Assembly (NCBI RefSeq): GCF_009498035.1
Contig: NZ_CP034550.1
Span: forward strand, 4,588,001-4,652,000
Length of the DNA stretch: 64,000 bases
Source of the DNA: Saccharothrix syringae
GTDB lineage: Bacteria > Actinomycetota > Actinomycetes > Mycobacteriales > Pseudonocardiaceae
Reading direction: 5' to 3'
Below are positions 1-64,000 of the stretch, piece after piece. The first letter of the stretch is position 1; each line of letters opens with the position of its first letter. A program made the translations under genes and the position numbers. Under the pieces are notes generated by a model that worked only from the letters and a program-made list of their open reading frames with translations, had not been told where the DNA came from and did no database searches.

Positions 1-489
1 CTGGTGCTGGCGCTGCTGCTGAGGTCCCTGCTCGCGCCGCTGCTGCTGATCGCCACCGTGGTGCTGTCGTTCGCGGCGACGATGGGCGTGTCCGCGCTGG
101 TGTTCAACGGGCTGCTCGACTTCCCCGGCGCCGATCCGGTGGTGCCGCTGTTCGGGTTCGTGTTCCTGGTGGCGCTCGGGATCGACTACAACATCTTCCT
201 GATGACGCGGGTGCGCGAGGAGGCGGTGTCGCTGGGCACCCGCGAGGGCGTGCTGCGCGGCCTGACCGTGACCGGCGGCGTGATCACCTCGGCGGGGGTG
301 GTGCTGGCGGCGACGTTCTCGGCGCTGGCGGTGCTGCCCATCCTGTTCCTGGCGCAGATCGCGTTCATCGTGGCCTTCGGGGTGCTGCTGGACACGTTCC
401 TGGTGCGGTCGCTGCTGGTGCCCGCGCTGGCCGTGGACGTGGGCAGGCGGATCTGGTGGCCGTCACGGCTGGGGCGCGGGAAGGACTGA
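1..489 (+). CDS. MMPL-family transporter, C-terminal part (5' end outside window)
   Basis: The reading frame is already open at base 1, so this is the end of a larger gene. The visible 162 residues have several strongly hydrophobic segments and the family signature GIDYNIFLMTR followed by REEA, which is typical of the C-terminal membrane block of MMPL/RND-type exporters (MmpL and YdfJ relatives). These proteins sit in the plasma membrane and export lipids or drugs using the proton gradient. The substrate cannot be told from this fragment. The last 27 bases overlap the end of the convergent NB-ARC gene. Confidence 0.88.
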   Translation: MVLALLLRSLLAPLLLIATVVLSFAATMGVSALVFNGLLDFPGADPVVPLFGFVFLVALGIDYNIFLMTRVREEAVSLGTREGVLRGLTVTGGVITSAGVVLAATFSALAVLPILFLAQIAFIVAFGVLLDTFLVRSLLVPALAVDVGRRIWWPSRLGRGKD

Positions 490-2514
490 CCTGGCCGGCT
501 CGGGGGTGCCGACGAGGTCGTGCACCTCGGTGGCGCGCCGTCGTGCGGCTTCGGCCGCGGGCGCGTCGCCGAGCCGGTGCAGCAGATCGGCGAGGCAGTC
601 CAGGGCGTGGGCCTCGCAGAACACGTTCCCGACCTCCTGGTGCGCCTCGATCGCCCGGCGGAAGTGCGTCGCGGCGTCGTCGAGCCTGCCCAGCAACTCG
701 TAGGTCGCCGCCAGGCTGTTGAGCACGAGCCCCTGACCGTGCCGGTCCCCGATCCGCTGCCGGATCTCCGACGAGCGGCCGAGGTGGTCCAGCGCCTCGT
801 CCAGCCGCCCCAGGTCGCGGTACACCGAGCCCAGCTGGTTCAACGTGGCCGCGAGGCCGTGCTGGTCGTCGGTGCGCTCGCGGAGGGCGAGGGACTCGTG
901 GAGGCAGTCCAGCGCCTCGGAGAAGCGGCGCAGCGAGCGGTAGACGGTGGACAGGCTGGTCAGGGTGCCGGCCTCGTTGCACCGGTCGCCGTTCTCGCGG
1001 CTGGCCGCCAACGCCTCCCGGTGCCGGGCGATGGCGCGGTCGTGCTGCCCGAGTTCCTGGTGGACGACGCCGAGGCTCCAGAGCGCGTACACCTCCGCGT
1101 GCCGGTCACCGACCGCACGGGCGCTGACCAGGCTGCTCTCGAACATCGGCAGCCAGCCGTCCCAGTACTTGCGCAGGCCGAACAGGGCCCACAGCGACAT
1201 GGGGAACCGGCCGGCGAGGTCGTGCGCGCCGCTGGTGGCGGCGAGGCCGACGGAGGCCACCAGGTTGGCCCGTTCCACCTCGCACCAGTGCAACGCCGCC
1301 ACCCTGTCGATGAAAGCCTGCGGTGTGACCTCGGTGGCGGGGAGGGGGTGCTGGCAGTGCGAAGGTATGAGGGTGTGGTCGGCCGCCGCCACCGTGTGCA
1401 GGTACCAGGACAGGACGCGGCGGATCGCGCCGTCGCGGCCCGGATCGTCGTTGGCCAGCTCCACCGCGTAGGCGCGGAGCAGGTCGTGCACGCGGTAGCG
1501 GTCCCTGGCGGTGCGCTGGACCAGGTGCGCGGCCACCAGGGCGTCGACCGCGCGGCGCGCCCGGCCGACCGGCGTGCCCAGCAGCGCGGCCACGGCGGGC
1601 AGCGACGCCTCGGCGGTCGGGTGCAGCCCGAAGGCGCGGAACGCCCCGGCGACCTCCTCGGACAGCGCCCGGTAGGACCAGGAGAACACGGCCCGCACCG
1701 CCGACGACTCGTCCTCCTCGTCGGACAGCAGGTCCAGCCGGTCCTCCTCCGCGACCAGCTCGGCGGTCAGGCCGGCGAGCGTGGTGAACGGGTCGGCGGC
1801 CACGCGCTCGGCCGCCACCCGCAGCGCCAGCGGCAGGTAGGCGCACTGCTCGGCCAGCCGCGCGGCACCCTCGGGGTCGGCGTCCACGCGCTCCGCGCCG
1901 GCCGTCGCCCGGAGCAGGGCCACGCACTCGGCGGACGGCAGCACGTCCAGGCCCACCCGCACCGCGCCGTCGCGGGCCACGAGCCCGGCCAGGCGGTTGC
2001 GGCTGGTCACCAGGACGGTCCCGGAAGCGGGCAGCAGCGGGCGGACCTGCTCGGCGGTGCAGGCGTTGTCCAGCAGGACCAGCAGCCTGCGGTCGTGGGT
2101 GAGCGAGCGGTACAGGGCCGCCTTGTCCTCGTCGGACACGGGGATCAGCTCGGCGGCGACGTTGAGCGAGTGCAGGAAACCCGTCAGCGCCTCACCCGGC
2201 GTCACCGGGCCGCGCGACGAGTGGCCGCGCAGGTCGACGTGGAGCTGGCCGTCGGGGAAGTCCGCCAGGTGGTGGTGGGCCCAGTGCACGGCGAGCGAGG
2301 TCTTGCCCACCCCGGCCGTGCCGGTGATCAGCACCAGGGCGCCCTTCCGCGCGTCCAGGCGGGCCAACTGCTCGCGGCGGCCGGTGAAGCAGGACGCGTC
2401 GGCGGGCAGCTGCCGGGGCACGGGACGGGTGGGCCTCGGGGCGTGCAGGTGCACGCCGCCGTGCAGGGTGCCCGCCTGGACGGCGGTCCCCTCGACCCGG
2501 CCCACCTCGTTCAC
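463..2514 (-). CDS. NB-ARC ATPase with C-terminal TPR repeats (AfsR-like, no DNA-binding domain)
   Basis: A 683-residue protein. Near the N-terminus is a short Gly/His-rich stretch (QAGTLHGGVHLH) found ahead of many actinobacterial STAND ATPases. A P-loop GTAGVGKTS lies near residue 65, followed by a Walker B-like LLVLLDN and an LVTSRNRL sensor motif, all typical of NB-ARC. The C-terminal half carries repeated TPR-like units. It resembles the AfsR/SARP-type regulators without their winged-helix and BTAD domains, so it is more likely a signal-sensing switch than a direct DNA binder. Start is GTG at 2514 with GAGAGGTGGAG upstream. The partner is unknown. Confidence 0.85.
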   Translation of the reverse strand: MNEVGRVEGTAVQAGTLHGGVHLHAPRPTRPVPRQLPADASCFTGRREQLARLDARKGALVLITGTAGVGKTSLAVHWAHHHLADFPDGQLHVDLRGHSSRGPVTPGEALTGFLHSLNVAAELIPVSDEDKAALYRSLTHDRRLLVLLDNACTAEQVRPLLPASGTVLVTSRNRLAGLVARDGAVRVGLDVLPSAECVALLRATAGAERVDADPEGAARLAEQCAYLPLALRVAAERVAADPFTTLAGLTAELVAEEDRLDLLSDEEDESSAVRAVFSWSYRALSEEVAGAFRAFGLHPTAEASLPAVAALLGTPVGRARRAVDALVAAHLVQRTARDRYRVHDLLRAYAVELANDDPGRDGAIRRVLSWYLHTVAAADHTLIPSHCQHPLPATEVTPQAFIDRVAALHWCEVERANLVASVGLAATSGAHDLAGRFPMSLWALFGLRKYWDGWLPMFESSLVSARAVGDRHAEVYALWSLGVVHQELGQHDRAIARHREALAASRENGDRCNEAGTLTSLSTVYRSLRRFSEALDCLHESLALRERTDDQHGLAATLNQLGSVYRDLGRLDEALDHLGRSSEIRQRIGDRHGQGLVLNSLAATYELLGRLDDAATHFRRAIEAHQEVGNVFCEAHALDCLADLLHRLGDAPAAEAARRRATEVHDLVGTPEPARSVLPAPQP

Positions 2515-2601
2515 CGCGCTCCACCTCTCGGCAGGGACGAGTGCACCTCACCGCCGGCGCGGGCGCACCGCAGAAGTGCGGGTCGGGTCCGGACCACCGG
2601 G

Positions 2602-3084
2602 TCAGGTCTGGGGCCACGTCGAGTAGACGACGTCGACCCCGTCCGAGCACACCACCTGCGGCAGCGCCGGTTCGGGCACCTGGTTGCAGGTCATCGGGCC
2701 GACCGCCAGCGGCGGCAGGCCGGGGGTCGGGTCGCGGCGCTCGGCGTAGTAGTCGAACAGCACCGCGGCGGCCTGGTCGCAGTCGAGCCGACCGGAGGGG
2801 GTCTCGACCACGACGGCCAGCATCGGCTTGCCCAGGGCGCCCGCGAACGGCTGGTCGCAGTACTGCGCGGGCGCGCCCTCGTCGATCGTCGGCAGCGGCA
2901 CCGGGTCGGCGTCGGGGGTCGGCTCCGCAGGGGTGGTCTCCTCGGGGGTGGTCTCCACCGCGGTGCTCTTCTTCGCGGTGGTCCTGCCGGCCGTGGTGGT
3001 GGTCGCGGTGCCGGCACCCGAGCCCGTCACCGTGGTGGCACAGCCCGTGACCAGGACCAGCAGCAGGGCGAACATGATCTTCAC
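2602..3084 (-). CDS. Putative secreted lipoprotein of unknown function
   Basis: The protein is about 160 aa. The N-terminus reads VKIMFALLLVLVTGC, a short lipoprotein signal with lipobox LVTGC, so it should be anchored outside the membrane. A Thr/Pro/Glu-rich linker of about 40 residues follows, then a compact domain with four Cys (YCDQ, LDCDQ, TCNQ, VVCSD) that could form two disulfides. GTG 3084 was chosen because it keeps the lysine ahead of the hydrophobic core; ATG 3075 is an alternative. The C-terminal domain is not one I can name. It lies directly upstream of the NB-ARC gene on the same strand, 87 bp away. Confidence 0.75.
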   Translation of the reverse strand: MKIMFALLLVLVTGCATTVTGSGAGTATTTTAGRTTAKKSTAVETTPEETTPAEPTPDADPVPLPTIDEGAPAQYCDQPFAGALGKPMLAVVVETPSGRLDCDQAAAVLFDYYAERRDPTPGLPPLAVGPMTCNQVPEPALPQVVCSDGVDVVYSTWPQT

Positions 3085-3192
3085 GCCCGTGGACTCGCTC
3101 GAACGGGCGGTTCCGTTAGCCGCCCTGTCACAGGCGCGCCCGCCGCACCGTCCTCCAGGTGACATGGTTTCCACGGAGACTGGGACGCAGAG

Positions 3193-3927
3193 ATGAAGAT
3201 CGCGGTTGCGGGTGGCACGGGTGTCGTCGGGCGCAAGGTCGTCGAGGCGGTGGGCGCGGCCGGGCACGAGGCCGTGGTGATCGGCCGGTCCACCGGCGTC
3301 GACCTGATCACCGGCGCCGGGCTCGACGAGGCGCTGGCCGGGTGCGGTGCGGTGGTCGACGTGTCCAACGCCGCCGTCTGGACGCGCGAGGAGGCGGAGC
3401 GCTTCTTCGGCACCGTCACCACCAACCTGCTCGCCGCGGCCGGGCGCGCGGGCGTGCGGCACCTGGTGGTGCTGTCCATCGTCGGCGCCGACGTGGTCGA
3501 CCTGGACTACTACTTCGGCAAGCGGCGCCAGGAGGAGCTGGTCGCCGCCGGTGACGTGCCGTGGACGGTGCTGCGCGCCACCCAGTTCTTCGAGTTCGCC
3601 GGGCAGGTGCTGGCCCAGGCGAGCGGCCCGGTCGCCCAGGTGCCCCCGATGCTGTCGCAGCCGGTGTCGACCGAGGACGTCGCGGCCAGGCTGGTCGAGC
3701 TGGCCGCGGGGGAACCGCGGGGGTTCGTGCCGCCCATCGCCGGTCCCGAGCGCCTGCGGCTGGTCGACATGGCGCGGCAGGTCGTCGCCCGGCGCGGCGA
3801 CGACCTGCGGGTCGAGGAGCTGGCCGAGGGGCCCGCGGGGCTGGCCACCGGGGCCCTGACGCCGCAGGGGGAGTACACCGAGGGCCGGCGGACCTTCGCC
3901 GACTACCTGGACTCGGTGCGGTCGTGA
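3193..3927 (+). CDS. NAD(P)-binding SDR/NmrA-like oxidoreductase
   Basis: A 244-residue protein opening with MKIAVAGGTGVVGRKVVE, the glycine-rich dinucleotide site (GGTGVVG) of atypical short-chain dehydrogenases of the NmrA/NAD(P)H-binding type. There is a YYFGKRRQEE segment in the region of the YxxxK motif. Its TGA stop overlaps the GTG start of the following sigma factor, so the two are translationally coupled. ECF41 sigma factors are known to be encoded beside oxidoreductase/epimerase (COE) genes, so this is probably the cognate partner or target of that regulator. The substrate is unknown. Confidence 0.88.
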   Translation: MKIAVAGGTGVVGRKVVEAVGAAGHEAVVIGRSTGVDLITGAGLDEALAGCGAVVDVSNAAVWTREEAERFFGTVTTNLLAAAGRAGVRHLVVLSIVGADVVDLDYYFGKRRQEELVAAGDVPWTVLRATQFFEFAGQVLAQASGPVAQVPPMLSQPVSTEDVAARLVELAAGEPRGFVPPIAGPERLRLVDMARQVVARRGDDLRVEELAEGPAGLATGALTPQGEYTEGRRTFADYLDSVRS

Positions 3928-4838
3928 GCCGCGTCGCGCGGCTGGCCGCCGAGTACACCGGCGTCCGGCCCCGCCTGGTGGGCATCGCCTACTCCATCGT
4001 CGGCACCCTGGCCGAGGCGCAGGACGTGGTCTCGGACTGCTGGCTGAAGCTCGTCGAGGCAGACGGCCGCGACCCCGTCCTGGACGTGGAGGGCTGGGCC
4101 GTGGTGGCGGTGGCCCGGCGGGCGGTGGACGTGCTGCGGTCGGCGCGCGTGCGGCGGGAGCGGTACGTCGGGCCGTGGCTGCCGGAGCCGCTGGTCGACA
4201 CCCGCTCGCCCGACCCGGCCGAGCGCGTCACCCTGGACGACAGCGTGGGCTTCGCGCTCATGGTCGTCCTGGAAACCCTCACCCCGGCCGAGCGCACCAC
4301 GTGGGTGCTGCACGAGGTGTTCGGCATGCCGTTCCCCGAGATCGCCGAGGTGGTGGGCCGCAGCCCGGCCGCGGTGCGGCAGCTCGCCGTGCGGGCCAGG
4401 GCGCACGTCACGGCCCGCGCGCCCCGGGTGGACGTGGCGGGACCGGAGCACCGCCGGGTGGTGGACGCGTTCCTCGGCGCGGTCCGGGGCGGCGACCTGG
4501 CCGCCCTGCTCGGCCTGCTGGACCCGGACGTGGTGCTCACCAGCGACGGCGGCGGCCTGCTCGGCGTGGCCCGCCGCCCGGTCCTGGGCGCCGACCGCGT
4601 GGGCCGCTTCCTGGTCGGCGTGGTCCGCAAGATCGCCGCAGGCGAGCACCTGCGACCGCTGACCGTCAACGGCGGCCCGGGGTTCGCCGTGCTGCGCGCC
4701 GACGGCAGCACCCGCTACGTCTGCTCGTTCACCCCGGTCGGCGGCCTGGTGCGGCGGGTGGACTTCGTCGTGGCGCCCGACAAGCTGCCGCGCGCCGTGG
4801 GGCCCTACCCGCCGGGGGTCACCAGGCCCGACTCGTAG
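3924..4838 (+). CDS. ECF41-type RNA polymerase sigma factor with SnoaL-like C-terminal extension
   Basis: A 304-residue protein. Residues 1-60 form sigma region 2 and about 105-160 form region 4 (LTPAERTTWVLHEVFGMPF, then a helix-turn-helix). The C-terminal 130 residues are a SnoaL-like domain that acts in this family as a built-in regulator replacing an anti-sigma factor. ECF41 hallmarks are visible: WLPEP in the linker, DGGG (usually DGGGK, here followed by L), and PDKL near the end. GTG 3924 overlaps the SDR stop codon. A different, longer open frame begins upstream but runs through the SDR gene. The 3' end overlaps the convergent response regulator by 34 bp. Confidence 0.9.
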   Translation: MSRVARLAAEYTGVRPRLVGIAYSIVGTLAEAQDVVSDCWLKLVEADGRDPVLDVEGWAVVAVARRAVDVLRSARVRRERYVGPWLPEPLVDTRSPDPAERVTLDDSVGFALMVVLETLTPAERTTWVLHEVFGMPFPEIAEVVGRSPAAVRQLAVRARAHVTARAPRVDVAGPEHRRVVDAFLGAVRGGDLAALLGLLDPDVVLTSDGGGLLGVARRPVLGADRVGRFLVGVVRKIAAGEHLRPLTVNGGPGFAVLRADGSTRYVCSFTPVGGLVRRVDFVVAPDKLPRAVGPYPPGVTRPDS

Positions 4839-5464
4839 GCCAGCACCACGGCCTGCGCGCGGTCCCGGGCGCCCAGCTTCGCCAGCACGCGGCTCACGTG
4901 GCTCTTGGCCGTCTGCCCGGCGATGGTCAGGGCGTCCGAGATCTCGGTGTTGGACAGGCCGCGGGCGACCAGCCGCAGCACCTCCAGCTCCCGCGGCGTC
5001 AGGTGGCGCAGGACCGCGTCGTCGGGCCGGTCCCGCGCCCGCGCGGCGAACGCCGCGACCAGCCGGGTGGTGACGGACGGCGCGAACAGCGAGTGCCCGG
5101 CCGCCACCACCCGCACCGCGTTCACCAGGTCGACCAGCGGCGCGTCCTTGAGCAGGAAGCCGCCGGCGCCCGCGCGCAGCGCGCGGTAGACGTACTCGTC
5201 GAGGTCGAACGTGGTCAGCACGAGCACCCGCGGCGGGTCGCCGGGGCGGTCGAGGATGCGGCGGGTGGCCTCCAGCCCGTCCATGACGGGCATCCGGACG
5301 TCCATCAGCACCACGTCCGGCGCCAGCCGCGAGACCAGCGACAGCGCCTCGGCGCCGGTGCCCGCCTCGCCCACCACCTCCAGGTCCGGCTGCGCGCCCA
5401 GCGCCACGTGGAAGCTCTCCCGGATCATCGCCTGGTCGTCGGCTATCAGGACCCTCGTGGTCAT
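4805..5464 (-). CDS. NarL/FixJ-family response regulator
   Basis: A 219-residue protein with an N-terminal receiver: acidic DD in VLIADDQ, phospho-acceptor Asp in VVLMDVRMP, and the conserved Lys in FLLKDAP. A C-terminal LuxR-type helix-turn-helix follows (LTPRELEVLRLVARGLS, TAKSHVSRVLAKLG). Its ATG overlaps the TGA of the upstream histidine kinase (ATGA), so kinase and regulator are one operon and almost certainly cognate. Target genes are not evident from the sequence. Confidence 0.95.
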   Translation of the reverse strand: MTTRVLIADDQAMIRESFHVALGAQPDLEVVGEAGTGAEALSLVSRLAPDVVLMDVRMPVMDGLEATRRILDRPGDPPRVLVLTTFDLDEYVYRALRAGAGGFLLKDAPLVDLVNAVRVVAAGHSLFAPSVTTRLVAAFAARARDRPDDAVLRHLTPRELEVLRLVARGLSNTEISDALTIAGQTAKSHVSRVLAKLGARDRAQAVVLAYESGLVTPGG

Positions 5465-6687
5465 CCGTTCCCCCCACCCGTCAGCGGCAGCTCCACCACC
5501 ACCGCGAAACCCCCGTCCGGCGTGGCCCGCGCCAGGAACGAGCCGCCCAGCACCCGCACCCGCTCCGCCATGCCCGCCAGGCCCTGGCGCGGCCGGTCGG
5601 CGCCGCCGTCGAGCGCGGGCCGGGCCGCCGCCGGGTTCGACACCGTGATCCGCAGCGCGTCCCCCGCCACCACCAGGCCGACCGCGACCGGGGCGCCCGG
5701 CGCGTGCCGCGCGCAGTTGCTCAACGCCTCCCGCACCACCCGGTAGGCCGAGGGCCCGACCCCGACCGGCAGCGGCGCGGGCCCGCACCGCACGTCCAGG
5801 TCGATCTCGGTGCCCGCCGCGCGGAACTGCCCGACCAGCTCCCGCACGTCGTCCAGGCCCGGCTGCGGCGCGGTCGCGACCTCGTCGTCGGGCGACCGCA
5901 GGGCGCCCAGCATGCGCCGCATCTCGGTGAGCCCGTCCCGCGCCAGGTCCTGGAGCAGTTGGAACTCGGCGCGGACCTCGGGCGCCAGGCCGGGCAGGCG
6001 GTAGGTCGCCGCGTCCGCGCGCAGCACGAGCACCGACATGTGGTGGCTGACCACGTCGTGCAGCTCCCGCGCGATGAGGGCGCGCTCCTCCAGCGCCACC
6101 TCCCGCGCCCGCTCCGCCACCCGGCGCCGGTCGGCCTGCCTGCGCAGGCGCGTCGAGTGGCCGAGCAGCGCCGCGCAGGCGACCAGGGCGGAGGCCAGGA
6201 CGAGGTCGCGCCAGTCCGGCAGGTGCGGCGCCGCCGCCACCGCGGTCAGCGCCCAGGCGGTGACCACCACCGGGCCGCGCTCGCCCTCCGCCAGGACGTA
6301 GAAGACGAAGCCGACGGTGACCGCCAGGCCGACGGTCCAGGGCCAGCCCCAGTCGATCCTCAGCCGGCCCGAGTTGTGGGTCTGCGGCACGACCAGCAGC
6401 AGCAGCGCGGTCATCCGCCACGCGTGCAGCGGGTGGGTGGTCGACACCAGCACCGGCACGGCGGTCAGCAGGGCGCCCAGCGCGAGGCGGCCCTCGGGGC
6501 CCGCGCTCAGGTACACCGGGAACTGCACCAGCGCCAGGAACACCACCGAGACGGCCACCGCCCAGCGGAGGCGGCGCAGGCCCAGCGAGGTGACCGGCGT
6601 GCCCGGGGCGCGGAAGAGGACGAGCGCGAGGAGGCGCGTCGCGGCACGGGCGCGACGCGCCCAGACCTTTTCCCCCGAACCGGTCAT
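5461..6687 (-). CDS. NarL-type sensor histidine kinase (HisKA_3)
   Basis: A 408-residue protein. The N-terminal ~170 residues carry about five hydrophobic segments and little extracytoplasmic sequence, suggesting an intramembrane sensor. The dimerisation/phosphorylation motif is RELHDVVSHHMS, and the ATPase domain has ALSNCARHAPG (N box) and RQGLAGMAERV (G box). ATG 6687 was taken because the longer open frame adds a proline/arginine-rich stretch with no homology character. It phosphorylates the response regulator encoded next. Confidence 0.93.
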   Translation of the reverse strand: MTGSGEKVWARRARAATRLLALVLFRAPGTPVTSLGLRRLRWAVAVSVVFLALVQFPVYLSAGPEGRLALGALLTAVPVLVSTTHPLHAWRMTALLLLVVPQTHNSGRLRIDWGWPWTVGLAVTVGFVFYVLAEGERGPVVVTAWALTAVAAAPHLPDWRDLVLASALVACAALLGHSTRLRRQADRRRVAERAREVALEERALIARELHDVVSHHMSVLVLRADAATYRLPGLAPEVRAEFQLLQDLARDGLTEMRRMLGALRSPDDEVATAPQPGLDDVRELVGQFRAAGTEIDLDVRCGPAPLPVGVGPSAYRVVREALSNCARHAPGAPVAVGLVVAGDALRITVSNPAAARPALDGGADRPRQGLAGMAERVRVLGGSFLARATPDGGFAVVVELPLTGGGNG

Positions 6688-6838
6688 CCGTCCACCGTAT
6701 CGGGTGGTGCGGTCCTCCCGGGGTTCGTCGCCTGCCTGCTGCCGGGCGCCGGGAGGGGTGGCCCACCGCGCCGACCCGGCCACCGGCCCGGCGCGAACCC
6801 ACTAGGGTGGTGAGCCGGACCAGCCCCGAGGAACCGCC

Positions 6839-7489
6839 ATGTCGCACGTACCCGATCCGCCCGCGCCCGTCCGCGTGGTCCTGGTCGAGGACCACCACCT
6901 CGTGGCCGAGGCGATCCGGCTGGCCTGGGAGGACTCCGACGAGGTCGAGGTGGTCGCGACGGCGGGCTCGGTGGCCGCCGCCGTGGCGGAGGTCGGGCAC
7001 CACCGGCCCGACGTGGTCCTGCTCGACCGCCGACTGCCCGACGGCGACGGCCTCGACGCGGTGCCGAGCCTCGTCGGCGCCGGGGCCCGGGTGCTCGTGC
7101 TGACCGGCGAGGCGACCGTGTCCGCGGCCTCCCGCGCCGCCGAGTCCGGCGCGGCCGGCCTGGTGCTCAAGTCGTCCCGGCTGGACGAGCTGACCGCCGC
7201 GGTGCGGCGGGTGGCGGCCGGCGAGGTGGTGTTCGACGGCGCCCTGCTCGCCGGTGTGCTGGGCCGGCTGACCGGGCGCACCGCCCCCGCGGGCGTGGCG
7301 CTGACCACGCGGGAGCGGGAAGCCCTGCTGCTGCTCGCCGAGGGCGCCAGCACCGACGAGATGGGCGAGCGGATGGGCGTGGCCCGCAACACCGTGCGCA
7401 ACCACGTCCAGCGGGTGCTGGAGAAGCTGGGCGCGCGGTCGAAGCTGGAGGCGGTGGCCATCGCGCGTCGTGCCGGGTTGCTCGACTGA
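6839..7489 (+). CDS. Orphan NarL-family response regulator
   Basis: A 216-residue protein with receiver motifs VVLVEDHHL, VVLLDRRLPDGDG (phospho-acceptor Asp) and VLKSSR (conserved Lys), then a LuxR-type HTH (LTTREREALLLLAEGAS, NTVRNHVQRVLEKLGA). ATG 6839. It is divergent from the kinase/regulator pair to the left and has no kinase of its own next to it, but the ATPase, PAS kinase and STAS genes downstream run in the same direction, so it may belong to that signalling block. Confidence 0.93.
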   Translation: MSHVPDPPAPVRVVLVEDHHLVAEAIRLAWEDSDEVEVVATAGSVAAAVAEVGHHRPDVVLLDRRLPDGDGLDAVPSLVGAGARVLVLTGEATVSAASRAAESGAAGLVLKSSRLDELTAAVRRVAAGEVVFDGALLAGVLGRLTGRTAPAGVALTTREREALLLLAEGASTDEMGERMGVARNTVRNHVQRVLEKLGARSKLEAVAIARRAGLLD

Positions 7490-7552
7490 GGGGCTGGTGG
7501 TGGGCTCGTCCCGGGCCGGCCATCGCACCTCGGGTCGTTCGGCCGACGGGCC

Positions 7553-7574
7553 GGCTGGTGCACCTGCACCAGCC
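7553..7574. promoter_or_regulatory. Perfect 10-bp inverted repeat, operator-like
   Basis: GGCTGGTGCA and its exact reverse complement TGCACCAGCC are separated by only CC. The spacer is too short for a good RNA hairpin loop, so a protein-binding dyad is more likely. It lies 55 bp before the start of the partner-switching ATPase gene and 64 bp after the orphan regulator stop. Which protein binds it is unknown. Confidence 0.5.
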
Positions 7575-7628
7575 GCACCGGTGACGCTGCGTCTGGGCCG
7601 CCGGCCCCCCGTGCCCCATCGTGGTGAC

Positions 7629-8012
7629 GTGGACCTCTCCTTGTCGAACCCCGTGGCGGAGTTCAGCGCGCCGATCGGGAGGGGCGCGGCCGCGCTGGCC
7701 CGCGAGTTCGTGCGCAAGACCCTGACCGACTGGAACTACCGCGGCAACCACGACGACGTCGTCCTGGTCGCCTCCGAGCTGGTCACCAACACCCTGCGCC
7801 ACACCGCGGGTGCCCCGCTGCTCCGGCTGGCCGGCCTGGCCCGCGGCCTGCGGATCGAGGTCTCCGACGACAGCCCCGTGCTGCCCGCGCCGCGCGCGGT
7901 GGGCGCGTCGGGCGGGTGGGGGCTGGCGCTGGTCCAGCGGTTGACCGCGCGCTGGGGCGCGGAGCCCCGGCCGGGCGGCAAGGTCGTGTGGTGCGAGATG
8001 CCCGCGCGCTGA
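7629..8012 (+). CDS. RsbW/SpoIIAB-like ATP-binding protein (HATPase)
   Basis: A 127-residue protein consisting only of a GHKL ATPase domain: ELVTNTLRH (N box), VSDDSPVLPAPR (G1 region) and GGWGLALVQRL (G2 region). Actinobacteria encode many such small ATPases, which act as anti-sigma factors/kinases that phosphorylate STAS-domain antagonists. A STAS gene lies 1.5 kb downstream in the same direction, so the two may form a partner-switching pair. GTG 7629 gives a normal family length; GTG 7581 is an upstream alternative, and neither has a strong ribosome-binding site. Confidence 0.85.
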   Translation: MDLSLSNPVAEFSAPIGRGAAALAREFVRKTLTDWNYRGNHDDVVLVASELVTNTLRHTAGAPLLRLAGLARGLRIEVSDDSPVLPAPRAVGASGGWGLALVQRLTARWGAEPRPGGKVVWCEMPAR

Positions 8013-8062
8013 GCGTCGCGGCCCGGGTGACGACGCAATTCGCCGTGGTGGACAGTGTGGCC

Positions 8063-9139
8063 ATGTCCACCGACTTCCCCCATCCGCTCGACCCCTACGG
8101 ACGTCCACCGGTGGAGGCGTACCGCCTGCTCGTCGAGAGCGTCGTCGACTACGCGATCTTCCTGCTCGACCCGTCCGGTCGGGTGGTGAGCTGGAACGCG
8201 GGCGCGGAGCGGATCAAGGGCTACCGGGCCGAGGACATCGTGGGCAGGCACTTCTCCGTGTTCTACCCCGCCGAGGAGCTGGCCACCCGCAAGCCCTGGT
8301 ACGAGCTGGAGGTGGCCGCCGAGGTCGGGCGGTTCGAGGACGAGGGCTGGCGGCTGCGCAAGGACGGCTCGCGGTTCTGGGCCAACGTGGTGATCACCGC
8401 CCTGGTCGACGACGCCGGGCGGCTGCGCGGGTTCGCCAAGGTCACCCGGGACCTGACCGAGCGGCGGCGCACCGAGCAGGCGCTGCACGAGCAGCGCAGG
8501 CTGGTCGGCCACCTGGTGGAGGCGCAGGAGCTGGAGCGCCGCCGCATCGCGTGGGACGTGCACGACGACTCGATCCAGGCCATGGTCGCGGTCGGCATGC
8601 GGCTGCAGCTGCTGGCCGACCGGCTGCCGGCCGAGCACGTCCCCGCGGTGCGCCGGCTCGACGAGACGGTGCAGGAGGCCATCACCCGCCTGCGCGGGCT
8701 GGTGTTCCGGCTGCGGCCCCCGGAGCTGGACCGGTACGGCCTGGTCGAGGCGCTGGACCGCTACCTCGCCGACGTGACCGCCTCCTGGGACCTCGGCTAC
8801 CGGCTGCGGCACTCGCTCGACCACGAGCCGCCCGCGGACCAGGCGATCACCATCTTCCGCATCTGCCAGGAAGCCATCAGCAACGTCCACAAGCACGCCC
8901 GGGCGACCACGATCGACATCACGCTGTCCTCGGTCGACCGCGGCACGCTCGTCGAGGTCGCCGACGACGGCGTCGGGGTCGGCGCGCCGCCGGACCGCAA
9001 CGCGTTCGAGCACTTCGGCACCATCGAGATGCGGGAGCGGGCGGAGACCGCGGGCGGCTGGTGGTCGCTGACCGACCGGCCCGGCGGCGGCGCCTCGGTG
9101 CAGTTCTGGCTCCCGACACCGGAGGGGGGCGACGGGTGA
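8063..9139 (+). CDS. Cytoplasmic PAS-domain sensor histidine kinase
   Basis: A 358-residue protein without membrane segments. Residues ~20-140 are a PAS domain (VDYAIFLLDPSGRVVSWNAGAERIKGY, split here as VDYAIFLLD then VVSWNAGAERI). The HisKA_3 segment has ERRRIAWDVHDDSIQAM, and the ATPase domain has CQEAISNVHKHA (N box) and VADDGVG (G1). The PAS-WNAGAERIKGY type often binds haem or flavin, but no ligand residue can be assigned with confidence. The stop overlaps the GTG of the next receiver gene, so they are coupled. Confidence 0.92.
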   Translation: MSTDFPHPLDPYGRPPVEAYRLLVESVVDYAIFLLDPSGRVVSWNAGAERIKGYRAEDIVGRHFSVFYPAEELATRKPWYELEVAAEVGRFEDEGWRLRKDGSRFWANVVITALVDDAGRLRGFAKVTRDLTERRRTEQALHEQRRLVGHLVEAQELERRRIAWDVHDDSIQAMVAVGMRLQLLADRLPAEHVPAVRRLDETVQEAITRLRGLVFRLRPPELDRYGLVEALDRYLADVTASWDLGYRLRHSLDHEPPADQAITIFRICQEAISNVHKHARATTIDITLSSVDRGTLVEVADDGVGVGAPPDRNAFEHFGTIEMRERAETAGGWWSLTDRPGGGASVQFWLPTPEGGDG

Positions 9140-9525
9140 CGCCCGACAAGCTCAGCGTGGTCATCTCCGACGACGACGCCCTGATCCGCGACGCACTGCG
9201 CGAGGTCCTGGACGCCGAACCGGACCTGGAGGTCGTCGGGGTCGCCGCCGACGCCGACGAGGCCATCGCCCTGACCAGGCGGTACGCGCCCGCGGTCGTG
9301 GTGCTCGACGTCCGCATGCCCGGCGGTGGCGGTGGCCGCGCGGCCCGCGAGATCAGCCGGTTGGCGCCGGGCACCGGCATCCTGGCGCTGTCCGCCCACG
9401 CCGACCAGGCCGCCGTGGAGGAGATCCTGCGCGCCGGGGTGGCCGAGTACGTGGTCAAGGGCGCGCCCAACCGTGACATAGTGGCTGCCGTCCGTCGGCT
9501 GGGCACTGGTAGAACGTCGGGGTGA
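9136..9525 (+). CDS. Stand-alone receiver-domain response regulator
   Basis: A 129-residue protein that is only a receiver domain: ISDDDAL (acidic pocket), VVVLDVRMP (phospho-acceptor Asp) and VVKGAP (conserved Lys). No output domain follows, so it must act by protein-protein contact. A run of five glycines follows the phosphorylation site, which is unusual for the loop and may make it flexible. GTG 9136 overlaps the stop of the PAS kinase gene, its likely kinase. It may pass the signal to the STAS protein encoded next. Confidence 0.9.
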   Translation: MTPDKLSVVISDDDALIRDALREVLDAEPDLEVVGVAADADEAIALTRRYAPAVVVLDVRMPGGGGGRAAREISRLAPGTGILALSAHADQAAVEEILRAGVAEYVVKGAPNRDIVAAVRRLGTGRTSG

Positions 9526-9551
9526 GACCGCAGCCCACCGCGGGAGCCGCC

Positions 9552-9914
9552 GTGATCGAGCAGTTCGAGCCAGTGCCGTTCGACCTGGAGGTGCGCGTCG
9601 CCCGGGTGGGCACCACGCACGTCGTCACCGTTTCGGGTGAATTAGACGTGGATACCGCGCCACCGGTCCGCAACGCCGTCGACCGCGCGCTGGACGAGCG
9701 GCCGCCGTCGCTGGTCCTGGACCTGACCGGGTTGGCGTTCTTCGGCTCGCCGGGCCTGTCGCTGCTGGTGTCGGCCCGCGAGCGGGCCGAGGAGGCCGGC
9801 GGGGAGTTCGCGGTCGTGGCCACCGGCCGCGCCGTGCTGCGCCCCCTGGAGGTCACCGGCGTCCTGGGCCTGCTCGACGTGCGGGCCAGCCTGGCCGACG
9901 CCCTCTCGGGGTGA
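9552..9914 (+). CDS. STAS-domain anti-sigma factor antagonist
   Basis: A ~120-residue protein with STAS-domain features: VSGELDVDTAPPV, VLDLTGLAFFGSPGLSLL (containing the serine normally phosphorylated by the partner ATPase) and LGLLDVR. In partner switching, the unphosphorylated form binds the HATPase and releases a sigma factor. GTG 9552 has GGGAG at a good distance; GTG 9522, overlapping the previous stop as GTGA, is the alternative and would add ten residues. It lies in the same run as a HATPase gene and the PAS kinase/receiver pair. Confidence 0.9.
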   Translation: MIEQFEPVPFDLEVRVARVGTTHVVTVSGELDVDTAPPVRNAVDRALDERPPSLVLDLTGLAFFGSPGLSLLVSARERAEEAGGEFAVVATGRAVLRPLEVTGVLGLLDVRASLADALSG

Positions 9915-10008
9915 CCCGGGGCCGTGTCGGCCGGATCACCCCCGTGAGGCGACGCACACGGGCCCGTTCGTCGTGCGGGTTCGTCGGTCCGCCTCGGACA
10001 CTGGAGGG

Positions 10009-11076
10009 GTGACCGCACAGCCGCCGCTGATCTCGCCCACCCGGATCTACCTGGAGCCCGCCGCGGCGGAGCTGCCGCGCGGCCGGGAGGTGCTGGACCG
10101 GTTCCCCGACGCCGAGCTGGTCGAGGTGGCGGGCCACTGGCAGATCCCGGAGCTGCACGGCGACGAGGCCAACGCCCGCCGCTGGGTGCGCATCAAGCGG
10201 GAGGCGCTGGTGCTGGGGGTGAAGAAGTCGCTCAGCGCCCGGCCCAACGGCCGGTCGGCGCACTTCATCGCCCCGTCCACGGCCAACGGGTGCGCGATGG
10301 CGTGCGCGTACTGCTACGTGCCGCGCCGCAAGGGCTACTCCAACCCGATCACGGTGTTCGCCAACATCGAGCAGATCACCGGCTACCTGGCCCGGCACGT
10401 GGCGCGGCAGGGGGCCATGGCGCAGCCCGACCAGGTCGACGACCGGGCGTGGGTCTACGACATCGGGGAGAACTCGGACTGCTCCGTCGACGCGCTGGTC
10501 AGCGACAACGTGCGCGACCTGGTGGAGCTGTTCCGCGGCCTGCCGACGGCCAAGGCGTCGTTCGCCACCAAGTACGTCAACCGGGACCTGCTGGACTGGG
10601 ACCCGCGAGGCCGGACCCGCGTGCGGTTCTCGCTGATGCCCGAGCGCACCGCCAAGCTGCTCGACATCCGCACCAGCCCGGTGGCCGAGCGGCTGGCCGC
10701 CCTGGACGACTTCCGCGCCGCGGGCTACGAGGTGCACGTCAACCTCAGCCCGGTGGTGGTGCACGACGGGTGGCTGGAGGACTGGCGGGAGCTGCTGGAG
10801 GCGCTGGGTGACGCGGCCTCGCCGGAGACCAGGGCGCAGCTGGCGGCGGAGGTGATCATGCTGACGCACAACCGGGCGCTGCACGAGGTGAACCTGCGCT
10901 GGCACCCGCGGGCGGAGGAACTGCTCTGGCGGCCGGGGCTCCAGGAGGTCAAGCGCAGCGAGGGCGGCGGGGTCAACGTCCGGTACCGGGCGGGGCTCAA
11001 GCGGGGGCTGCTCGACGAGCTGCTGGCGCTGATCGACCGGCACGCGCCTTACCTGCGGGTGCGCTACGCGTTCTGA
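10009..11076 (+). CDS. Radical SAM protein of the spore photoproduct lyase-like family
   Basis: A ~355-residue protein with a radical-SAM cluster motif CAMACAYCYV (CX3CX2C, three Cys ligating the 4Fe-4S cluster) near residue 95 and strong similarity in style to SplB/SplG-like proteins (GREVLDRFPDAE; KRSEGGGVNVRY). Spore photoproduct lyase repairs UV-induced thymine dimers in spores; actinobacterial relatives are less well characterised, so DNA repair is a family-based inference. GTG 10009 is used, but the GGAGG in front is only 1 nt away, so a leaderless start or GTG 9973 should be considered. No partner genes adjoin it. Confidence 0.85.
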   Translation: MTAQPPLISPTRIYLEPAAAELPRGREVLDRFPDAELVEVAGHWQIPELHGDEANARRWVRIKREALVLGVKKSLSARPNGRSAHFIAPSTANGCAMACAYCYVPRRKGYSNPITVFANIEQITGYLARHVARQGAMAQPDQVDDRAWVYDIGENSDCSVDALVSDNVRDLVELFRGLPTAKASFATKYVNRDLLDWDPRGRTRVRFSLMPERTAKLLDIRTSPVAERLAALDDFRAAGYEVHVNLSPVVVHDGWLEDWRELLEALGDAASPETRAQLAAEVIMLTHNRALHEVNLRWHPRAEELLWRPGLQEVKRSEGGGVNVRYRAGLKRGLLDELLALIDRHAPYLRVRYAF

Positions 11077-11156
11077 CCGACCGGCGGCTGGGTCTCGTGC
11101 AGCGGGGGTGAGGCTCGACGGGGAGGGGCATCCCTCCGTCAGGTGGGCAGGGTTGC

Positions 11157-11357
11157 ATGGCGGAACTCACGGACCGGTCGGGAGACGAGCACCGGGGGCA
11201 GCAGCGGATCGGTGAAGTCCACCAGCACCGGACGACCCGGTTCCGGCGCGCGGTGAAGCAGTTGGCCGCTGCCGCCGGGAAGTACCCGGAGATGGTTGAC
11301 GTGCGGGACCTGGTGCGGCGGATCGAGCGGACAACAGGAGCGATGACCTCCGCGTAG
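11157..11357 (+). CDS. Small hypothetical protein
   Basis: A 66-residue open frame, ATG 11157, ending at TAG 11355-11357. Third codon positions are mostly G or C, as in the surrounding real genes. The protein is basic and probably helical (TRFRRAVKQLAAAAGKYPEM; RDLVRRIERTTG). No family is recognised and no clear Shine-Dalgarno sequence precedes it. It could be a small regulator or an RNA/DNA-binding peptide, but the call rests on codon bias only. Confidence 0.45.
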   Translation: MAELTDRSGDEHRGQQRIGEVHQHRTTRFRRAVKQLAAAAGKYPEMVDVRDLVRRIERTTGAMTSA

Positions 11358-11855
11358 TCGGTCGGCCGCCCGTGCGAGCCACCAGCCGGTCCACGTCGCG
11401 TCGCCGCAACGCGACCGCGCGGTCCGGTTTGGGCGAGCAGCGGGTGGGACGTGCCCATCAGTCCTCATCGGAATCGCGGCACTCGGCCGGGTCGGCGCAG
11501 AGCGAGGCGCGGGAGGTGCCGGCCGGGCGGCGACCCTCGGTGCCGCGCCGCGCAGGGGCAGCCGAGGACTTGACCACCCGGCCGGACGGGGTGCGGGTCG
11601 GGTGGTTCAGCCCGCCCTCGGCCGGCACCCGAGGGCCGATCCCGCCCATCGCGCCACCGACCCGCCGGCTGGTCGGGTTGCCGGGCACCACGGCCTTCAA
11701 CGCGGTGGGGATCGCGTCCGCTGCCATGGCGCCAAGCCCGGACGGGTGTCCGGAACGTGGACGAACAGCCCGAACCCCGGGCGAAGCGACCGCGGTGGTT
11801 TCGCCGGCAGCGGAACCCCTGCCCCGGGCCGCCGCGCAGGGGCCAGGATGGCGCC
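11358..11855. other. ~500-bp stretch without a convincing gene
   Basis: Open frames here on both strands are rich in Arg, Pro and Ser and look like shadows of GC-rich DNA. It presumably holds the promoter of the PopR/ClgR-like gene. No dyad or repeat stood out. Confidence 0.5.
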
Positions 11856-12233
11856 ATGGCGGACATCCTCCCCTTCGACCGCGAGCGCACCCGTGAGCGC
11901 AGCCGGGAACGCGCCGCAGAGCGCACCCGCGCGCCGGAACCCCTGTGGCGCGAGGTGCTGGGCCGGAGCCTGCGGGCGGCCAGGGAGGAGCGGGGCAGCC
12001 GCCTCGTCGACGTCGCGGAGCGGGCGGGCATCTCGCCCCAGTACCTGTCGGAGATCGAGCGCGGCCGCAAGGAGCCCTCCAGCGAGATGATCGCCGCGGT
12101 CACCGGGGCGCTCGGCGTCGACCTGGCCGACCTGCTCGTCGACCTGGCGCACCACGTCCGGCGGACCCGGGGCGCGGGCACGGGTCCCGCGGTCGACCGC
12201 CGCCCCTCGGGACCCGTGCTCCTGGCCGCCTGA
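11856..12233 (+). CDS. Cro/CI-type HTH regulator of the ClgR/PopR family
   Basis: A 125-residue protein. After a charged N-terminus comes a helix-turn-helix (LGRSLRAAREERG, DVAERAGISPQYLSEIERG, then RKEPSSEMI) that closely follows the ClgR/PopR pattern YLSEVERGxKExSSE. In Streptomyces, ClgR activates clpP1P2 and PopR activates clpP3P4, and both are destroyed by ClpP through two C-terminal alanines. This protein ends in LLAA, matching that degron. The two clpP genes are convergent and start 4 bp from its stop codon. ATG 11856 was chosen to match family length. Confidence 0.87.
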   Translation: MADILPFDRERTRERSRERAAERTRAPEPLWREVLGRSLRAAREERGSRLVDVAERAGISPQYLSEIERGRKEPSSEMIAAVTGALGVDLADLLVDLAHHVRRTRGAGTGPAVDRRPSGPVLLAA

Positions 12234-12237
12234 GCCC

Positions 12238-12828
12238 TCAGGCCCGGCGGTCCAGGACGTGGTCCGCGAGGCCGTAGGCGACGGCGCCCGCCGCGTCGAA
12301 CACGCGGTCCCGGTCGGTGTCGTGCCGGAGCTGCCCGACGTCGCGGCCGGTGTGCCGGGACAGCACCTCCTCCAGCTGGGTGCGCACCCGCACGACCTCG
12401 TCGGCCTGCAGGATCAGGTCGGGGATGGTGCCGCGGCCCCGCGCCGCCGGCTGGTGCAGCACCACCCTGGTGTGCGGCAGCACGAAGCGGTGCCCGGCCT
12501 CGCCCGCGGCCAGCAGCACCGCGCCCGCCGCCACCGCCTGGCCCACGCACGTCGTCGTCACCGGCGCCTTGATGTAGCGCATGGTGTCGTAGAGCGCGAG
12601 CATCGCGGACGGGTCGCCGCCCTCGCTGTTGATGTAGAGGTTGATCTCCCGGTCCGGGTTGTCCGCCTCCAGGTGCAGCAGCTGGGCGATCAGCGCGTTG
12701 GCCACGCCGGAGTCGATCGCGGTGCCGAGGTAGACGATCCGCTCCGACAGCAGGTGCGAGTAGACGTCCATGATCCGCTCGCCGCCCACGCCGCGGGTGA
12801 TCACGTTGGGGATGGTGTAGGTGCTCAT
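12238..12828 (-). CDS. clpP: ClpP-family subunit with catalytic Ser replaced by Ala
   Basis: A 196-residue ClpP-fold protein. The His (LHQP, residue ~125) and Asp (RD, residue ~174) of the triad are in place, but the nucleophile elbow reads GQAVAAGA where active ClpP has GQAASMGA, so the Ser position (residue ~100) is Ala. The substrate loop is SEGGD instead of the common SPGG. It is likely a non-cleaving partner in a mixed barrel, comparable in idea to ClpR of cyanobacteria. ATG 12828 overlaps the TGA of the upstream clpP, so the two are made together. Confidence 0.9.
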
Positions 12829-13451
12829 ACGCGCGCCCCCCGCGCCGAGCCCAGGCCCAGGTCGTACGTGCGCACCGGCACGATCTGGTCGAGGCGCTGC
12901 ACGACGTGGTCGATGAAGCCGTACTCGCGGGCCTCCTCGGCGGTGAACCAGCGGTCGTGCAGGGAGTCGGCGAAGATCCGCTCGACCGGCTGGCCGGTGT
13001 CCTGCGCGATGAGCCCCAGCACGGTGTCGCGGGTGTGCCGCAGGTCGTCGGCCTGCACCTCCACCTCGACCGCCGACCCGCCGATGCCCGCCGAGCCCTG
13101 GTGCATCAGGACGCGGGCGTGGGGGAGGGCGAAGCGCTTGCCCCGCGTGCCCGCGGACAGCAGGAACTGCCCCGCGCTGCACGCCAGGCCCAGCGCGAGC
13201 GTGGCCACGTCGCACGGCACCAGCCGCATCGCGTCGCGGATGGCCAGCATCGCGGGCACCGAGCCGCCCGGCGAGTGGATCCACAGCGCGATGTCCCGGC
13301 CGGGGTCGTCGGCGGCCAGGGAGAGCAGCTGGGTGGCCAGCACCGTGCCGTTGTCGTCGTCGAGCGGCCCGTCGAGGACCAGCACCCGCCGGCCGAGGAA
13401 CCGCTCCCGGATGCGGTGGTCGAACAGCGGCTGTTTCGGGTTGTCGTCCAT
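12825..13451 (-). CDS. clpP: ClpP-family serine protease subunit, catalytically complete
   Basis: A 208-residue ClpP with an intact triad: Ser ~92 in GLACSAGQ, His ~117 in LMHQG, Asp ~166 in HDRWFT. The SPGGS loop is normal. It is first in a two-gene operon with the degenerate ClpP downstream (ATGA overlap), as in the clpP1P2 and clpP3P4 pairs of Streptomyces. Proximity to the PopR-like gene suggests that this is the PopR-controlled, non-housekeeping pair. The unfolding ATPase (ClpX or ClpC) would be encoded elsewhere. Confidence 0.93.
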
Positions 13452-13499
13452 GCCCGCAACGATGCCGACCGCGCGGCGCCGCGCACGGGTCCCGCTGCT

Positions 13500-13618
13500 G
13501 TGGGCGGATCAGCCGACGGCGGACGGATCGGCGGACGGCAGGCGGATCGGCGGACGGCGGGCGGCGGGCGGCGGACGGATCAGCCAGCGGCGGGCGGATC
13601 GGCCGGTAGCGGGCGGGG
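13500..13618. repeat. Degenerate short tandem repeats (GGCGGACGGATC-like)
   Basis: Between the clpP operon and the DUF664 gene the DNA is made of imperfect repeats of GGCGGAC, GGCGGGC and GGATCGGC units. On one strand it is purine-rich. It lies directly upstream of clpP and may carry or disturb its promoter. Confidence 0.7.
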
Positions 13619-14161
13619 TCAGAGCCCGACCGCGCCGTCGATGCGCTCCCGCAGCAGGTCGGCGTGCCCGTTGTGCCGCGCGTACTCCTCGACCAGGTGG
13701 ACCAGCACCCAGCGCAGCGACACCTTGCCGCGCCACTCGTCCTCGCCCGTCACGCCCAGGTCGGTCGCGCGGGCCGCGAACCCCTCGGCGAACGCCACCT
13801 CCTCCCGCCACGCCGCCCACGCCTCGTCGACGCCCGCGGGCGTCGCGCCGTCGAAGTCGCCGTCCGGGTCGCTCGCCGAGGAGAACCGCGGCGGCGCGTC
13901 CCGCCCGGCCAGCACCCGCCGGAACCAGCGGCGCTCCACGTCGGCCAGGTGCCGCACCAGCCCCAGCAGCGACAGCGCGGACGGCTCGGCCGACCGCCGG
14001 GCCATGGCCTCGGCGCCCAGGCCCGAGCACTTGATCTCCAGCGTGGCCCGCTGCACGGCCAGCGAGTCGACCAGCAGCGCCCGCTCGTCGCCCGTGGCGC
14101 TGCGGCCGAGCCGGGGGTCCTGCTCCTCGGGGACGAAGAACTCCGCTCTCCTGCGCGTCAT
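13619..14161 (-). CDS. DinB-like protein of the DUF664 family
   Basis: A 180-residue, mostly helical protein with the DUF664 pattern [13 protein letters not shown] and, near the C-terminus, [22 protein letters not shown] (quoted in two parts: [12 protein letters not shown] and [10 protein letters not shown]). The conserved histidines probably bind a divalent metal. Relatives include mycothiol- or bacillithiol-dependent transferases, so a thiol-transfer or detoxification role is possible but unproven. ATG 14161. It is separated by 10 bp from the hybrid kinase gene upstream and probably shares its transcript. Confidence 0.85.
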
Positions 14162-14171
14162 ACCGCCATCA

Positions 14172-17126
14172 TCACAGCAGTTCCGGGTCCTCCCCGGTCT
14201 CCACCAGCAACCGGGCCAGCTCCCGCAGCTTGGTGTTGCGCCGCTGCGAGGCGGTGACCAGCCGGTCGAACGCGACCTGGTCGGTCAGCCGGTGCCGCTC
14301 GATCATGATGCCCACGGCCTGCCCGATGACCTGGTGGCTGCGCACGGCCTGGCGCAACTGCTGCTCGGTGTCGGCGTGCCGGGCCGCGCGGCGCGCCCGG
14401 TCCAGCGCGGTGGCCAGGTTGGCGGCCAGCACGTCGGCGAGGATGCGCTCGTCGGCGCCGACCGCGCGCGGCCGGGGGAAGTGCACCCAGAACCGCCGGT
14501 CGCCCGCTTCGAGCAGCAGGCCGGGCACGGGGGCGCGGTGCGCCTCGGCGGGCACCGCGATGTCGGGGCCCAGCGGCACCACCTCGCCGTCGAACACCTC
14601 GCCGAAACCGGCGGTCGCGGCGTCGAGCAGCGCCACCGGGTCCAGCAGCGAGGTGAACCGGGTGGCCAGCTCCACCGCGGTCGCCCGCCGGGCGCGGGCG
14701 CCGTGGTCGCGGGTGACGTCGCGGACCGTGCCGACCACCAGCTCCCGGTGCCCGCACCGGTCCGCCACCACGCTGGTGGACACCTCCACCCGCACCGCGC
14801 CGCCGTCCCGCCGGCGGAACTCCAGCTCGTCGGTCGGCCGCGCGGGTTCCCGGCCGTCGGGCAGCCACGGCAGCGGCGGGGCGTACGGGGCGTCGGCCGG
14901 GCCCCAGCCGGTGATCCGCTCGAACGCGTCGTTGACCTCCAGCACCGTCCCGAACGCGTCGGCGACGAACACCCCGTCGTGCAGGGCGCGGACCACGGCG
15001 GCCCGCCACGCGGCGTCACGGGTGCGCTCGCCCGCGCGGACCAGGTTCGCCCGCAGCCGGGCCACCAGGTCCACCGAGGAGAACGGCTTGACCAGGTAGT
15101 CGTCGGCACCCGCGGCGAAGCCCCCGGCGGCGGCCTCCTCGCCCGCGCGGGCCGACAGCAGGACCACCGGCAGGTGCCGCGTCCCCGGGTTCGCGCGCAG
15201 CTCGCGCAGCAGGCCGAAGCCGTCCAGGCGCGGCATCATCACGTCGGCCAGGACCAGGTCCGGCGGCCGGCGGCGGACCCGCGCCAGCGCGTCCTCGCCG
15301 TCGCCGGACAGCTCGACGGAGAAGTGCCCGGCGAGCAGGTCCCGCAGGTAGCGGCGCAGGTCGGCGTTGTCCTCGGCGACCAGCAGCCGCGGCAGGTCGC
15401 CGTCGACCTCCTCGAACGGGGTGTTGGTCCAGGTCGCCGCCTCCTGGAGGTAGGGGGCGACCGCGTCGGCCGCCGGGGTGGCGTGCCCCGCCGCCGGGGC
15501 GCCCTCGCCGTAGGGCAGCAGCGCGGTGAACACCGAACCGCGGCCGGGTGCGGACTCCACCTCGATCGAGCCGCCCAGCAGGTGCAGCAGCTCCCGGACC
15601 ATGGCCAGGCCGATGCCGCTGCCCTCGTGCGAGCGGCCCTCGGTGCCGCGCACCCGGTGGAACCGCTCGAACAGCCGGGGCAGCTCGTCGGCCGGGATGC
15701 CCACCCCGGTGTCGGCGACGGTCAGCCGCACCCGGTCGCCCGCGTCGCGCAGCGCCAGCCGCACCTCGCCCGCCGGCGTGTACTTCACCGCGTTGGACAG
15801 CAGGTTGAGCACCACCCGGTCCCACATGTCCCGGTCCACGTGCACCGGGCGCGGCAGGTCCGGGCAGTCCGCGGTGAACGCCAGGCCGGCGCGCTCGGCG
15901 GCGGGCGCGAAGTTGACCACCAGGTCGCGGGTCACCGCGGCCAGGTCGACCGCCACCCGCTCGGGCCGCAGCCTGCCGCCCTCGATGCGGGCGAAGTCGA
16001 GCATCCCGTCGACCAGGCGGCGCAGCCGCTCGGCGTTGCGCCCGGCCACCTCCAGCCGGGCGCGCTGCGCGTCGGGCAGGGGGTGGTCCCGGTCGGCCAG
16101 CGCGTCCTGCACGGGACCGGTGATCAGGGTCAGCGGGGTGCGCAGCTCGTGGTTGACGTTGGAGAAGAACACGGTCTTGGCGGCGTCCAGCTCGGCCAGG
16201 GCCCGGGCGCGCTCGCGCTGCGCCGCGTAGGCCCGCGCGCCGCCGACCGCCGTGCCCACGTGCCCGGCGATCAGGTCCACGAACGAGCGGTAGTCGGCGT
16301 CGAACGGCCGCCGCTCGTTGACCCCCACCACCAGCACCGCGCAGGCACCCGCCGAACCGGGCTCGACCACCGGGGTCGCGCGCACCGCGCCCCGCGCGGC
16401 GGCCCGCCCGGTGGCGGCGACCTCGGCGACCAGGTCCGCCACGTCCGGCGCGGCGCCCGTGGCCGCCACCCGGCGCGGGCCGGCGCCGTCGAGGAGGTGG
16501 ATCTCGGCGAACCGGACGTCCTCGGCGTGCCGGGCGAGCACCGCCGCGGCCCGCGCGCACGCCTGGTCCACGTCGGTGCTGTCGACCAGCCCGGCGGCCA
16601 GCTCGCCCAGCGCGGCCAGGCGGCGGGTGCCGACGACCTCCTGGGTGGTCTCGGTGACGGCGCAGAACACGCCCGCGACGCCGGTCCCGTCCCCGATGGG
16701 GCTGTAGGAGAAGGTGAAGTAGCACTCCTCCAGGAACCCGTTGCGGTCCAGCAGCAGGAGCTGGTCCTCGGACCAGGTGGCGCCGCCGCCGGCCAGCACC
16801 CCGTCCAGCATGGGCCCGATGAGCGGCCAGATCTCCGGCCACACCCGCTTCCCGGGCGAGCCCATCGCCGCCGGGTGCTTGGAGGTGCCGAGCACCGGGC
16901 GGTAGGCGTCGTTGTAGATCATGACCAGCTCCGGGCCCCACCAGAGCAGGATGGGGAACCGGGAGGACAGGCACAGGCCGACGGCCGTGCGCAGGTCCCG
17001 CGGCCACCCGGCCATCGGTCCGAGGGGCGTCGCGGACCAGTCGAGGTCGCGCACCAGCCGTCCCGCCTCGCCACCCGCGGCCAGGACGTCCCGGGCCCAG
17101 TCGGGTGCACTGCCGCCTGCCGTCAC
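14172..17126 (-). CDS. Hybrid sensor kinase: PAS-GAF-HisKA-HATPase-REC-PAS-ANTAR
   Basis: A 984-residue cytoplasmic protein. Order: PAS-like sensor (residues ~30-160), GAF (~165-300), HisKA with NHELRTPL (His ~326), ATPase with NLLSNAVKYT and DTGVGIP, receiver with LVLADVMMP (Asp ~628), a second PAS (~720-830), and a C-terminal ANTAR domain (VIGQAVGIMIERHRL, then QRRNTKLRELA). ANTAR domains bind paired RNA stem-loops to prevent transcription termination, so this single protein appears to link sensing and phosphotransfer to RNA-based control. GTG 17126 has GGGAGG six bases upstream. Having kinase and ANTAR in one chain is uncommon. Confidence 0.9.
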   Translation of the reverse strand: MTAGGSAPDWARDVLAAGGEAGRLVRDLDWSATPLGPMAGWPRDLRTAVGLCLSSRFPILLWWGPELVMIYNDAYRPVLGTSKHPAAMGSPGKRVWPEIWPLIGPMLDGVLAGGGATWSEDQLLLLDRNGFLEECYFTFSYSPIGDGTGVAGVFCAVTETTQEVVGTRRLAALGELAAGLVDSTDVDQACARAAAVLARHAEDVRFAEIHLLDGAGPRRVAATGAAPDVADLVAEVAATGRAAARGAVRATPVVEPGSAGACAVLVVGVNERRPFDADYRSFVDLIAGHVGTAVGGARAYAAQRERARALAELDAAKTVFFSNVNHELRTPLTLITGPVQDALADRDHPLPDAQRARLEVAGRNAERLRRLVDGMLDFARIEGGRLRPERVAVDLAAVTRDLVVNFAPAAERAGLAFTADCPDLPRPVHVDRDMWDRVVLNLLSNAVKYTPAGEVRLALRDAGDRVRLTVADTGVGIPADELPRLFERFHRVRGTEGRSHEGSGIGLAMVRELLHLLGGSIEVESAPGRGSVFTALLPYGEGAPAAGHATPAADAVAPYLQEAATWTNTPFEEVDGDLPRLLVAEDNADLRRYLRDLLAGHFSVELSGDGEDALARVRRRPPDLVLADVMMPRLDGFGLLRELRANPGTRHLPVVLLSARAGEEAAAGGFAAGADDYLVKPFSSVDLVARLRANLVRAGERTRDAAWRAAVVRALHDGVFVADAFGTVLEVNDAFERITGWGPADAPYAPPLPWLPDGREPARPTDELEFRRRDGGAVRVEVSTSVVADRCGHRELVVGTVRDVTRDHGARARRATAVELATRFTSLLDPVALLDAATAGFGEVFDGEVVPLGPDIAVPAEAHRAPVPGLLLEAGDRRFWVHFPRPRAVGADERILADVLAANLATALDRARRAARHADTEQQLRQAVRSHQVIGQAVGIMIERHRLTDQVAFDRLVTASQRRNTKLRELARLLVETGEDPELL

Positions 17127-17210
17127 CGCGGCCTCCCTACGCCGATCTCCGCAGCGACGGAAAAGTCTATAGCAAGTGCCCGCGGCCCGGCAAGCGGCCA
17201 CCGCCCGCGG

Positions 17211-17651
17211 TCACCGGGTGCCGCGGCCGATCCGGACCGTCGGGGTGAGCGGGCGCAGCAGGTCCAGCACGGAGGAGAGCCGGGGGAGCGCGCCACCGGG
17301 CCGGCGGACCCACCGCACCGGGCCGTCGGCCGTCACGCTCGGCGGCAGCGGCAGGTAGCGGCCCCCGGTGACCAACCGCGCGTACGGCGGCAGCACGGGC
17401 GCGTGCACGCCGATCACGTCGACCAGGAAGGCCCACAGGACCGGGGTGAGCGCCAGGGCGGGCAGCTCGACGGGCACCTGCGCGGCGAGCCGGGCGTCCA
17501 CCACCAGGCCGGCGATGCCCCGCCCGGTGGGCAGGTGCACGTTGCCGTCGGCCAGGACCAGTGGCCACCGCCTGCCGATGGCCAGGTCCTCCACGGTGGC
17601 GTGCAGCTCGTTGGCGTAGCGGGTGGCGGTGCAGGCCGCGGTGTCCTCCAT
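17211..17651 (-). CDS. Hypothetical protein
   Basis: A 146-residue protein that I do not recognise. ATG 17651 is preceded by GGGGGAG. It is hydrophobic in the middle (LPALALTPVLWAFLVDVIG), without a clear membrane helix or signal peptide, and ends in a basic tail. It sits between the extensin-like gene and the hybrid kinase on the same strand. No catalytic motif was seen. Confidence 0.65.
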   Translation of the reverse strand: MEDTAACTATRYANELHATVEDLAIGRRWPLVLADGNVHLPTGRGIAGLVVDARLAAQVPVELPALALTPVLWAFLVDVIGVHAPVLPPYARLVTGGRYLPLPPSVTADGPVRWVRRPGGALPRLSSVLDLLRPLTPTVRIGRGTR

Positions 17652-17784
17652 TGCTCCCCCTTCGACAGGTGCGCTCGAACGGGGTTCGCGGGCGGGGCGG
17701 TCGCGGTTCGCCGTCGGGGTGGATGGGGCCGACGGGGTGAGCGGTGCCGGGGCCACCGGTTGGCGTGCCGTGCCCGGAACGGCC

Positions 17785-17818
17785 GGTGGCCCGGGGCCGC
17801 GCGCGACCCCGGGCCACC
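17785..17818 (-). terminator. Strong hairpin terminator after the cell-wall protein gene
   Basis: A perfect 12-bp stem (GGTGGCCCGGGG / CCCCGGGCCACC) with a 10-nt loop lies 11 bp after the stop of the extensin-like gene. No U-tract follows, as is usual in actinobacteria. Confidence 0.7.
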
Positions 17819-17829
17819 GCTCGCCGGTG

Positions 17830-18489
17830 CTAGAACGCCTGGTTGGCGAAACCGCGGCGGGCCGCCGCGGACAGGAAGGTCTGCCACGCCGAGGTGCTGG
17901 TGTGCGGGTCGCCGGTGACGCCCAGCCGCGACTTGGCGGTGGTGAACGCGCTCGTCGTCAGCGGGCCCCAGATGCCGTCCACGGCCAGGCCGGAGTTCAT
18001 GAAGTTGTTGCACAGGGACTGCACGAACTTCGTGTCGCTCTCCGAGCCGGTGACGCAGCGGGCGGGCAGCCCGCCGAAGTCGGAGTGGATGTGGTCGGCG
18101 TGGTCGGCGTTGTACCAGCCGTCCAGCACGTACCGGAACCGCCGCCGGCACACCGCGTCCACCGCCAGGTACCGGCGGCGCGTGGCCTGGGTGCCGGAGG
18201 CGTGCTCGCGGTCCAGCGGCGAGCAGGTCTGGCCGCCGCTCCACCGGACGTGGTCGAGGTCCATCGCGGTGCCCGCGCCGTGCTCGCCGGGCTTGTTCAC
18301 GTAGAAGCCCGCCGACACCAGGTAGGTGATGCTGCCGTAGGCCGACGACAGGGACCGCAGGTCCCGGATCCACAGCACCAGGCTGTCGTAGAACTCCTGG
18401 GTCGCCTGCCAGTTGCGCAGCGTGGTGTCGCCGCGGCTGGAGCGCCAGTAGTAGACCGGCGTGCCGTCGATGCGCTGGAACGTGATCAT
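17830..18489 (-). CDS. Extensin-like peptidase-fold protein with peptidoglycan-binding-like C-terminus
   Basis: A 219-residue protein. The core has GAGTAMDLDHVRW and DHADHIHSDF, metal-binding His/Asp motifs of the extensin-like/D-Ala-D-Ala (VanY/MepA-like) fold. The C-terminal ~80 residues (FMNSGLAVDGIWGPLT, then TKSRLG-like helices) resemble a peptidoglycan-binding domain. It may trim or bind cell-wall peptides. No signal peptide is visible from ATG 18489, which overlaps the stop of the upstream exported protein gene, so export by another route or a missed start is possible. Confidence 0.72.
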   Translation of the reverse strand: MITFQRIDGTPVYYWRSSRGDTTLRNWQATQEFYDSLVLWIRDLRSLSSAYGSITYLVSAGFYVNKPGEHGAGTAMDLDHVRWSGGQTCSPLDREHASGTQATRRRYLAVDAVCRRRFRYVLDGWYNADHADHIHSDFGGLPARCVTGSESDTKFVQSLCNNFMNSGLAVDGIWGPLTTSAFTTAKSRLGVTGDPHTSTSAWQTFLSAAARRGFANQAF

Positions 18490-19322
18490 CGGGTCGCCTC
18501 CGCGGTGATCAGGCGGCCACCGGCCAGCCAGGCCGAGCGGGCGCCCACGACGCCCAGCGCCTTCGCGTCCGCGGGCACGGCGGGCTGCCGCCGGTCCGCG
18601 TCGAGGAAGCCGGTCAGCGGGACCGCCTCGACCAGCTCGTTGCCGACCCAGTGCACGCCGCCGCCGAGCGCGGCCAGGCCGCGCACCGCGACGCCGTCCA
18701 GCCGGGGCCGGGCGGTCCAGTTCACGCCGTCGGCGGAGGTGTGCAGGACGGTGCCGACCCGGTCGACCGCCGCCGCGACCCAGCCGCCGGGGGTGCGGGC
18801 CACCGCGGTGGCGGCCAGGCCGTCGGTCCACTCCAGGCCGCGCACGCGCACGGTCGCCCAGCCGGAGGCGGTGCGGCGGGCCGCGATGCGGACCACCGAG
18901 GCCCGCTCCTGCTTGACCACGGAGCCGAGCGCCAGCCCGCCGCCGACGGCGGTGAACTGCGAGCCCACGCCGTGCAGGCGGCGCACCTCGTGCCAGGCGG
19001 TGCCGTCGGTGGACTCCCAGATCGCCGCGACCGGCTGGTCGCCGCCGAGCGAGCCGACCGCGACCAGCCGGTCGCCGTCGACGGTCGCGTCGACCAGGTC
19101 CGCGGTGCCGAGGCCGGTGGTGATGCGCACCGAGCCGCTCTCGTCGAGCAGCGCCCACTGGCCGTCGACCCGCGTGAGCGCGGCGGGGGTGCCGTCCGGG
19201 GCGAGCAGCGCGCCCGCGGTCTCGCCCGGTGCGGCAGCCGCCGCGCGGGCCGGTGTTGCGGTGGTGGTGACCAGGGCCGCGGTCGCCGCGGCTCCCAGCA
19301 CGAACGTTCGCCGATCGAGCAC
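18486..19322 (-). CDS. Tat-exported beta-propeller-like protein
   Basis: A 278-residue protein beginning LDRRTFVLGAAATAALV, a twin-arginine signal (RRTFVLG) followed by a hydrophobic stretch and AxA cleavage site. The mature part has repeating VDGDRLVAVGSL and W-containing strands (WESTDGTAWHEV, TSADGVNW) as in sialidase/propeller folds. Function is unknown. GTG 19322 has AAAGGA upstream. It overlaps the extensin-like gene by 4 nt, so the two extracellular proteins are made together. Confidence 0.8.
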   Translation of the reverse strand: MLDRRTFVLGAAATAALVTTTATPARAAAAAPGETAGALLAPDGTPAALTRVDGQWALLDESGSVRITTGLGTADLVDATVDGDRLVAVGSLGGDQPVAAIWESTDGTAWHEVRRLHGVGSQFTAVGGGLALGSVVKQERASVVRIAARRTASGWATVRVRGLEWTDGLAATAVARTPGGWVAAAVDRVGTVLHTSADGVNWTARPRLDGVAVRGLAALGGGVHWVGNELVEAVPLTGFLDADRRQPAVPADAKALGVVGARSAWLAGGRLITAEATR

Positions 19323-19480
19323 GTCAGTCCTTTCGGGGCAGGGGGAAGTGCTGACGTGGCGCAGGGCCGGTTGGAAGATTTCCAACGACGAGTATTGAAC
19401 CGGCCGGGAGCGAGGGCAATGGTCCGTTCCGCCCAAAACATCAACAACCGCCGGCGGTGAACGGGCGTGCGCGGAGTAGG

Positions 19481-19570
19481 ATGGCACCCGTTCGCGACTG
19501 GCGTGCCGAGGGTGGAACCGACCACCGGGGAGCGAGGCCGGAACGCACCGCGCGCCTGGGTGCCACGGCA
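19481..19570 (+). promoter_or_regulatory. ZTP riboswitch (pfl motif) controlling glyA
   Basis: The segment contains CGCGACTGGCG, then a hairpin GGTGG-aaccga-CCACC (stem 19511-19515 / 19522-19526) followed by GGGGAGCG, and finally CGCCTGGG. These are the invariant blocks of the ZTP-sensing pfl RNA in the right order and spacing. Outer pairing of GGCACCC (19483-19489) with GGGTGCC (19558-19564) closes it. ZTP accumulates when 10-formyl-THF is short, and glyA supplies one-carbon units. A possible -10 box TAGGAT lies at 19477-19482, so transcription would start right at the aptamer. Confidence 0.92.
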
Positions 19571-19596
19571 GCGCTCGCGCGCGCGTGGAGGCAGTC

Positions 19597-20853
<1,257 letters not shown>

Positions 20854-20885
20854 GGTTTCGGGGCGGCTGCCTGGGCTGGGGTTGA

Positions 20886-21011
20886 GGTGCCCGGCCCGGT
20901 GGCGGGTTGGTGCCCGGTGGCGGGTTGGTGCCCGGGGGTGGTTGGTGCCCGGTGGCGGGTGGCGGGTGGCGGGTGGCGGGTGGCGGGTGGCGGGTGGCGG
21001 GTTGGCCGGCC
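20886..21011. repeat. G-rich tandem repeats after glyA
   Basis: Two longer units (GGTGCCCGGTGGCGGGTT-like) are followed by at least seven copies of the 7-mer GGCGGGT. The G-run spacing could form G-quadruplexes on the + strand. No other gene lies here. Confidence 0.85.
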
Positions 21012-21029
21012 CGGGGTGCCGGCCTCCCC

Positions 21030-21830
21030 TCAGCCCAGCCCCGGCCGGGCGCAGCGGACCGCGTCGGCCAACCGCGCCACGTCCTCGCGGAACGTCTCGT
21101 GCCGGACGGTGACGCACCCGGTGCCCGGCAGCGGGTCGGCGGGCGGCTCGGCCCCGTCGACCAGCACCGGGATCACCGGCACCGACCGGGTCCGCGCCGC
21201 CTCGACGTGCCCGAGCACGGCCTCCGTCGGCGCCCAGCCCGGCCCGATCACGGCCAGCAGCACGTCGCACTGCGCCACGTCGCCCACCACCGACCGGCCG
21301 ATGTCGTCGAGCCGGTCGGCGATCCGGCCCGCCAGGTGCAGGTCCTGCGGCCGGTGGCTGAGGAACAGCCGGGCGGGCCGCTCGGCGGGCGGCAGCTCGA
21401 TCCCGGCCAGCACGGCGAACGCCCGGTCCCGCACGTCGGCGGTCGGCACCCCGGAGCGCGCCAGCACGTCCGGCGCCACGCCGTCGTCCTCCGCGAGCAG
21501 CCCCAGCAGCAGGTGCTCGGTGTCGACCCGGCGGTGCCCGAGCGCGAACGCCTCCCGCACCGCCGCGGCCAGCGCCCGCTTGGCGCCGGGGGTGAAGGGG
21601 AGGTGGCCGGGCACCGGCAGGCTGCCCCGGCCGTCGAGCGCCCGCACGTGCGCCCGGCAGCCGGGCAGCGACAGGCCCAGCGACCCGAGCACGGCCGCCG
21701 CCGCGCCGCCCTGGCCGAGCAGGCCCAGCAGCAGGTGCCCGGTGCTGATGGAGGTGTGGTTGAGCCCCCGCGCCTCCTGGAGCGCGAGCGCGGAGACCCG
21801 TTGCGCCCCGTCCGTGAACCGCTCCGACAT
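21030..21830 (-). CDS. Clp N-terminal (ClpA/C-type) domain fused to a TIR-like domain
   Basis: A 266-residue protein. Residues ~1-145 are a double Clp-N repeat (ALALQEARGLNHTSISTGHLLLGLL; the second copy EAFALGHRRVDTEHLLLGLL), the module by which ClpC/ClpA bind adaptors and substrates. No AAA+ domain follows. From ~155 it reads RLFLSHRPQDLHLAGRIADRL, then CDVLLAVIGPGW and VIPVLVDGAEPP, matching TIR_2 strands A, D and E of actinobacterial TIR proteins. The stretch between strands A and D is about 30 residues shorter than usual, so NADase activity is doubtful. ATG 21830 has AAGGA upstream. Confidence 0.8.
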   Translation of the reverse strand: MSERFTDGAQRVSALALQEARGLNHTSISTGHLLLGLLGQGGAAAAVLGSLGLSLPGCRAHVRALDGRGSLPVPGHLPFTPGAKRALAAAVREAFALGHRRVDTEHLLLGLLAEDDGVAPDVLARSGVPTADVRDRAFAVLAGIELPPAERPARLFLSHRPQDLHLAGRIADRLDDIGRSVVGDVAQCDVLLAVIGPGWAPTEAVLGHVEAARTRSVPVIPVLVDGAEPPADPLPGTGCVTVRHETFREDVARLADAVRCARPGLG

Positions 21831-22077
21831 CAGTCCTTCGCCACCGCTCGACCCGGCACGGGTGCTTCCAGGCGACGCACCCCGAGCGGACGCGTCGCAA
21901 GCCACCGCGTCGCAAGCCACCGCGCCCCGAGCCACCGCGCCCCCGGGCGGCGCCGCTCCCCGCCTCCGGGCCGGGGAACCGAGGTGCCCCCGGGGGTGCG
22001 TTCGGTCGATGTGTCAGGCACCCCGGCCCCCTCCGCGCTCGGCCTGTGACCAGTCCATCGCACAGAGTTTCCGGGTG

Positions 22078-23004
22078 TTACCGGAATTTGTCAGTAGCCA
22101 GGACGCGGGCGGCCGTCATCGCGTCGTTCCCGCCGTGGTCGGTGTCGGGGATCATGACCAGCTCGGCGTCGGGCCACGCGTGCACCAGCCGCCACGGCGT
22201 GCCGATCAGGTTGCCCAGGTCGAGCACACCTTGAACGATCACGCCCGGGATGCCCCTGAGCTTCCACGCCTCCTCGATCACGACCCCCTCGCGCAGCCAC
22301 GACCCGTGGGCCCAGTAGTGGGTGACGAGCCGGGCGAACGCCAGCCGGAACCCCGGCGGGTCGAAGCGGTCGTTGCCGGGCGCCGGGGGCACGATGGCGT
22401 CCTCCCACCGGCACCACTCGTCGGCCGCCGCCTGGTGCACGGCCGGGTCGGGGTCCAGCAGCAGCTCCAGGTAGGCGGCCGACAGGTCGTCCCCGTGGGG
22501 CGCGTGGGCGCGGAACCGGGCCCACGCCTCCGGGAACAGGGGTGCCAGGCCCCTGGTCAGCAGGTCGGTCTCCTCGCGCATGCCGGTGGCCACGCCCGCG
22601 TGCACCATCTCGCTCACCCGGTGCGGGAACCGCTCGGCGTAGACCAGGCCCAGCACCGAGCCCCACGACGCGGCGAAGACCAGCCAGCGCTCGATCCCCA
22701 GGTGCTCGCGCAGCAGCTCGATGTCGGCCACCAGGTGGTCGGTGGTGTTGGTGGACAGGTCGACCGAGGGGCTGCTCGCGTGGGGCGTGCTGCGGCCGCA
22801 CCCGCGCTGGTCGAACAGCACCACCCGGTAGGCCGTGGGGTCGAAGTAGCGGCGGGCCCGGGGTGTGCAGCCCGCCCCGGGCCCGCCGTGGAGCACGAGG
22901 GCCGGTTTGCCGTTCGGGTTGCCGCACACCTCCCAGTGCACGAGGTGACCACCGCCCACGTCGAGCATGCCGCTGTCGTGGGGCTCGATCTCCGGGTACA
23001 GCAC
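22078..23004 (-). CDS. pip: Proline iminopeptidase (alpha/beta hydrolase)
   Basis: A 308-residue serine peptidase removing N-terminal proline. The alpha/beta-hydrolase pattern includes HGGPGAGC, FDQRGCGRSTPH, the nucleophile elbow AASWGSVLG (Ser), and DTDHGG with the catalytic His. The acid in VLD is the likely third member. GTG 23004. It is 33 bp downstream of the F420/NADP-type reductase gene on the same strand, and an imperfect dyad lies in between. Confidence 0.9.
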   Translation of the reverse strand: MLYPEIEPHDSGMLDVGGGHLVHWEVCGNPNGKPALVLHGGPGAGCTPRARRYFDPTAYRVVLFDQRGCGRSTPHASSPSVDLSTNTTDHLVADIELLREHLGIERWLVFAASWGSVLGLVYAERFPHRVSEMVHAGVATGMREETDLLTRGLAPLFPEAWARFRAHAPHGDDLSAAYLELLLDPDPAVHQAAADEWCRWEDAIVPPAPGNDRFDPPGFRLAFARLVTHYWAHGSWLREGVVIEEAWKLRGIPGVIVQGVLDLGNLIGTPWRLVHAWPDAELVMIPDTDHGGNDAMTAARVLATDKFR

Positions 23005-23027
23005 GTCCGACCTCCTCGAAGAGATAC

Positions 23028-23039
23028 AACAGTGCTGTT
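23028..23039. promoter_or_regulatory. Small dyad AACAG-TG-CTGTT
   Basis: AACAG and CTGTT are exact reverse complements with 2 nt between. It lies in the short gap before pip, overlapping the TAA of the upstream gene. It could be a regulator site for an internal promoter; there is no more evidence than symmetry. Confidence 0.3.
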
Positions 23040-23655
23040 ACATTAGCCCGGACGCCTCCGGGAGCGGAGGGAATATCGAGCGCACGTCCGCGCCGCCGAC
23101 CCACAGCCCGATGGCGAACGCGGTCGTGGCCTCCAGCAGCTCGGCGCGCTCCAGCGGCCCGCCGTCCACCGGCACGCACCCGATCGAGCGCACCAGCTCG
23201 CGCACCACCCCCAGCGCCGCCGCCGAGTCCCCGCACAGCGGCACGCCCAGCGGTCGCCCCTCGAAGACCAGCGACGGCAACCGCCACACGCCCACGTGGC
23301 ACAGGTTGAACGCCTTGACCACGTGCGCGCCCGTCCGCTCGGCCAGCCGCACCGCGGCCCGCGGCTCGTCGAGCGCGAAGCGCCCCGGCACCACCGAGTT
23401 GGTGCAGTCGACCACCACCCGCCCCGGCGCCGGGCCCAGCACCTCGGCCGCCACCGCCGCGGGCACCGCGAGCAGCACCGCGTCCCCGAACGCCACCGCG
23501 TCCGCGGGCGACCCGGCGACCGCCCCGACCCGCGCGGCCACCGCGCGCGACCGCTCCGGCGACCGCCCGCCGACCAGCACCTCGTGCCCCGCGGCGACCC
23601 ACCGGCCACCCAGCGCCTCGGCCATCCCGCCCGAACCGAGCACCCCGATCCGCAT
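23038..23655 (-). CDS. NADPH-dependent F420 reductase-like protein
   Basis: A 205-residue Rossmann protein opening MRIGVLGSGGMAEALGGRW, the GxGxxA-type NADP site of the FNO/F420-dependent NADP reductase family (NAD_binding_10/ProC-like). The C-terminal part has VVKAFN and a substrate-pocket helix. A true F420 reductase role cannot be concluded; related proteins act on unknown ketones. ATG 23655 has GGGAGGAAG upstream. It is divergent from the HxlR gene, and the space between them holds a perfect dyad, so HxlR likely controls it. Confidence 0.85.
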   Translation of the reverse strand: MRIGVLGSGGMAEALGGRWVAAGHEVLVGGRSPERSRAVAARVGAVAGSPADAVAFGDAVLLAVPAAVAAEVLGPAPGRVVVDCTNSVVPGRFALDEPRAAVRLAERTGAHVVKAFNLCHVGVWRLPSLVFEGRPLGVPLCGDSAAALGVVRELVRSIGCVPVDGGPLERAELLEATTAFAIGLWVGGADVRSIFPPLPEASGLM

Positions 23656-23700
23656 CCGCTTCCTCCCGTGGTTGGCTGCGGACCACGTTAGGGAGCGGTA

Positions 23701-23720
23701 CGGGCACCGAACGGTGCCCG
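23701..23720. promoter_or_regulatory. Perfect 9-bp inverted repeat between the HxlR and reductase genes
   Basis: CGGGCACCG-AA-CGGTGCCCG. It lies 13 bp upstream of the HxlR ATG and 45 bp upstream of the divergent reductase ATG. HxlR-type regulators bind such dyads; a hairpin with a 2-nt loop is unlikely. Confidence 0.65.
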
Positions 23721-23733
23721 CGAAAGGTGGATC

Positions 23734-24099
23734 ATGGCCTTCCTCGCCGACTGCCGCGCGCGGCTGGCGTTCGACCTGCTGGGCAACACCTGGCACCCGG
23801 TCCTGCTGCACGCGCTGCGCCACGGCCCGCGGCGCCCGGCCGACCTGCGCCGCGCCATCGGCGGCATCCGGCCGAAGGTGCTCACCGAGGCGCTGCGGCG
23901 CCTGGAGGCGGCCGGCCTGGTCGACCGGCGGGTCGGGCGCGACCGGGTCGAGTACGCGCTGACCGGGCTGGGCCGCAGCCTGCTCGACCCGATCGACGCG
24001 CTCGGCCGGTGGGCGCACGAGCGCGGCGACGAGGTGCGCCTGGACGACCCCGACGACGAGGTGCTTCCGGGCGGCCCCGGGATCAGCCCTCGATCGTGA
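23734..24099 (+). CDS. HxlR-family transcriptional regulator
   Basis: A 121-residue winged-helix protein with the HxlR signature RARLAFDLLGNTWHPVLLHALRHGPRRP (shown in part: LLGNTWHPVLLHAL), RRAIGGIRPKVLTEALRRLE and a winged turn VDRRVGRDRVEYALT. HxlR regulators sense reactive electrophiles or quinones and usually repress or activate a divergent oxidoreductase gene. ATG 23734 has AAAGG upstream and a dyad at 23701-23720. The 3' end overlaps the convergent CBM48 gene by 17 bp. Confidence 0.93.
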   Translation: MAFLADCRARLAFDLLGNTWHPVLLHALRHGPRRPADLRRAIGGIRPKVLTEALRRLEAAGLVDRRVGRDRVEYALTGLGRSLLDPIDALGRWAHERGDEVRLDDPDDEVLPGGPGISPRS

Positions 24100-24364
24100 T
24101 CACACCGCCCTGGTCGTCGACGTGCTGGGCGTCGCAGTCGTCAAACCACTGGCCGTCGGAGGCGAGGTAGCGGAAGCGGTGCGTGCCCGGCGGCAGCACG
24201 ACCGCCACCGTGCGCGTGCCGTCGCGGCGGGGGATGAGTTCGTGCACGCCGGGCGTCCAGTCGTTGAACGACCCCACCACGCTGACCGGGCCGTCCGGCC
24301 GGTCCAGCGGCAGCGAGAAGGTCACGTGGCGCTTGCCGCCGAACAGGCGGGTGCTGCGGAGCAT
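24083..24364 (-). CDS. CBM48/isoamylase N-terminal domain protein
   Basis: A 93-residue protein made of one early-set beta-sandwich: KRHVTFSLPLDR, VSVVGSFNDWTPG, RTVAVVLPPGTHRFRYLASDGQW. It is the glycogen-binding module seen in branching enzymes and AMP-kinase beta. Alone, it may bind glycogen or guide an enzyme. ATG 24364. Confidence 0.88.
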   Translation of the reverse strand: MLRSTRLFGGKRHVTFSLPLDRPDGPVSVVGSFNDWTPGVHELIPRRDGTRTVAVVLPPGTHRFRYLASDGQWFDDCDAQHVDDQGGVITIEG

Positions 24365-24589
24365 CGCGGTCCCTGCGGGTCGATCTTGCTCGTGGGGGTG
24401 CCCACAGCTTCCCGGTGGCGCGCTCCTGTTTCAAGTGGACGGTCACACGTCCGGGTGAGGTGGAGCGGGGACCCGGTCGGCCGAGTCGGCGGCGCGGTCC
24501 CACGTGGCACCGCGGACGAACACCCGCACCGGGACGGTCGTCCTGGCCGTTGTCGTTGCGCGTGCGACGGGAGAGGCAGGTCACAAGCT

Positions 24590-24619
24590 TGCAGTGCCTG
24601 CAAAGTTGCAGTGACTGCA
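24590..24619. promoter_or_regulatory. Two tandem TetR-type operators
   Basis: TGCAG-TGC-CTGCA (24590-24602) and TGCAG-TGA-CTGCA (24607-24619) are 5-3-5 dyads, 17 bp centre to centre, just before the TetR gene start (24642). A related TGCAC-GCC-GTGCA dyad stands before the P450 gene. Confidence 0.8.
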
Positions 24620-24641
24620 TCTTTTTCTCTACGCTGTCCCG

Positions 24642-25256
24642 GTGACCAAGTCGACGGGCGAGGGGCTGCGCGACCGCAAGAAGCGCCAGACCCGCAAGGC
24701 GCTCAGCCGGGCGGCCGTCGACCTGGTGGCCGAGCGCGGGCTCGACCACGTGACGGTGGAGGACATCAGCGCCGCGGCCGACGTGTCGCCGCGCACGTTC
24801 TTCAACTACTTCGCGAGCAAGGAGGACGCCGTCCTCGCGCCCGACCCGGAGGCGGGTGCCCGCCTGCGGGCCGGCGTGCTGGCCCAGCCCGCCGGGCTCT
24901 CCGCCGTCGAGGCGGTGCGCGAGGCGCTGCTGGCCGAGGTGTCGACCGAGCTCAACGAGGACCGGGAGTTCTGGGGCAGGCGGATGTGCGTGGTGCAGCG
25001 GTACCCCGTGCTGCTGGCCAAGGTGCTCGCCGGCGGCGAGCAGGTCGAGCGCGAGGTCGTGGCGGGCATCGCCGAGCGCGTGGGCGTGCCCGCCGACGCC
25101 ACCCACCCGATGCTGCTGGCCGCGGCCGCGGGTGCGGCGTTCCGGGTCGCGGTCGTCCGCTGGTCGGCCACCGCCGGGGACGCGACGCTGCCCGCCCTGC
25201 TCGTCGAGGCGTTCGACCTGCTGGCCGGTGGCCTCGCCGACCCGCCGCGGTCCTGA
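24642..25256 (+). CDS. TetR/AcrR-family regulator 1 (pump-linked)
   Basis: A 204-residue protein. Residues ~10-60 are the TetR helix-turn-helix (RKALSRAAVDLVAERGLDHV, then RTFFNYFASKEDAV). GTG 24642 has no Shine-Dalgarno sequence; leaderless translation from a promoter overlapping the two operators is likely. It is followed 113 bp later by the drug pump gene, so it is probably the local autorepressor and pump repressor. CTGCAG half-sites recur at 25325-25330 and 25345-25350 ahead of the pump. Confidence 0.9.
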   Translation: MTKSTGEGLRDRKKRQTRKALSRAAVDLVAERGLDHVTVEDISAAADVSPRTFFNYFASKEDAVLAPDPEAGARLRAGVLAQPAGLSAVEAVREALLAEVSTELNEDREFWGRRMCVVQRYPVLLAKVLAGGEQVEREVVAGIAERVGVPADATHPMLLAAAAGAAFRVAVVRWSATAGDATLPALLVEAFDLLAGGLADPPRS

Positions 25257-25369
25257 TCCACCGCGGTCCTGCGCCGCCGCACCCCTGCACCGCCGAGAGC
25301 ACCTCCGCACCACCGAGAACACCCCTGCAGCAACGAAAAAACCTCTGCAGTTCGAAAACCGGGGGGACC

Positions 25370-26911
25370 ATGACCACCGAAACCGGCACCCGTTCGCGCC
25401 GGGACGTCCTGCAAGCCATGTCCGGCCTGATGATGGGCATGTTCGTGTCCATCCTGGCCTCGACCATCGTGTCCAACGCGCTGCCGCGCATCATCGCCGA
25501 CCTGCACGGCTCGCAGTCGGTCTACACGTGGGTCGTCACCACCGAGCTGCTGGCCATGACGGCGACCGTGCCGCTGTGGGGCAAGCTCGCCGACCTCTAC
25601 AGCCGCAAGCTGCTCATCCAGCTCTCGCTGGGCCTGTTCGTGGTGGGTTCGCTCATCGCGGGCTTCTCGCCCAACGTCGAGGTGCTGATCGCCAGCCGCA
25701 TCGTGCAGGGCCTGGGCGCGGGCGGCATGACCGCGCTGGCCACCATCGTGATGGCGGCGATGATCCCGCCCCGCGAGATGGGCCGCTACGCGGGCATCTT
25801 CGGCGCGGTGTTCGGCGTCGGCACGGTCGCCGGCCCGCTCATCGGCGGCCTCCTGGTCGACACCTCGTGGCTGGGCTGGCGCTGGTGCTTCTTCATCGGC
25901 GTGCCGTTCACCCTCGCCTCGATCTTCCTGCTCCAGCGCACGCTGAACCTGCCGGTGGTGCGCAAGGAGGTCCACATCGACTACCTGGGCGCCGCGCTGA
26001 TCGTGGGCGGCGTGTCCACGCTGCTGGTGTGGTCGACGCTGGCCGGCCAGCAGTTCGAGTGGGTCTCGGGCTGGACCGCGCTGCTGGTCGGCGCGGGCGT
26101 GGTGCTGCTGGCCCTGGCGGTGTGGGTGGAGGGCCGGGTGAAGGACCCGATCGTGCCGCTGACCATCTTCGCCAACCGCACCGTCACCCTGACCACCCTG
26201 GCCAGCGCGCTGGTCGGCGTGGCGATGTTCGGCGGCACGGTGTTCCTGTCCCAGTACTTCCAGATCGGCCTGGGCAAGACGCCGACGCAGGCGGGCCTGA
26301 TGAGCCTGCCGATGATCTTCGGCCTGCTGGTGTCGTCCACCGTGGCCGGCCAGCTCATCACCAAGTGGGGCAGGTGGAAGGCGTTCCTGGTCGCCGGTGG
26401 CGTGATCATGATCGGCGGCATGCTGCTGCTGGCCACCATCGACGCGAACACCAGCGTGCCCGTGGTCTCGGTGCACATGGCCGTGCTGGGCATCGGCGTG
26501 GGCATGCTGATGCAGAACCTGGTGCTGGCGGCGCAGAACGACGTGCCCGCCAAGGACCTGGGCGCGACCACGTCCACGCTCACGTTCTTCCGCTCGCTCG
26601 GCGGCGCGATCGGCGTGAGCGCGCTCGGCGCGGTGCTGGCCAACCGGGTGGAGAGCCTGTCCGCGGAGAAGTTCGGCCCGGTGCCGGGCGGGCAGAGCGG
26701 CGAGGTGCCGGACCTGGCGCTGCTGCCGGAGCCGGTGCGGGCGATCGTGCGGGACATCTACGCCACCGCCACCGCGGAGCTGTTCCTGATCGGCGCGCCG
26801 ATCGCGCTGCTGGCCCTGCTGGCCGTGCTGTTCATCAAGGAGAAGCCGCTCAAGACGCTCAGCGGTGACGAGCGGCTGGCGGCCGAGAGCCAGGTGGCCG
26901 CCGCCCACTGA
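25370..26911 (+). CDS. DHA2-family MFS multidrug exporter, copy 1
   Basis: A 513-residue protein with 14 predicted membrane segments. Motifs typical of EmrB/QacA drug:H+ antiporters are WGKLADLYSRK (motif A), RIVQGLGAGGM (motif C-like region) and GAVFGVGTVAGPLIGG. ATG 25370 with GGGGGGA upstream. A 48-bp exact stretch (25859-25906) recurs in copy 2 at 30629-30676. It follows TetR regulator 1 and is probably induced by the compound it exports. Confidence 0.95.
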   Translation: MTTETGTRSRRDVLQAMSGLMMGMFVSILASTIVSNALPRIIADLHGSQSVYTWVVTTELLAMTATVPLWGKLADLYSRKLLIQLSLGLFVVGSLIAGFSPNVEVLIASRIVQGLGAGGMTALATIVMAAMIPPREMGRYAGIFGAVFGVGTVAGPLIGGLLVDTSWLGWRWCFFIGVPFTLASIFLLQRTLNLPVVRKEVHIDYLGAALIVGGVSTLLVWSTLAGQQFEWVSGWTALLVGAGVVLLALAVWVEGRVKDPIVPLTIFANRTVTLTTLASALVGVAMFGGTVFLSQYFQIGLGKTPTQAGLMSLPMIFGLLVSSTVAGQLITKWGRWKAFLVAGGVIMIGGMLLLATIDANTSVPVVSVHMAVLGIGVGMLMQNLVLAAQNDVPAKDLGATTSTLTFFRSLGGAIGVSALGAVLANRVESLSAEKFGPVPGGQSGEVPDLALLPEPVRAIVRDIYATATAELFLIGAPIALLALLAVLFIKEKPLKTLSGDERLAAESQVAAAH

Positions 26912-26934
26912 CCGCGGCCACGGGGCAGGACACG

Positions 26935-26974
26935 GTGTCGCATCCGCCCGGGTTGCCCCGGGCGGATGCGACAC
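26935..26974. promoter_or_regulatory. Perfect 18-bp inverted repeat before TetR 2
   Basis: Arms GTGTCGCATCCGCCCGGG and its exact complement are separated by TTGC and stop 7 bp before ATG 26982. It can serve as terminator for the pump gene or as an operator for the TetR gene. If transcribed, it would bury the start region, since no ribosome-binding site stands outside it. Confidence 0.8.
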
Positions 26975-26981
26975 TTCCCGC

Positions 26982-27596
26982 ATGTCCGGGCTTCGTGAAC
27001 GCAAGAAGCAGGCCACGCGCGCCGCGCTGGCCGAAGCGGCGCTGCGCCTGTGCGTGGCGCACGGCCTGGACGGGGTGACCGTCGAGCGGGTCGCCACCGA
27101 GGCGGGCGTGTCGCTGCGCACGTTCTTCAACTACTTCTCCTCCAAGGAGGAGGCGATCGTCGCCGGCGACGTGGCCACCGCCACCGCCTTCGTGCGCGCC
27201 TTCGCCGAGCGGCCCGCCGCCGAGCCGGTGCTGGAGGCCCTGCGGCGGGCGCTGGTCGAGGTGGTGCCCGAGCGGGTCGACCCCGGGAAGGTCGCCCAGG
27301 TGCGGGCGCTGCGCGGCACCCCGGCCCTGCTGGCGCACCAGGTCGCGGCGTTCAGCGCGCGCGAGCGCGAGCTGGCCGCGGCGGTGGCCGAGCGGGTCGG
27401 CCTCGACCCCGAGGCCGACCTCTACCCGGCGCTGTTCGCGGCCACCGTGATGGCCACCCTGCGGGTGGTCGTGGGCCGGTGGTTGGAGGAGCCCGAGCGG
27501 CCGCGGCCGGCCGACCTGGTCGACGGGCTGATCGACCGGCTGGCCGCGGGCTTCGCTCACGCGTCCCAGGCGACCGGGAGTTCGTGCACGCCGTAG
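26982..27596 (+). CDS. TetR/AcrR-family regulator 2
   Basis: A 204-residue protein opening MSGLRERKKQATRAALAEAA with the HTH RVATEAGVSLRTFFNYFSSKEEAI. It is like regulator 1 (FFNYF-SKE) and sits 70 bp after the pump stop. ATG 26982 lies behind a perfect dyad and has no Shine-Dalgarno sequence. The last 40 bases overlap the convergent P450 gene, so the two 3' ends share DNA. Confidence 0.92.
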   Translation: MSGLRERKKQATRAALAEAALRLCVAHGLDGVTVERVATEAGVSLRTFFNYFSSKEEAIVAGDVATATAFVRAFAERPAAEPVLEALRRALVEVVPERVDPGKVAQVRALRGTPALLAHQVAAFSARERELAAAVAERVGLDPEADLYPALFAATVMATLRVVVGRWLEEPERPRPADLVDGLIDRLAAGFAHASQATGSSCTP

Positions 27597-28816
27597 ATCA
27601 GCATGTCGGTGCGCAGCGGCACCTCGCCGGGTTCGACGGCGAGCCGCAGGCCGGGCAGGCGGCGCAGCAGTTCGGTGAACCCGACGGTCATCTCCACCCG
27701 CGCCAGCTGCTGGCCCAGGCACTGGTGCACGCCGTGCCCGAAGGACATGTGCGGCCCGCGCGGGCGGGTGACGTCGAGCGTGTCCGGTCGGTCGAACACG
27801 CGCGGGTCGTGGTTGGCCGCGGGCACCGAGATCATCACCGACGAGTCGGCCGGGATGACGTGGCCCGCGACCTCCACCTCCTCGGTGGTGACCCGGAACA
27901 GCCCCAGGTGGATGATCGACAGGTGGCGCAGCAGCTCCTCGACCGCGCCGTCGACCAGGGTCGGGTCCGCGCGCAGCCGGGCCAGCTCCTCCGGCCGCTG
28001 CAGCAGCGCGAAGGTGCCCAGCGCGAGCATGTTCGCGGTGGTCTCGTGCCCGGCGATCAGCAGCAGGTTGGCGATGCCGATCAGCTCGTCGTCGGTGAGC
28101 GTCGGGTCGGCCTGGACCAGCCCGGAGAGCAGGTCGTCGGTCGGCTCGGCCCGCTTGCGCCGGACCAGCCCGCCCATGAACGCGCGCAGCTCGTCGCGGA
28201 GCCGCCCGAACTCCTCCACGGTGGTGGTCAGGCTCAGCAGCCGCGCGCTGCGCTCCTGGAACTCGCCGCGGTCGGCGTAGTCGACCCCGAGCAGCTCGCA
28301 GATCACCAGCGAGGGCACCGGCAGGGCGAACGCCCGCACCAGGTCCGCGGGCGGTCCGGCGGCGATCATCGCGTCGATGTGCTCGGTGACGATCTGCTCG
28401 ACCCGGGGTACGAGCTGCCGCATCCGCCGCACGGTGAACTGGCCGGTCAGCAGCTTGCGGTAGCGGGTGTGGTGGGGCGGGTCCATGGTGATGAACCCGC
28501 CCGCGCGGGCCCGCGGGTCCAGCACCTGCGCCCGCATCGGCTCGGGCAGCCGGGCCAGCAGGCGCGGGCTGCGGAACCGGTCGGAGCTCAGCCGCGGGTC
28601 GGTCAGCAGGGCGCGGCCCTCCTCGTGGCCGGTGACCAGCCACAGCGGGTCGTCGCCGCGCATGGCGACCTGGTGCACCGGGCCCTGCCCGGCGAGCCGG
28701 ACGAGCACTTCCGGCAGGGCGAACGGGCCCTGCTCGCGCGCGGTGAACTCGGGGGGGAGGCGCAGCAGCGCCTGGTTGGTGGGTGCGGCGTCCTGCCGCT
28801 GGGAAGCGGTGGTCAT
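27557..28816 (-). CDS. Cytochrome P450 monooxygenase
   Basis: A 419-residue soluble bacterial P450. The I-helix reads AGHETT (residues ~255-260), ExxR is EELLR (294-297), and the haem ligand is Cys ~366 in FGHGVHQCLG. It resembles CYP105/CYP107-type enzymes that hydroxylate secondary metabolites or drugs. The nearest electron-donor genes are not in this region. ATG 28816 was chosen over an upstream in-frame ATG. It could modify the compound exported by the two pumps. Confidence 0.95.
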   Translation of the reverse strand: MTTASQRQDAAPTNQALLRLPPEFTAREQGPFALPEVLVRLAGQGPVHQVAMRGDDPLWLVTGHEEGRALLTDPRLSSDRFRSPRLLARLPEPMRAQVLDPRARAGGFITMDPPHHTRYRKLLTGQFTVRRMRQLVPRVEQIVTEHIDAMIAAGPPADLVRAFALPVPSLVICELLGVDYADRGEFQERSARLLSLTTTVEEFGRLRDELRAFMGGLVRRKRAEPTDDLLSGLVQADPTLTDDELIGIANLLLIAGHETTANMLALGTFALLQRPEELARLRADPTLVDGAVEELLRHLSIIHLGLFRVTTEEVEVAGHVIPADSSVMISVPAANHDPRVFDRPDTLDVTRPRGPHMSFGHGVHQCLGQQLARVEMTVGFTELLRRLPGLRLAVEPGEVPLRTDMLIYGVHELPVAWDA

Positions 28817-28894
28817 GACCTGATTTCCGTTCCCGACCCGGAGCACGGCGGGTCGCTGCTCGGCTACGTGGTGTGATCCACGCTACGCAAAACA

Positions 28895-28907
28895 TGCACG
28901 CCGTGCA
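28895..28907. promoter_or_regulatory. TetR-like operator upstream of the P450 gene
   Basis: TGCAC-GCC-GTGCA has the same 5-3-5 layout as the dyads before TetR 1, and lies 79 bp upstream of the P450 ATG, between P450 and TetR 3. Confidence 0.6.
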
Positions 28908-28994
28908 GCTTTTTTTCGGGCCGGCCCGGGGCTGGACCGTTGATCTGCCGCGTCGCGTGGCACACGCTGCACGCCACGTGCGCATGGTGCGGCC

Positions 28995-29564
28995 CTAAGG
29001 TTGTGCGTCCTGCTCCGGTCGGCCCAGGGCCTCGGCGACCACCTCGGCGAGCGGCACGTCCGGGTGCTCCAGCCAGTGCTGGGTGGCGGCCCGCAGCGCG
29101 GCCAGGAACGTGGCCGCGAGCACCCGGGCGCGCAGCGGGTCCCCGACCTCCTGTCGGCGGGTGATCTCGGCCACCAGGTCGCGCTCGACCGCCGCGTAGG
29201 CGGTGACCACGTGCGCGGCCAGGCCGGTGTGCCGGGCGACCTCCCGGCGCCGGGTGAGCCAGCGCGGGTCCAGCACCTCGTCGACCAGCGCGGCGGCGGC
29301 GCCGACCAGCGCGGCGCGCGGCGGCCCGTCGGGCTGGGCGCGGACCAGTTCCAGCAGGCGGCGCAGGCGCACCAGGTCGCCGTAGAAGATCGCTTCCTCT
29401 TTGTTGGCGAAGTAGTTGGAGAAGGTGCGCCGCGACACCGAGGCCGCGTCCGCGATCGACTCGACCGTCACCCGGTCGGGGCCCAGCTCCAGGGCCAGCC
29501 GCAACGCCGCCTCGTGCAGCGCCATGCGCGTGGCCGACTTCTTGTGCTCCCGCAACCCGCCCAT
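28995..29564 (-). CDS. TetR/AcrR-family regulator 3
   Basis: A 189-residue protein with the HTH SIADAASVSRRTFSNYFANKEEAI. The start MGGLREHKKSATRMALHEAA resembles TetR 2. ATG 29564. It is divergent from the MarR/pump operon, with a perfect dyad in between, and upstream of the P450 gene on the same strand with 178 bp between. It may control both. Confidence 0.92.
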   Translation of the reverse strand: MGGLREHKKSATRMALHEAALRLALELGPDRVTVESIADAASVSRRTFSNYFANKEEAIFYGDLVRLRRLLELVRAQPDGPPRAALVGAAAALVDEVLDPRWLTRRREVARHTGLAAHVVTAYAAVERDLVAEITRRQEVGDPLRARVLAATFLAALRAATQHWLEHPDVPLAEVVAEALGRPEQDAQP

Positions 29565-29597
29565 CCCGGTCGAGTCTACCGAAACTTCGCACTGGGC

Positions 29598-29620
29598 AAA
29601 CTTGCACACTGCGCAAGTTT
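29598..29620. promoter_or_regulatory. Perfect 8-bp dyad between TetR 3 and MarR
   Basis: AAACTTGC and GCAAGTTT flank a 7-nt spacer. It lies in the 99-bp divergent space and could be bound by TetR 3 or MarR. Confidence 0.7.
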
Positions 29621-29663
29621 GGTGAATACTTGTATGTGGCAAGCAATGCGGAGAGGGGGCGAC

Positions 29664-30125
29664 GTGGACGTCGTCACGCGTGAGCTGGAGGACCGGATCC
29701 GCGACCTGCTCAGGGTCGTGCGCCTGGTCAAGCAGCAGCGCCACGCCGGCATGCCACCCGGTCTGGTCGGCATCCTCGGGCTCATCGAGCGCGAGGGCGC
29801 CAACGCCACCGGGTGCCACGCGAAGCAGCTGGCGGTCCGCGCCGGGCTCGACCCGTCCACGGTCAGCCGGGCGGTGGGCGCGCTGGTCTCGCACGGCCTG
29901 GTGGAGCGGCGCGCCGACCCCGCCGACGGCCGGGCCAGCGTGCTGGTCGTCACCGACCGGGGCCGGACCGAGCTGGCCGACACCCGCGACTGGTACGACG
30001 CGCTGCTGGGTCGTGCCCTTGCCGACTGGACCCCTGAAGAGGTCACCGCCCTGACCACCGCGATCGGGCGCCTGGCCCAAGACGTCGAAGGAGCCATGAG
30101 CTCCACCTGGGAGGCCGCGCGATGA
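29664..30125 (+). CDS. MarR-family regulator
   Basis: A ~153-residue winged-helix protein: KQLAVRAGLDPSTVSRAVGAL, then VERRADPADGRASVLVVTDRG, the wing typical of MarR (DPxDGR). GTG 29664 has GGAGAGGGGG upstream; ATG 29634 and 29646 are alternatives. Its stop overlaps the start of pump copy 2 (ATGA), so it likely senses the pump substrate and controls its own operon. Confidence 0.92.
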   Translation: MDVVTRELEDRIRDLLRVVRLVKQQRHAGMPPGLVGILGLIEREGANATGCHAKQLAVRAGLDPSTVSRAVGALVSHGLVERRADPADGRASVLVVTDRGRTELADTRDWYDALLGRALADWTPEEVTALTTAIGRLAQDVEGAMSSTWEAAR

Positions 30126-31675
30126 GCGCACCCGCCACAGCCACGCCGACAGCCGGCGCGATGAACCACCGCCAGGTGTTGGAGGCCCTCAGCGGCCTGC
30201 TGCTGGTGCTGTTCGTCGCCATGCTCAGCGGCACCGTGGTGTCCACGGCGCTGCCGCAGATCATCGGCGCGCTCGAAGGGTCGCAGACCCAGTACACCTG
30301 GGTGGTCACCGCCACCCTGCTGACCGCCACCGCGAGCACGCCGATCTGGGGCAAGCTCGCGGACCTGTTCAACAAGAAGACCCTCGTCCAGGTCGCCATC
30401 GTGGTGTTCGTGGCGGGCTCGATCGTGTCCGGCTTCGCGCAGGACGCCGGCCAGCTCATCGCCGCCCGCGCGTTCCAGGGCATCGGCGTCGGCGGCCTGC
30501 AGGCGCTGGTGCAGGTGGTGATCGCGGCGATGATCCCGCCCCGCGAGCGCGGCCGCTACAACGGCTACCTCGGCGGCGTGATGGCCGTGGCCACCGTCGG
30601 CGGCCCGCTGCTGGGCGGCCTGATCGTGGACACCTCGTGGCTGGGCTGGCGCTGGTGCTTCTTCATCGGCGTGCCGGTCGCGGTGATCGCCCTGCTGGTG
30701 CTCCAGGCCACGCTGAAGATGCCCACCACGCGCCGCGAGGACGTGAAGATCGACTACCTGGGCGCGGGCCTGATCGCGGCGGGCGTGAGCGTGCTGCTGG
30801 TCTGGATCTCGTTCGTGGACGACTCGTTCGCCTGGCTCTCGTGGCAGACCTTCGCCATGGTCGGCGCCTCGGTGGTGCTGCTGGGCCTGGCCGTCCTGGT
30901 CGAGGCGCGCGCCGCGGAGCCCGTCGTGCCGCTGGAGATCGTCAAGCGGCGCACCACGGCCCTGGCCATCCTGGCCAGCCTCGCGGTCGGCATGGCGATG
31001 TTCGGCGGCGCGGTGTTCCTCGGCCAGTACTTCCAGATCGGCCGCGGCTACACGCCCACCGAAGCCGGCCTGCTCACCATCCCGATGATGGCCGGCGTGC
31101 TCGGCGCCTCGATCATCAGCGGGCGGATGATCACCAAGTCGGGCAGGGTCAAGCCCTACATCGTGGTGGGCGCGGCCGTGCTGGTCGTCGGGTTCCTGCT
31201 GCTCGGCCAGATCGACCACGACACCTCGCTGGTGTTCGTCGGCGCCGCGATGCTGCTGGTCGGCGCCGGGGTCGGCATGAGCATGCAGAACCTGGTGCTC
31301 GCGGTGCAGAACACCGTGCCGCTCAAGGACATCGGCGCGGCCAGCTCGACCGTGGCGTTCTTCCGCTCGCTCGGCGGCACGATCGGCGTCTCGGTGCTGG
31401 GCGCGGTGCTGGCCCGGCGCGTGGAGGACGCGATCACCCGCGACCTGGCCGCGGCGGGCTTCCCGGCCGGCGGTGGCGGTGGCGGCAGCCTCAACATCGC
31501 CGCGCTGCCCGACGCCGTGCAGCACATCGTGCGCGCCGCCTACGGCGACGCCACCGGGCACATCTTCCTGATCTCGGCGGCGATCGGGGTGGTCGGCGTG
31601 GTCGCGGCCCTGCTGCTCAAGCCGATCACGCTGCGCAGCAGCCTGGACCTGTCCGAGGGCAAGCCCGGCGCCTGA
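30122..31675 (+). CDS. DHA2-family MFS multidrug exporter, copy 2
   Basis: A 517-residue protein with 14 membrane segments and the same motifs as copy 1: WGKLADLFNKKT, RAFQGIGVGGL, WLGWRWCFFIGVP and FFRSLGGTIGVSVLGAVLA. It is translationally coupled to MarR. It ends at the shared hairpin 31684-31723. The two pumps share 48 exact bases, so duplication or gene conversion is likely. Confidence 0.95.
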   Translation: MSAPATATPTAGAMNHRQVLEALSGLLLVLFVAMLSGTVVSTALPQIIGALEGSQTQYTWVVTATLLTATASTPIWGKLADLFNKKTLVQVAIVVFVAGSIVSGFAQDAGQLIAARAFQGIGVGGLQALVQVVIAAMIPPRERGRYNGYLGGVMAVATVGGPLLGGLIVDTSWLGWRWCFFIGVPVAVIALLVLQATLKMPTTRREDVKIDYLGAGLIAAGVSVLLVWISFVDDSFAWLSWQTFAMVGASVVLLGLAVLVEARAAEPVVPLEIVKRRTTALAILASLAVGMAMFGGAVFLGQYFQIGRGYTPTEAGLLTIPMMAGVLGASIISGRMITKSGRVKPYIVVGAAVLVVGFLLLGQIDHDTSLVFVGAAMLLVGAGVGMSMQNLVLAVQNTVPLKDIGAASSTVAFFRSLGGTIGVSVLGAVLARRVEDAITRDLAAAGFPAGGGGGGSLNIAALPDAVQHIVRAAYGDATGHIFLISAAIGVVGVVAALLLKPITLRSSLDLSEGKPGA

Positions 31676-31683
31676 CGCGCCGA

Positions 31684-31723
31684 CCGGGGGCCCGGCCGCT
31701 CACCCGAGCGGTCGGGCCCCCGG
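31684..31723. terminator. Bidirectional hairpin terminator
   Basis: A 17-bp stem with one G-T (wobble) mismatch and a 6-nt loop (CACCCG) sits between the convergent pump 2 and VWA genes. It is followed by no U-tract. Confidence 0.8.
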
Positions 31724-31735
31724 CGTGTCACCGGG

Positions 31736-33838
31736 TCAGAAACCCATGCGGCAGCCGGACAGGACGATCTCCTGGCCCAGCAGGGTCACCACCCGCACCG
31801 CGTACTGCGCGCGCTGGCCGTTCGGCCCGACCACGGTCTGGTTCAGGTAGACCGTGGCCACGCCGGGCACGCCGACGGTGGCGGGCCCGGTGCCGATCGG
31901 CCGGCCGTTCAGCGTGCCCACGCGCGACGAGCTGGACAGCCCCTGCTCGTTGGCGACGCAGCTGGTCTCGATGTCGGACACGGTGATCACGCCGCCCAGC
32001 AGGCTCGCGCTCGACACCTCGGCACCCGCGTCGGTGCGCCCGGTGGCGGGGTCGAGGTGGCAGTCGGCGTGCAGCGCCTGCACCGAGGCCAGGGCGGGCA
32101 CCGTGATCGAGGCCGTGGTCAGGTCCGAGGACGGCGGGCAGGTCGCGTGCGGCGTCTTGGTCACGTTGATCAAGCCCGAGGCGCTGAGCGACCACGCCTC
32201 CGCGCGCACGTGGGACACGACCCGAACCACGGCGGTGGCGGACCCGCCGTCGTCGTCGGTGACCGTCACCAGCACGTTGTGCGCGCCGACGCCGGTGTAG
32301 GAGTGCGTGGCGGTGCAGGTGCCCGAACCGGCGCCCTGCGCGACCGAGCCGGTGACCACGGGCGTGCCGTCGTCGAAGTCCACCGTGCACGTGTGCGTGT
32401 CGTGCGTGGCGATGTCGGTGAACGGCGCGGTGACCGTGATCGGGGTGTTGCGCGGCACCAGGGTGTTGTTCGCGGGGGAGGAGATGCTCACCTGCGGGGC
32501 GACGTTGGTCAGCGTCAGCGTGGTCGTGGCGACGACGTCGGGGTGCAGGCCGTCGTTGGCGGTGAGCCGCAACGTCCACACGCCGTCGTCATTGCACGTG
32601 ACGGTGGTGTTCAACGCCGCGGGGGCGGAGAAGGTGCACGTGGTGCCGGGGTCCACGCCGGACTGCGGCGTGATGCTCCACTGGCTGGTCAGCGACGGCC
32701 CGTCGGGGTCGGTCACCGTGCCGGCCAGGGCCACCGGGGTGCCCTCCTGGCCCGCGTAGGGGCCACCGGTCGCCACCACCGGCGGCGCGTTGACGATGAC
32801 CGTGGTGCAGTCGGTGACGGTGCCCGCGCCGCCGCCGTCGGTGCCGTGCGCGGTCACGCACAGCTCGTGCGTGCCGGAGGACAGGGGAGCGGTGTCGACG
32901 GTGTAGGTCACCGAGGCGGGACCGGTGCGCGGCAGCGCCGGCGTGACGTTGGTGATCTGCGTGGCCGGCCCGTTGTCCACGCGGAGCGTGAGGTCGGTCA
33001 GCTGCGACGCGATGACGCCGGGCACGACGTTGGGGAGGTTCGCCGGGTCGGGGACCGCGGTGCAGGTGCCGCCGGTCAGGTCGGCGATGGCCTGGAGGCT
33101 GGCGTTGTAGTCGCCGCTGTTGCACGCGGAGCCGGGGCCGACCGCGAAGGTGAAGTAGTCGACGTTCGCCGGGACCGCGCCCGCGACGCCGGTGACGTCG
33201 CCGGAGGCGAAGCCGTCGGACAGGAACAGCACGATCTTGCGCGGCTGGCTCTGGGCGTTGGTCACGGTGGTGGCCGACTGCACGGCGGGCACGAACGTGG
33301 TGCCGGTGCCGACGGGCTTGCCGGTGAACAGGCCGACGCTGCCCTGGACCATCGAGCCCACGGCCTCCTCGACGTCCCGCGCGCCGTTGCCGTTGGCGTC
33401 GGTCCCGGGCTCGGTCAGCAGCTGGTCGCCCGGCGCCGGGCCCACGTCCACGGTGGCCGCGGAGCTGCCGAACGCGACCGCGCCCACGCTGCCGACCACG
33501 GTGTTCGGGGCCGCGGCGATGGCGTTGAGGTTGTTCACCGCGGTCTGCTCGCAGGTGAGGATCGTGCCGCCGGCGCAGGCGGACGCGGTGCTGCCGGACA
33601 CGTCCACCACGTAGGTCAGTGCGGTGTCCCGCACCGCGACCCCGGTGCCGACGGACGCCGTGCCGGTGACGGTCACCGGGCCCGGCGGCACCACGGTGTT
33701 CGGCGCCGGGCCGGTGACGGCCACCGAGATGCTGGTGCCGCCCGGCAGGTTGCCGTCCACGGCCTGCGCCTGGATCTGGCTCGCCACGAGGACGGCGACG
33801 GCTAACGCGCCCGCCCCGGCGAGGTGCTTGGGTCTCAC
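31736..33838 (-). CDS. Large secreted VWA/PKD-type protein
   Basis: A 700-residue protein. The first ~27 residues are a Sec signal (LAGAGALAVAVLVASQIQAQA). A von Willebrand A domain follows with MIDAS motif DVSGS and later LSDGFASGDVT, then two or more PKD/Ig-like repeats (VTDPDGPSLTSQW; HSYTGVGAHNVLVTVTDDDG). Cys pairs suggest disulfides. It may bind a surface ligand or matrix. GTG 33838 has GGGGGAG upstream. No sortase signal or TM tail is visible. Confidence 0.85.
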   Translation of the reverse strand: MRPKHLAGAGALAVAVLVASQIQAQAVDGNLPGGTSISVAVTGPAPNTVVPPGPVTVTGTASVGTGVAVRDTALTYVVDVSGSTASACAGGTILTCEQTAVNNLNAIAAAPNTVVGSVGAVAFGSSAATVDVGPAPGDQLLTEPGTDANGNGARDVEEAVGSMVQGSVGLFTGKPVGTGTTFVPAVQSATTVTNAQSQPRKIVLFLSDGFASGDVTGVAGAVPANVDYFTFAVGPGSACNSGDYNASLQAIADLTGGTCTAVPDPANLPNVVPGVIASQLTDLTLRVDNGPATQITNVTPALPRTGPASVTYTVDTAPLSSGTHELCVTAHGTDGGGAGTVTDCTTVIVNAPPVVATGGPYAGQEGTPVALAGTVTDPDGPSLTSQWSITPQSGVDPGTTCTFSAPAALNTTVTCNDDGVWTLRLTANDGLHPDVVATTTLTLTNVAPQVSISSPANNTLVPRNTPITVTAPFTDIATHDTHTCTVDFDDGTPVVTGSVAQGAGSGTCTATHSYTGVGAHNVLVTVTDDDGGSATAVVRVVSHVRAEAWSLSASGLINVTKTPHATCPPSSDLTTASITVPALASVQALHADCHLDPATGRTDAGAEVSSASLLGGVITVSDIETSCVANEQGLSSSSRVGTLNGRPIGTGPATVGVPGVATVYLNQTVVGPNGQRAQYAVRVVTLLGQEIVLSGCRMGF

Positions 33839-34217
33839 GTGCCCACTCCCCCTTCGACTGTGTGCTGACTACCGGGAAGTCGAGAGGTGTGAACGGAGGG
33901 TTACTGGGCCATTCCGGTGAGAACTTTCCGTCAGCGGCGTCGGCCCGAACGGCTCCGCTCCGCTGCGCCGTGGGAGGTCGGCGGGCGCGGGTGGACCGAC
34001 CTGCGGTGGGCAACGACCCGAAAAGTGCTGATCCGCTCGGAGTGCCGACCCGCTACCGCACCGCGCCGGGAGAGGGCTCGCCCGGACCGGCGGTCGGGTG
34101 GACGGCACCACGCCACCGGCGCCGGGTTGACGGACCGGTGCGCGCGGGCTGGATGCCGTGAACGGGCGGGCACTAGCCTGGTCGCCGGTGCACGCGACGG
34201 CGCCGGGAGGGGCACCG
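33839..34217. other. ~380-bp divergent intergenic region
   Basis: It lies between the VWA gene (leftward) and the STAND-ATPase gene (rightward) and must hold both promoters. A GGGAGG ribosome-binding site for the right gene sits at 34205-34210. I see no clear gene. Confidence 0.6.
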
Positions 34218-36740
34218 GTGACGATTCCCGAACCGCGACGCGACCCCGACGAGGTCGGCAACGAGCTCGCCGCGACCTCGGTCGAGAACGCCTTCCAGAT
34301 CGGGGTCGTCCACGGCGACGTGCGGGTCTCCGGGAGCGCCGGGCGCGGCGCCCCGCGGGAACGGCCCGCGCCGCGCCGCCCGCCGAACCCGGTCCGGGTC
34401 GCGGAGACCCGGCCGCGGCTGCTCGGCGTGCACGCCGCGATCCGGGTGCCGGAGGACCAGGAGCCGGACGAGCTGCCCGCGTACGTGCCGCGCGACCTCG
34501 ACGGCGCGCTGCGCGCCGCCCTCGGCGCGGCCGCGCGACGGGGCGGGTTCGTGCTGCTCGTCGGCGGTTCCTCGGTCGGCAAGACCCGGTCGCTGCACGA
34601 AGCCGTCAAGGCGGTCGTGCCCGACTGGTGGCTGGTGCGCCCCCACGACGCCGACGCCGTGCGCGACTTCGCCGCGAACCCCGCCCCGCGCACCGTGGTC
34701 TGGCTCGACGAGCTCCAGCGCTACCTCGACCACCCCGGTGGCGTGCCCGCCGGGGTGCTCCGCGACGTGGTCACCGCCGGCGCGCTGGTCGTGGCGACGC
34801 TCTGGCCGGACCAGTACGGCAAGCGCACCGCGCCCGCCGCGCCGGGCAGGCACCCCGACCGCTACGACAACGACCGGGAGCTGCTGGGCATGGCGGAGGT
34901 CGTGGCCGTGCCCGACGGGTTCAGCCCGGCCGAGCGCCGGCGGGCGGAGGCGCTGGCCGCCGACCGGCGCGTCCGGCTGGCCCTGGACACCTCCGACGCG
35001 GGGTTCACCCAGGTCCTCGCCGCCGGTCCGCACCTGGTCCACCACTGGGAGCAGGCGCCCGAGGACCAGTGCTGCGGCCGGGCGGTGATCACCGCGGCGC
35101 TCGACGCCCGCCGGGTCGGCACCAGGGCGCCGCTGACGCGTGAGCACCTCGCCGCGGCGTGCCCCGGCTACCTGACCCCGGCGCAGCAGGCCACCGCACC
35201 CGCCGACTGGCTCGACCGGGCCCTGGCCTACGCCACCGCGCCGCTGCACGGCGCGACCTCCGCCCTCGTCCCGCTGCCCGCCGGCATGGGACGCGTCGCC
35301 GGCTACGAGGTAGCCGACTACCTGCACCAGCACGCCACGCGGGTGCGCCGCGGCACCCACCTGCCCGACACCGCCTGGCGCGCCCTCGTCGAGCACCACC
35401 ACGCCGACGACGCGCGTGCGCTGGCCGACAACGCCGAGCGCCGGGGCAGGCACGCGGAAGCCGAGGCCGTCCACCGACGCGCGCTCGACCGCGCCGGGGA
35501 CGACCCGGGTCCCGCCCGCCGGCTGGCGGACTTCCTGGTCGGTCGGGACCGGGTGGACGAGGCCGTCGCGGTGTTGGGCCCGTACGCGAACGCCGACGTG
35601 GACGTGGCCCTCGAACTCGCCCACCTGCTGACCCGGCGAAGCCGCGCCCAGGCCGTCGCCGTGTTGCGCCCGCACGCCCGCGAGCACCCCCGCGCCGCCT
35701 GGCCGCTCGCCCACCTGCTGCGCGAAACGGGGCGCGTCGACGAGGCCGTCGCCGCCCTGCGCCCGCACGGCGACACCGACGCGCCCACCCTGGAGCGGAC
35801 GGCCGGTCTCCTGGCCAGGTGGGGGAGGGTCGACGAGGCCGTCGCCGCCCTGCGCCCCCGAGCCCGCACCGATGTCGAGGTCGCCTGGCGGCTCGCGCCC
35901 CTGCTGGTCCGGCTGGGGCGGCCCGACGAGGCCGTCGCCGCGTTGCGCCCGCACGCCCGGCGCGGTCGCACGGCGGTGGGGGACCTGCTGGCGGACCTGC
36001 TGGTGCAGCGGGGCCGGGTGGACGAGCTGACCCGACGGGCGGACGACGGCGAGTCCTCCGCGGCCGAACGGCTGGCCCGCCTGCTGCACGAGCGGGAACG
36101 CGTGGGCGAGCTGACCCGGCGCGCCGACGGCGGCGACGACTCGGCCGCCTACTGGTTGTCGCGCCTGCTGGTCCGACGGGGCGACGTCGGCGAGCTGACC
36201 CGGCGCGCGGACGGCGGCGACAGCGCGGCCGCCGACGGCCTGGCCCACCTGCTGATCTCGCGGGGGCGCACCGACGAGCTCGCCCGGCGGGCCGCCGCCG
36301 GCGACCGGTACGCCGCCTACCCGCTGGCGAGGCGGTTGGCGGAGGAGGGGCGCGTCGAGCAGGCCATCGCGGTGCTGCGCCCGTTCGCCCCGGGCCCCGC
36401 CACCGGGACGCGCCGCCTCCGCGCCCCCGTGGTGGACCTGCTGGTCGACCTGCTGGCCGGGCACGGGCACGTCGACGAAGCGCTCGCCCTGCTGCGCCCG
36501 CGGGCCGCCGCCGGCCACGGGCGGGCCGCCCACCGGCTGGTCGAGCTGCTGGCCGGGCACGGGCGCGTCGACGAGGCGGTCCCGCTGCTGCGCGCCCGGG
36601 CCGACGCGGGCAGCCGGCAGGCGGCCGACCACCTGGTCGACCTGCTGCGCCGCCACCACCGCACCGACGAACTCGACGCGGAGGTGGCGGCCGGGACCCA
36701 CGGCGCCGTGGCCGCCCTCCACGCCGCCACCGGGAACTAG
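34218..36740 (+). CDS. STAND-like ATPase with a long TPR-like C-terminal repeat array
   Basis: An 840-residue protein. The N-terminus has NAFQIGVVHGDVRVSG, a short motif like the one in the NB-ARC protein at 463-2514. The P-loop is GGSSVGKT (116-123), Walker B is TVVWLDELQ. From residue ~400 the protein consists of ~34-residue repeats of the type GRVDEAVAALRPHA, then GRVDELTRRADGG, with about a dozen copies. Such ATPase-repeat proteins act as molecular switches in signalling or defence; its effector is not visible. GTG 34218 has GGGAGG 7 bp upstream. The stop TAG coincides with the target site of the IS element that follows. Confidence 0.82.
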   Translation: MTIPEPRRDPDEVGNELAATSVENAFQIGVVHGDVRVSGSAGRGAPRERPAPRRPPNPVRVAETRPRLLGVHAAIRVPEDQEPDELPAYVPRDLDGALRAALGAAARRGGFVLLVGGSSVGKTRSLHEAVKAVVPDWWLVRPHDADAVRDFAANPAPRTVVWLDELQRYLDHPGGVPAGVLRDVVTAGALVVATLWPDQYGKRTAPAAPGRHPDRYDNDRELLGMAEVVAVPDGFSPAERRRAEALAADRRVRLALDTSDAGFTQVLAAGPHLVHHWEQAPEDQCCGRAVITAALDARRVGTRAPLTREHLAAACPGYLTPAQQATAPADWLDRALAYATAPLHGATSALVPLPAGMGRVAGYEVADYLHQHATRVRRGTHLPDTAWRALVEHHHADDARALADNAERRGRHAEAEAVHRRALDRAGDDPGPARRLADFLVGRDRVDEAVAVLGPYANADVDVALELAHLLTRRSRAQAVAVLRPHAREHPRAAWPLAHLLRETGRVDEAVAALRPHGDTDAPTLERTAGLLARWGRVDEAVAALRPRARTDVEVAWRLAPLLVRLGRPDEAVAALRPHARRGRTAVGDLLADLLVQRGRVDELTRRADDGESSAAERLARLLHERERVGELTRRADGGDDSAAYWLSRLLVRRGDVGELTRRADGGDSAAADGLAHLLISRGRTDELARRAAAGDRYAAYPLARRLAEEGRVEQAIAVLRPFAPGPATGTRRLRAPVVDLLVDLLAGHGHVDEALALLRPRAAAGHGRAAHRLVELLAGHGRVDEAVPLLRARADAGSRQAADHLVDLLRRHHRTDELDAEVAAGTHGAVAALHAATGN

Positions 36741-37574
36741 GAGCTGTTCGGGGCTCGGATCTGGGTCGGGTCCGGTGGTGTGCCGGTTGGTGCTGGTGGA
36801 ACCCGGGTGTGGCGCGATGTGATCTGACCGATGCGGAGTGGGCGTTGATCGAGCCGCATGTGCCGGTGGCGGCCACGGGGCCGTTGCCGCGGCGGGTGCG
36901 CGAGCGGCTCAACGGCACCCTGTGGCGGTTCCGCACCGGATCGGGCTGGCGTGACGTGCCCGAACGGTACGGGCCCTGGTCCACGGTCTACCCCCGGTTC
37001 CACGCCTGGGCGAAGGCGGGGGTGTTCCGGAGGTTGATGGACGCGTTGATCGCCGAGGCGGCCTCCCGCGGGCAGGTCGGGTTGGAACTGGTCGGTGTGG
37101 ACTCCACGATCGTGCGGGCGCACCACGAGTCGGCCGGGCTGGCGATCGCCGGGGAGACCCTGGATGCGCTGGAGCAGGCGTTGACCGAGGAAAAAGGGGC
37201 TCCGTTGCCCACCCAACAGAGTGTGCTGCGGGTGGTTCAGCGGGGTCCGCGTCGGACACGGCCGGTGCGGCCGGGTCTGCCGCTCGGGATCGTGCCGCCC
37301 TCCGGCATCGCCGGGAGGCGCGGGCCAAGGCGGCCGGGCTCGGCCGGTCCCGGGGCGGGCTGAGCAGCAGGATCCACGCCGCGGTGGAGGCGGGCGAGCT
37401 GCCGTTGGCGCAGCAACGTCGAACGCTGCTTCCAGCAGATCAAGGCATGGCGTGGGTTGGCCACCCGCCGTGACAAGTCACCGGAGAGCTGTGCGGCCGG
37501 ACTGCGCCTGCGAGGAGCGATCATGTGGCTGAAGACCCCGACCCCAACCACGTGATCCGAACCTCGAACAGCTC
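36741..37574 (+). mobile_element. Decayed IS5-family insertion sequence (834 bp)
   Basis: The terminal inverted repeats are 36741-36761 (GAGCTGTTCGGGGCTCGGATC, 21 nt with 2 differences) and 37554-37574. Left flank is CTAG and right flank is CCAG, compatible with a 4-bp target duplication of CTAG with one change. The internal transposase is broken. Typical intact members are longer, so an internal deletion is inferred. Confidence 0.85.
36809..37555 (+). pseudogene. IS5-family transposase remnant
   Basis: The N-terminal part from GTG 36809 reads DLTDAEWALIEPHVP and later ELVGVDSTIVRAHHESAG, the DUF4096 and first DDE Asp of IS5-type enzymes. Around 37200-37290 the frame shifts. A further piece in another frame, GRSRGGLSSRIHAAVE, precedes a junction near 37415 where the middle catalytic region is missing, and the C-terminal piece NVERCFQQIKAWRGLATR runs to TGA 37555. 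It cannot make active transposase. Confidence 0.88.
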
Positions 37575-37585
37575 CCAGCCGGACA

Positions 37586-38086
37586 TCAGTGCGCGCCACC
37601 GCAGCACTCGTGCGGCGCCTCCGACTCCAGCGGCCGCAGCACGCCGCCCACCGCGGGCTCCACCAGCAGCACCAGTTCGCCGTCGCGGTGGACCGGGCGC
37701 AGGAAGCCCCGCGTCTCCACCAGGTCGGTCGGCGAGACCGGCACGCCCACCCCCACCACCCGGTCGATCGCCGACGACGCCACCACCTCGCCGACCGCGT
37801 GCGTGCCGGTCAACACCGACTGCCCCGGGAAGCGGACGCAGCGGTCCAGCACGGGCGAGGAGACCGCGGTGACCGGTCCGCCCAGCGCGGCCGACACCGC
37901 CTCCGCGTCGAACCCCCCGACGACCCGCGCGGACACGGCGGTCACCGCCACCGGCCCACCGCGCTCCACCCGGGTGAACACCAGGTCCGTCGCGACGCAC
38001 GAGTCCAGCGCGGCCAGCAGCAGCGCGTCCAGGTGCGCCGCGCCGTGCCCGCCGGGCAGGGCGGGCACGGCGTCGAGCCAGGCCAT
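37586..38086 (-). CDS. Hypothetical protein coupled to PHP phosphoesterase
   Basis: A 166-residue protein with ATG 38086 overlapping the TGA of the PHP gene by 1 nt, so it is coupled. It has an AHLDALLLAALDSCVATDL stretch, strands with VAVTAVSARVVGG, and ends HECCGGAH with adjacent Cys and His that could bind metal. No known family is recognised. The stop is only 12 bp from the right end of the IS element, but the frame is not cut. Confidence 0.65.
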   Translation of the reverse strand: MAWLDAVPALPGGHGAAHLDALLLAALDSCVATDLVFTRVERGGPVAVTAVSARVVGGFDAEAVSAALGGPVTAVSSPVLDRCVRFPGQSVLTGTHAVGEVVASSAIDRVVGVGVPVSPTDLVETRGFLRPVHRDGELVLLVEPAVGGVLRPLESEAPHECCGGAH

Positions 38087-39780
38087 CAGACGACGTCGAC
38101 GAACACCGGGTTCGCGTAGAACCACAGGTCCGACCACGGGTCCGCGTCACCGACGACGTCCATCACCGGGCCGCCGTCGGAGGTGAGCCGGTTGCCGTCC
38201 GAACCGCGCAGCCGCAGGTAGAAAGCGGTGTCGACGTTGCGGAAGGTGTGCGTGAACCTGACCGTGCCGCGCGCGGTGCGGGACACCTCGAAGGTCTTGA
38301 CGACCCCGGTGCCGGGCGCGGCCAGCGCGTCGCGGTCGGTCGCCGGGCCGGTGACCGGTCCCGCGATCAGGTCCACCTTGGCCAGGCGCGGCACCGCGCC
38401 GGAGAAGTTGGCGCCCCGCGCCAGGTCCACCTCGATCGCGACCTCGACGCTGTCCCCGCGCCGCACGAACGTGCGACCGCCGATGGTGACTCCCCGGTTG
38501 TCGCCCTCGCCCAGCGACCGCACCCGCAGGTTCAGGCCGTCGATGAGCCGGCCGTGCACGGCGATCACCCGACCGCCCTGCATACCGCGCATGATGTCCA
38601 CGTAGGACCGCGAGTCGGCCCCCACCAGCGTGGAGCTGTAGAAGCCGGGCCAGTAGTCGCCGTAGACCTGCGGCTTGCCGGTGTCCACGGGCGCGCCGCG
38701 GCTGCCGGTGGCGTTGTGGTCGCCGCTGCCCTGCACGTGCGTGTCGAGGTGCACCTGGTGCGAGTCCGAAGTGGCCGTCACCCACCACGGCCTGCCCTCG
38801 GCGAGCAGCGAGTCCCACAGCCCGCCTACCTTGGCGGTCATCCAGTCGAACCCGCCGTAGGTGCGGTAGGGGTTCTCGGTGGCGGTGGGCGCGTAGCCGG
38901 GGAAGCTGTCCTGGTTGGGCGAACCGTCGTAGTACCCGCGCGCGGTACCGCGCCCGCCCGCCGCGGTCGGGATGCCCGCGGCCTGGTGGCCGGGCGCGCC
39001 CTCCATGCCCACGGCCACCCCCGGCGCGGCGTCGCGCCAGTTGCGGATCTCGTGGGGGCTGTCCACCCCGCGCCGCGCCGGGTGGTTGGCGAACATCAGC
39101 GCGATCTCGGTGCGGCCGGACAGCACCTGCGCCTCCAGGTAGCGCAGCGCCGCCAACGCGTACGGCTCGCCGTCGGCCGAGGTGGCGCGGGCGATCAGGC
39201 CCCGGCCGCCCTGGGCCGCCGGGGTGGACAGCACGCCGCCGTCGTAGGCCGCCTCGAACGCCCGCAGGATGTCCACCGTGGACTTGCCGGGCGGCAGGAA
39301 CACGGTCGCGTGCTCGGCACCCGGGATGTTCCACTCCAGGCCCTGGTAGACGAGCACGTCGCGGTACCGGCTCCGGGCGCGCTCGATGTCCGGGGTGACC
39401 TGGTCGATGGAGAACTTCTGGTGCGCGACACCGCCGTGGTCGGTGATGACGACCCAGTCCAGGCCGTACTGGCGGGCCTTGGCGACCTGCTGGGCCACCT
39501 CGTACTGGGCGTCGGGGGAGTACTGGGTGTGGATGTGGTGGTCGCCCGCGTACCAGCGGTTGCGCCCGCTCCACGGGTTCGTCGGCCGCGCCGGCCCGCC
39601 GTCGTGGGCGTGGGCCGGGACCGCGCCGAGCGTCGTGGCCACCCCGGCCGCGCCCAGGCCCGCCAGGAACCTGCGCCGCGCCACCGACAGCGGGCGGTCG
39701 TCCTCGGCGTCGCGCCAGCCGTCCCCCACCTCCTCGTGGTGGTGCTCGTGGCTGTGGTCGTGGTGGTGGTGGTGCGACAT
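38086..39780 (-). CDS. Tat-exported PHP-domain phosphoesterase with His-rich N-terminus
   Basis: A 564-residue protein. The first 17 residues hold 11 His (MSHHHHHDHSHEHHHEE), followed by a twin-arginine signal ARRRFLAGLGAAG and an AHA cleavage region. The PHP domain shows AGDHHIHTQYS (HxH), ITDHGG and a later SDSHQVHLD, all metal ligands. It probably hydrolyses a phosphate ester outside the cell. The His-rich start lies before the Tat signal and would be removed with it, so it may bind metal in the cytoplasm before export. Confidence 0.85.
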   Translation of the reverse strand: MSHHHHHDHSHEHHHEEVGDGWRDAEDDRPLSVARRRFLAGLGAAGVATTLGAVPAHAHDGGPARPTNPWSGRNRWYAGDHHIHTQYSPDAQYEVAQQVAKARQYGLDWVVITDHGGVAHQKFSIDQVTPDIERARSRYRDVLVYQGLEWNIPGAEHATVFLPPGKSTVDILRAFEAAYDGGVLSTPAAQGGRGLIARATSADGEPYALAALRYLEAQVLSGRTEIALMFANHPARRGVDSPHEIRNWRDAAPGVAVGMEGAPGHQAAGIPTAAGGRGTARGYYDGSPNQDSFPGYAPTATENPYRTYGGFDWMTAKVGGLWDSLLAEGRPWWVTATSDSHQVHLDTHVQGSGDHNATGSRGAPVDTGKPQVYGDYWPGFYSSTLVGADSRSYVDIMRGMQGGRVIAVHGRLIDGLNLRVRSLGEGDNRGVTIGGRTFVRRGDSVEVAIEVDLARGANFSGAVPRLAKVDLIAGPVTGPATDRDALAAPGTGVVKTFEVSRTARGTVRFTHTFRNVDTAFYLRLRGSDGNRLTSDGGPVMDVVGDADPWSDLWFYANPVFVDVV

Positions 39781-40170
39781 GGCGGCGGCTCCGATCCCGT
39801 CCCGACTGCGGCAGGCCGAAGTATCGTGAGTCCGCTATGCGTTGTGGCGGGGCCGGAGATCGAACAGGAGGTGAACACTTCGCCCGGCGGGTGCTCGGCC
39901 GAGCAGCCCGTTGGCCGGGTACGCCCCCGGCTCCAGCCGCGAGCCGCCGGCCGGGCTGGTGCGCTCGACCGGGCCGGCGGGGGAGCCGGTGGACCTCGAC
40001 ACCCGCGGTTCGCGCGGCCCCTCGTCGGTCGGCTCGTGGTCGGCCCCCGCCGTCCTCTTCGAGCAGCGGGCCCCCGCGCAACGCCCGCCCCGGCCTCGCC
40101 GCGGGTCCTGCTCGCGTGCTCCACCCGGCCCTCGGCCGCGCGGGCGGCCGGGCACGAGCACACTGAACCC
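39781..40170. other. ~390-bp region before kdpD
   Basis: Divergent promoters for the PHP gene and kdpD must lie here. A TTG-started frame (39911-40174) has high GC at third positions but no ribosome-binding site or recognisable protein. I see no operator. Confidence 0.5.
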
Positions 40171-42714
40171 GTGAACGGCAAGCGCAAGCGCGGGGAGCTG
40201 CGGATCTACCTGGGCGCGGCGCCCGGTGTGGGCAAGACCTTCGCCATGCTCGGCGAGGCCCACCGGCGCCGCGACCGGGGCACCGACGTCGTGGTCGGCC
40301 TGGTGGAGACCCACGGGCGGGACCGGACCGCCGCCCTGCTCGACGGCCTGGAGCAACTGCCCCGCCGGCCCGCCCACCACGGCGCCGAGCCGGCGGAACT
40401 CGACGTCGACGCCCTGCTGGCCCGGCGGCCCGAGGTCGCGGTGGTGGACGAGCTGGCGCACACCAACGCGCCCGGCTCCCGCAACGCCCAGCGCTGGCAG
40501 GACGTCGAGGAGCTGCTCGACGCGGGCATCGACGTGCTGTCCACGGTCAACGTCCAGCACCTGGCGTCGCTCAACGACGTGGTCGAGCGCATCACCGGCG
40601 TGGCCCAGCGGGAAACCGTGCCCGACGAGGTCGTGCGGCGCGCCGAGCAGCTGGAGCTGGTCGACATCACCCCCGAGGCGCTGCGCCGCCGCCTGGCCCA
40701 CGGCAACGTCTACGCCGCCCACAAGATCGACGCCGCCCTGGGCAACTACTTCCGCGTCGGCAACCTCACCGCCCTGCGCGAGCTGGCCCTGCTCTGGCTG
40801 GCCGACCAGGTCGACGTGGCCCTCCAGCGCTACCGCTCCGAGCAGCACATCACCGACACCTGGGAAACCCGCGAACGCGTCGTGGTGGCGATCAGCGGCG
40901 GCCCGGAGAGCGAGACCCTGATCCGCCGCGGCCGCCGGGTCGCCCTGCGCGCCGGCGCGGACCTGCTGGTCGTCCACGTCCTGCGCGGCGACGGCCTGGC
41001 CGGGGCGTCACCGCAGCTCGTGACCGGTTTCCGGCGCGTGGCCGAGGACCTGGGCGCGACCTTCCACACCGTGGTCGGCGACGACGTGCCCACCGCCCTG
41101 CTGGAGTTCGCCCGCGGCGTCAACGCCACCCAGCTCGTCCTGGGCACCTCCCGCCGCCCGCGCCTGACCAGGGTGTTCGCCGAGGGCATCGGCTCGGCCG
41201 TGACCCAGGCGTCCGGCCCCATCGACGTGCACATGGTCACCCACGAGGAGGCCCGCCGCGGCCCGCGGTGGCGGCCCGCGCACAACGCCCTGTCCCGGCA
41301 CCGCAGGCTGGCGGGCTGGCTGCTGGCCCTGCTGCTGCCGGGCGCGGTGACCGGCCTCGGCCTGGTCGGGCACGCCGACATGGGCTTCTCCACCGACCTG
41401 ATCGCCTTCTTGCTGGCCACGGTGCTGGTCGCCCTGGTCGGCGGCGTGGGCCCGTCCGTCGTCGCGGCCTTCCTCGGCGCCGGCCTGCTGAACTTCTTCC
41501 TCACCCCGCCCCGCTACAGCCTGGCCGTGGCCGGACCGGAGAACCTGATCGCCCTGGTCGCCATGCTCGTGGTGGCGGTGCTGGTCGCCGTGGTGGTGGA
41601 CCGGGCCGCCCGGCTCGCCGTCCAGGGCGCGCGGGCGCGCACCGAGGCCGCGCTGCTCGCCTCCTACGCCCGCACCGTGCTCACCAGCCCCCACCCCGTG
41701 GCGCGGCTGCTGGAGAAGGTCCGCGAGAACTTCGGCCTGGAGTCCGTGGCGCTGCTGGAGCGGCGCGAGGGGGAGTGGACGCGGGTGGCGTGCGTGGGGC
41801 CGCGGCCGTGCGACGAGCCGGACGACGCCGACGTGGACGTCCCGGTCACCGCGGACGTGCACCTGGCGCTGCGCGGGCGGGCACTGCCCGCGGGCGACCA
41901 GCGGGCCCTGGAGGCCGCCGCCGGCCAGGCGGTGCTGGCGCTGCGCCACCAGCGGATGGCCGCCGAGGCCGCCGAGGCCCAGCGCCGGGCCGAGACCACC
42001 GAGCTGCGCACCGCGCTGCTCTCGGCCGTCGGCCACGACCTGCGCACCCCGCTGACGTCCATCAAGGCCGCCGTGGGCAGCCTGCGCGACCCGGACCTCC
42101 GGCTGTCGGCCGGCGACACCGCGGAACTGCTGGAGGCCGTGGAGGTCTCGGTCGACCGCCTCACCGGCCTGATCGACAACCTGCTGGACTCCTCCCGGCT
42201 CGCCACCGGCGCCATCGCGCCGCACCTGCGGGCCGTGACCTACGACGAGGTGGTGGCACGAGCCCTGGCCGGCATCGACGAACGCGCCGCGGTGGCCGTG
42301 GACGTGGCCGAGCACCTGCCCCCGGTGCTGGCCGACCTGGGCCTGCTGGAGCGCGTGGTGGCCAACGTGGTCGACAACGCCCTCCGCCACGGCAGGCCGA
42401 CCCCGCGCCGGGCGGCCGGCGGCACCACCGCGGACGAACCGGAGGTGGCGATCCGGGCCAGCGCCTACGGCGACCGGGTCGAGCTGCGCGTGGTCGACCA
42501 CGGCCAGGGCCTGCCCAAGCACGCCAACGAGACCGCGTTCGCCCCCTTCCAGCGCCTGGGCGACCGCGACGCCACCCCCGGCGTCGGCCTGGGCCTGAGC
42601 GTGGCCAAGGGCTTCATGGAGGCCATGGGCGGCACCATCGCCGCCGAGGACACCCCCGGCGGCGGCCTGACCGTGGTCCTCTCCCTGCCGGTGGCCCGGC
42701 TGGTGGTCGCATGA
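40171..42714 (+). CDS. kdpD: Osmosensitive K+ channel histidine kinase KdpD
   Basis: An 847-residue protein. The N-terminal KdpD domain has RIYLGAAPGVGKTFAML (P-loop GAAPGVGKT, residues ~15-23). A USP-like domain follows (VVVAISGGPESETL), then four membrane helices of the DUF4118 block (~375-460), GAF, HisKA (AVGHDLRTPLTSIK) and ATPase (NVVDNALRHG, DHGQGLP). It senses K+ limitation and controls the Kdp K+-ATPase in other bacteria. GTG 40171; coupled to kdpE. The kdpFABC structural genes are not in this window. Confidence 0.96.
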   Translation: MNGKRKRGELRIYLGAAPGVGKTFAMLGEAHRRRDRGTDVVVGLVETHGRDRTAALLDGLEQLPRRPAHHGAEPAELDVDALLARRPEVAVVDELAHTNAPGSRNAQRWQDVEELLDAGIDVLSTVNVQHLASLNDVVERITGVAQRETVPDEVVRRAEQLELVDITPEALRRRLAHGNVYAAHKIDAALGNYFRVGNLTALRELALLWLADQVDVALQRYRSEQHITDTWETRERVVVAISGGPESETLIRRGRRVALRAGADLLVVHVLRGDGLAGASPQLVTGFRRVAEDLGATFHTVVGDDVPTALLEFARGVNATQLVLGTSRRPRLTRVFAEGIGSAVTQASGPIDVHMVTHEEARRGPRWRPAHNALSRHRRLAGWLLALLLPGAVTGLGLVGHADMGFSTDLIAFLLATVLVALVGGVGPSVVAAFLGAGLLNFFLTPPRYSLAVAGPENLIALVAMLVVAVLVAVVVDRAARLAVQGARARTEAALLASYARTVLTSPHPVARLLEKVRENFGLESVALLERREGEWTRVACVGPRPCDEPDDADVDVPVTADVHLALRGRALPAGDQRALEAAAGQAVLALRHQRMAAEAAEAQRRAETTELRTALLSAVGHDLRTPLTSIKAAVGSLRDPDLRLSAGDTAELLEAVEVSVDRLTGLIDNLLDSSRLATGAIAPHLRAVTYDEVVARALAGIDERAAVAVDVAEHLPPVLADLGLLERVVANVVDNALRHGRPTPRRAAGGTTADEPEVAIRASAYGDRVELRVVDHGQGLPKHANETAFAPFQRLGDRDATPGVGLGLSVAKGFMEAMGGTIAAEDTPGGGLTVVLSLPVARLVVA

Positions 42715-43397
42715 CCACGATCCTGGTGGTGGACGACGACCCGCAGGTCTTACGCGTGCTGCGGATCAACCTCACCGCGCACGGCTACGACGTGCACACC
42801 GCCGCCGACGGCGCCGCGGCGGTGCACGAGGCGCGGAACGGGGCCGACCTGGTCCTCCTGGACCTGGGCCTGCCCGACGTGGACGGCGTGGAGGTGATCA
42901 CCCTGCTGCGCCGGTCGAGCACCGTGCCGATCGTGGTGCTCTCCGCCCGCCAGGGCTCGGCGGACAAGGTGCGGGCCCTCGACGCCGGCGCCGACGACTA
43001 CGTCACCAAGCCGTTCGGCATGGACGAGCTGCTGGCCCGGGTGCGCGCCGCGGTGCGCCGCAACGCCCGCCGCACCGACCGCCGCCCGGCCGCGGAACCG
43101 CCGGTGCGCACCGCCTCGTTCACCGTCGACCTGACCGCGAAGAAGATCCTCCGCGACGGCCGCGAGGTCCACCTGACCCCCACCGAGTGGGGCCTGCTGG
43201 AGGTCCTGGTCCGCGCGGGCGGCGAGGTGGTCGACCAGGTGAGCCTGCTGGAACGGGTCTGGGGCCCCGCCTACACCTCGGCCACCCACTACCTGCGCGT
43301 CTACCTGACCCAGCTGCGCCGCAAGCTCGAACCCGAGCCCTCCCGCCCCCGCCACCTGCTCACCGAACCCGGCAAGGGCTACCGCTTCCGGGCGTGA
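42711..43397 (+). CDS. kdpE: OmpR-family response regulator KdpE
   Basis: A 228-residue regulator: receiver with ILVVDDDP, LVLLDLGLPDVDG (Asp) and YVTKPF (Lys), then a winged helix with LTPTEWGLLEVLVRAGG and YLRVYLTQLRRKLE. ATG 42711 overlaps the kdpD stop. The pair is followed by a non-coding stretch, so the kdpFABC operon must be elsewhere or absent. Confidence 0.95.
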   Translation: MTTILVVDDDPQVLRVLRINLTAHGYDVHTAADGAAAVHEARNGADLVLLDLGLPDVDGVEVITLLRRSSTVPIVVLSARQGSADKVRALDAGADDYVTKPFGMDELLARVRAAVRRNARRTDRRPAAEPPVRTASFTVDLTAKKILRDGREVHLTPTEWGLLEVLVRAGGEVVDQVSLLERVWGPAYTSATHYLRVYLTQLRRKLEPEPSRPRHLLTEPGKGYRFRA

Positions 43398-43868
43398 CCC
43401 GCGCGAACGGGTGGACTTCCCCACGAGCACCGGCAGTTCACGACCGGCGGGAGCGGCGCGGAAGAGCCACCCGAACCGGATGGGGACCCGGCCGCTGCGA
43501 CCACGTCCACCCCGTCACGAACCCACTGGACCCACGCGTCCGCGGTCGGCCACGCCGTGCGCACCAGGGCCGCGGTCGGGACGGGCCGGGTGCCGGTCGA
43601 GCACCAGCGGGGCGCGGGCCGCGACTTCGCCGCGGAACAGCGGCGAGGCCATGCCACCTCCGCGGCTTCTGCCAGGCCGATGGCTTCGACAACGGCGTGG
43701 TGGAGCACGCCGGCAGCCCGCGGCGCCACCCCTGATCGGGCGGCCGGGCGCCCCGGCGCGGACCCGCCCGCGCACCGGGCCGGACGACGCCCGCGGCCCG
43801 AACCCACCGCGGTTGTCGGCCAACCAGCGGTAGGAGCACCCCCGGTTCCTTCCCTAGCCTGATCCGTT
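43398..43868. other. ~470-bp stretch without a convincing gene
   Basis: Open frames on both strands are Arg/Pro/Ser-rich and unlike neighbouring genes. A GGTTCC ... TAGCCT arrangement near 43848-43860 might be the promoter of the sigma factor gene. Possibly a remnant of a lost gene. Confidence 0.5.
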
Positions 43869-44432
43869 GTGCCGATCTCACAGGGTGACGACGCGGTTAC
43901 CGAATGGGCAGTGGCGGCCGGGTCCGGCGACCGGGCCGCGCTGGAGCGGTTCATCCGCGCCACCCAGCGCGACGTCTGGCGCCTGGTCGCCCACCTGACC
44001 GACCCCGGCCGGGCCGACGACCTGGCCCAGGAGGTCTACCTGCGCGTCCTGCGCAGCCTGCCGAACTTCGAGGCCCGCTCGTCCGCGCGCACCTGGCTGC
44101 TGTCCATCGCCCGGCGCACCGTGGTCGACCACCTGCGCGCGGCAGGCTCCCGCCCGGCCATCGCCTGGTCGGTGGACCACGAGCAGGCCGCCGAGCGCGC
44201 CGCCGCCCCGGGGCGGGCCGGTTTCGAGGACGTGGTCGAGCTGAACCTGATGCTCGCCGACCTGGCCCCGGAGCGGCGGGAGGCGCTGCTGCTCACCCAG
44301 GTCCTCGGCCTGTCCTACGCCGAGGCCGCCGAGGTGTGCGGTTGCCCGGTGGGCACGATCCGCTCCCGCGTCGCCCGCGCCCGCGAAGACCTCCTGCGCG
44401 ACCAGGGCAACGAGGGCACCAACACCGGTTAG
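43869..44432 (+). CDS. ECF-family RNA polymerase sigma factor
   Basis: A 187-residue sigma factor: region 2 ([17 protein letters not shown], then [24 protein letters not shown] quoted in parts) and region 4 ([29 protein letters not shown], in parts). It resembles SigC-type ECFs. No anti-sigma gene adjoins. Its TAG and the TAA of the convergent HAF-repeat gene share the four bases TTAG. GTG 43869 lacks a ribosome-binding site, and the short leader may be absent. Confidence 0.92.
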
Positions 44433-45562
44433 CGGACCGGCCCCGCCGCGGGCACGGTCCACTTCACAGCCTTGACCACGTTGGCGGAGTCGGTGCTCTC
44501 CCCGACCACCACGCCCCGGTTGTTCAGGGCCACCGGCCGGCTGCGCGTGCCGCCGAGCGAGCCGAGCCAGGTGACCTTCCCGGCACGCCACAGGAACGCG
44601 CGCGGCGAGCTCGAACCGGACCAGCCGACCACGTCGCCGAGGTCGTTGACCGCCACCGCCTCGGACGGCCCGGGCACGCCCAGGTCGACCGGCTTGCCGC
44701 CGGCGGGCCACAGCGTCGCCCGCCGCACCCCGTTCGCGTCGGCCGCCGAGCCCACCGCGTCGCCGCGCTCGTTGAGCACCTGCGACCCGTACGCCACCCG
44801 GCCGGGCGAGAGCACGGTCACCTGGTCGCCCTCCCAGCGCAGCACCCGGTCGTCGCGGTTGCCGACGACGACGCCGGCCTCGTTGATCCCCCGCACCTCG
44901 TACCCGTCGGTCCCCGGCACCTCCGCCAACCGCGTGCAGGTGGTCCCCGCGCAGCGGAACGCGTACCGGTCGCCCTCGAACATCGGCAGCTTCGACCCGA
45001 CCACCACGCCCGCGTCGTTGATCGCGCTGATGAACAGGTGCGGCCCCGACACGGGCAGCGCCACGTGCGTGCCGTCGCGCCACACCGCCGCGTTCGTCTG
45101 GTGGTAGCCCGAGGGCGACGAGGAGTACGACATCGGCACCTCGCCCCTGCCGTTGATCGCGGCGGCCGAGACCCACCCGGCCCCGGACGGCCCGACGTCG
45201 ACGGCCTGACCCGCCTGCCAGACCCGCGGCCGGTTGACGTAGTAGCCGCCGCTGGTGGAGGACTGCGAGATCAGCACCTGGCCCTGCTGGTTGATCGCGC
45301 CGGGGCTGCCCGCGCCGAGGTCCGCGGCAGCCCCGCCGGGTGTCCAGTGCACGGCGCGGATCGGGCCGTTGCCCTCGGCGGTGCCGATCACCTGGCCGAG
45401 GTCGTTGACGCCGGCGGCGCGGTGCGTCGGGTACCCGGGCAGGCCGGGCAGCTCCGCGATCAGCACGTCGGCCCGCGCCGCGGGCACCACCACCAGCGGC
45501 AGGGCCGCCGCCAGCACCAGCGCACCCGCGGGCACGCGTAACTTGGAGAAGACTCCGGGCAT
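44429..45562 (-). CDS. Secreted HAF-repeat protein
   Basis: A 377-residue protein. It has a Sec signal ([22 protein letters not shown]) and then about seven repeats of the form [48 protein letters not shown] (HAF/extracellular repeat). Repeats likely form a beta-propeller. ATG 45562 is favoured by GGAGCG upstream; ATG 45574 is the alternative. Function is unknown. Confidence 0.88.
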
Positions 45563-46047
45563 GGTTCGCTCCATTGCGAGATGTCCAGGTGGGGAAGGTT
45601 CTTCTGAACCGATTCGCACGGTAACCCGGACCGGACCGGGGCGGCGACCCCCGGACAGCCGAACCGTTGGGGGCCAACGGGTCCCGGAGGAAACCCGCGG
45701 CACGAGGCCGGGCCGGCCAAGATCCGGTACGCCACCGCGGTGACGGGGGCCGGATGACCCGCGGGACGACCGCGTTGCCGACCGCGGCCGTGCGGCACCC
45801 GGACCGCTCGCGTTCCCGGTGTGCGTGCAGCGCACCACGAGCCCGGTCGTCGGGCGTCCGCGCGGCGGTGCGGGTGCCCTACGACGACGGCGCGACCCGG
45901 CGCCCCGTGCCGCCGGTGAAGCCGGGCGACCGTCGCACACCCGGCGTCCGCGCGGTTCGTCCCGCCGCGCGCCCGGACCCGTGACGCCGCGGGCAACCCG
46001 GTGGACCAGGCGATCCTCCGGGCCCGCGCCCTGAGGTGACCCGCCCG
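45563..46047. other. ~485-bp stretch without a convincing gene
   Basis: The open frames are Arg/Pro-rich. It must contain the promoter of the HAF-repeat gene. I see no clear signal. Confidence 0.5.
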
Positions 46048-46095
46048 ACCCGCCCGGTCACCGACCTGCCCGGTCACCGACCCGCCCGGTCACCG
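46048..46095. repeat. Three 16-bp tandem repeats
   Basis: ACCCGCCCGGTCACCG three times in a row, the second copy with T for C at position 4. The third reaches 6 bp into the HD-gene 3' end, including its stop codon. Confidence 0.85.
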
Positions 46096-46689
46096 GGCGG
46101 GCAGGTCCAGCGGGTTCTCCCGCACCCGCCGCGGCCAGTCCGACGCCACCAGCCCGGCCGCCGCGCACCCCGGCTTGCGCGCGGCCTGGTCGGCGAACCG
46201 CGCGGTGAACGCCTCGACGAACCCCAGCCGCGGGTACCGCTCGACCACCTCGGCCCGGAACTCCGGCGTGAACTCGCCCACCCGGCTGCCGGACACGTCG
46301 GCGCTCACCGCGACCTGGAGCAGGTGGCCCTCCGGGTCGTCCTCGGCCGGCACGTCGTCGCCCATGTGCAGCACGATGACCTCGGCCAGCCGCTTGCGCC
46401 GCGCCCGGCCCCACCCGGCACCGGCGGCGAACACCCAGGCCAGGTGCCCGCCGGCCTCCTCGAACGGCAACTCGTGGCTGTCGAACGGCGCGGTGAGCGC
46501 GAGGTCGTGCAGCAGCGCCGCGACGTACAGCAGCTCGCCGTCGTGGGCGATGTCCTCCTGGGCCGCGTACGCCTTCGCCCACGCGTGGGCGCGCAGCGAG
46601 TGGTGCAGCAGCCAGGGCTCGGTGTACTCCTGGCACACCTCCAGCGCCGCCGCGGCGGCCCGGGAGTCGGGGGCGGTGAAGAAGTCCAC
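46090..46689 (-). CDS. HD-domain hydrolase
   Basis: A 199-residue protein with the HD pattern LLHHSLRAHAWAKAY, then VAALLHDLALTAPF (HD doublet) and EVIVLHMGDD, typical of the cyanamide hydratase/HD-phosphohydrolase group. GTG 46689. It likely binds two metals. The substrate is not known. It is 24 bp from the FadH-like gene on the same strand. Confidence 0.87.
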   Translation of the reverse strand: MDFFTAPDSRAAAAALEVCQEYTEPWLLHHSLRAHAWAKAYAAQEDIAHDGELLYVAALLHDLALTAPFDSHELPFEEAGGHLAWVFAAGAGWGRARRKRLAEVIVLHMGDDVPAEDDPEGHLLQVAVSADVSGSRVGEFTPEFRAEVVERYPRLGFVEAFTARFADQAARKPGCAAAGLVASDWPRRVRENPLDLPAR

Positions 46690-46713
46690 GCCGCGCAGGG
46701 TAGATCACCCGGG

Positions 46714-49311
<2,598 letters not shown>

Positions 49312-49321
49312 GGATGTGGTC

Positions 49322-50161
49322 ATGGCCACGCACCCGTTCCGCCAGGTCGACGTCTTCGGCTCCGCCGCCTACACCGGGAACCCGCTCGCGGTCGTCGCGG
49401 CGGCCGACGACGTGACGGAGGAGGACATGCGGCGCTTCGCGCGCTGGACGAACCTCGCCGAGACGGTGTTCCTGCTCGACCCCACCACGGCGGGCGCGGA
49501 CTACCGGGTGCGGATCTTCACCACCACGGTCGAGCTGCCGTTCGCCGGCCACCCCACCCTGGGCTCGGCCCACGCCTGGCTGGCCTGGGGCGGTCGGCCC
49601 GTGCGGGACGACGTGGTCGTGCAGGAGTGCGCGGCGGGCCTGGTCGAGGTCCGGGTGGCCGGCGACCGGCTCGCGTTCGCCGCGCCGCCGATGACCCGGT
49701 TCGAGCCGGTGGCCGAACCCCTGGCGGCGCGGGTCGCGGCGGGCCTGGGCGTCGGGCGCGACGCGGTGCTGGGCTGCTCGTGGCTGGTCAACAGGCCGGA
49801 GTGGATCGGCGTGCGGCTGGCCGACGCGGAGCGGGTGCTCGCGCTGCGGCCCGACCCGGGCGTGCTGGCCGGCCTGGAGGTGGGCGTGGTCGGCCCGCAC
49901 CGGGCCGGCGCGGGCGCCGACTTCGAGGTCCGCGCGTTCATCGCGGCCGACGGCTCCGTGGTCGAGGACCCGGCGACGGGCAGCCTGAACGCGGGGCTGG
50001 CGCGGTGGCTGGTGGGCGAGGGGGTCGCGCCGGCCGGCTACGTGGTGGCCCAGGGGACCGCGATCGGCCACGCCGCCCGCCTCCACGTGGACGTCGGGGG
50101 TGACGCGGTGTGGGTGGGCGGCGAGGTCCGACCGGGGATCACCGGGACGGTCGAGATCTGA
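49322..50161 (+). CDS. PhzF-family isomerase/epimerase
   Basis: A 279-residue protein with the PhzF pattern FRQVDVFGSAAYTGNPLAVV (in part), RIFTTTVELPFAGHPTLGSAHA and DPATGSLNAGLARWL. The glutamate after NLAE (TNLAETVF) is the usual catalytic acid. ATG 49322 has AGGA upstream; GTG 49316 is the alternative. Most PhzF relatives are not phenazine enzymes, and no other phz gene is close. It is divergent from PadR with a shared operator. Confidence 0.9.
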   Translation: MATHPFRQVDVFGSAAYTGNPLAVVAAADDVTEEDMRRFARWTNLAETVFLLDPTTAGADYRVRIFTTTVELPFAGHPTLGSAHAWLAWGGRPVRDDVVVQECAAGLVEVRVAGDRLAFAAPPMTRFEPVAEPLAARVAAGLGVGRDAVLGCSWLVNRPEWIGVRLADAERVLALRPDPGVLAGLEVGVVGPHRAGAGADFEVRAFIAADGSVVEDPATGSLNAGLARWLVGEGVAPAGYVVAQGTAIGHAARLHVDVGGDAVWVGGEVRPGITGTVEI

Positions 50162-50177
50162 GAGAGGGCTTCGGATC

Positions 50178-50197
50178 GGCCCGGTCCCGACCGGGCC
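50178..50197. terminator. Hairpin between convergent PhzF and OsmC genes
   Basis: GGCCCGGT-CCCG-ACCGGGCC, an exact 8-bp stem, 17 bp after the PhzF stop and 31 bp from the OsmC stop. Confidence 0.65.
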
Positions 50198-50227
50198 GGG
50201 CGCGGCGGGCCCGACCCGGACCCGGGT

Positions 50228-50749
50228 TCACACCAGCTCGACGTCCACCGGCACGGGGTTGCGCAGCGTGTGCCCCACCGGCGAGGTGGCGACCACCTTG
50301 CGGTGCAGCTCCTCCAGGGCCTCCCGCGGCGCGGGGGAGTCCAGGTGGACGCGCGCGGTGATCGAGCCGAACCCGGCGTGGCCCTCGGCCAGGCCCAGGA
50401 ACACCCTGAGGTCGATGTCGCCCTTGAGGTCGACGGTGAGCCGGTCGATCGCGATGCCGGCGACCGTGGCGTTGGCGGCGTAGCCCACGGCGAGGCAGTT
50501 GCCCAGCGCGCTCAGCAGCTGCTCGACGGGGTTGGCCGCGGTGTCGCCGCCGCCCAGCCCGGCCGGCTCGTCCGACGGCGTCGGGTCGAACCCGCGCACG
50601 CGCGCCTCGGACCGGAACCCGCCGGTCCAGGTGACGTGGGCGGCCCAGGTGGTGCGCGCCTTGGCCTCGTCCCGACCGATCGCCTCGACGAGGGCGCCCA
50701 CCGCTTCGATGGCGACGTCGTTGAGGCTGTGGCTGACTTCTGCGGTCAT
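50228..50749 (-). CDS. OsmC-family protein
   Basis: A 173-residue protein with the OsmC core NPVEQLLSALGNCLAVGYAANA, where the first redox Cys is in GNC. In Ohr/OsmC peroxidases a second Cys lies near the C-terminus (VCPYS-like); here the matching stretch reads TSPVGHTLRNPVPV, without Cys. So it may not be a classical peroxidase. ATG 50749. Confidence 0.88.
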   Translation of the reverse strand: MTAEVSHSLNDVAIEAVGALVEAIGRDEAKARTTWAAHVTWTGGFRSEARVRGFDPTPSDEPAGLGGGDTAANPVEQLLSALGNCLAVGYAANATVAGIAIDRLTVDLKGDIDLRVFLGLAEGHAGFGSITARVHLDSPAPREALEELHRKVVATSPVGHTLRNPVPVDVELV

Positions 50750-50915
50750 GGTGGTGCTCCCGTGGCTGTTGGGGGGTTCCTGGCAGGAGGATCCCGCCGT
50801 TCGCCGGGCGCGGGGAGGGGCGACCGAGGGCTGGGAAGCGGTGCCGGCCGGCGCGGTCCTGTGCTAGCGGCGGGGCTTGTCGGGCCCCGCCGCGCGCCGT
50901 CGGAACCGCCGGCCG

Positions 50916-52256
<1,341 letters not shown>

Positions 52257-52329
52257 TTACCGGGCGCGCGGCGGTACCGACCTTCGTCGTGGCGCGTTCG
52301 GCTCAACCTCGGCGGCCTCCATGACTTCA

Positions 52330-52349
52330 GTGTTGCCCGAAAGCAACAC
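52330..52349 (-). terminator. Hairpin after the LigD-polymerase gene
   Basis: GTGTTGC-CCGAAA-GCAACAC, an exact 7-bp stem, 48 bp past the stop of the LigD-like gene. Confidence 0.55.
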
Positions 52350-52396
52350 CTCACCGTGCTCGGAAGGCCGCCTGTCCAGGGAAAACAGCAGGGAGG

Positions 52397-53338
52397 TCAC
52401 TCACCGCGCAGTGCGCGTGCGCGCCGCTTCCCCTCGTGCATGGCCTGCACGCGGGCGACCGGGATGGTGTGCCCCTCGGCGACGAGGTCTTCGGGCAGCC
52501 GCTGGGGCGCGGGCATCCGGCCGTGCCACGGGTCGTCGGCGCCGAGCAGCCCGGGGACGGTGCGGACGGTGAAGTCGGCGGGGGTGACGGAGGCGAGGTC
52601 GTCCCAGGTCACGGGGAAGGACACGGTGGCGCCGGGGCGGATGCGGGGGCTGTAGGCGGCGGCGACGGTCGCGCCGTGCGCGCGGGTGGGGTCGAGGAAG
52701 ACCCGGCCGCCGCGGTCGTCCTTGATGAACGCGGTGGTGGCGGTGGCCGGGTCGAGGCGTTCGGCGCGGGCGGCGAGGGCGCGGGTGGCGGCGGCGACGT
52801 CGTCGTCGGTGCCGTCGACGGGCACGAAGACGTGGACGCCCTTGGAGCCGCTGGTCTTGACCAGCCCGGTGAGCCCTTCGGCGTCGAGCGCGCGGCGGAC
52901 GAGCCCGGCCGCGGTGACGACGGCGTCGAACCCGGCGCCCTCGGGCGGGTCGAGGTCGAGGACGAGGTGGGTGGGGTGGTCGAGAGCACCGGCGAGCCCG
53001 AGGGTGACGTGGTACTCGACGGCGCGCTGGTTGGCGAACCAGAGGAGGGTGCGGCGGTCGTCGCAGAGGGCGTAGCGGATCTGGCGGCGGGAGGTCTCGG
53101 CCCACAGGGTGGTGGAGGGGACCCAGGCGGGGGTGTACTTGGGGAGGTTCTTCTGCACGAAGGGTTCCTGGCCGGGGCGCACGCGCACGACGGACAGGGG
53201 GCGTCCGGCGAGGCCGGGGATGATCCGGTCGCGGACGGCGTCGAGGTAGTCGACGAGGTCGCCCTTGGTGGCGTCGGCGCCGTCGAACAGCGGTTGGTCG
53301 AGGTTGGTCAGCGCGACGCCGTCGCGTTCTTCACCCAT
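52397..53338 (-). CDS. Stand-alone LigD-type NHEJ polymerase/primase
   Basis: A 313-residue protein of the archaeo-eukaryotic primase superfamily: HLVLDLDPPEG (catalytic DxD), KTSGSKGVHVFVPV and PRIRPGATVSFPVTWDD. In NHEJ it adds nucleotides at double-strand breaks together with Ku and a ligase. It has no ligase or nuclease domain of its own, and ku is not in the window, so it is a split-LigD member. ATG 53338. Confidence 0.93.
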   Translation of the reverse strand: MGEERDGVALTNLDQPLFDGADATKGDLVDYLDAVRDRIIPGLAGRPLSVVRVRPGQEPFVQKNLPKYTPAWVPSTTLWAETSRRQIRYALCDDRRTLLWFANQRAVEYHVTLGLAGALDHPTHLVLDLDPPEGAGFDAVVTAAGLVRRALDAEGLTGLVKTSGSKGVHVFVPVDGTDDDVAAATRALAARAERLDPATATTAFIKDDRGGRVFLDPTRAHGATVAAAYSPRIRPGATVSFPVTWDDLASVTPADFTVRTVPGLLGADDPWHGRMPAPQRLPEDLVAEGHTIPVARVQAMHEGKRRARALRGE

Positions 53339-53377
53339 GTGCCAACCCTCTCGGGTCGGGGCGCGGTGGGCAAGCCG

Positions 53378-53404
53378 GGCCCGCCCCCGGTGGCGGGGCG
53401 GGCC
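53378..53404 (-). terminator. Hairpin after the chitinase gene
   Basis: GGCCCGCCCC-CGGTGGC-GGGGCGGGCC, an exact 10-bp stem 11 bp beyond the chitinase stop. Confidence 0.7.
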
Positions 53405-53414
53405 GCGGCCGGGG

Positions 53415-54779
53415 TCAGGGCAGGCGCCAGAGCTGGTTGGTGCCGGCGGTGCAGTCCCAGATCTGGAGGCGGGTGCCGTCGGCGGAGCTGGGGCCGGTGG
53501 CGTCGAGGCAGCGGCCGGAGGCGGGGTTGCGCAGGGTGCCGTCGGCCTGGGCCTGCCAGGTCTGGGCGCCGGTGCCGTTGCAGTCCCAGAGCTGGGTGGT
53601 GGTGCCGTTGGCGGTGCCGGCGCTGGTGACGTCGAGGCACTTGCCGAGGGCGCGCAGGGTGCCGTCGGTGCCGGCGGTCCAGGTTTGGGCGTTGGTGCCG
53701 TTGCAGGTCCAGAGCTGGATGGCGGTGCCGTTGGCGCTGTTGGCGCTGGCGACGTCGACGCACTTGCCGGCGATGCCGGTGATGGGGCCGGTGCGGCCGG
53801 GCGGGGTGGTGCCGCCGCCCGCGGTCTCGTAAATGGCGTTGAGCAGGGAGGTGCTGCCGGTGGTGTCCTGGGACAGCTCCCAGTTCATGATGCCGCCGGC
53901 GTTGGCCAGGGCCCACTGGGTCTTGCGGCGGATGGTGGGCAGGCCGTTGTAGCACTGCTGGGCGCCGTTGACGGTGGTGCAGTCGCGGTTGGCGTTGGCG
54001 GGGTCCATGGCGACGAGCTGGGCGTAGGTGTAGTAGCCGGGGCGGCTGTAGAAGGGGACGCCGAGGACGGTCTTGGCGGCGGGCAGGCCGCGGGACTTCC
54101 AGTAGTTGGCGCTGGCGATGGACCAGTCGTAGTTGGCGTGGGGGCTGCCGCCGTCGTAGGCCATGATGTTGAGCCAGTCGACGTGGCCGAACACGGCGGT
54201 CTGCACGCCTTCGGCGGTGCCGCCGCCGGAGACGACGGCCGCGGTGAGGAGCTTGCCGCGGCTGTGCATGGCGGTGGAGAGCTGGCCCATCAGTGCGGTG
54301 AAGTTGGCGGCGGAGGTGCCGGGGTCGGGGTACTCCCAGTCGATGTCGACGCCGTCGAGGTTGTACTGGTTGACGGTGTTGACCACGCTGTTGACGAAGG
54401 TGGTGCGGCTGGTGGCGTTGGCGGCCAGCGCTTCGAAGGCGGAGTCGTTGCCGTCGTTCCAGCCGCCGATGGCCAGGGACACGCGGACGCCGTTGGCGTG
54501 GGCGAGGTTGACCAGGGACGTGAGCTTGGCGGTGTCCGGGATGGCCTGCAGGGTGCCGTTGGCGTTGGGCAGGGCGAACGAGTAGTTGATGTGGGTGAGC
54601 TTGGTGTACTGGACGGCGTTGACGCTTCCCGCCCAGGAGGGCAGGTAGCCGACGCTCTTGAAGCCGGCGGGCGGGGCGGCGTGCGCGCCGGGGGTGGTGA
54701 GGGCCGCTGCCGCGGTGGCGAGGGCGAGGGCGGTGGCGCTCCACCGCGATCGACGCCGGGGTGTTGCCGAGAAGCGCAT
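53415..54779 (-). CDS. Secreted GH18 chitinase with ricin-type carbohydrate-binding domain
   Basis: A 454-residue protein with a Sec signal (WSATALALATAAAALTTPGAHA). The GH18 barrel shows SLAIGGWN and DGVDIDWEYP (DxxDxDxE with the catalytic Glu). The last ~125 residues are a CBM13/ricin B fold with three repeats (CVDVASANSANGTAIQLW, CLDVTSAGTANGTTTQLW, CLDATGPSSADGTRLQIW). It degrades chitin outside the cell. ATG 54779. Confidence 0.95.
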   Translation of the reverse strand: MRFSATPRRRSRWSATALALATAAAALTTPGAHAAPPAGFKSVGYLPSWAGSVNAVQYTKLTHINYSFALPNANGTLQAIPDTAKLTSLVNLAHANGVRVSLAIGGWNDGNDSAFEALAANATSRTTFVNSVVNTVNQYNLDGVDIDWEYPDPGTSAANFTALMGQLSTAMHSRGKLLTAAVVSGGGTAEGVQTAVFGHVDWLNIMAYDGGSPHANYDWSIASANYWKSRGLPAAKTVLGVPFYSRPGYYTYAQLVAMDPANANRDCTTVNGAQQCYNGLPTIRRKTQWALANAGGIMNWELSQDTTGSTSLLNAIYETAGGGTTPPGRTGPITGIAGKCVDVASANSANGTAIQLWTCNGTNAQTWTAGTDGTLRALGKCLDVTSAGTANGTTTQLWDCNGTGAQTWQAQADGTLRNPASGRCLDATGPSSADGTRLQIWDCTAGTNQLWRLP

Positions 54780-55137
54780 GGGTGTCCCTTTCCGGGGTGG
54801 CGCTGGCGGCAGCCGGGACGAACCTTATCGGAGACCTTGATTCAAGTCACGATGTAAGTGGGCGCGGGCCGGTCCGCCGCGGCCGGGCGCTCCCTCGGGG
54901 GCGGCCCGGCCGGCATCCCGGTGGGACCGTGGCACCGCGTTCCCCGATGTCGATTTCACCCGGTGGAATGACCTCCGGTGGATCGCGTTCGCCGGTGCGC
55001 GGTTCCGCCCCCTCAATTCACCGGAGATGCCCGGCCGCTTCCGGGATCAATTGCGCGCGGCCTTCGATCTTGTCCAACCGCGCCGCTGACCTGCCGCTTC
55101 TCCGACAATGCGCGGACGTGAAACCTGTTCCACCCTT
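54780..55137. other. ~360-bp region upstream of chitinase
   Basis: It must hold the chitinase promoter (leftward). AT-richer segments occur at 54825-54860 and 55010-55060. No gene was seen. Confidence 0.5.
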
Positions 55138-55156
55138 TTAGGTAAGGCTCGCCTAA
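55138..55156. promoter_or_regulatory. IdeR/DmdR-type iron box
   Basis: TTAGGTAAGGCTCGCCTAA, a 19-bp dyad that matches the actinobacterial iron-repressor consensus TTAGGTTAGGCTCACCTAA at 17 of 19 positions. It lies 76 bp upstream of the DUF1540 gene. Confidence 0.88.
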
Positions 55157-55231
55157 ATGTTTTCGTGTTGCAGGTCCGGGTATCCGGTGGCAGCGTCTGG
55201 TTCACCGAACCCGTTGTCCGGAGGAGCTGTC

Positions 55232-55537
55232 ATGACCACCACGGAAATGCCCGCCGTCAGCGAGTGCACCGTCACCGGTTGTTCCTACAACCACGACGTC
55301 CACTGCCACGCCTTCGCCATCACCGTCAGCGGTGAGGACGGCGCGGCCGACTGCGGCACCTTCATCCCGCTGGCGCGCAAGGGCGGCCTGCCCAGGGCCG
55401 TCGCCCAGGTCGGCGCGTGCTCGCGGGCGGACTGCGTCCACAACAGGGAGCTGGAGTGCACCGCGCCCGGCGGCATCCGCGTCGCCCCCGGCGAGGGTGG
55501 CCACGACGCCAACTGCCTGACCTACGACCGCGGCTGA
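55232..55537 (+). CDS. Cys-rich protein with two DUF1540 repeats
   Basis: A 101-residue protein. Two similar modules: CTVTGCSYNHDVHCHAFAITV ending in ADCGTFI, and CSRADCVHNRELECTAPG ending in ANCLTYD. Each gives four Cys and could bind a metal. Function of DUF1540 is not established. ATG 55232 has GGAGGAG upstream. The iron box suggests that it is made when iron is scarce. No signal peptide is visible, so it is cytoplasmic. Confidence 0.9.
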   Translation: MTTTEMPAVSECTVTGCSYNHDVHCHAFAITVSGEDGAADCGTFIPLARKGGLPRAVAQVGACSRADCVHNRELECTAPGGIRVAPGEGGHDANCLTYDRG

Positions 55538-55544
55538 GGCACGT

Positions 55545-55576
55545 GGGGTGCCGCACCGGTACGGGCGCGGCACCCC
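55545..55576. terminator. Hairpin between convergent genes
   Basis: GGGGTGCCGC and GCGGCACCCC, an exact 10-bp stem with a 12-nt loop, between the DUF1540 gene and the SRPBCC gene. Confidence 0.75.
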
Positions 55577-55583
55577 CGCCCGC

Positions 55584-55925
55584 TCAACCCGGCAGGTCCG
55601 CCACGAACGCGGCGAACTCGCGCTCCACCCGCTGCCGGTACCCGATGAACAGCCGGTTGGCCAGCGGCACCGCCCACCGCCCCCGGCGCGCCACGTTGCG
55701 CACCCGGTGCGTCAGCCGCGCCCCGTCGCCGACCGCGTCCACCCGCCACTCGCCGCGGTACCACCAGCCGCCCTGGATCGCGGCGGCCCGTCGGACCTCG
55801 TCCACCTCCAGCGTGACGTACCCGGTCCCGGCGCCGCGCAGCACCTGGAGCACCCGCGCCCACACCGCCTCCGGCGAGGTGGTCACGACCGCGCTCACCT
55901 CGACCAGCGGCTCCCCGTCCGCCAT
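55584..55925 (-). CDS. SRPBCC (START/Bet v1-like) family protein
   Basis: A 113-residue protein with VSAVVTTSPEAVWARVLQVL and later GGWWYRGEWRVDAVGDGARLTHRV, typical of the polyketide cyclase/SRPBCC fold that encloses a hydrophobic ligand. ATG 55925 has GGGGGAG upstream. It is divergent from the TetR gene, with three operators between, so it is likely the target of that regulator. Confidence 0.85.
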   Translation of the reverse strand: MADGEPLVEVSAVVTTSPEAVWARVLQVLRGAGTGYVTLEVDEVRRAAAIQGGWWYRGEWRVDAVGDGARLTHRVRNVARRGRWAVPLANRLFIGYRQRVEREFAAFVADLPG

Positions 55926-55937
55926 GCGCTCCCCCTT

Positions 55938-55985
55938 CGAACAGTGTTCGTCCCACGAACGATGGTCGTCGTCGAACACCGTTCG
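55938..55985. promoter_or_regulatory. Three tandem TetR operators
   Basis: CGAAC-AGT-GTTCG (55938-55950), CGAAC-GAT-GGTCG (55956-55968, one arm imperfect) and CGAAC-ACC-GTTCG (55973-55985). Centres are 17-18 bp apart. A further half-site GTTCG overlaps 55999-56003 before the TetR ATG. Confidence 0.88.
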
Positions 55986-56004
55986 TGTCAAGTACGGTGT
56001 TCGC

Positions 56005-56694
56005 ATGGAGTCCCCCGAGCCGCCCTGGCGCGCCGTGCCCGCCCGTCCCGCGGTCAAGCCGCGGCTCTCGCGCGAGCTGATCGTGCGGACCGGCCTGGAC
56101 GTGCTGCTGGCCGAGGGCCTGGACGCGGTGAGCATGCGGCGCGTGGCCCAGGCGCTGGGCACCGGCCCGGCCTCGCTGTACGCCCACGTCGCCACCAAGG
56201 ACGAACTGGTCGAGCTGATGCTCGACCGCGTCCTGGAGGACGTCCCGCTGCCGGCACCGGACCCGCGCCGCTGGCGCGACCAGGTCAAGGACCTGCTGCG
56301 CGGCCAGGTCCGCGCGATGGCGGCGCACCCCGGCATCGCCCGGGTGGCCTGGCAGGTGGCCGTGCCGGTCGGCCCCAACGCCCTGCGCCACGGCGAGGCG
56401 CTGCTCAGCCTGCTGCGCGCGGGCGGCCTGCCGCTGCGCGAAGCCGCGTACGCGTGCGACGCGCTCTCGTTGTACACCAAGGCTTTCGCCTACGAGAGCA
56501 GCACGTGGGCCTCGGGCGCGGTCGACCACGCCGACGTCGCCGCCCGCGGCAGGCAGATCGTCGAGTACATGGACTCGATGCCGCCCGGCGCGTTCGCCAA
56601 CATGTCCCGCATCGGCGACCTGTTCACCGCCGAGACCGCGACCGAGCGCTTCGAGTTCGGCCTGGACATGCTCCTGAACGGCCTGGACCGCTGA
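56005..56694 (+). CDS. TetR-family regulator (TetR_C-like)
   Basis: A 229-residue protein. HTH: GLDAVSMRRVAQALGTGPASLYAHVATKDELV (seen as two pieces: MRRVAQALGTGPASLYAHV and ATKDELVELM). The C-terminal ligand domain is of the TetR_C type, which binds small drugs. ATG 56005. It represses the SRPBCC gene and itself through the three operators, by position. Confidence 0.92.
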   Translation: MESPEPPWRAVPARPAVKPRLSRELIVRTGLDVLLAEGLDAVSMRRVAQALGTGPASLYAHVATKDELVELMLDRVLEDVPLPAPDPRRWRDQVKDLLRGQVRAMAAHPGIARVAWQVAVPVGPNALRHGEALLSLLRAGGLPLREAAYACDALSLYTKAFAYESSTWASGAVDHADVAARGRQIVEYMDSMPPGAFANMSRIGDLFTAETATERFEFGLDMLLNGLDR

Positions 56695-56699
56695 TGCGC

Positions 56700-56736
56700 C
56701 ACCGGTCGGCCGGCCCCCTCCGCCGACCGACCGGTG
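56700..56736. terminator. Hairpin between TetR and DoxX genes
   Basis: CACCGGTCGG and CCGACCGGTG, an exact 10-bp stem with a 17-nt loop, between the two convergent genes. Confidence 0.7.
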
Positions 56737-56745
56737 ACCCCGCGC

Positions 56746-57171
56746 TCACCGCCGCGACGCGACCACCACCGCGGCCGTGACCAGCACCAGGTTCTTCACC
56801 ACGAACTCACCCGGCACCGTCAGCAGCAGCGGGTTGCCCCCCTGGAAGGCGACGCCCGGCTGCACCACCAGCACCAGGAACGTGCCCAGCAGGTGCAGCG
56901 CCACCAGCCCCGCCACCACGCGCGCCCCCACGCCCGCGATCAGCGCCAGCCCCGCCAGCACCTCGAACACCCCCACCGCCGGCACGAACCACCGCTCCGG
57001 CAGGAACGGCACCGTGTCCGCCACCAGCCGCCACACCGGCGTGGCCCCGGTGATCTTCAACGCCCCGAACCACACGAACACCACGCCCAGCGCGATCCGC
57101 AGCCACACCGCGCCCCGGTCGCGCACCCGGCGGGCCGGCGCCTCGGGCACCTCCAGCAGGTCCTGGCTCAT
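56746..57171 (-). CDS. DoxX-like small membrane protein
   Basis: A 141-residue protein with four hydrophobic helices: LRIALGVVFVWFGALKI, FEVLAGLALIAGVGARV, LVALHLLGTFLVLVV and FVVKNLVLVTAAVVV. Family members include subunits linked to quinone or thiosulfate metabolism. ATG 57171 overlaps the 540-aa protein gene stop (ATGA). It is the last gene of the DAHP synthase-chorismatase operon, so it may carry electrons or anchor a complex. Confidence 0.85.
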   Translation of the reverse strand: MSQDLLEVPEAPARRVRDRGAVWLRIALGVVFVWFGALKITGATPVWRLVADTVPFLPERWFVPAVGVFEVLAGLALIAGVGARVVAGLVALHLLGTFLVLVVQPGVAFQGGNPLLLTVPGEFVVKNLVLVTAAVVVASRR

Positions 57172-58790
57172 CCCCGCTCCCGCCCGCCCGCGGCCGCCAG
57201 GGTCGTCCCCACCGACCGCAGCACCTCGTCGGTGCGCGCCACCTGCCCGGCCACCGCCTCCAGCGCCCGCCCGAGCGCCGGCCGCACGACCGCCGCCCAG
57301 TCCACCCCCGCCACCCGCTCGCGGGCCTGCTCGGTGGGTTCCGGGAACTCCGCCGCCACCGCGTGCACCACCGCGCCCAGCACCGCGTCGAGCACCAGCT
57401 CGGGCAGCAGCGACGACACCAGGTTCGGCAGGTGCCCCGGCTGCTCGTCCCCGGCGCGCGGCAGCCACGGGTCCAGGCTCGGCCGCAGCTCCTCCCACAG
57501 CCGCGCGTCCACCGCCCCGACGCCGAACCGGCCGGCCCACTGCAACGCGTCGGCCCGCGTCGCGGTCGCCGCCAGCACTTCTCGCACCTCGGCCCCGATC
57601 CGCAGCAGCTCCGGCAGGTCCGGCGCGCCCAGCGAACCCGGCCGCAGGTCCATCGACACCCGGTGGTGCCAGCGCGCCGCCCACACCGCCCGCCACCACA
57701 TGTCCTCCTGGGTCGCCGGGCGGGCCAGCCACACCGCGATGTTGCGGTAGTAGGTCTTGATCTCCTCGAACGCCGCCAGCCCCGCCGCCGACGCGGCGAA
57801 CCCGACGCTCTTGACCGGGTCCTGCGGCACGGTCGGGTCGCCCACCAGGTTGACGTTGAAGAAGTGGTGCCACGTGGCGTCCACCGCCACCCGGCCCACC
57901 CCCGCCCGGTGCCCGTCGTAGGCGCCGACCGCGCCGGACGTCCGCGCGTTGAGCCTGCCCTTGCGCGGGTCCAGCTCCGCCGGCCGCGCCGCGATCGTCG
58001 ACCACGCCACCACCTCCGGCGCCAGGCCGCCCGGGTACTCGGCGGTGTCGTAGCCGTCGAAGGTGAACGTCCGGCCCAGGTCGTCGGGCACGTAGCACTC
58101 GCCCTCGTGCGGGTGGTCGGGCAGCACCCGGATCGGCCCGCGCGGCCCGCACAGCAGCGGGTGCGGGTGGGCCTGGTGCGCCCACCTCGGCGAGTCCGAC
58201 GTGGCGTACATGCGCGGCGTGACCACCTGCGGCACGTCGTCGGACTGGTCGTTGAGCTGGAACAGCGGGTCGTGGCCCTCCGACAGGGTGTCGCGCCGGT
58301 CCGGCCCGTCGATCGACGGCGCCACCGGCTCGCCGTTCGGGCCCGGGTCCGGCCAGTGCCACTTGCGCATGCTGCGCACCCGCGGCACGCCGCCGCACAT
58401 CGACACGCCCAGGTCCTCGTGGTCGCCGGTGGCGAACACGCCGCCACCGCCGTCCATGAACTCCGCCACCGCCCGCAGCTCGGTCTCCTCCAGCGGCGGG
58501 CGGCCGCCGCGCGCCACGGCGAACATCCAGATCTGGTCGTAGGCCGACAGGTCGTGCCGGTCGAAGCGGAACGCCGGCAGGTCGGCGCTCAGCGCGGGCA
58601 GGTTGCGCTCGCGGTGCGCCTTGGTCACCTCGACCCGCGCCCACGGGAGGGCCGGGGCCTCCAGCACGTCCACCACCGTGGCCAGGCCGAAGTCGGCCCG
58701 GTCGAAGCTCGCCTCGCCGTCGGTCACCATGAGCACCCGGATGGTCCGGGGCGGGGCGAGGACGGACGTGGTCGCGCGGTTGTCGTTCAC
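57168..58790 (-). CDS. 540-aa protein of unknown function with ThuA-like N-terminal fold
   Basis: Not recognised as any characterised enzyme. The N-terminal ~270 residues look like an alpha/beta sandwich of the class I glutamine amidotransferase/ThuA type: VLMVTDGEASFD, DQIWMFAVARGG, FMDGGGGVFATGDHEDLG, and later conserved DTLSEGHDPLF and HHFFNVNLVGDP. The second half is helical without motifs. GTG 58790 overlaps the chorismatase stop (GTGA), and its TGA overlaps the DoxX start. The tight coupling suggests that it acts on the chorismatase product or shares its pathway. Confidence 0.85.
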   Translation of the reverse strand: MNDNRATTSVLAPPRTIRVLMVTDGEASFDRADFGLATVVDVLEAPALPWARVEVTKAHRERNLPALSADLPAFRFDRHDLSAYDQIWMFAVARGGRPPLEETELRAVAEFMDGGGGVFATGDHEDLGVSMCGGVPRVRSMRKWHWPDPGPNGEPVAPSIDGPDRRDTLSEGHDPLFQLNDQSDDVPQVVTPRMYATSDSPRWAHQAHPHPLLCGPRGPIRVLPDHPHEGECYVPDDLGRTFTFDGYDTAEYPGGLAPEVVAWSTIAARPAELDPRKGRLNARTSGAVGAYDGHRAGVGRVAVDATWHHFFNVNLVGDPTVPQDPVKSVGFAASAAGLAAFEEIKTYYRNIAVWLARPATQEDMWWRAVWAARWHHRVSMDLRPGSLGAPDLPELLRIGAEVREVLAATATRADALQWAGRFGVGAVDARLWEELRPSLDPWLPRAGDEQPGHLPNLVSSLLPELVLDAVLGAVVHAVAAEFPEPTEQARERVAGVDWAAVVRPALGRALEAVAGQVARTDEVLRSVGTTLAAAGGRERG

Positions 58791-59770
58791 GATGCGATCC
58801 CTTCGATCTCCACCAACAGGTCCGGCCGGCAGACGTCCACCGCGAACACGGCGAACTCGGCCCGGCGGGAGAACTCCTCGCGGCACAGCCGCGTCACGGT
58901 CGGCACGTCCTCGGGGCGCTTGACGTAGACCTTGACCTGGCGCAGGTCGCGCAGCACCCACCCGCCCGGCAGCCCGTGCCGGGCCAGGTTGTCCCGGCCG
59001 ACCAGCGCGGCCAGGTTCGCCAGCGTCACCTGGCACTGCCGCACCACGTCACCCGGGCACACCGTGGCGTCGTCGAGGATGCTCGCGGTGCCCGACACGT
59101 GGAGCACGCCCTCCAGCCACGTGGCGCGGGCGAAGCTGGGCGACCGGGGCCCGTAGCGCCGCGGGTACTCGTGCGCGGGCACCTGCAACGGGTTCTCCAG
59201 GTGCACGACCCGGCCCGCGCGGTGCGCCACGAAGTAGAACGAGGCGCCGCCGCCCAGCGCGCCGATCCCGGTGGCCGCGGGCATCGGCCGCGGCGACTCC
59301 TCGAACGCCCGCGCCCGGCCCACGCAGAACTCGGCGTAGACCTCGGTGCCGCGCCCGTCGCGGTCGGTGATGCCCTCCAGCGCGTTCCACATCCGGAACA
59401 GGTGCGGGTACCCCAGCCGGTCGACCAGCTCGAACGCGGCCAGGTACGCCTCCCGCGCGGCCTCGCCGCACCCCGCCGACGGCCCGATGTGCCCGGCGGC
59501 GAACAGGACCTCGCCGTCGTGCGCGTAGTGCAGCCCCCGGTGCTCGCCGGTGCGCACCGGCCCGGAGGCCGCCCACACCTCGACCACCTCCGGCCCGCCC
59601 GGCCGCACCATGTGCAGCGGCAGCACCGGGCAGCCGTGCTCCCAGCCGACCGGGCCGGCCCCGGTGGTGTAGCGGACGGCGCCCAGCACGCCGTCGCCGG
59701 CCAGCCGGTCGAAGTCCTCAGCGGTCCGCAACGAGCACCGCGACGAGGTGATCCCACCCGTGCGCAACAT
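58787..59770 (-). CDS. Chorismatase (FkbO/Hyg5-like)
   Basis: A 327-residue protein of the RidA-like chorismatase fold. Family segments are GCPVLPLHMV, LFRMWNALEGI, YAEFCVGRARAF, GASFYFVAHR, LHVSGTASIL and the C-terminal CRPDLLVEIEG. The Cys precedes the conserved Glu by 7 residues, matching (as I recall) the Cys327/Glu334 pair of Hyg5-type enzymes that make 3-hydroxybenzoate. FkbO-type enzymes lack that Cys and hydrolyse chorismate to dihydroxy-cyclohexadiene carboxylate. ATG 59770 has GAGGAGG upstream and follows the DAHP synthase stop by 10 bp. Confidence 0.93.
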   Translation of the reverse strand: MLRTGGITSSRCSLRTAEDFDRLAGDGVLGAVRYTTGAGPVGWEHGCPVLPLHMVRPGGPEVVEVWAASGPVRTGEHRGLHYAHDGEVLFAAGHIGPSAGCGEAAREAYLAAFELVDRLGYPHLFRMWNALEGITDRDGRGTEVYAEFCVGRARAFEESPRPMPAATGIGALGGGASFYFVAHRAGRVVHLENPLQVPAHEYPRRYGPRSPSFARATWLEGVLHVSGTASILDDATVCPGDVVRQCQVTLANLAALVGRDNLARHGLPGGWVLRDLRQVKVYVKRPEDVPTVTRLCREEFSRRAEFAVFAVDVCRPDLLVEIEGIAS

Positions 59771-59780
59771 GTCTGCCTCC

Positions 59781-60947
59781 TCAGAAGTCCGCGGCGTGCC
59801 ACGCCGCGACCACGGCGAGCGCCTGCCAGGGGTTGAGCCGGGGGTCGCACAGGGTCGTGCGCGGCCCCGAGCGGGTCGCCGAGCCGTTCCACCGGCACTC
59901 GCCCACCTGCTCCGGCGAGGTCTCCAGGTGCAGGCCGCCCGCCACCGCGCCGGCCGACCGCACGGCCGCCCGGAAGTCCACGACCTCCCGCGCCACCGCG
60001 TCGACGAACCGCGTCTTGTGCCCGTCGGCGTCGACGACGGTGTTGCCGTGCAACGGGTCGCACAGCCAGATCACCGGGTGGCCCGCCGCCCGCACCGCGG
60101 CCACCAGCGGCGGCAGCAGCGCCGACACGCGCTCCGCGCCCAGCCGGGCGATCAGCGCCAGCCGACCCGGCACCCGGTCGGGGTCCAGGCGCTCGCACAA
60201 CGCCACCAGCTCGTCCGGCCGCATGCCCGGCCCGACCTTGCACGCCACCGGGTTGGCCACCGAGGCGAGCAGCTCGACGTGCGCGCCGCCGAGGTCGCGG
60301 GTGCGGTCCCCGATCCACGGCCAGTGCGTGGAGGCCAGGAACACCCGGCCCCGCTCGTCGCGGCGCACCAGCGGCAGCTCGTAGTCCAGCACCAGCGCCT
60401 CGTGGCTGGTCCACGTCCACGGGCCGCCGCCGCGCAGGAACTCCGTCGCCGCCCGCGCCGCGTGGTAGCCCGCGACCAGGCGCGCCGGGTCGGCCCGCCG
60501 GGCCCGCGCGTCGGCCTGCGGCGCGTTGACCAGGTCGCCCCGGTACACCGGCAGCTCGACGCCGTCGACCACCTCCGTGGGCCGCGACCGCGGCTTGGCG
60601 AACTGGCCCGCGATCCGACCCACCCGCGCCACCGGCCGTCCCCGGCCCAGGGCGCGCGCCAACCGGTCCAGCAGCGCGGCCTTGCGCGCCAGGTGGTGCG
60701 GCGTGCACTCGGCGAACGGCTCGGCGCAGTCACCGGCCTGCAGCACCAGCCGCCCGCCCGCCGCCACCTCGGCCAGCGCCGAGCGCAACCCGTCCACCTC
60801 GTCGGCCGTCACCAGCCCCGGCAGCGCCGCCAGCCGCTCCCGGAACCGCCGGGCCCGGTGCCCCGGCCACGGCGGCTGCTGGGCGGCGGGCCCCACGGGC
60901 GCGGACCACACCGGCCCGGAACCGCGCGCAATGATCTCGATGGACAT
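59781..60947 (-). CDS. Type II (plant-like) DAHP synthase
   Basis: A 388-residue class II 3-deoxy-D-arabino-heptulosonate 7-phosphate synthase. Motifs seen: VLQAGDCAEPF, GRIAGQFAKPRS, VNAPQADARARR, WTSHEALVLDYE, SVANPVACKVGPGM, WLCDPLHGNT and GGLHLETSPEQVGEC. It is shorter than the ~460-aa primary-metabolism form of mycobacteria and lacks its long N-terminal regulatory region, as in pathway-dedicated copies such as PhzC. It starts the shikimate pathway from PEP and E4P. ATG 60947. First gene of the operon. Confidence 0.95.
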   Translation of the reverse strand: MSIEIIARGSGPVWSAPVGPAAQQPPWPGHRARRFRERLAALPGLVTADEVDGLRSALAEVAAGGRLVLQAGDCAEPFAECTPHHLARKAALLDRLARALGRGRPVARVGRIAGQFAKPRSRPTEVVDGVELPVYRGDLVNAPQADARARRADPARLVAGYHAARAATEFLRGGGPWTWTSHEALVLDYELPLVRRDERGRVFLASTHWPWIGDRTRDLGGAHVELLASVANPVACKVGPGMRPDELVALCERLDPDRVPGRLALIARLGAERVSALLPPLVAAVRAAGHPVIWLCDPLHGNTVVDADGHKTRFVDAVAREVVDFRAAVRSAGAVAGGLHLETSPEQVGECRWNGSATRSGPRTTLCDPRLNPWQALAVVAAWHAADF

Positions 60948-61091
60948 CCCCCGGTCGCCTTCCCCTCGCACGTTCTGCACTCGCGTTCGATTTCGACGGT
61001 CATGTTTCCGATCGGCGGGGGTGTTTTTCGTCTGCCCGGGGTCTGATCCGCGGTGTCCTCCTCCTCCCGCGTGTTCCCTCGATCGAGGTAA

Positions 61092-61126
61092 GACCAGGGT
61101 CCGACGGTCAAGATCGGACCCTGGTC
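61092..61126. promoter_or_regulatory. Perfect 13-bp inverted repeat between DAHP synthase and kinase genes
   Basis: GACCAGGGTCCGA and its exact complement TCGGACCCTGGTC flank 9 nt. It lies 145 bp upstream of the DAHP synthase ATG and 183 bp upstream of the kinase ATG. It is likely an operator; it could be bound by the NarL-type regulator encoded at 62439. Confidence 0.75.
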
Positions 61127-61308
61127 GGACGACACCCCGGGAAGATCGTGATTCCATTGTTCGGCGCACCACGAAAACCGTCCTGCGCCGAACGCGAGGG
61201 CCACGGAACAAGGGGCAGAAAAATGTTCACTTCCACTGCGCGACAGGGGCACGTCCCGTTCCCGCCGGTGCCCGGGCGCGTCGGGGACCGCACGGGGGAG
61301 AAGCCCTG

Positions 61309-62442
61309 ATGGACGAGCGGCGGCGGGTGCCCCGGGCACGCGTGGTCGACCTGGCCGTGACCGCGTCGGCGGGCCTGGCGGACGCCTATGCGTTCGCCGC
61401 GCGGGCCGAACGCGGGGCGGAGGGCGCCGACGGCTGGCCGGCCGCCGCGCTCCTGCTGGTCGCCGCCCTGTCCCTGCTCGGGCGCCGCGGGCACCCGGTG
61501 GTCGTGTTCGCGCTCGTGTGGGCGTGCGGCGTGCTGGCCGCACCCCTGGGCGGCGGCGCCCTGCACCTCACCGCGATACCGTGCGCGGCGCTGTTCACCG
61601 TCGCCCTCACCCGCCCGGCCACGGTGTCGGCCGCCGCGCTGGCGGCCTGCTCGGTGCTGGCGCTGCCCCCGGTCCTGTTCCTCCACCTGCTGCTCTACGC
61701 GGGCGTCTGGACGGCCGGGCGGTGGACCCGGGTCACCAGGCGCCGCGCCGAGCGGGACGCGGTGCTGGCCGAGCGCGCCCGCATCGCCCGCGAACTGCAC
61801 GACATCGTGGCCCACGCGGTGACCGCGATGGTGCTGCAGGCGGCCGGTGCCCGCCGGGTCCTGGCGACCGACCCGGCCCGGGTGCGGCAGGCGCTCGGGC
61901 ACGTCGAGGAGACCGGCGAGCAGGCGATGGGGGAGCTGCGCCGGATGTTCGCCGCCCTGCGCCCCGACCGCGCCGCGGGCGAGGGCCCCGGCGCGGTCCC
62001 CGACCGCCCGCAACCGGGCCTGGCGGACCTGGACCACCTGGTGCACGCGGTCGCGGCGGCGGGCGTCCGCGTGCACACCAGGGTGGAGGGCCAACCGCGG
62101 CACCTGGCCGCCAGCGTCGACCTCGCCGCCTACCGGGTGGTGCAGGAGGCCCTGACCGACGCGACCAGGCACGCCGGACCGGGCTCGACCGCCGAGGTGC
62201 GGCTCCGCTGGGGCGAGGCGGACCTGACCGTGGAGGTCACCGACAACGGGCGCGCCAGGCGACCGGACCGGGGGCGCTCCGCCGACCACGACCTGTCCGG
62301 GCTGCACGAGCGGCTGGCGATCGTGGGCGGCCGGCTGGTGACCGACCTGCGGCGGGGCGACGGGTGCCGGCTCGCCGCCGTGCTGCCGGTGAGCACCCCG
62401 CGACCGGCCCCGGCACCCGTCACCGCGAAGGACCGCCGGTGA
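61309..62442 (+). CDS. NarL-type sensor histidine kinase (HisKA_3)
   Basis: A 377-residue protein. About five N-terminal membrane helices (~15-140), then ERARIARELHDIVAHAV (phospho-His), and an ATPase domain with VQEALTDATRHAG (N box) and VTDNGRA (G1). ATG 61309 has GGGGGAG upstream. Its stop overlaps the GTG of the next regulator. It is divergent from the DAHP synthase operon. Confidence 0.95.
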   Translation: MDERRRVPRARVVDLAVTASAGLADAYAFAARAERGAEGADGWPAAALLLVAALSLLGRRGHPVVVFALVWACGVLAAPLGGGALHLTAIPCAALFTVALTRPATVSAAALAACSVLALPPVLFLHLLLYAGVWTAGRWTRVTRRRAERDAVLAERARIARELHDIVAHAVTAMVLQAAGARRVLATDPARVRQALGHVEETGEQAMGELRRMFAALRPDRAAGEGPGAVPDRPQPGLADLDHLVHAVAAAGVRVHTRVEGQPRHLAASVDLAAYRVVQEALTDATRHAGPGSTAEVRLRWGEADLTVEVTDNGRARRPDRGRSADHDLSGLHERLAIVGGRLVTDLRRGDGCRLAAVLPVSTPRPAPAPVTAKDRR

Positions 62443-63140
62443 TCCGGGTGATGCTGGTGGACGACCAGCCCCTGGTGCGGGCCGGCCTGGTCATGCTGCT
62501 GGAGACCGAACCCGACATCGAGGTAGTCGCCGAGGCCGACGACGGCGCGGCCGCGGTGGCGCGCGCCGCCGAACTGCACCCCGACGTGGTGCTGATGGAC
62601 GTGCGCATGCCGGGCGTCGACGGCGTCGAGGCCACCCGCCGCATCATCGACGCCGACCCGGCCGGCGACGACCACGCCACCAAGATCATCATCCTGACCA
62701 CCTACCACGTGGACGAGGCCGTGTACGCGGCGCTGCGGGCCGGCGCGTCCGGCTTCCTGCTCAAGGACGCCGTGCCGCGCGAACTGGTCGACGCCGTGCG
62801 CACGGTCGCCTCCGGCGAGGCGTGGCTGGACCCGACCGTCGCGAAAGGACTGATCCGCGAGTTCGCCAACCGCCCGGGCGGGACCGCCCCCACCGCCACC
62901 GAACTGGGCCAGCTCACCACGCGGGAGCGCGAGGTGCTGGTGCTCGTCGCGCACGGCCTGTCGAACCCGGAGATCGCCGCGCACCTGGTCGTGGGGGAGG
63001 CGACGGTGAAGACGCACCTGGGCCGCATCCTGATGAAGCTGGGCCTGCGCGACCGGGCCCAGGCCATCGCCGCCGCCTACCACAGCGGCCTGGTCCAACC
63101 GGGCAGCCCGCCACCGCCACCGGCCGGTCGCCCCTCGTGA
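62439..63140 (+). CDS. NarL-family response regulator
   Basis: A 233-residue regulator. Receiver: VMLVDDQPLV, VVLMDVRMPGVDG (Asp) and FLLKDAV (Lys). LuxR-type HTH: LTTREREVLVLVAHGLS, TVKTHLGRILMKLG. GTG 62439 overlaps the kinase stop (GTGA), so they are cognate. Given divergence from the DAHP synthase operon, it may control it. Confidence 0.95.
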   Translation: MIRVMLVDDQPLVRAGLVMLLETEPDIEVVAEADDGAAAVARAAELHPDVVLMDVRMPGVDGVEATRRIIDADPAGDDHATKIIILTTYHVDEAVYAALRAGASGFLLKDAVPRELVDAVRTVASGEAWLDPTVAKGLIREFANRPGGTAPTATELGQLTTREREVLVLVAHGLSNPEIAAHLVVGEATVKTHLGRILMKLGLRDRAQAIAAAYHSGLVQPGSPPPPPAGRPS

Positions 63141-63169
63141 ACACCGCCCCGGCGGAGTACCGTGGGGCG

Positions 63170-63640
63170 ATGCGCATCCGACCGCGCATCGAACACCGTC
63201 GTTCACCGAAGAGCGTGCGGCTCGACCCGGTGGCGGCGGAAGCGGTGCGCCTGGGCACGCTTCTGGAAGTGGTGACCAGGGCGGTCGCGTTGCAGGACCA
63301 GGCGGACAAGGTCATCCGCGACTGCGCGGAACCCGGCGAGGTCCCCACCGAGGTGGCCCGGTGCGGCCGGTCGGTCGCGAGCGAGTACGGCAGGCTCAGC
63401 GGTTGGGCGGCGGACCTGGCCTGGACCGACCCGGCGCCCCAGCGCATCGGCGCACTCCTGAGCTACCACCTGATGATGCTGGACACGGCCCTGAAACTGG
63501 CCTTCCCCCGCTGCCGCACCGAACGCCTGGAACGCCACCGCCTGGCCCTCACCGGCCTGGGCCCGCCGGCGGACGAACTGCGGGACTGGGAACGCGTGCT
63601 CGAACGCCGCCTGGCCAACCTCGACCACCCCACCGGCTGA
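63170..63640 (+). CDS. Hypothetical protein downstream of the two-component system
   Basis: A 156-residue helical protein from ATG 63170. GTG 63137 would overlap the regulator stop (GTGA) and add 11 residues, and may be the true start. It has GTLLEVVTRAVALQDQADKV and a YHLMMLDTALKLAFPRCR stretch. No family is recognised. Position suggests an operon with the regulator. Confidence 0.6.
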   Translation: MRIRPRIEHRRSPKSVRLDPVAAEAVRLGTLLEVVTRAVALQDQADKVIRDCAEPGEVPTEVARCGRSVASEYGRLSGWAADLAWTDPAPQRIGALLSYHLMMLDTALKLAFPRCRTERLERHRLALTGLGPPADELRDWERVLERRLANLDHPTG

Positions 63641-63730
63641 TCACGGCCGCCGGCCCCGGCCACACCGGCCGACTGCGTGGACCGGCCACGCCGGCCGGCC
63701 GTGCCGCCGACCACGTCAGGCGACTGCGCG

Positions 63731-63821
63731 GGCCACCAGCACCGGCCACCAGCGCCGGCCACCAGCACCGGCCGACCGCGCCGGCCACCAGCACCGGCCG
63801 ATCACGCCGGCCGATCACGCC
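63731..63821. repeat. Seven 13-bp tandem repeats
   Basis: Units of GGCCACCAGCACC and its variants GGCCGACCGCGCC and GGCCGATCACGCC. Copies 1 and 3 and 5 are identical; others differ by 1-5 bases. It lies between the small unknown gene and the right-edge gene. Confidence 0.9.
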
Positions 63822-63873
63822 GCGTCACGCCCGAATCGCGCCCGACCCACGGTGTCGCGAACCACCGGCGGGT

Positions 63874-64000
63874 TCACCCGACGAACCGGGCCCCCGGTCC
63901 CGGCGTCCGGCGCACGTCCTCGGCCCGCAGCGGCCCGTGCCCGGCCGCGCACTCGACGACCACCCGGACCGGCTCGTCGCAGCAGCCCCCGTCGGGCCCG
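63874..64000 (-). CDS. C-terminal end of a hypothetical protein (5' part outside window)
   Basis: An open frame enters from the right edge and ends at TGA 63874-63876. The 41 residues seen include GGCCDEPVRVVVECAAGH and end ARFVG. Third codon positions are mostly G/C. No family can be assigned. Confidence 0.45.
   Translation of the reverse strand, partial: GPDGGCCDEPVRVVVECAAGHGPLRAEDVRRTPGPGARFVG

Follow-up and report, generated by a model that had tools for sequence, protein, structure and literature searches.

A conserved Saccharothrix operon that is probably a regulated 3-hydroxybenzoate module and contains a member of an undescribed protein family

What does an operon make that joins a DAHP synthase and a chorismatase to a DoxX-like membrane protein and a 540-aa protein without family assignment, and what is its product for? 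The question is raised by a locus in the window analysed here, a 64,000-nucleotide stretch of the Saccharothrix syringae genome (NZ_CP034550.1, positions 4,588,001 to 4,652,000), for which a first-pass annotation had suggested a possible new aromatic-acid pathway. The literature searched, in which subscription journals were thinly covered, held nothing recognisable as this operon, and papers on PelA and brasilicardin contributed no decisive point. We conclude that the operon is real and conserved, and that it is probably, as judged from sequence, a regulated 3-hydroxybenzoate module.

Gene layout and predicted enzymes

The four ORFs lie on the minus strand, from 60947 to 56746, in the order DAHP synthase, chorismatase, U540 (the 540-aa protein), DoxX, with 10 bp between the first two and 4-bp overlaps at the chorismatase/U540 and U540/DoxX junctions (Table 1), in agreement with the same-strand arrangement of GTGA/ATGA overlaps and a 10-bp gap described in the first-pass annotation. 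The extent given there holds for these four genes and falls short in two respects: it overlooked a divergent kinase/regulator pair that belongs to the unit, and a third regulatory gene that is present in relatives.

Table 1. Features of the operon and of the divergent regulatory region, in window positions
Feature	Position	Strand	Details
Short (type IIB-like) DAHP synthase	59781..60947	-	388 aa, ATG start; PF01474, 390 bits
FkbO/Hyg5-family chorismatase, predicted Hyg5 (CH-II) type	58787..59770	-	327 aa, ATG start; TIGR04444 and active-site residues
U540, undescribed family	57168..58790	-	540 aa, GTG start; no Pfam or NCBIfam match
DoxX-family membrane protein	56746..57171	-	141 aa; PF07681 and four hydrophobic segments
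Sensor histidine kinase, HisKA_3 type	61309..62442	+	PF07730, PF02518; divergent from operon
Response regulator, LuxR-type DNA-binding domain	62439..63140	+	PF00072, PF00196; 4-bp overlap with kinase
Conserved promoter/operator-like block, putative	61084..61112	+	divergent intergenic region; CGAGGTAA-N15-GTCAAG

The Pfam match places the DAHP synthase in type II, and its score against the full-length class II equivalog TIGR01358 (385.3 bits) lies below the cut-off of 614.7 bits. Its closest solved structure is 6bmc, and residues 175 to 235 of the long-form chain 5uxm have no counterpart in it, being spanned by just its residues 173 to 179. Short type II DAHP synthases of secondary metabolism lack helices 2a/2b, as passages of PMC6435475 describe. 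The missing 2a/2b stretch and the closeness to PA1901 support a predicted type IIB enzyme and bear out the earlier reading of a short type II DAHP synthase. The type IIB enzyme PhzC/PA1901 (6bmc) is likewise short, without the 2a/2b insertion, and is the top solved match, but it stands with phenazine genes, whereas the partner here is a chorismatase. Type II DAHP synthase matches occur at three other places in the genome, so that the operon copy looks like a dedicated extra; by homology, it would be free of aromatic amino acid feedback and would drive carbon into the shikimate pathway.

With 392.6 bits against TIGR04444 (curated cut-off 325), the chorismatase belongs to the FkbO/Hyg5 family, and it contains CRPDLLVEIE, in which the Cys seven residues ahead of the Glu aligns with Hyg5 C327/E334. 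Passages of PMC7170507 give Gly, Gly, and Cys at Nat-hyg5 164, 231, and 318 as diagnostic of CH-II; on the assumption of a constant offset of 9 between Nat-hyg5 and Hyg5 numbering, these residues and the catalytic Glu correspond to Hyg5 173, 240, 327, and 334, and all four are found in the chorismatase. Gly at Hyg5 173 also occurs in FkbO, so that only positions 240 and 327, both Ala in FkbO, discriminate. The family score and the retention of G240, C327, and E334 support assignment to the Hyg5 type that the first-pass annotation had proposed, a predicted 3-hydroxybenzoate-forming enzyme, which on homology and active-site residues would convert chorismate to 3-hydroxybenzoate and pyruvate. We consider it highly likely that the operon is a 3-hydroxybenzoate module.

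The 3-hydroxybenzoate step itself is already known: formation from chorismate is established chemistry, and the examples in the passages concerned (PMC7170507) supply PKS, PKS-NRPS, or terpenoid pathways. The Saccharothrix enzyme shares the family model and the three residues with Hyg5 and Nat-hyg5; unlike in those cases, the operon is adjoined by a two-component pair, includes U540 and DoxX, and has no assembly line nearby. In a genome-wide domain search (E up to 1e-20), the nearest of 79 ketosynthase matches was ~201 kb from the operon, the nearest of 66 condensation-domain matches was ~241 kb away, and no PKS or NRPS domain was found within 200 kb. The operon is not a chorismatase-containing PKS/NRPS cluster, and the earlier statement that no PKS or NRPS is adjacent is correct.

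The fourth gene product scores 36.8 bits against PF07681 (cut-off 23.6) and has four hydrophobic segments by hydropathy, which confirms the DoxX-like membrane protein. In one of the most tentative steps of the proposed mechanism, it may support U540 at the membrane.

Conservation of the operon and its regulators

DAHP synthase, chorismatase, and U540 occur together in 9 of 25 genomes of the genus and in Actinophytocola oryzae, with DoxX missing in one (S. carnea lacks it). Identities to the nine full relatives are 70-78% for DAHP synthase, 65-77% for chorismatase, and 76-81% for U540; recurrence in other species at these identities indicates that the gene order is not due to chance. In trees drawn from part of the sequences (55 rows for chorismatase, 58 for U540), the operon chorismatases form one clade (14 rows) and the operon U540 proteins form one clade (11 rows), each with support of 100/99. 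A. oryzae is outermost in both, and these matching single clades argue that the genes travel together. A. oryzae keeps the unit, own regulators included, in a different neighbourhood; its U540 is split over two frames.

Three more copies in the genus are eroded. Within the Saccharothrix-A. oryzae operon clade, 10 of 13 copies have U540 adjacent, and three have lost it. The sister genomes G255 and G268 keep DAHP synthase and chorismatase, have lost DoxX, and retain 0 and 42 residues of U540, respectively. Crude dN/dS values are 0.32-0.41 for U540 (10 loci, one of them the 42-residue remnant), 0.41-0.60 for chorismatase (12 loci), and 0.32-0.63 for DAHP synthase (11 loci), as compared to 0.11-0.24 for the regulator and 0.11-0.16 and 0.26-0.31 for two flanking genes. 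The regulator and the two flanking genes are under stronger constraint than the operon genes; of the four operon genes, U540 has the lowest value in seven of nine full relatives, with one tie and one exception.

Pairing of DAHP synthase with chorismatase is not peculiar to this operon. Among 30 chorismatase loci examined, of 65 places found, 17 have such a pair, and 12 of these, elsewhere in the taxonomic family and with the genes ~1.5 kb apart or closer, differ from the Saccharothrix operon in that no U540 was seen in the DNA examined. The claim of a new pathway is borne out only in part: the pair is common, and its chemistry is known.

The response regulator (E up to 1e-90) is present in 12/12 genus genomes with an operon-type chorismatase and in 0/13 others. 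In each of the 12 distinct relatives compared, kinase and regulator adjoin the operon. A. oryzae is one of these, and there the remaining flanking genes of the window that were tested had no match within the 8 kb examined. A promoter-like block aligns recognisably in the window and 12 distinct relatives, the GTCAAG half being CTCAAG in A. oryzae; a whole-genome scan for it with up to one mismatch revealed no excess over the control, with two matches (the operon's exact) as against two for the reversed pattern. A 13-bp perfect inverted repeat at 61092-61126 was rejected as operator: only the block around it is conserved in relatives. We think it likely that the neighbouring pair regulates the operon, and we infer that it would switch on the divergent genes. 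Kinase/regulator neighbours are not unique to this operon unit, as G206 has a less similar chorismatase (53%) with kinase and regulator (51%) ~4 kb off. The regulators may also have other targets, because they persist in G232, where DAHP synthase, U540, and DoxX are gone and the chorismatase lacks the key Cys. In relatives, the same regulatory operon encodes a small, half-protease-like protein X; the window strain has lost it, and in two relatives it is reduced or gone.

U540 and its family

The first-pass annotation could not assign the 540-aa protein, and the searches agree: neither Pfam (E up to 1) nor NCBIfam (E up to 0.1) has a match for U540, and nothing credible came from searching solved structures by sequence, yet the protein has at least 1640 homologues. 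The predicted structure (pLDDT 91.1) comprises a ThuA/class I amidotransferase-like domain at residues ~13-366 and a helical C-terminal half. A fold search with this model, in which the helical half was barely tested, matched ThuA-like and class I amidotransferase-like folds (1t0b, 4jqs, 2gk3, and the IFT52 N-terminus) at 7-16% identity among the 50 matches listed. Model and fold matches agree in pointing to the ThuA/GATase-like N-terminus proposed earlier. At the level of sequence, U540 has no match to the ThuA family PF06283; with an E limit of 1, 2 of 68 U540 relatives match it, the best with E 0.017.

U540 differs from proteins of these folds in its extra helical half and in its own invariant His/Asp/Glu set. 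D123, H124, D225, H226, H228, E229, C232, E251, Y252, H308, and H309 are invariant in 68 aligned relatives. Strand 117-121, after which we take the amidotransferase Cys nucleophile to lie, is followed in 68/68 members by Gly-Asp-His, with no Cys there, the nucleophile elbow being located by secondary structure and not by coordinates; in this respect U540 is not a class I glutamine amidotransferase. Further conserved Cys residues are C132 (in 90% or more) and C232 (in all). From the conserved His, Asp, and Glu residues alone, U540 is a predicted metal-using enzyme. A ThuA-like kind of fold is able to carry a catalytic metal, as domain III of the dimethylformamidase large subunit bears an iron site (passages of PMC7686228); that protein has no sequence match with U540 and is absent among the 50 fold matches listed. 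It was dropped as a functional model, its ligand and residue correspondence with U540 not being established.

A search of gene order in other genomes, proposed earlier as a check that U540 is no housekeeping protein and usually adjoins the chorismatase, gave a divided answer. Among 44 U540 loci gathered with two peptide patterns (a set that is not exhaustive), 37 have no chorismatase in the surrounding DNA examined. Of 38 genomes from those loci, 29 have no chorismatase anywhere at E 1e-10; of the nine with a match, three exceed the cut-off, one being A. oryzae. Nor is it a housekeeping protein: of 297 genomes from the taxonomic family, 31 have a relative of it, and in 16 of these the relative is no more than a weak partial match. 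Within the genus, U540 of any sort accompanies the chorismatase (12/0 vs 3/10, Fisher p 1e-4; a weak test, the genomes being related), with G184, G232, and G247 having chorismatase without U540. Three genomes without an operon copy, G255, G268, and G206, have an intact distant paralogue near groEL; in G127, where an operon copy is present, the paralogue is fragmentary. Replacement of operon U540 by this paralogue was set aside, since the chorismatase tree joins G255 and G268 as sisters and the branch of the paralogue is long and distant.

Clustering of genes called in the 44 loci gave no shared partner of free-standing U540; the clusters were generic response regulators (16 loci) and kinases (9 loci), operon loci included, and groups common to near relatives, for example three Rhizobacter loci. 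A Pfam tally of 65 of 125 candidate neighbours, mostly the nearest on each side, likewise pointed to no common partner, as no family occurred in more than 2/65; the neighbours of L048 and L050, which are near-copies of L047, were omitted, as was L015, whose U540 was missed by the crude gene finder. The same invariant residues are found in free-standing homologues, many of them in genomes where no chorismatase was detected, and the reaction of U540 therefore need not involve 3-hydroxybenzoate. We propose only tentatively that operon U540 takes what the chorismatase makes, or a derivative of it, as substrate; in this step, among the weakest of the mechanism, the operon would have recruited a member of a free-standing family, with a ThuA-like fold, to act on 3-hydroxybenzoate or a derivative. 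The operon in this way lends a chemical hypothesis to an orphan family without a Pfam or NCBIfam entry, and a small conserved gene set of a soil actinomycete offers a handle on that family's function.

What the module may serve

The reading that we favour, and hold to be fairly probable, is a self-contained 3-hydroxybenzoate module under its own two-component pair, in which U540 would act on the acid or a derivative and DoxX would support it at the membrane. The unit is set apart by regulators of its own, by the lack of an assembly line within 200 kb, by its presence in roughly one third of the genomes searched in the genus, and by its occurrence in another genus as well. The operon could instead be mere precursor supply, with 3-hydroxybenzoate used by a distant PKS, NRPS, or terpene pathway and U540 and DoxX as protective proteins or passengers. 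There is a precedent in Streptomyces conglobatus, where a chorismatase in one gene cluster supplies an assembly line elsewhere (passages of PMC7170507); the ketosynthase and condensation matches mean that takers are not scarce, and some relatives lack U540 and DoxX. We nevertheless consider precursor supply somewhat unlikely: the nearest such domain is ~201 kb distant, U540 has the lowest dN/dS in most full relatives, and the A. oryzae unit, in another neighbourhood with its own regulators, fits a stand-alone trait better. Diversion of chorismate in parallel with the chorismatase, by amination or otherwise, through an amidotransferase-like U540 is the least probable of the readings, given Gly-Asp-His in place of the nucleophile Cys and the lack of a synthase half, yet C132 and C232 leave room for another Cys-based reaction.

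In a further rival reading, the product is a signal. In Xanthomonas, 3-HBA is reportedly a diffusible factor, and XanB2 is said to be linked to 3-HBA and to signalling. By analogy, 3-hydroxybenzoate or a U540-modified form might be secreted and sensed by the neighbouring kinase, which would accord with the presence of regulator and operon in the same genomes of the genus, the distance to any assembly line, protein X in the regulatory operon of relatives, and the receiver side outlasting the synthesis side in G232. This is unlikely, as kinases beside biosynthetic operons often sense other things and protein X is not kept throughout; XanB2 resembles the Saccharothrix system in forming 3-HBA from chorismate as a possible signal, but is another chorismatase type with other regulators, and a shared role is conjectural. 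A stand-alone aromatic-acid system, in which protein X (in relatives), kinase, and regulator would control the formation of 3-hydroxybenzoate, and in which a metal-dependent ThuA-fold enzyme of a new class would turn it into a small product or signal, is similarly improbable as a whole; if true, an unnamed protein class found over several phyla would gain its first assignable reaction. That the operon is instead a decaying remnant of an old cluster, its genes retained by chance, would be in keeping with erosion of 3 of 13 operon-clade copies and with operon genes evolving faster than their neighbours, but is very improbable, as the nine genus copies of DAHP synthase, chorismatase, and U540 are free of internal stops, crude dN/dS is below 1, and the window copy is intact.

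The DAHP synthase-chorismatase operon

We regard the operon as probably a stand-alone, regulated, predicted CH-II module (Hyg5-type, 3-hydroxybenzoate-forming chorismatase class), with an undescribed protein family attached. Minus-strand open reading frames were found for all four genes that the first-pass annotation had placed here, with a 10-bp spacing between DAHP synthase (DAHPS) and chorismatase and 4-bp overlaps at both the chorismatase/U540 and the U540/DoxX junctions.

Coordinates of the operon genes, the divergent regulator genes and protein X (window positions, except for protein X)
Feature	Position	Strand	Remark
DAHP synthase	60947-59781	minus	
Chorismatase	59770-58787	minus	
U540, 540 aa	58790-57168	minus	
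DoxX protein	57171-56746	minus	
HisKA_3-type sensor kinase	61309-62442	plus	divergent from operon
Response regulator, LuxR-type domain	62439-63140	plus	divergent from operon
Protein X	L009:4967-5527	minus	precedes kinase

The chorismatase, the only match to its own sequence in the S. syringae genome, scores 392.6 bits with TIGR04444 (cut-off 325) and, in an alignment to the PDB structures of Hyg5 and FkbO, carries the Hyg5 residues Gly 240, Cys 327, and Glu 334, whereas FkbO carries Ala at the first two positions and Glu at the third. According to PMC7170507, with a constant numbering offset of 9 between that paper and Hyg5 assumed, CH-II enzymes, which form 3-hydroxybenzoate, are recognised by Gly, Gly, and Cys at the corresponding positions. 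Among the matches listed, 117 of 120 proteins have the key Cys and 119 of 120 the second Gly (the window's own protein included), indicating that the CH-II trait is widespread in this section of the chorismatase family.

The DAHPS is the short form. Among solved structures it matches 6bmc best, and it has no counterpart of the segment that runs from chain residue 175 to 235 in the long enzyme 5uxm. Its TIGR01358 score of 385.3 bits is, as expected, under the 614.7-bit cut-off set for full-length enzymes. PMC6435475 describes short, type IIB enzymes as lacking helices 2a/2b, as not inhibited by Trp, Tyr, or Phe, and as having a role in secondary metabolism. Further type II DAHPS matches lie at three places in the genome. 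DAHPS beside chorismatase is a common arrangement, seen in 17 of the 30 chorismatase loci examined (65 places found; flanks of ~1.5 kb), five of them being this operon.

The window (4588001-4652000) is part of a single-contig 10.93-Mb genome, in which a genome-wide search (E up to 1e-20) gave 79 ketosynthase and 66 condensation-domain matches, none within 200 kb of the operon; the nearest lie ~201 kb and ~241 kb away, respectively, in agreement with the first-pass claim that no PKS or NRPS is adjacent. The genes scanned on the DoxX side (M28 peptidase, LigD polymerase, GH18 chitinase-like protein, DUF1540 protein, TetR regulator) have no tie to aromatic metabolism. The TetR-family gene (56005-56694) adjoins DoxX in the window and is unmatched in the operon loci of the relatives compared. 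Elsewhere in the window, an NB-ARC/TPR protein (463-2514) and a long open frame with a KdpD-type sensor kinase (38248-42714) are ordinary for such genomes.

Distribution and history of U540

Judged by the operon proteins, the nearest named relatives are mostly Saccharothrix. A scan of genome contigs by two peptide patterns, based on the U540 alignment, gave 44 loci. In seven of these, six from Saccharothrix and one from Actinophytocola oryzae, chorismatase and DAHPS adjoin U540; the other 37 have no chorismatase within up to 8 kb on each side (less at contig ends). Loci L014-L050 usually share no neighbour. At E 1e-10, an FkbO/Hyg5-family gene was found in 9 of the 38 whole U540 genomes searched, A. 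oryzae among the 38 (three of the nine over the cut-off), and in none of the other 29. U540 adjoins a chorismatase in 9 of 25 Saccharothrix genomes, 15 of which have some chorismatase; of the 297 genomes of the taxonomic family, 49 carry a chorismatase and 31 a U540 relative (16 as weak partial matches only). The U540 family comprises at least 1640 proteins from several phyla and has no Pfam or NCBIfam model.

Operon-type chorismatases group together in a single clade (14 of 55 tree rows; support 100/99), as do operon U540s (11 of 58; 100/99), with A. oryzae outermost in both; its chorismatase is marked as a rather long branch. Sister to the operon U540s is a group that includes Actinokineospora iranica (G299), in whose whole genome no chorismatase was found, and Actinophytocola xinjiangensis (G304/G066), whose chorismatase is on a contig other than that of U540. 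This pattern fits a single event in which U540 joined a DAHPS-chorismatase pair, with joint inheritance from then on.

Three eroded copies occupy the same site: L124, with U540 down to 42 residues and DoxX absent; L128, with neither U540 nor DoxX; and L141 (genome G232), which has no DAHPS, U540, or DoxX but retains kinase and regulator, together with a chorismatase (P0138) in which Arg replaces the key Cys and other active-site residues are changed. S. carnea (L012) lacks DoxX. Crude dN/dS values, uncorrected for strong GC bias, are 0.32-0.41 for U540, 0.41-0.60 for chorismatase, 0.32-0.63 for DAHPS, and 0.51-0.71 for DoxX, as compared with 0.11-0.24 for the regulator; two flanking genes give 0.11-0.31. 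With all values below 1, the operon is under purifying selection, but it evolves faster than its surroundings.

A distant U540 paralogue near groEL is intact in three genus genomes without an operon U540 (G255, G268, and G206; loci L143, L144, and L145), whereas G127, with an operon U540, has it only as fragments (L146). The A. oryzae U540 (L013/L149) is matched as two segments lying in different frames, and the split may be an assembly error or a real break.

Divergent regulators and proposed scheme

At E up to 1e-90, a regulator match is present in 12 of 12 Saccharothrix genomes with an operon-type chorismatase and in 0 of the 13 others (n=25). Kinase and regulator also adjoin the operon in A. 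oryzae, where the other window flanking genes tested have no match within 8 kb of the operon. This company is not exclusive to the operon-type chorismatase: in G206 (L129 6431-12373), a less similar chorismatase (53%) without DAHPS has a kinase (35%) and regulator (51%) ~4 kb away.

In the scheme that we propose, a signal would act through kinase and regulator on the divergent promoter, DAHPS and chorismatase would, by homology, make 3-hydroxybenzoate, and U540 with DoxX might process this acid or a derivative. The CH-II residues and the short DAHPS partly favor the aromatic-acid pathway put forward at first; action of U540 on the acid is a tentative suggestion. The role of U540 is the main doubt, since the same invariant residues occur in organisms where no chorismatase was detected and since two sister genomes have retained the chorismatase but lost U540. 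Alternatively, the operon may supply a precursor to a remote assembly line, or 3-hydroxybenzoate may serve as a signal.

The intergenic region shared by the operon and the regulator genes has a block, CGAGGTAA-N15-GTCAAG (61084-61112), recognisable in the window and 12 distinct relatives aligned. With one mismatch allowed, the pattern has two matches in the genome, vs. two for a reversed-pattern control, and a wider regulon is thus not indicated. A perfect 13-bp inverted repeat with a 9-bp spacer (61092-61126) lies in the divergent promoter region and is not conserved in relatives. Protein X (~185 aa; 24 homologues), which is lineage-specific and resembles one barrel of a trypsin-like protease, is missing in the window, and L010 and L126 have it in reduced form or not at all; it is found at the same place in L007, L008, L011, L012, L013, L124, L125, L128, and L141.
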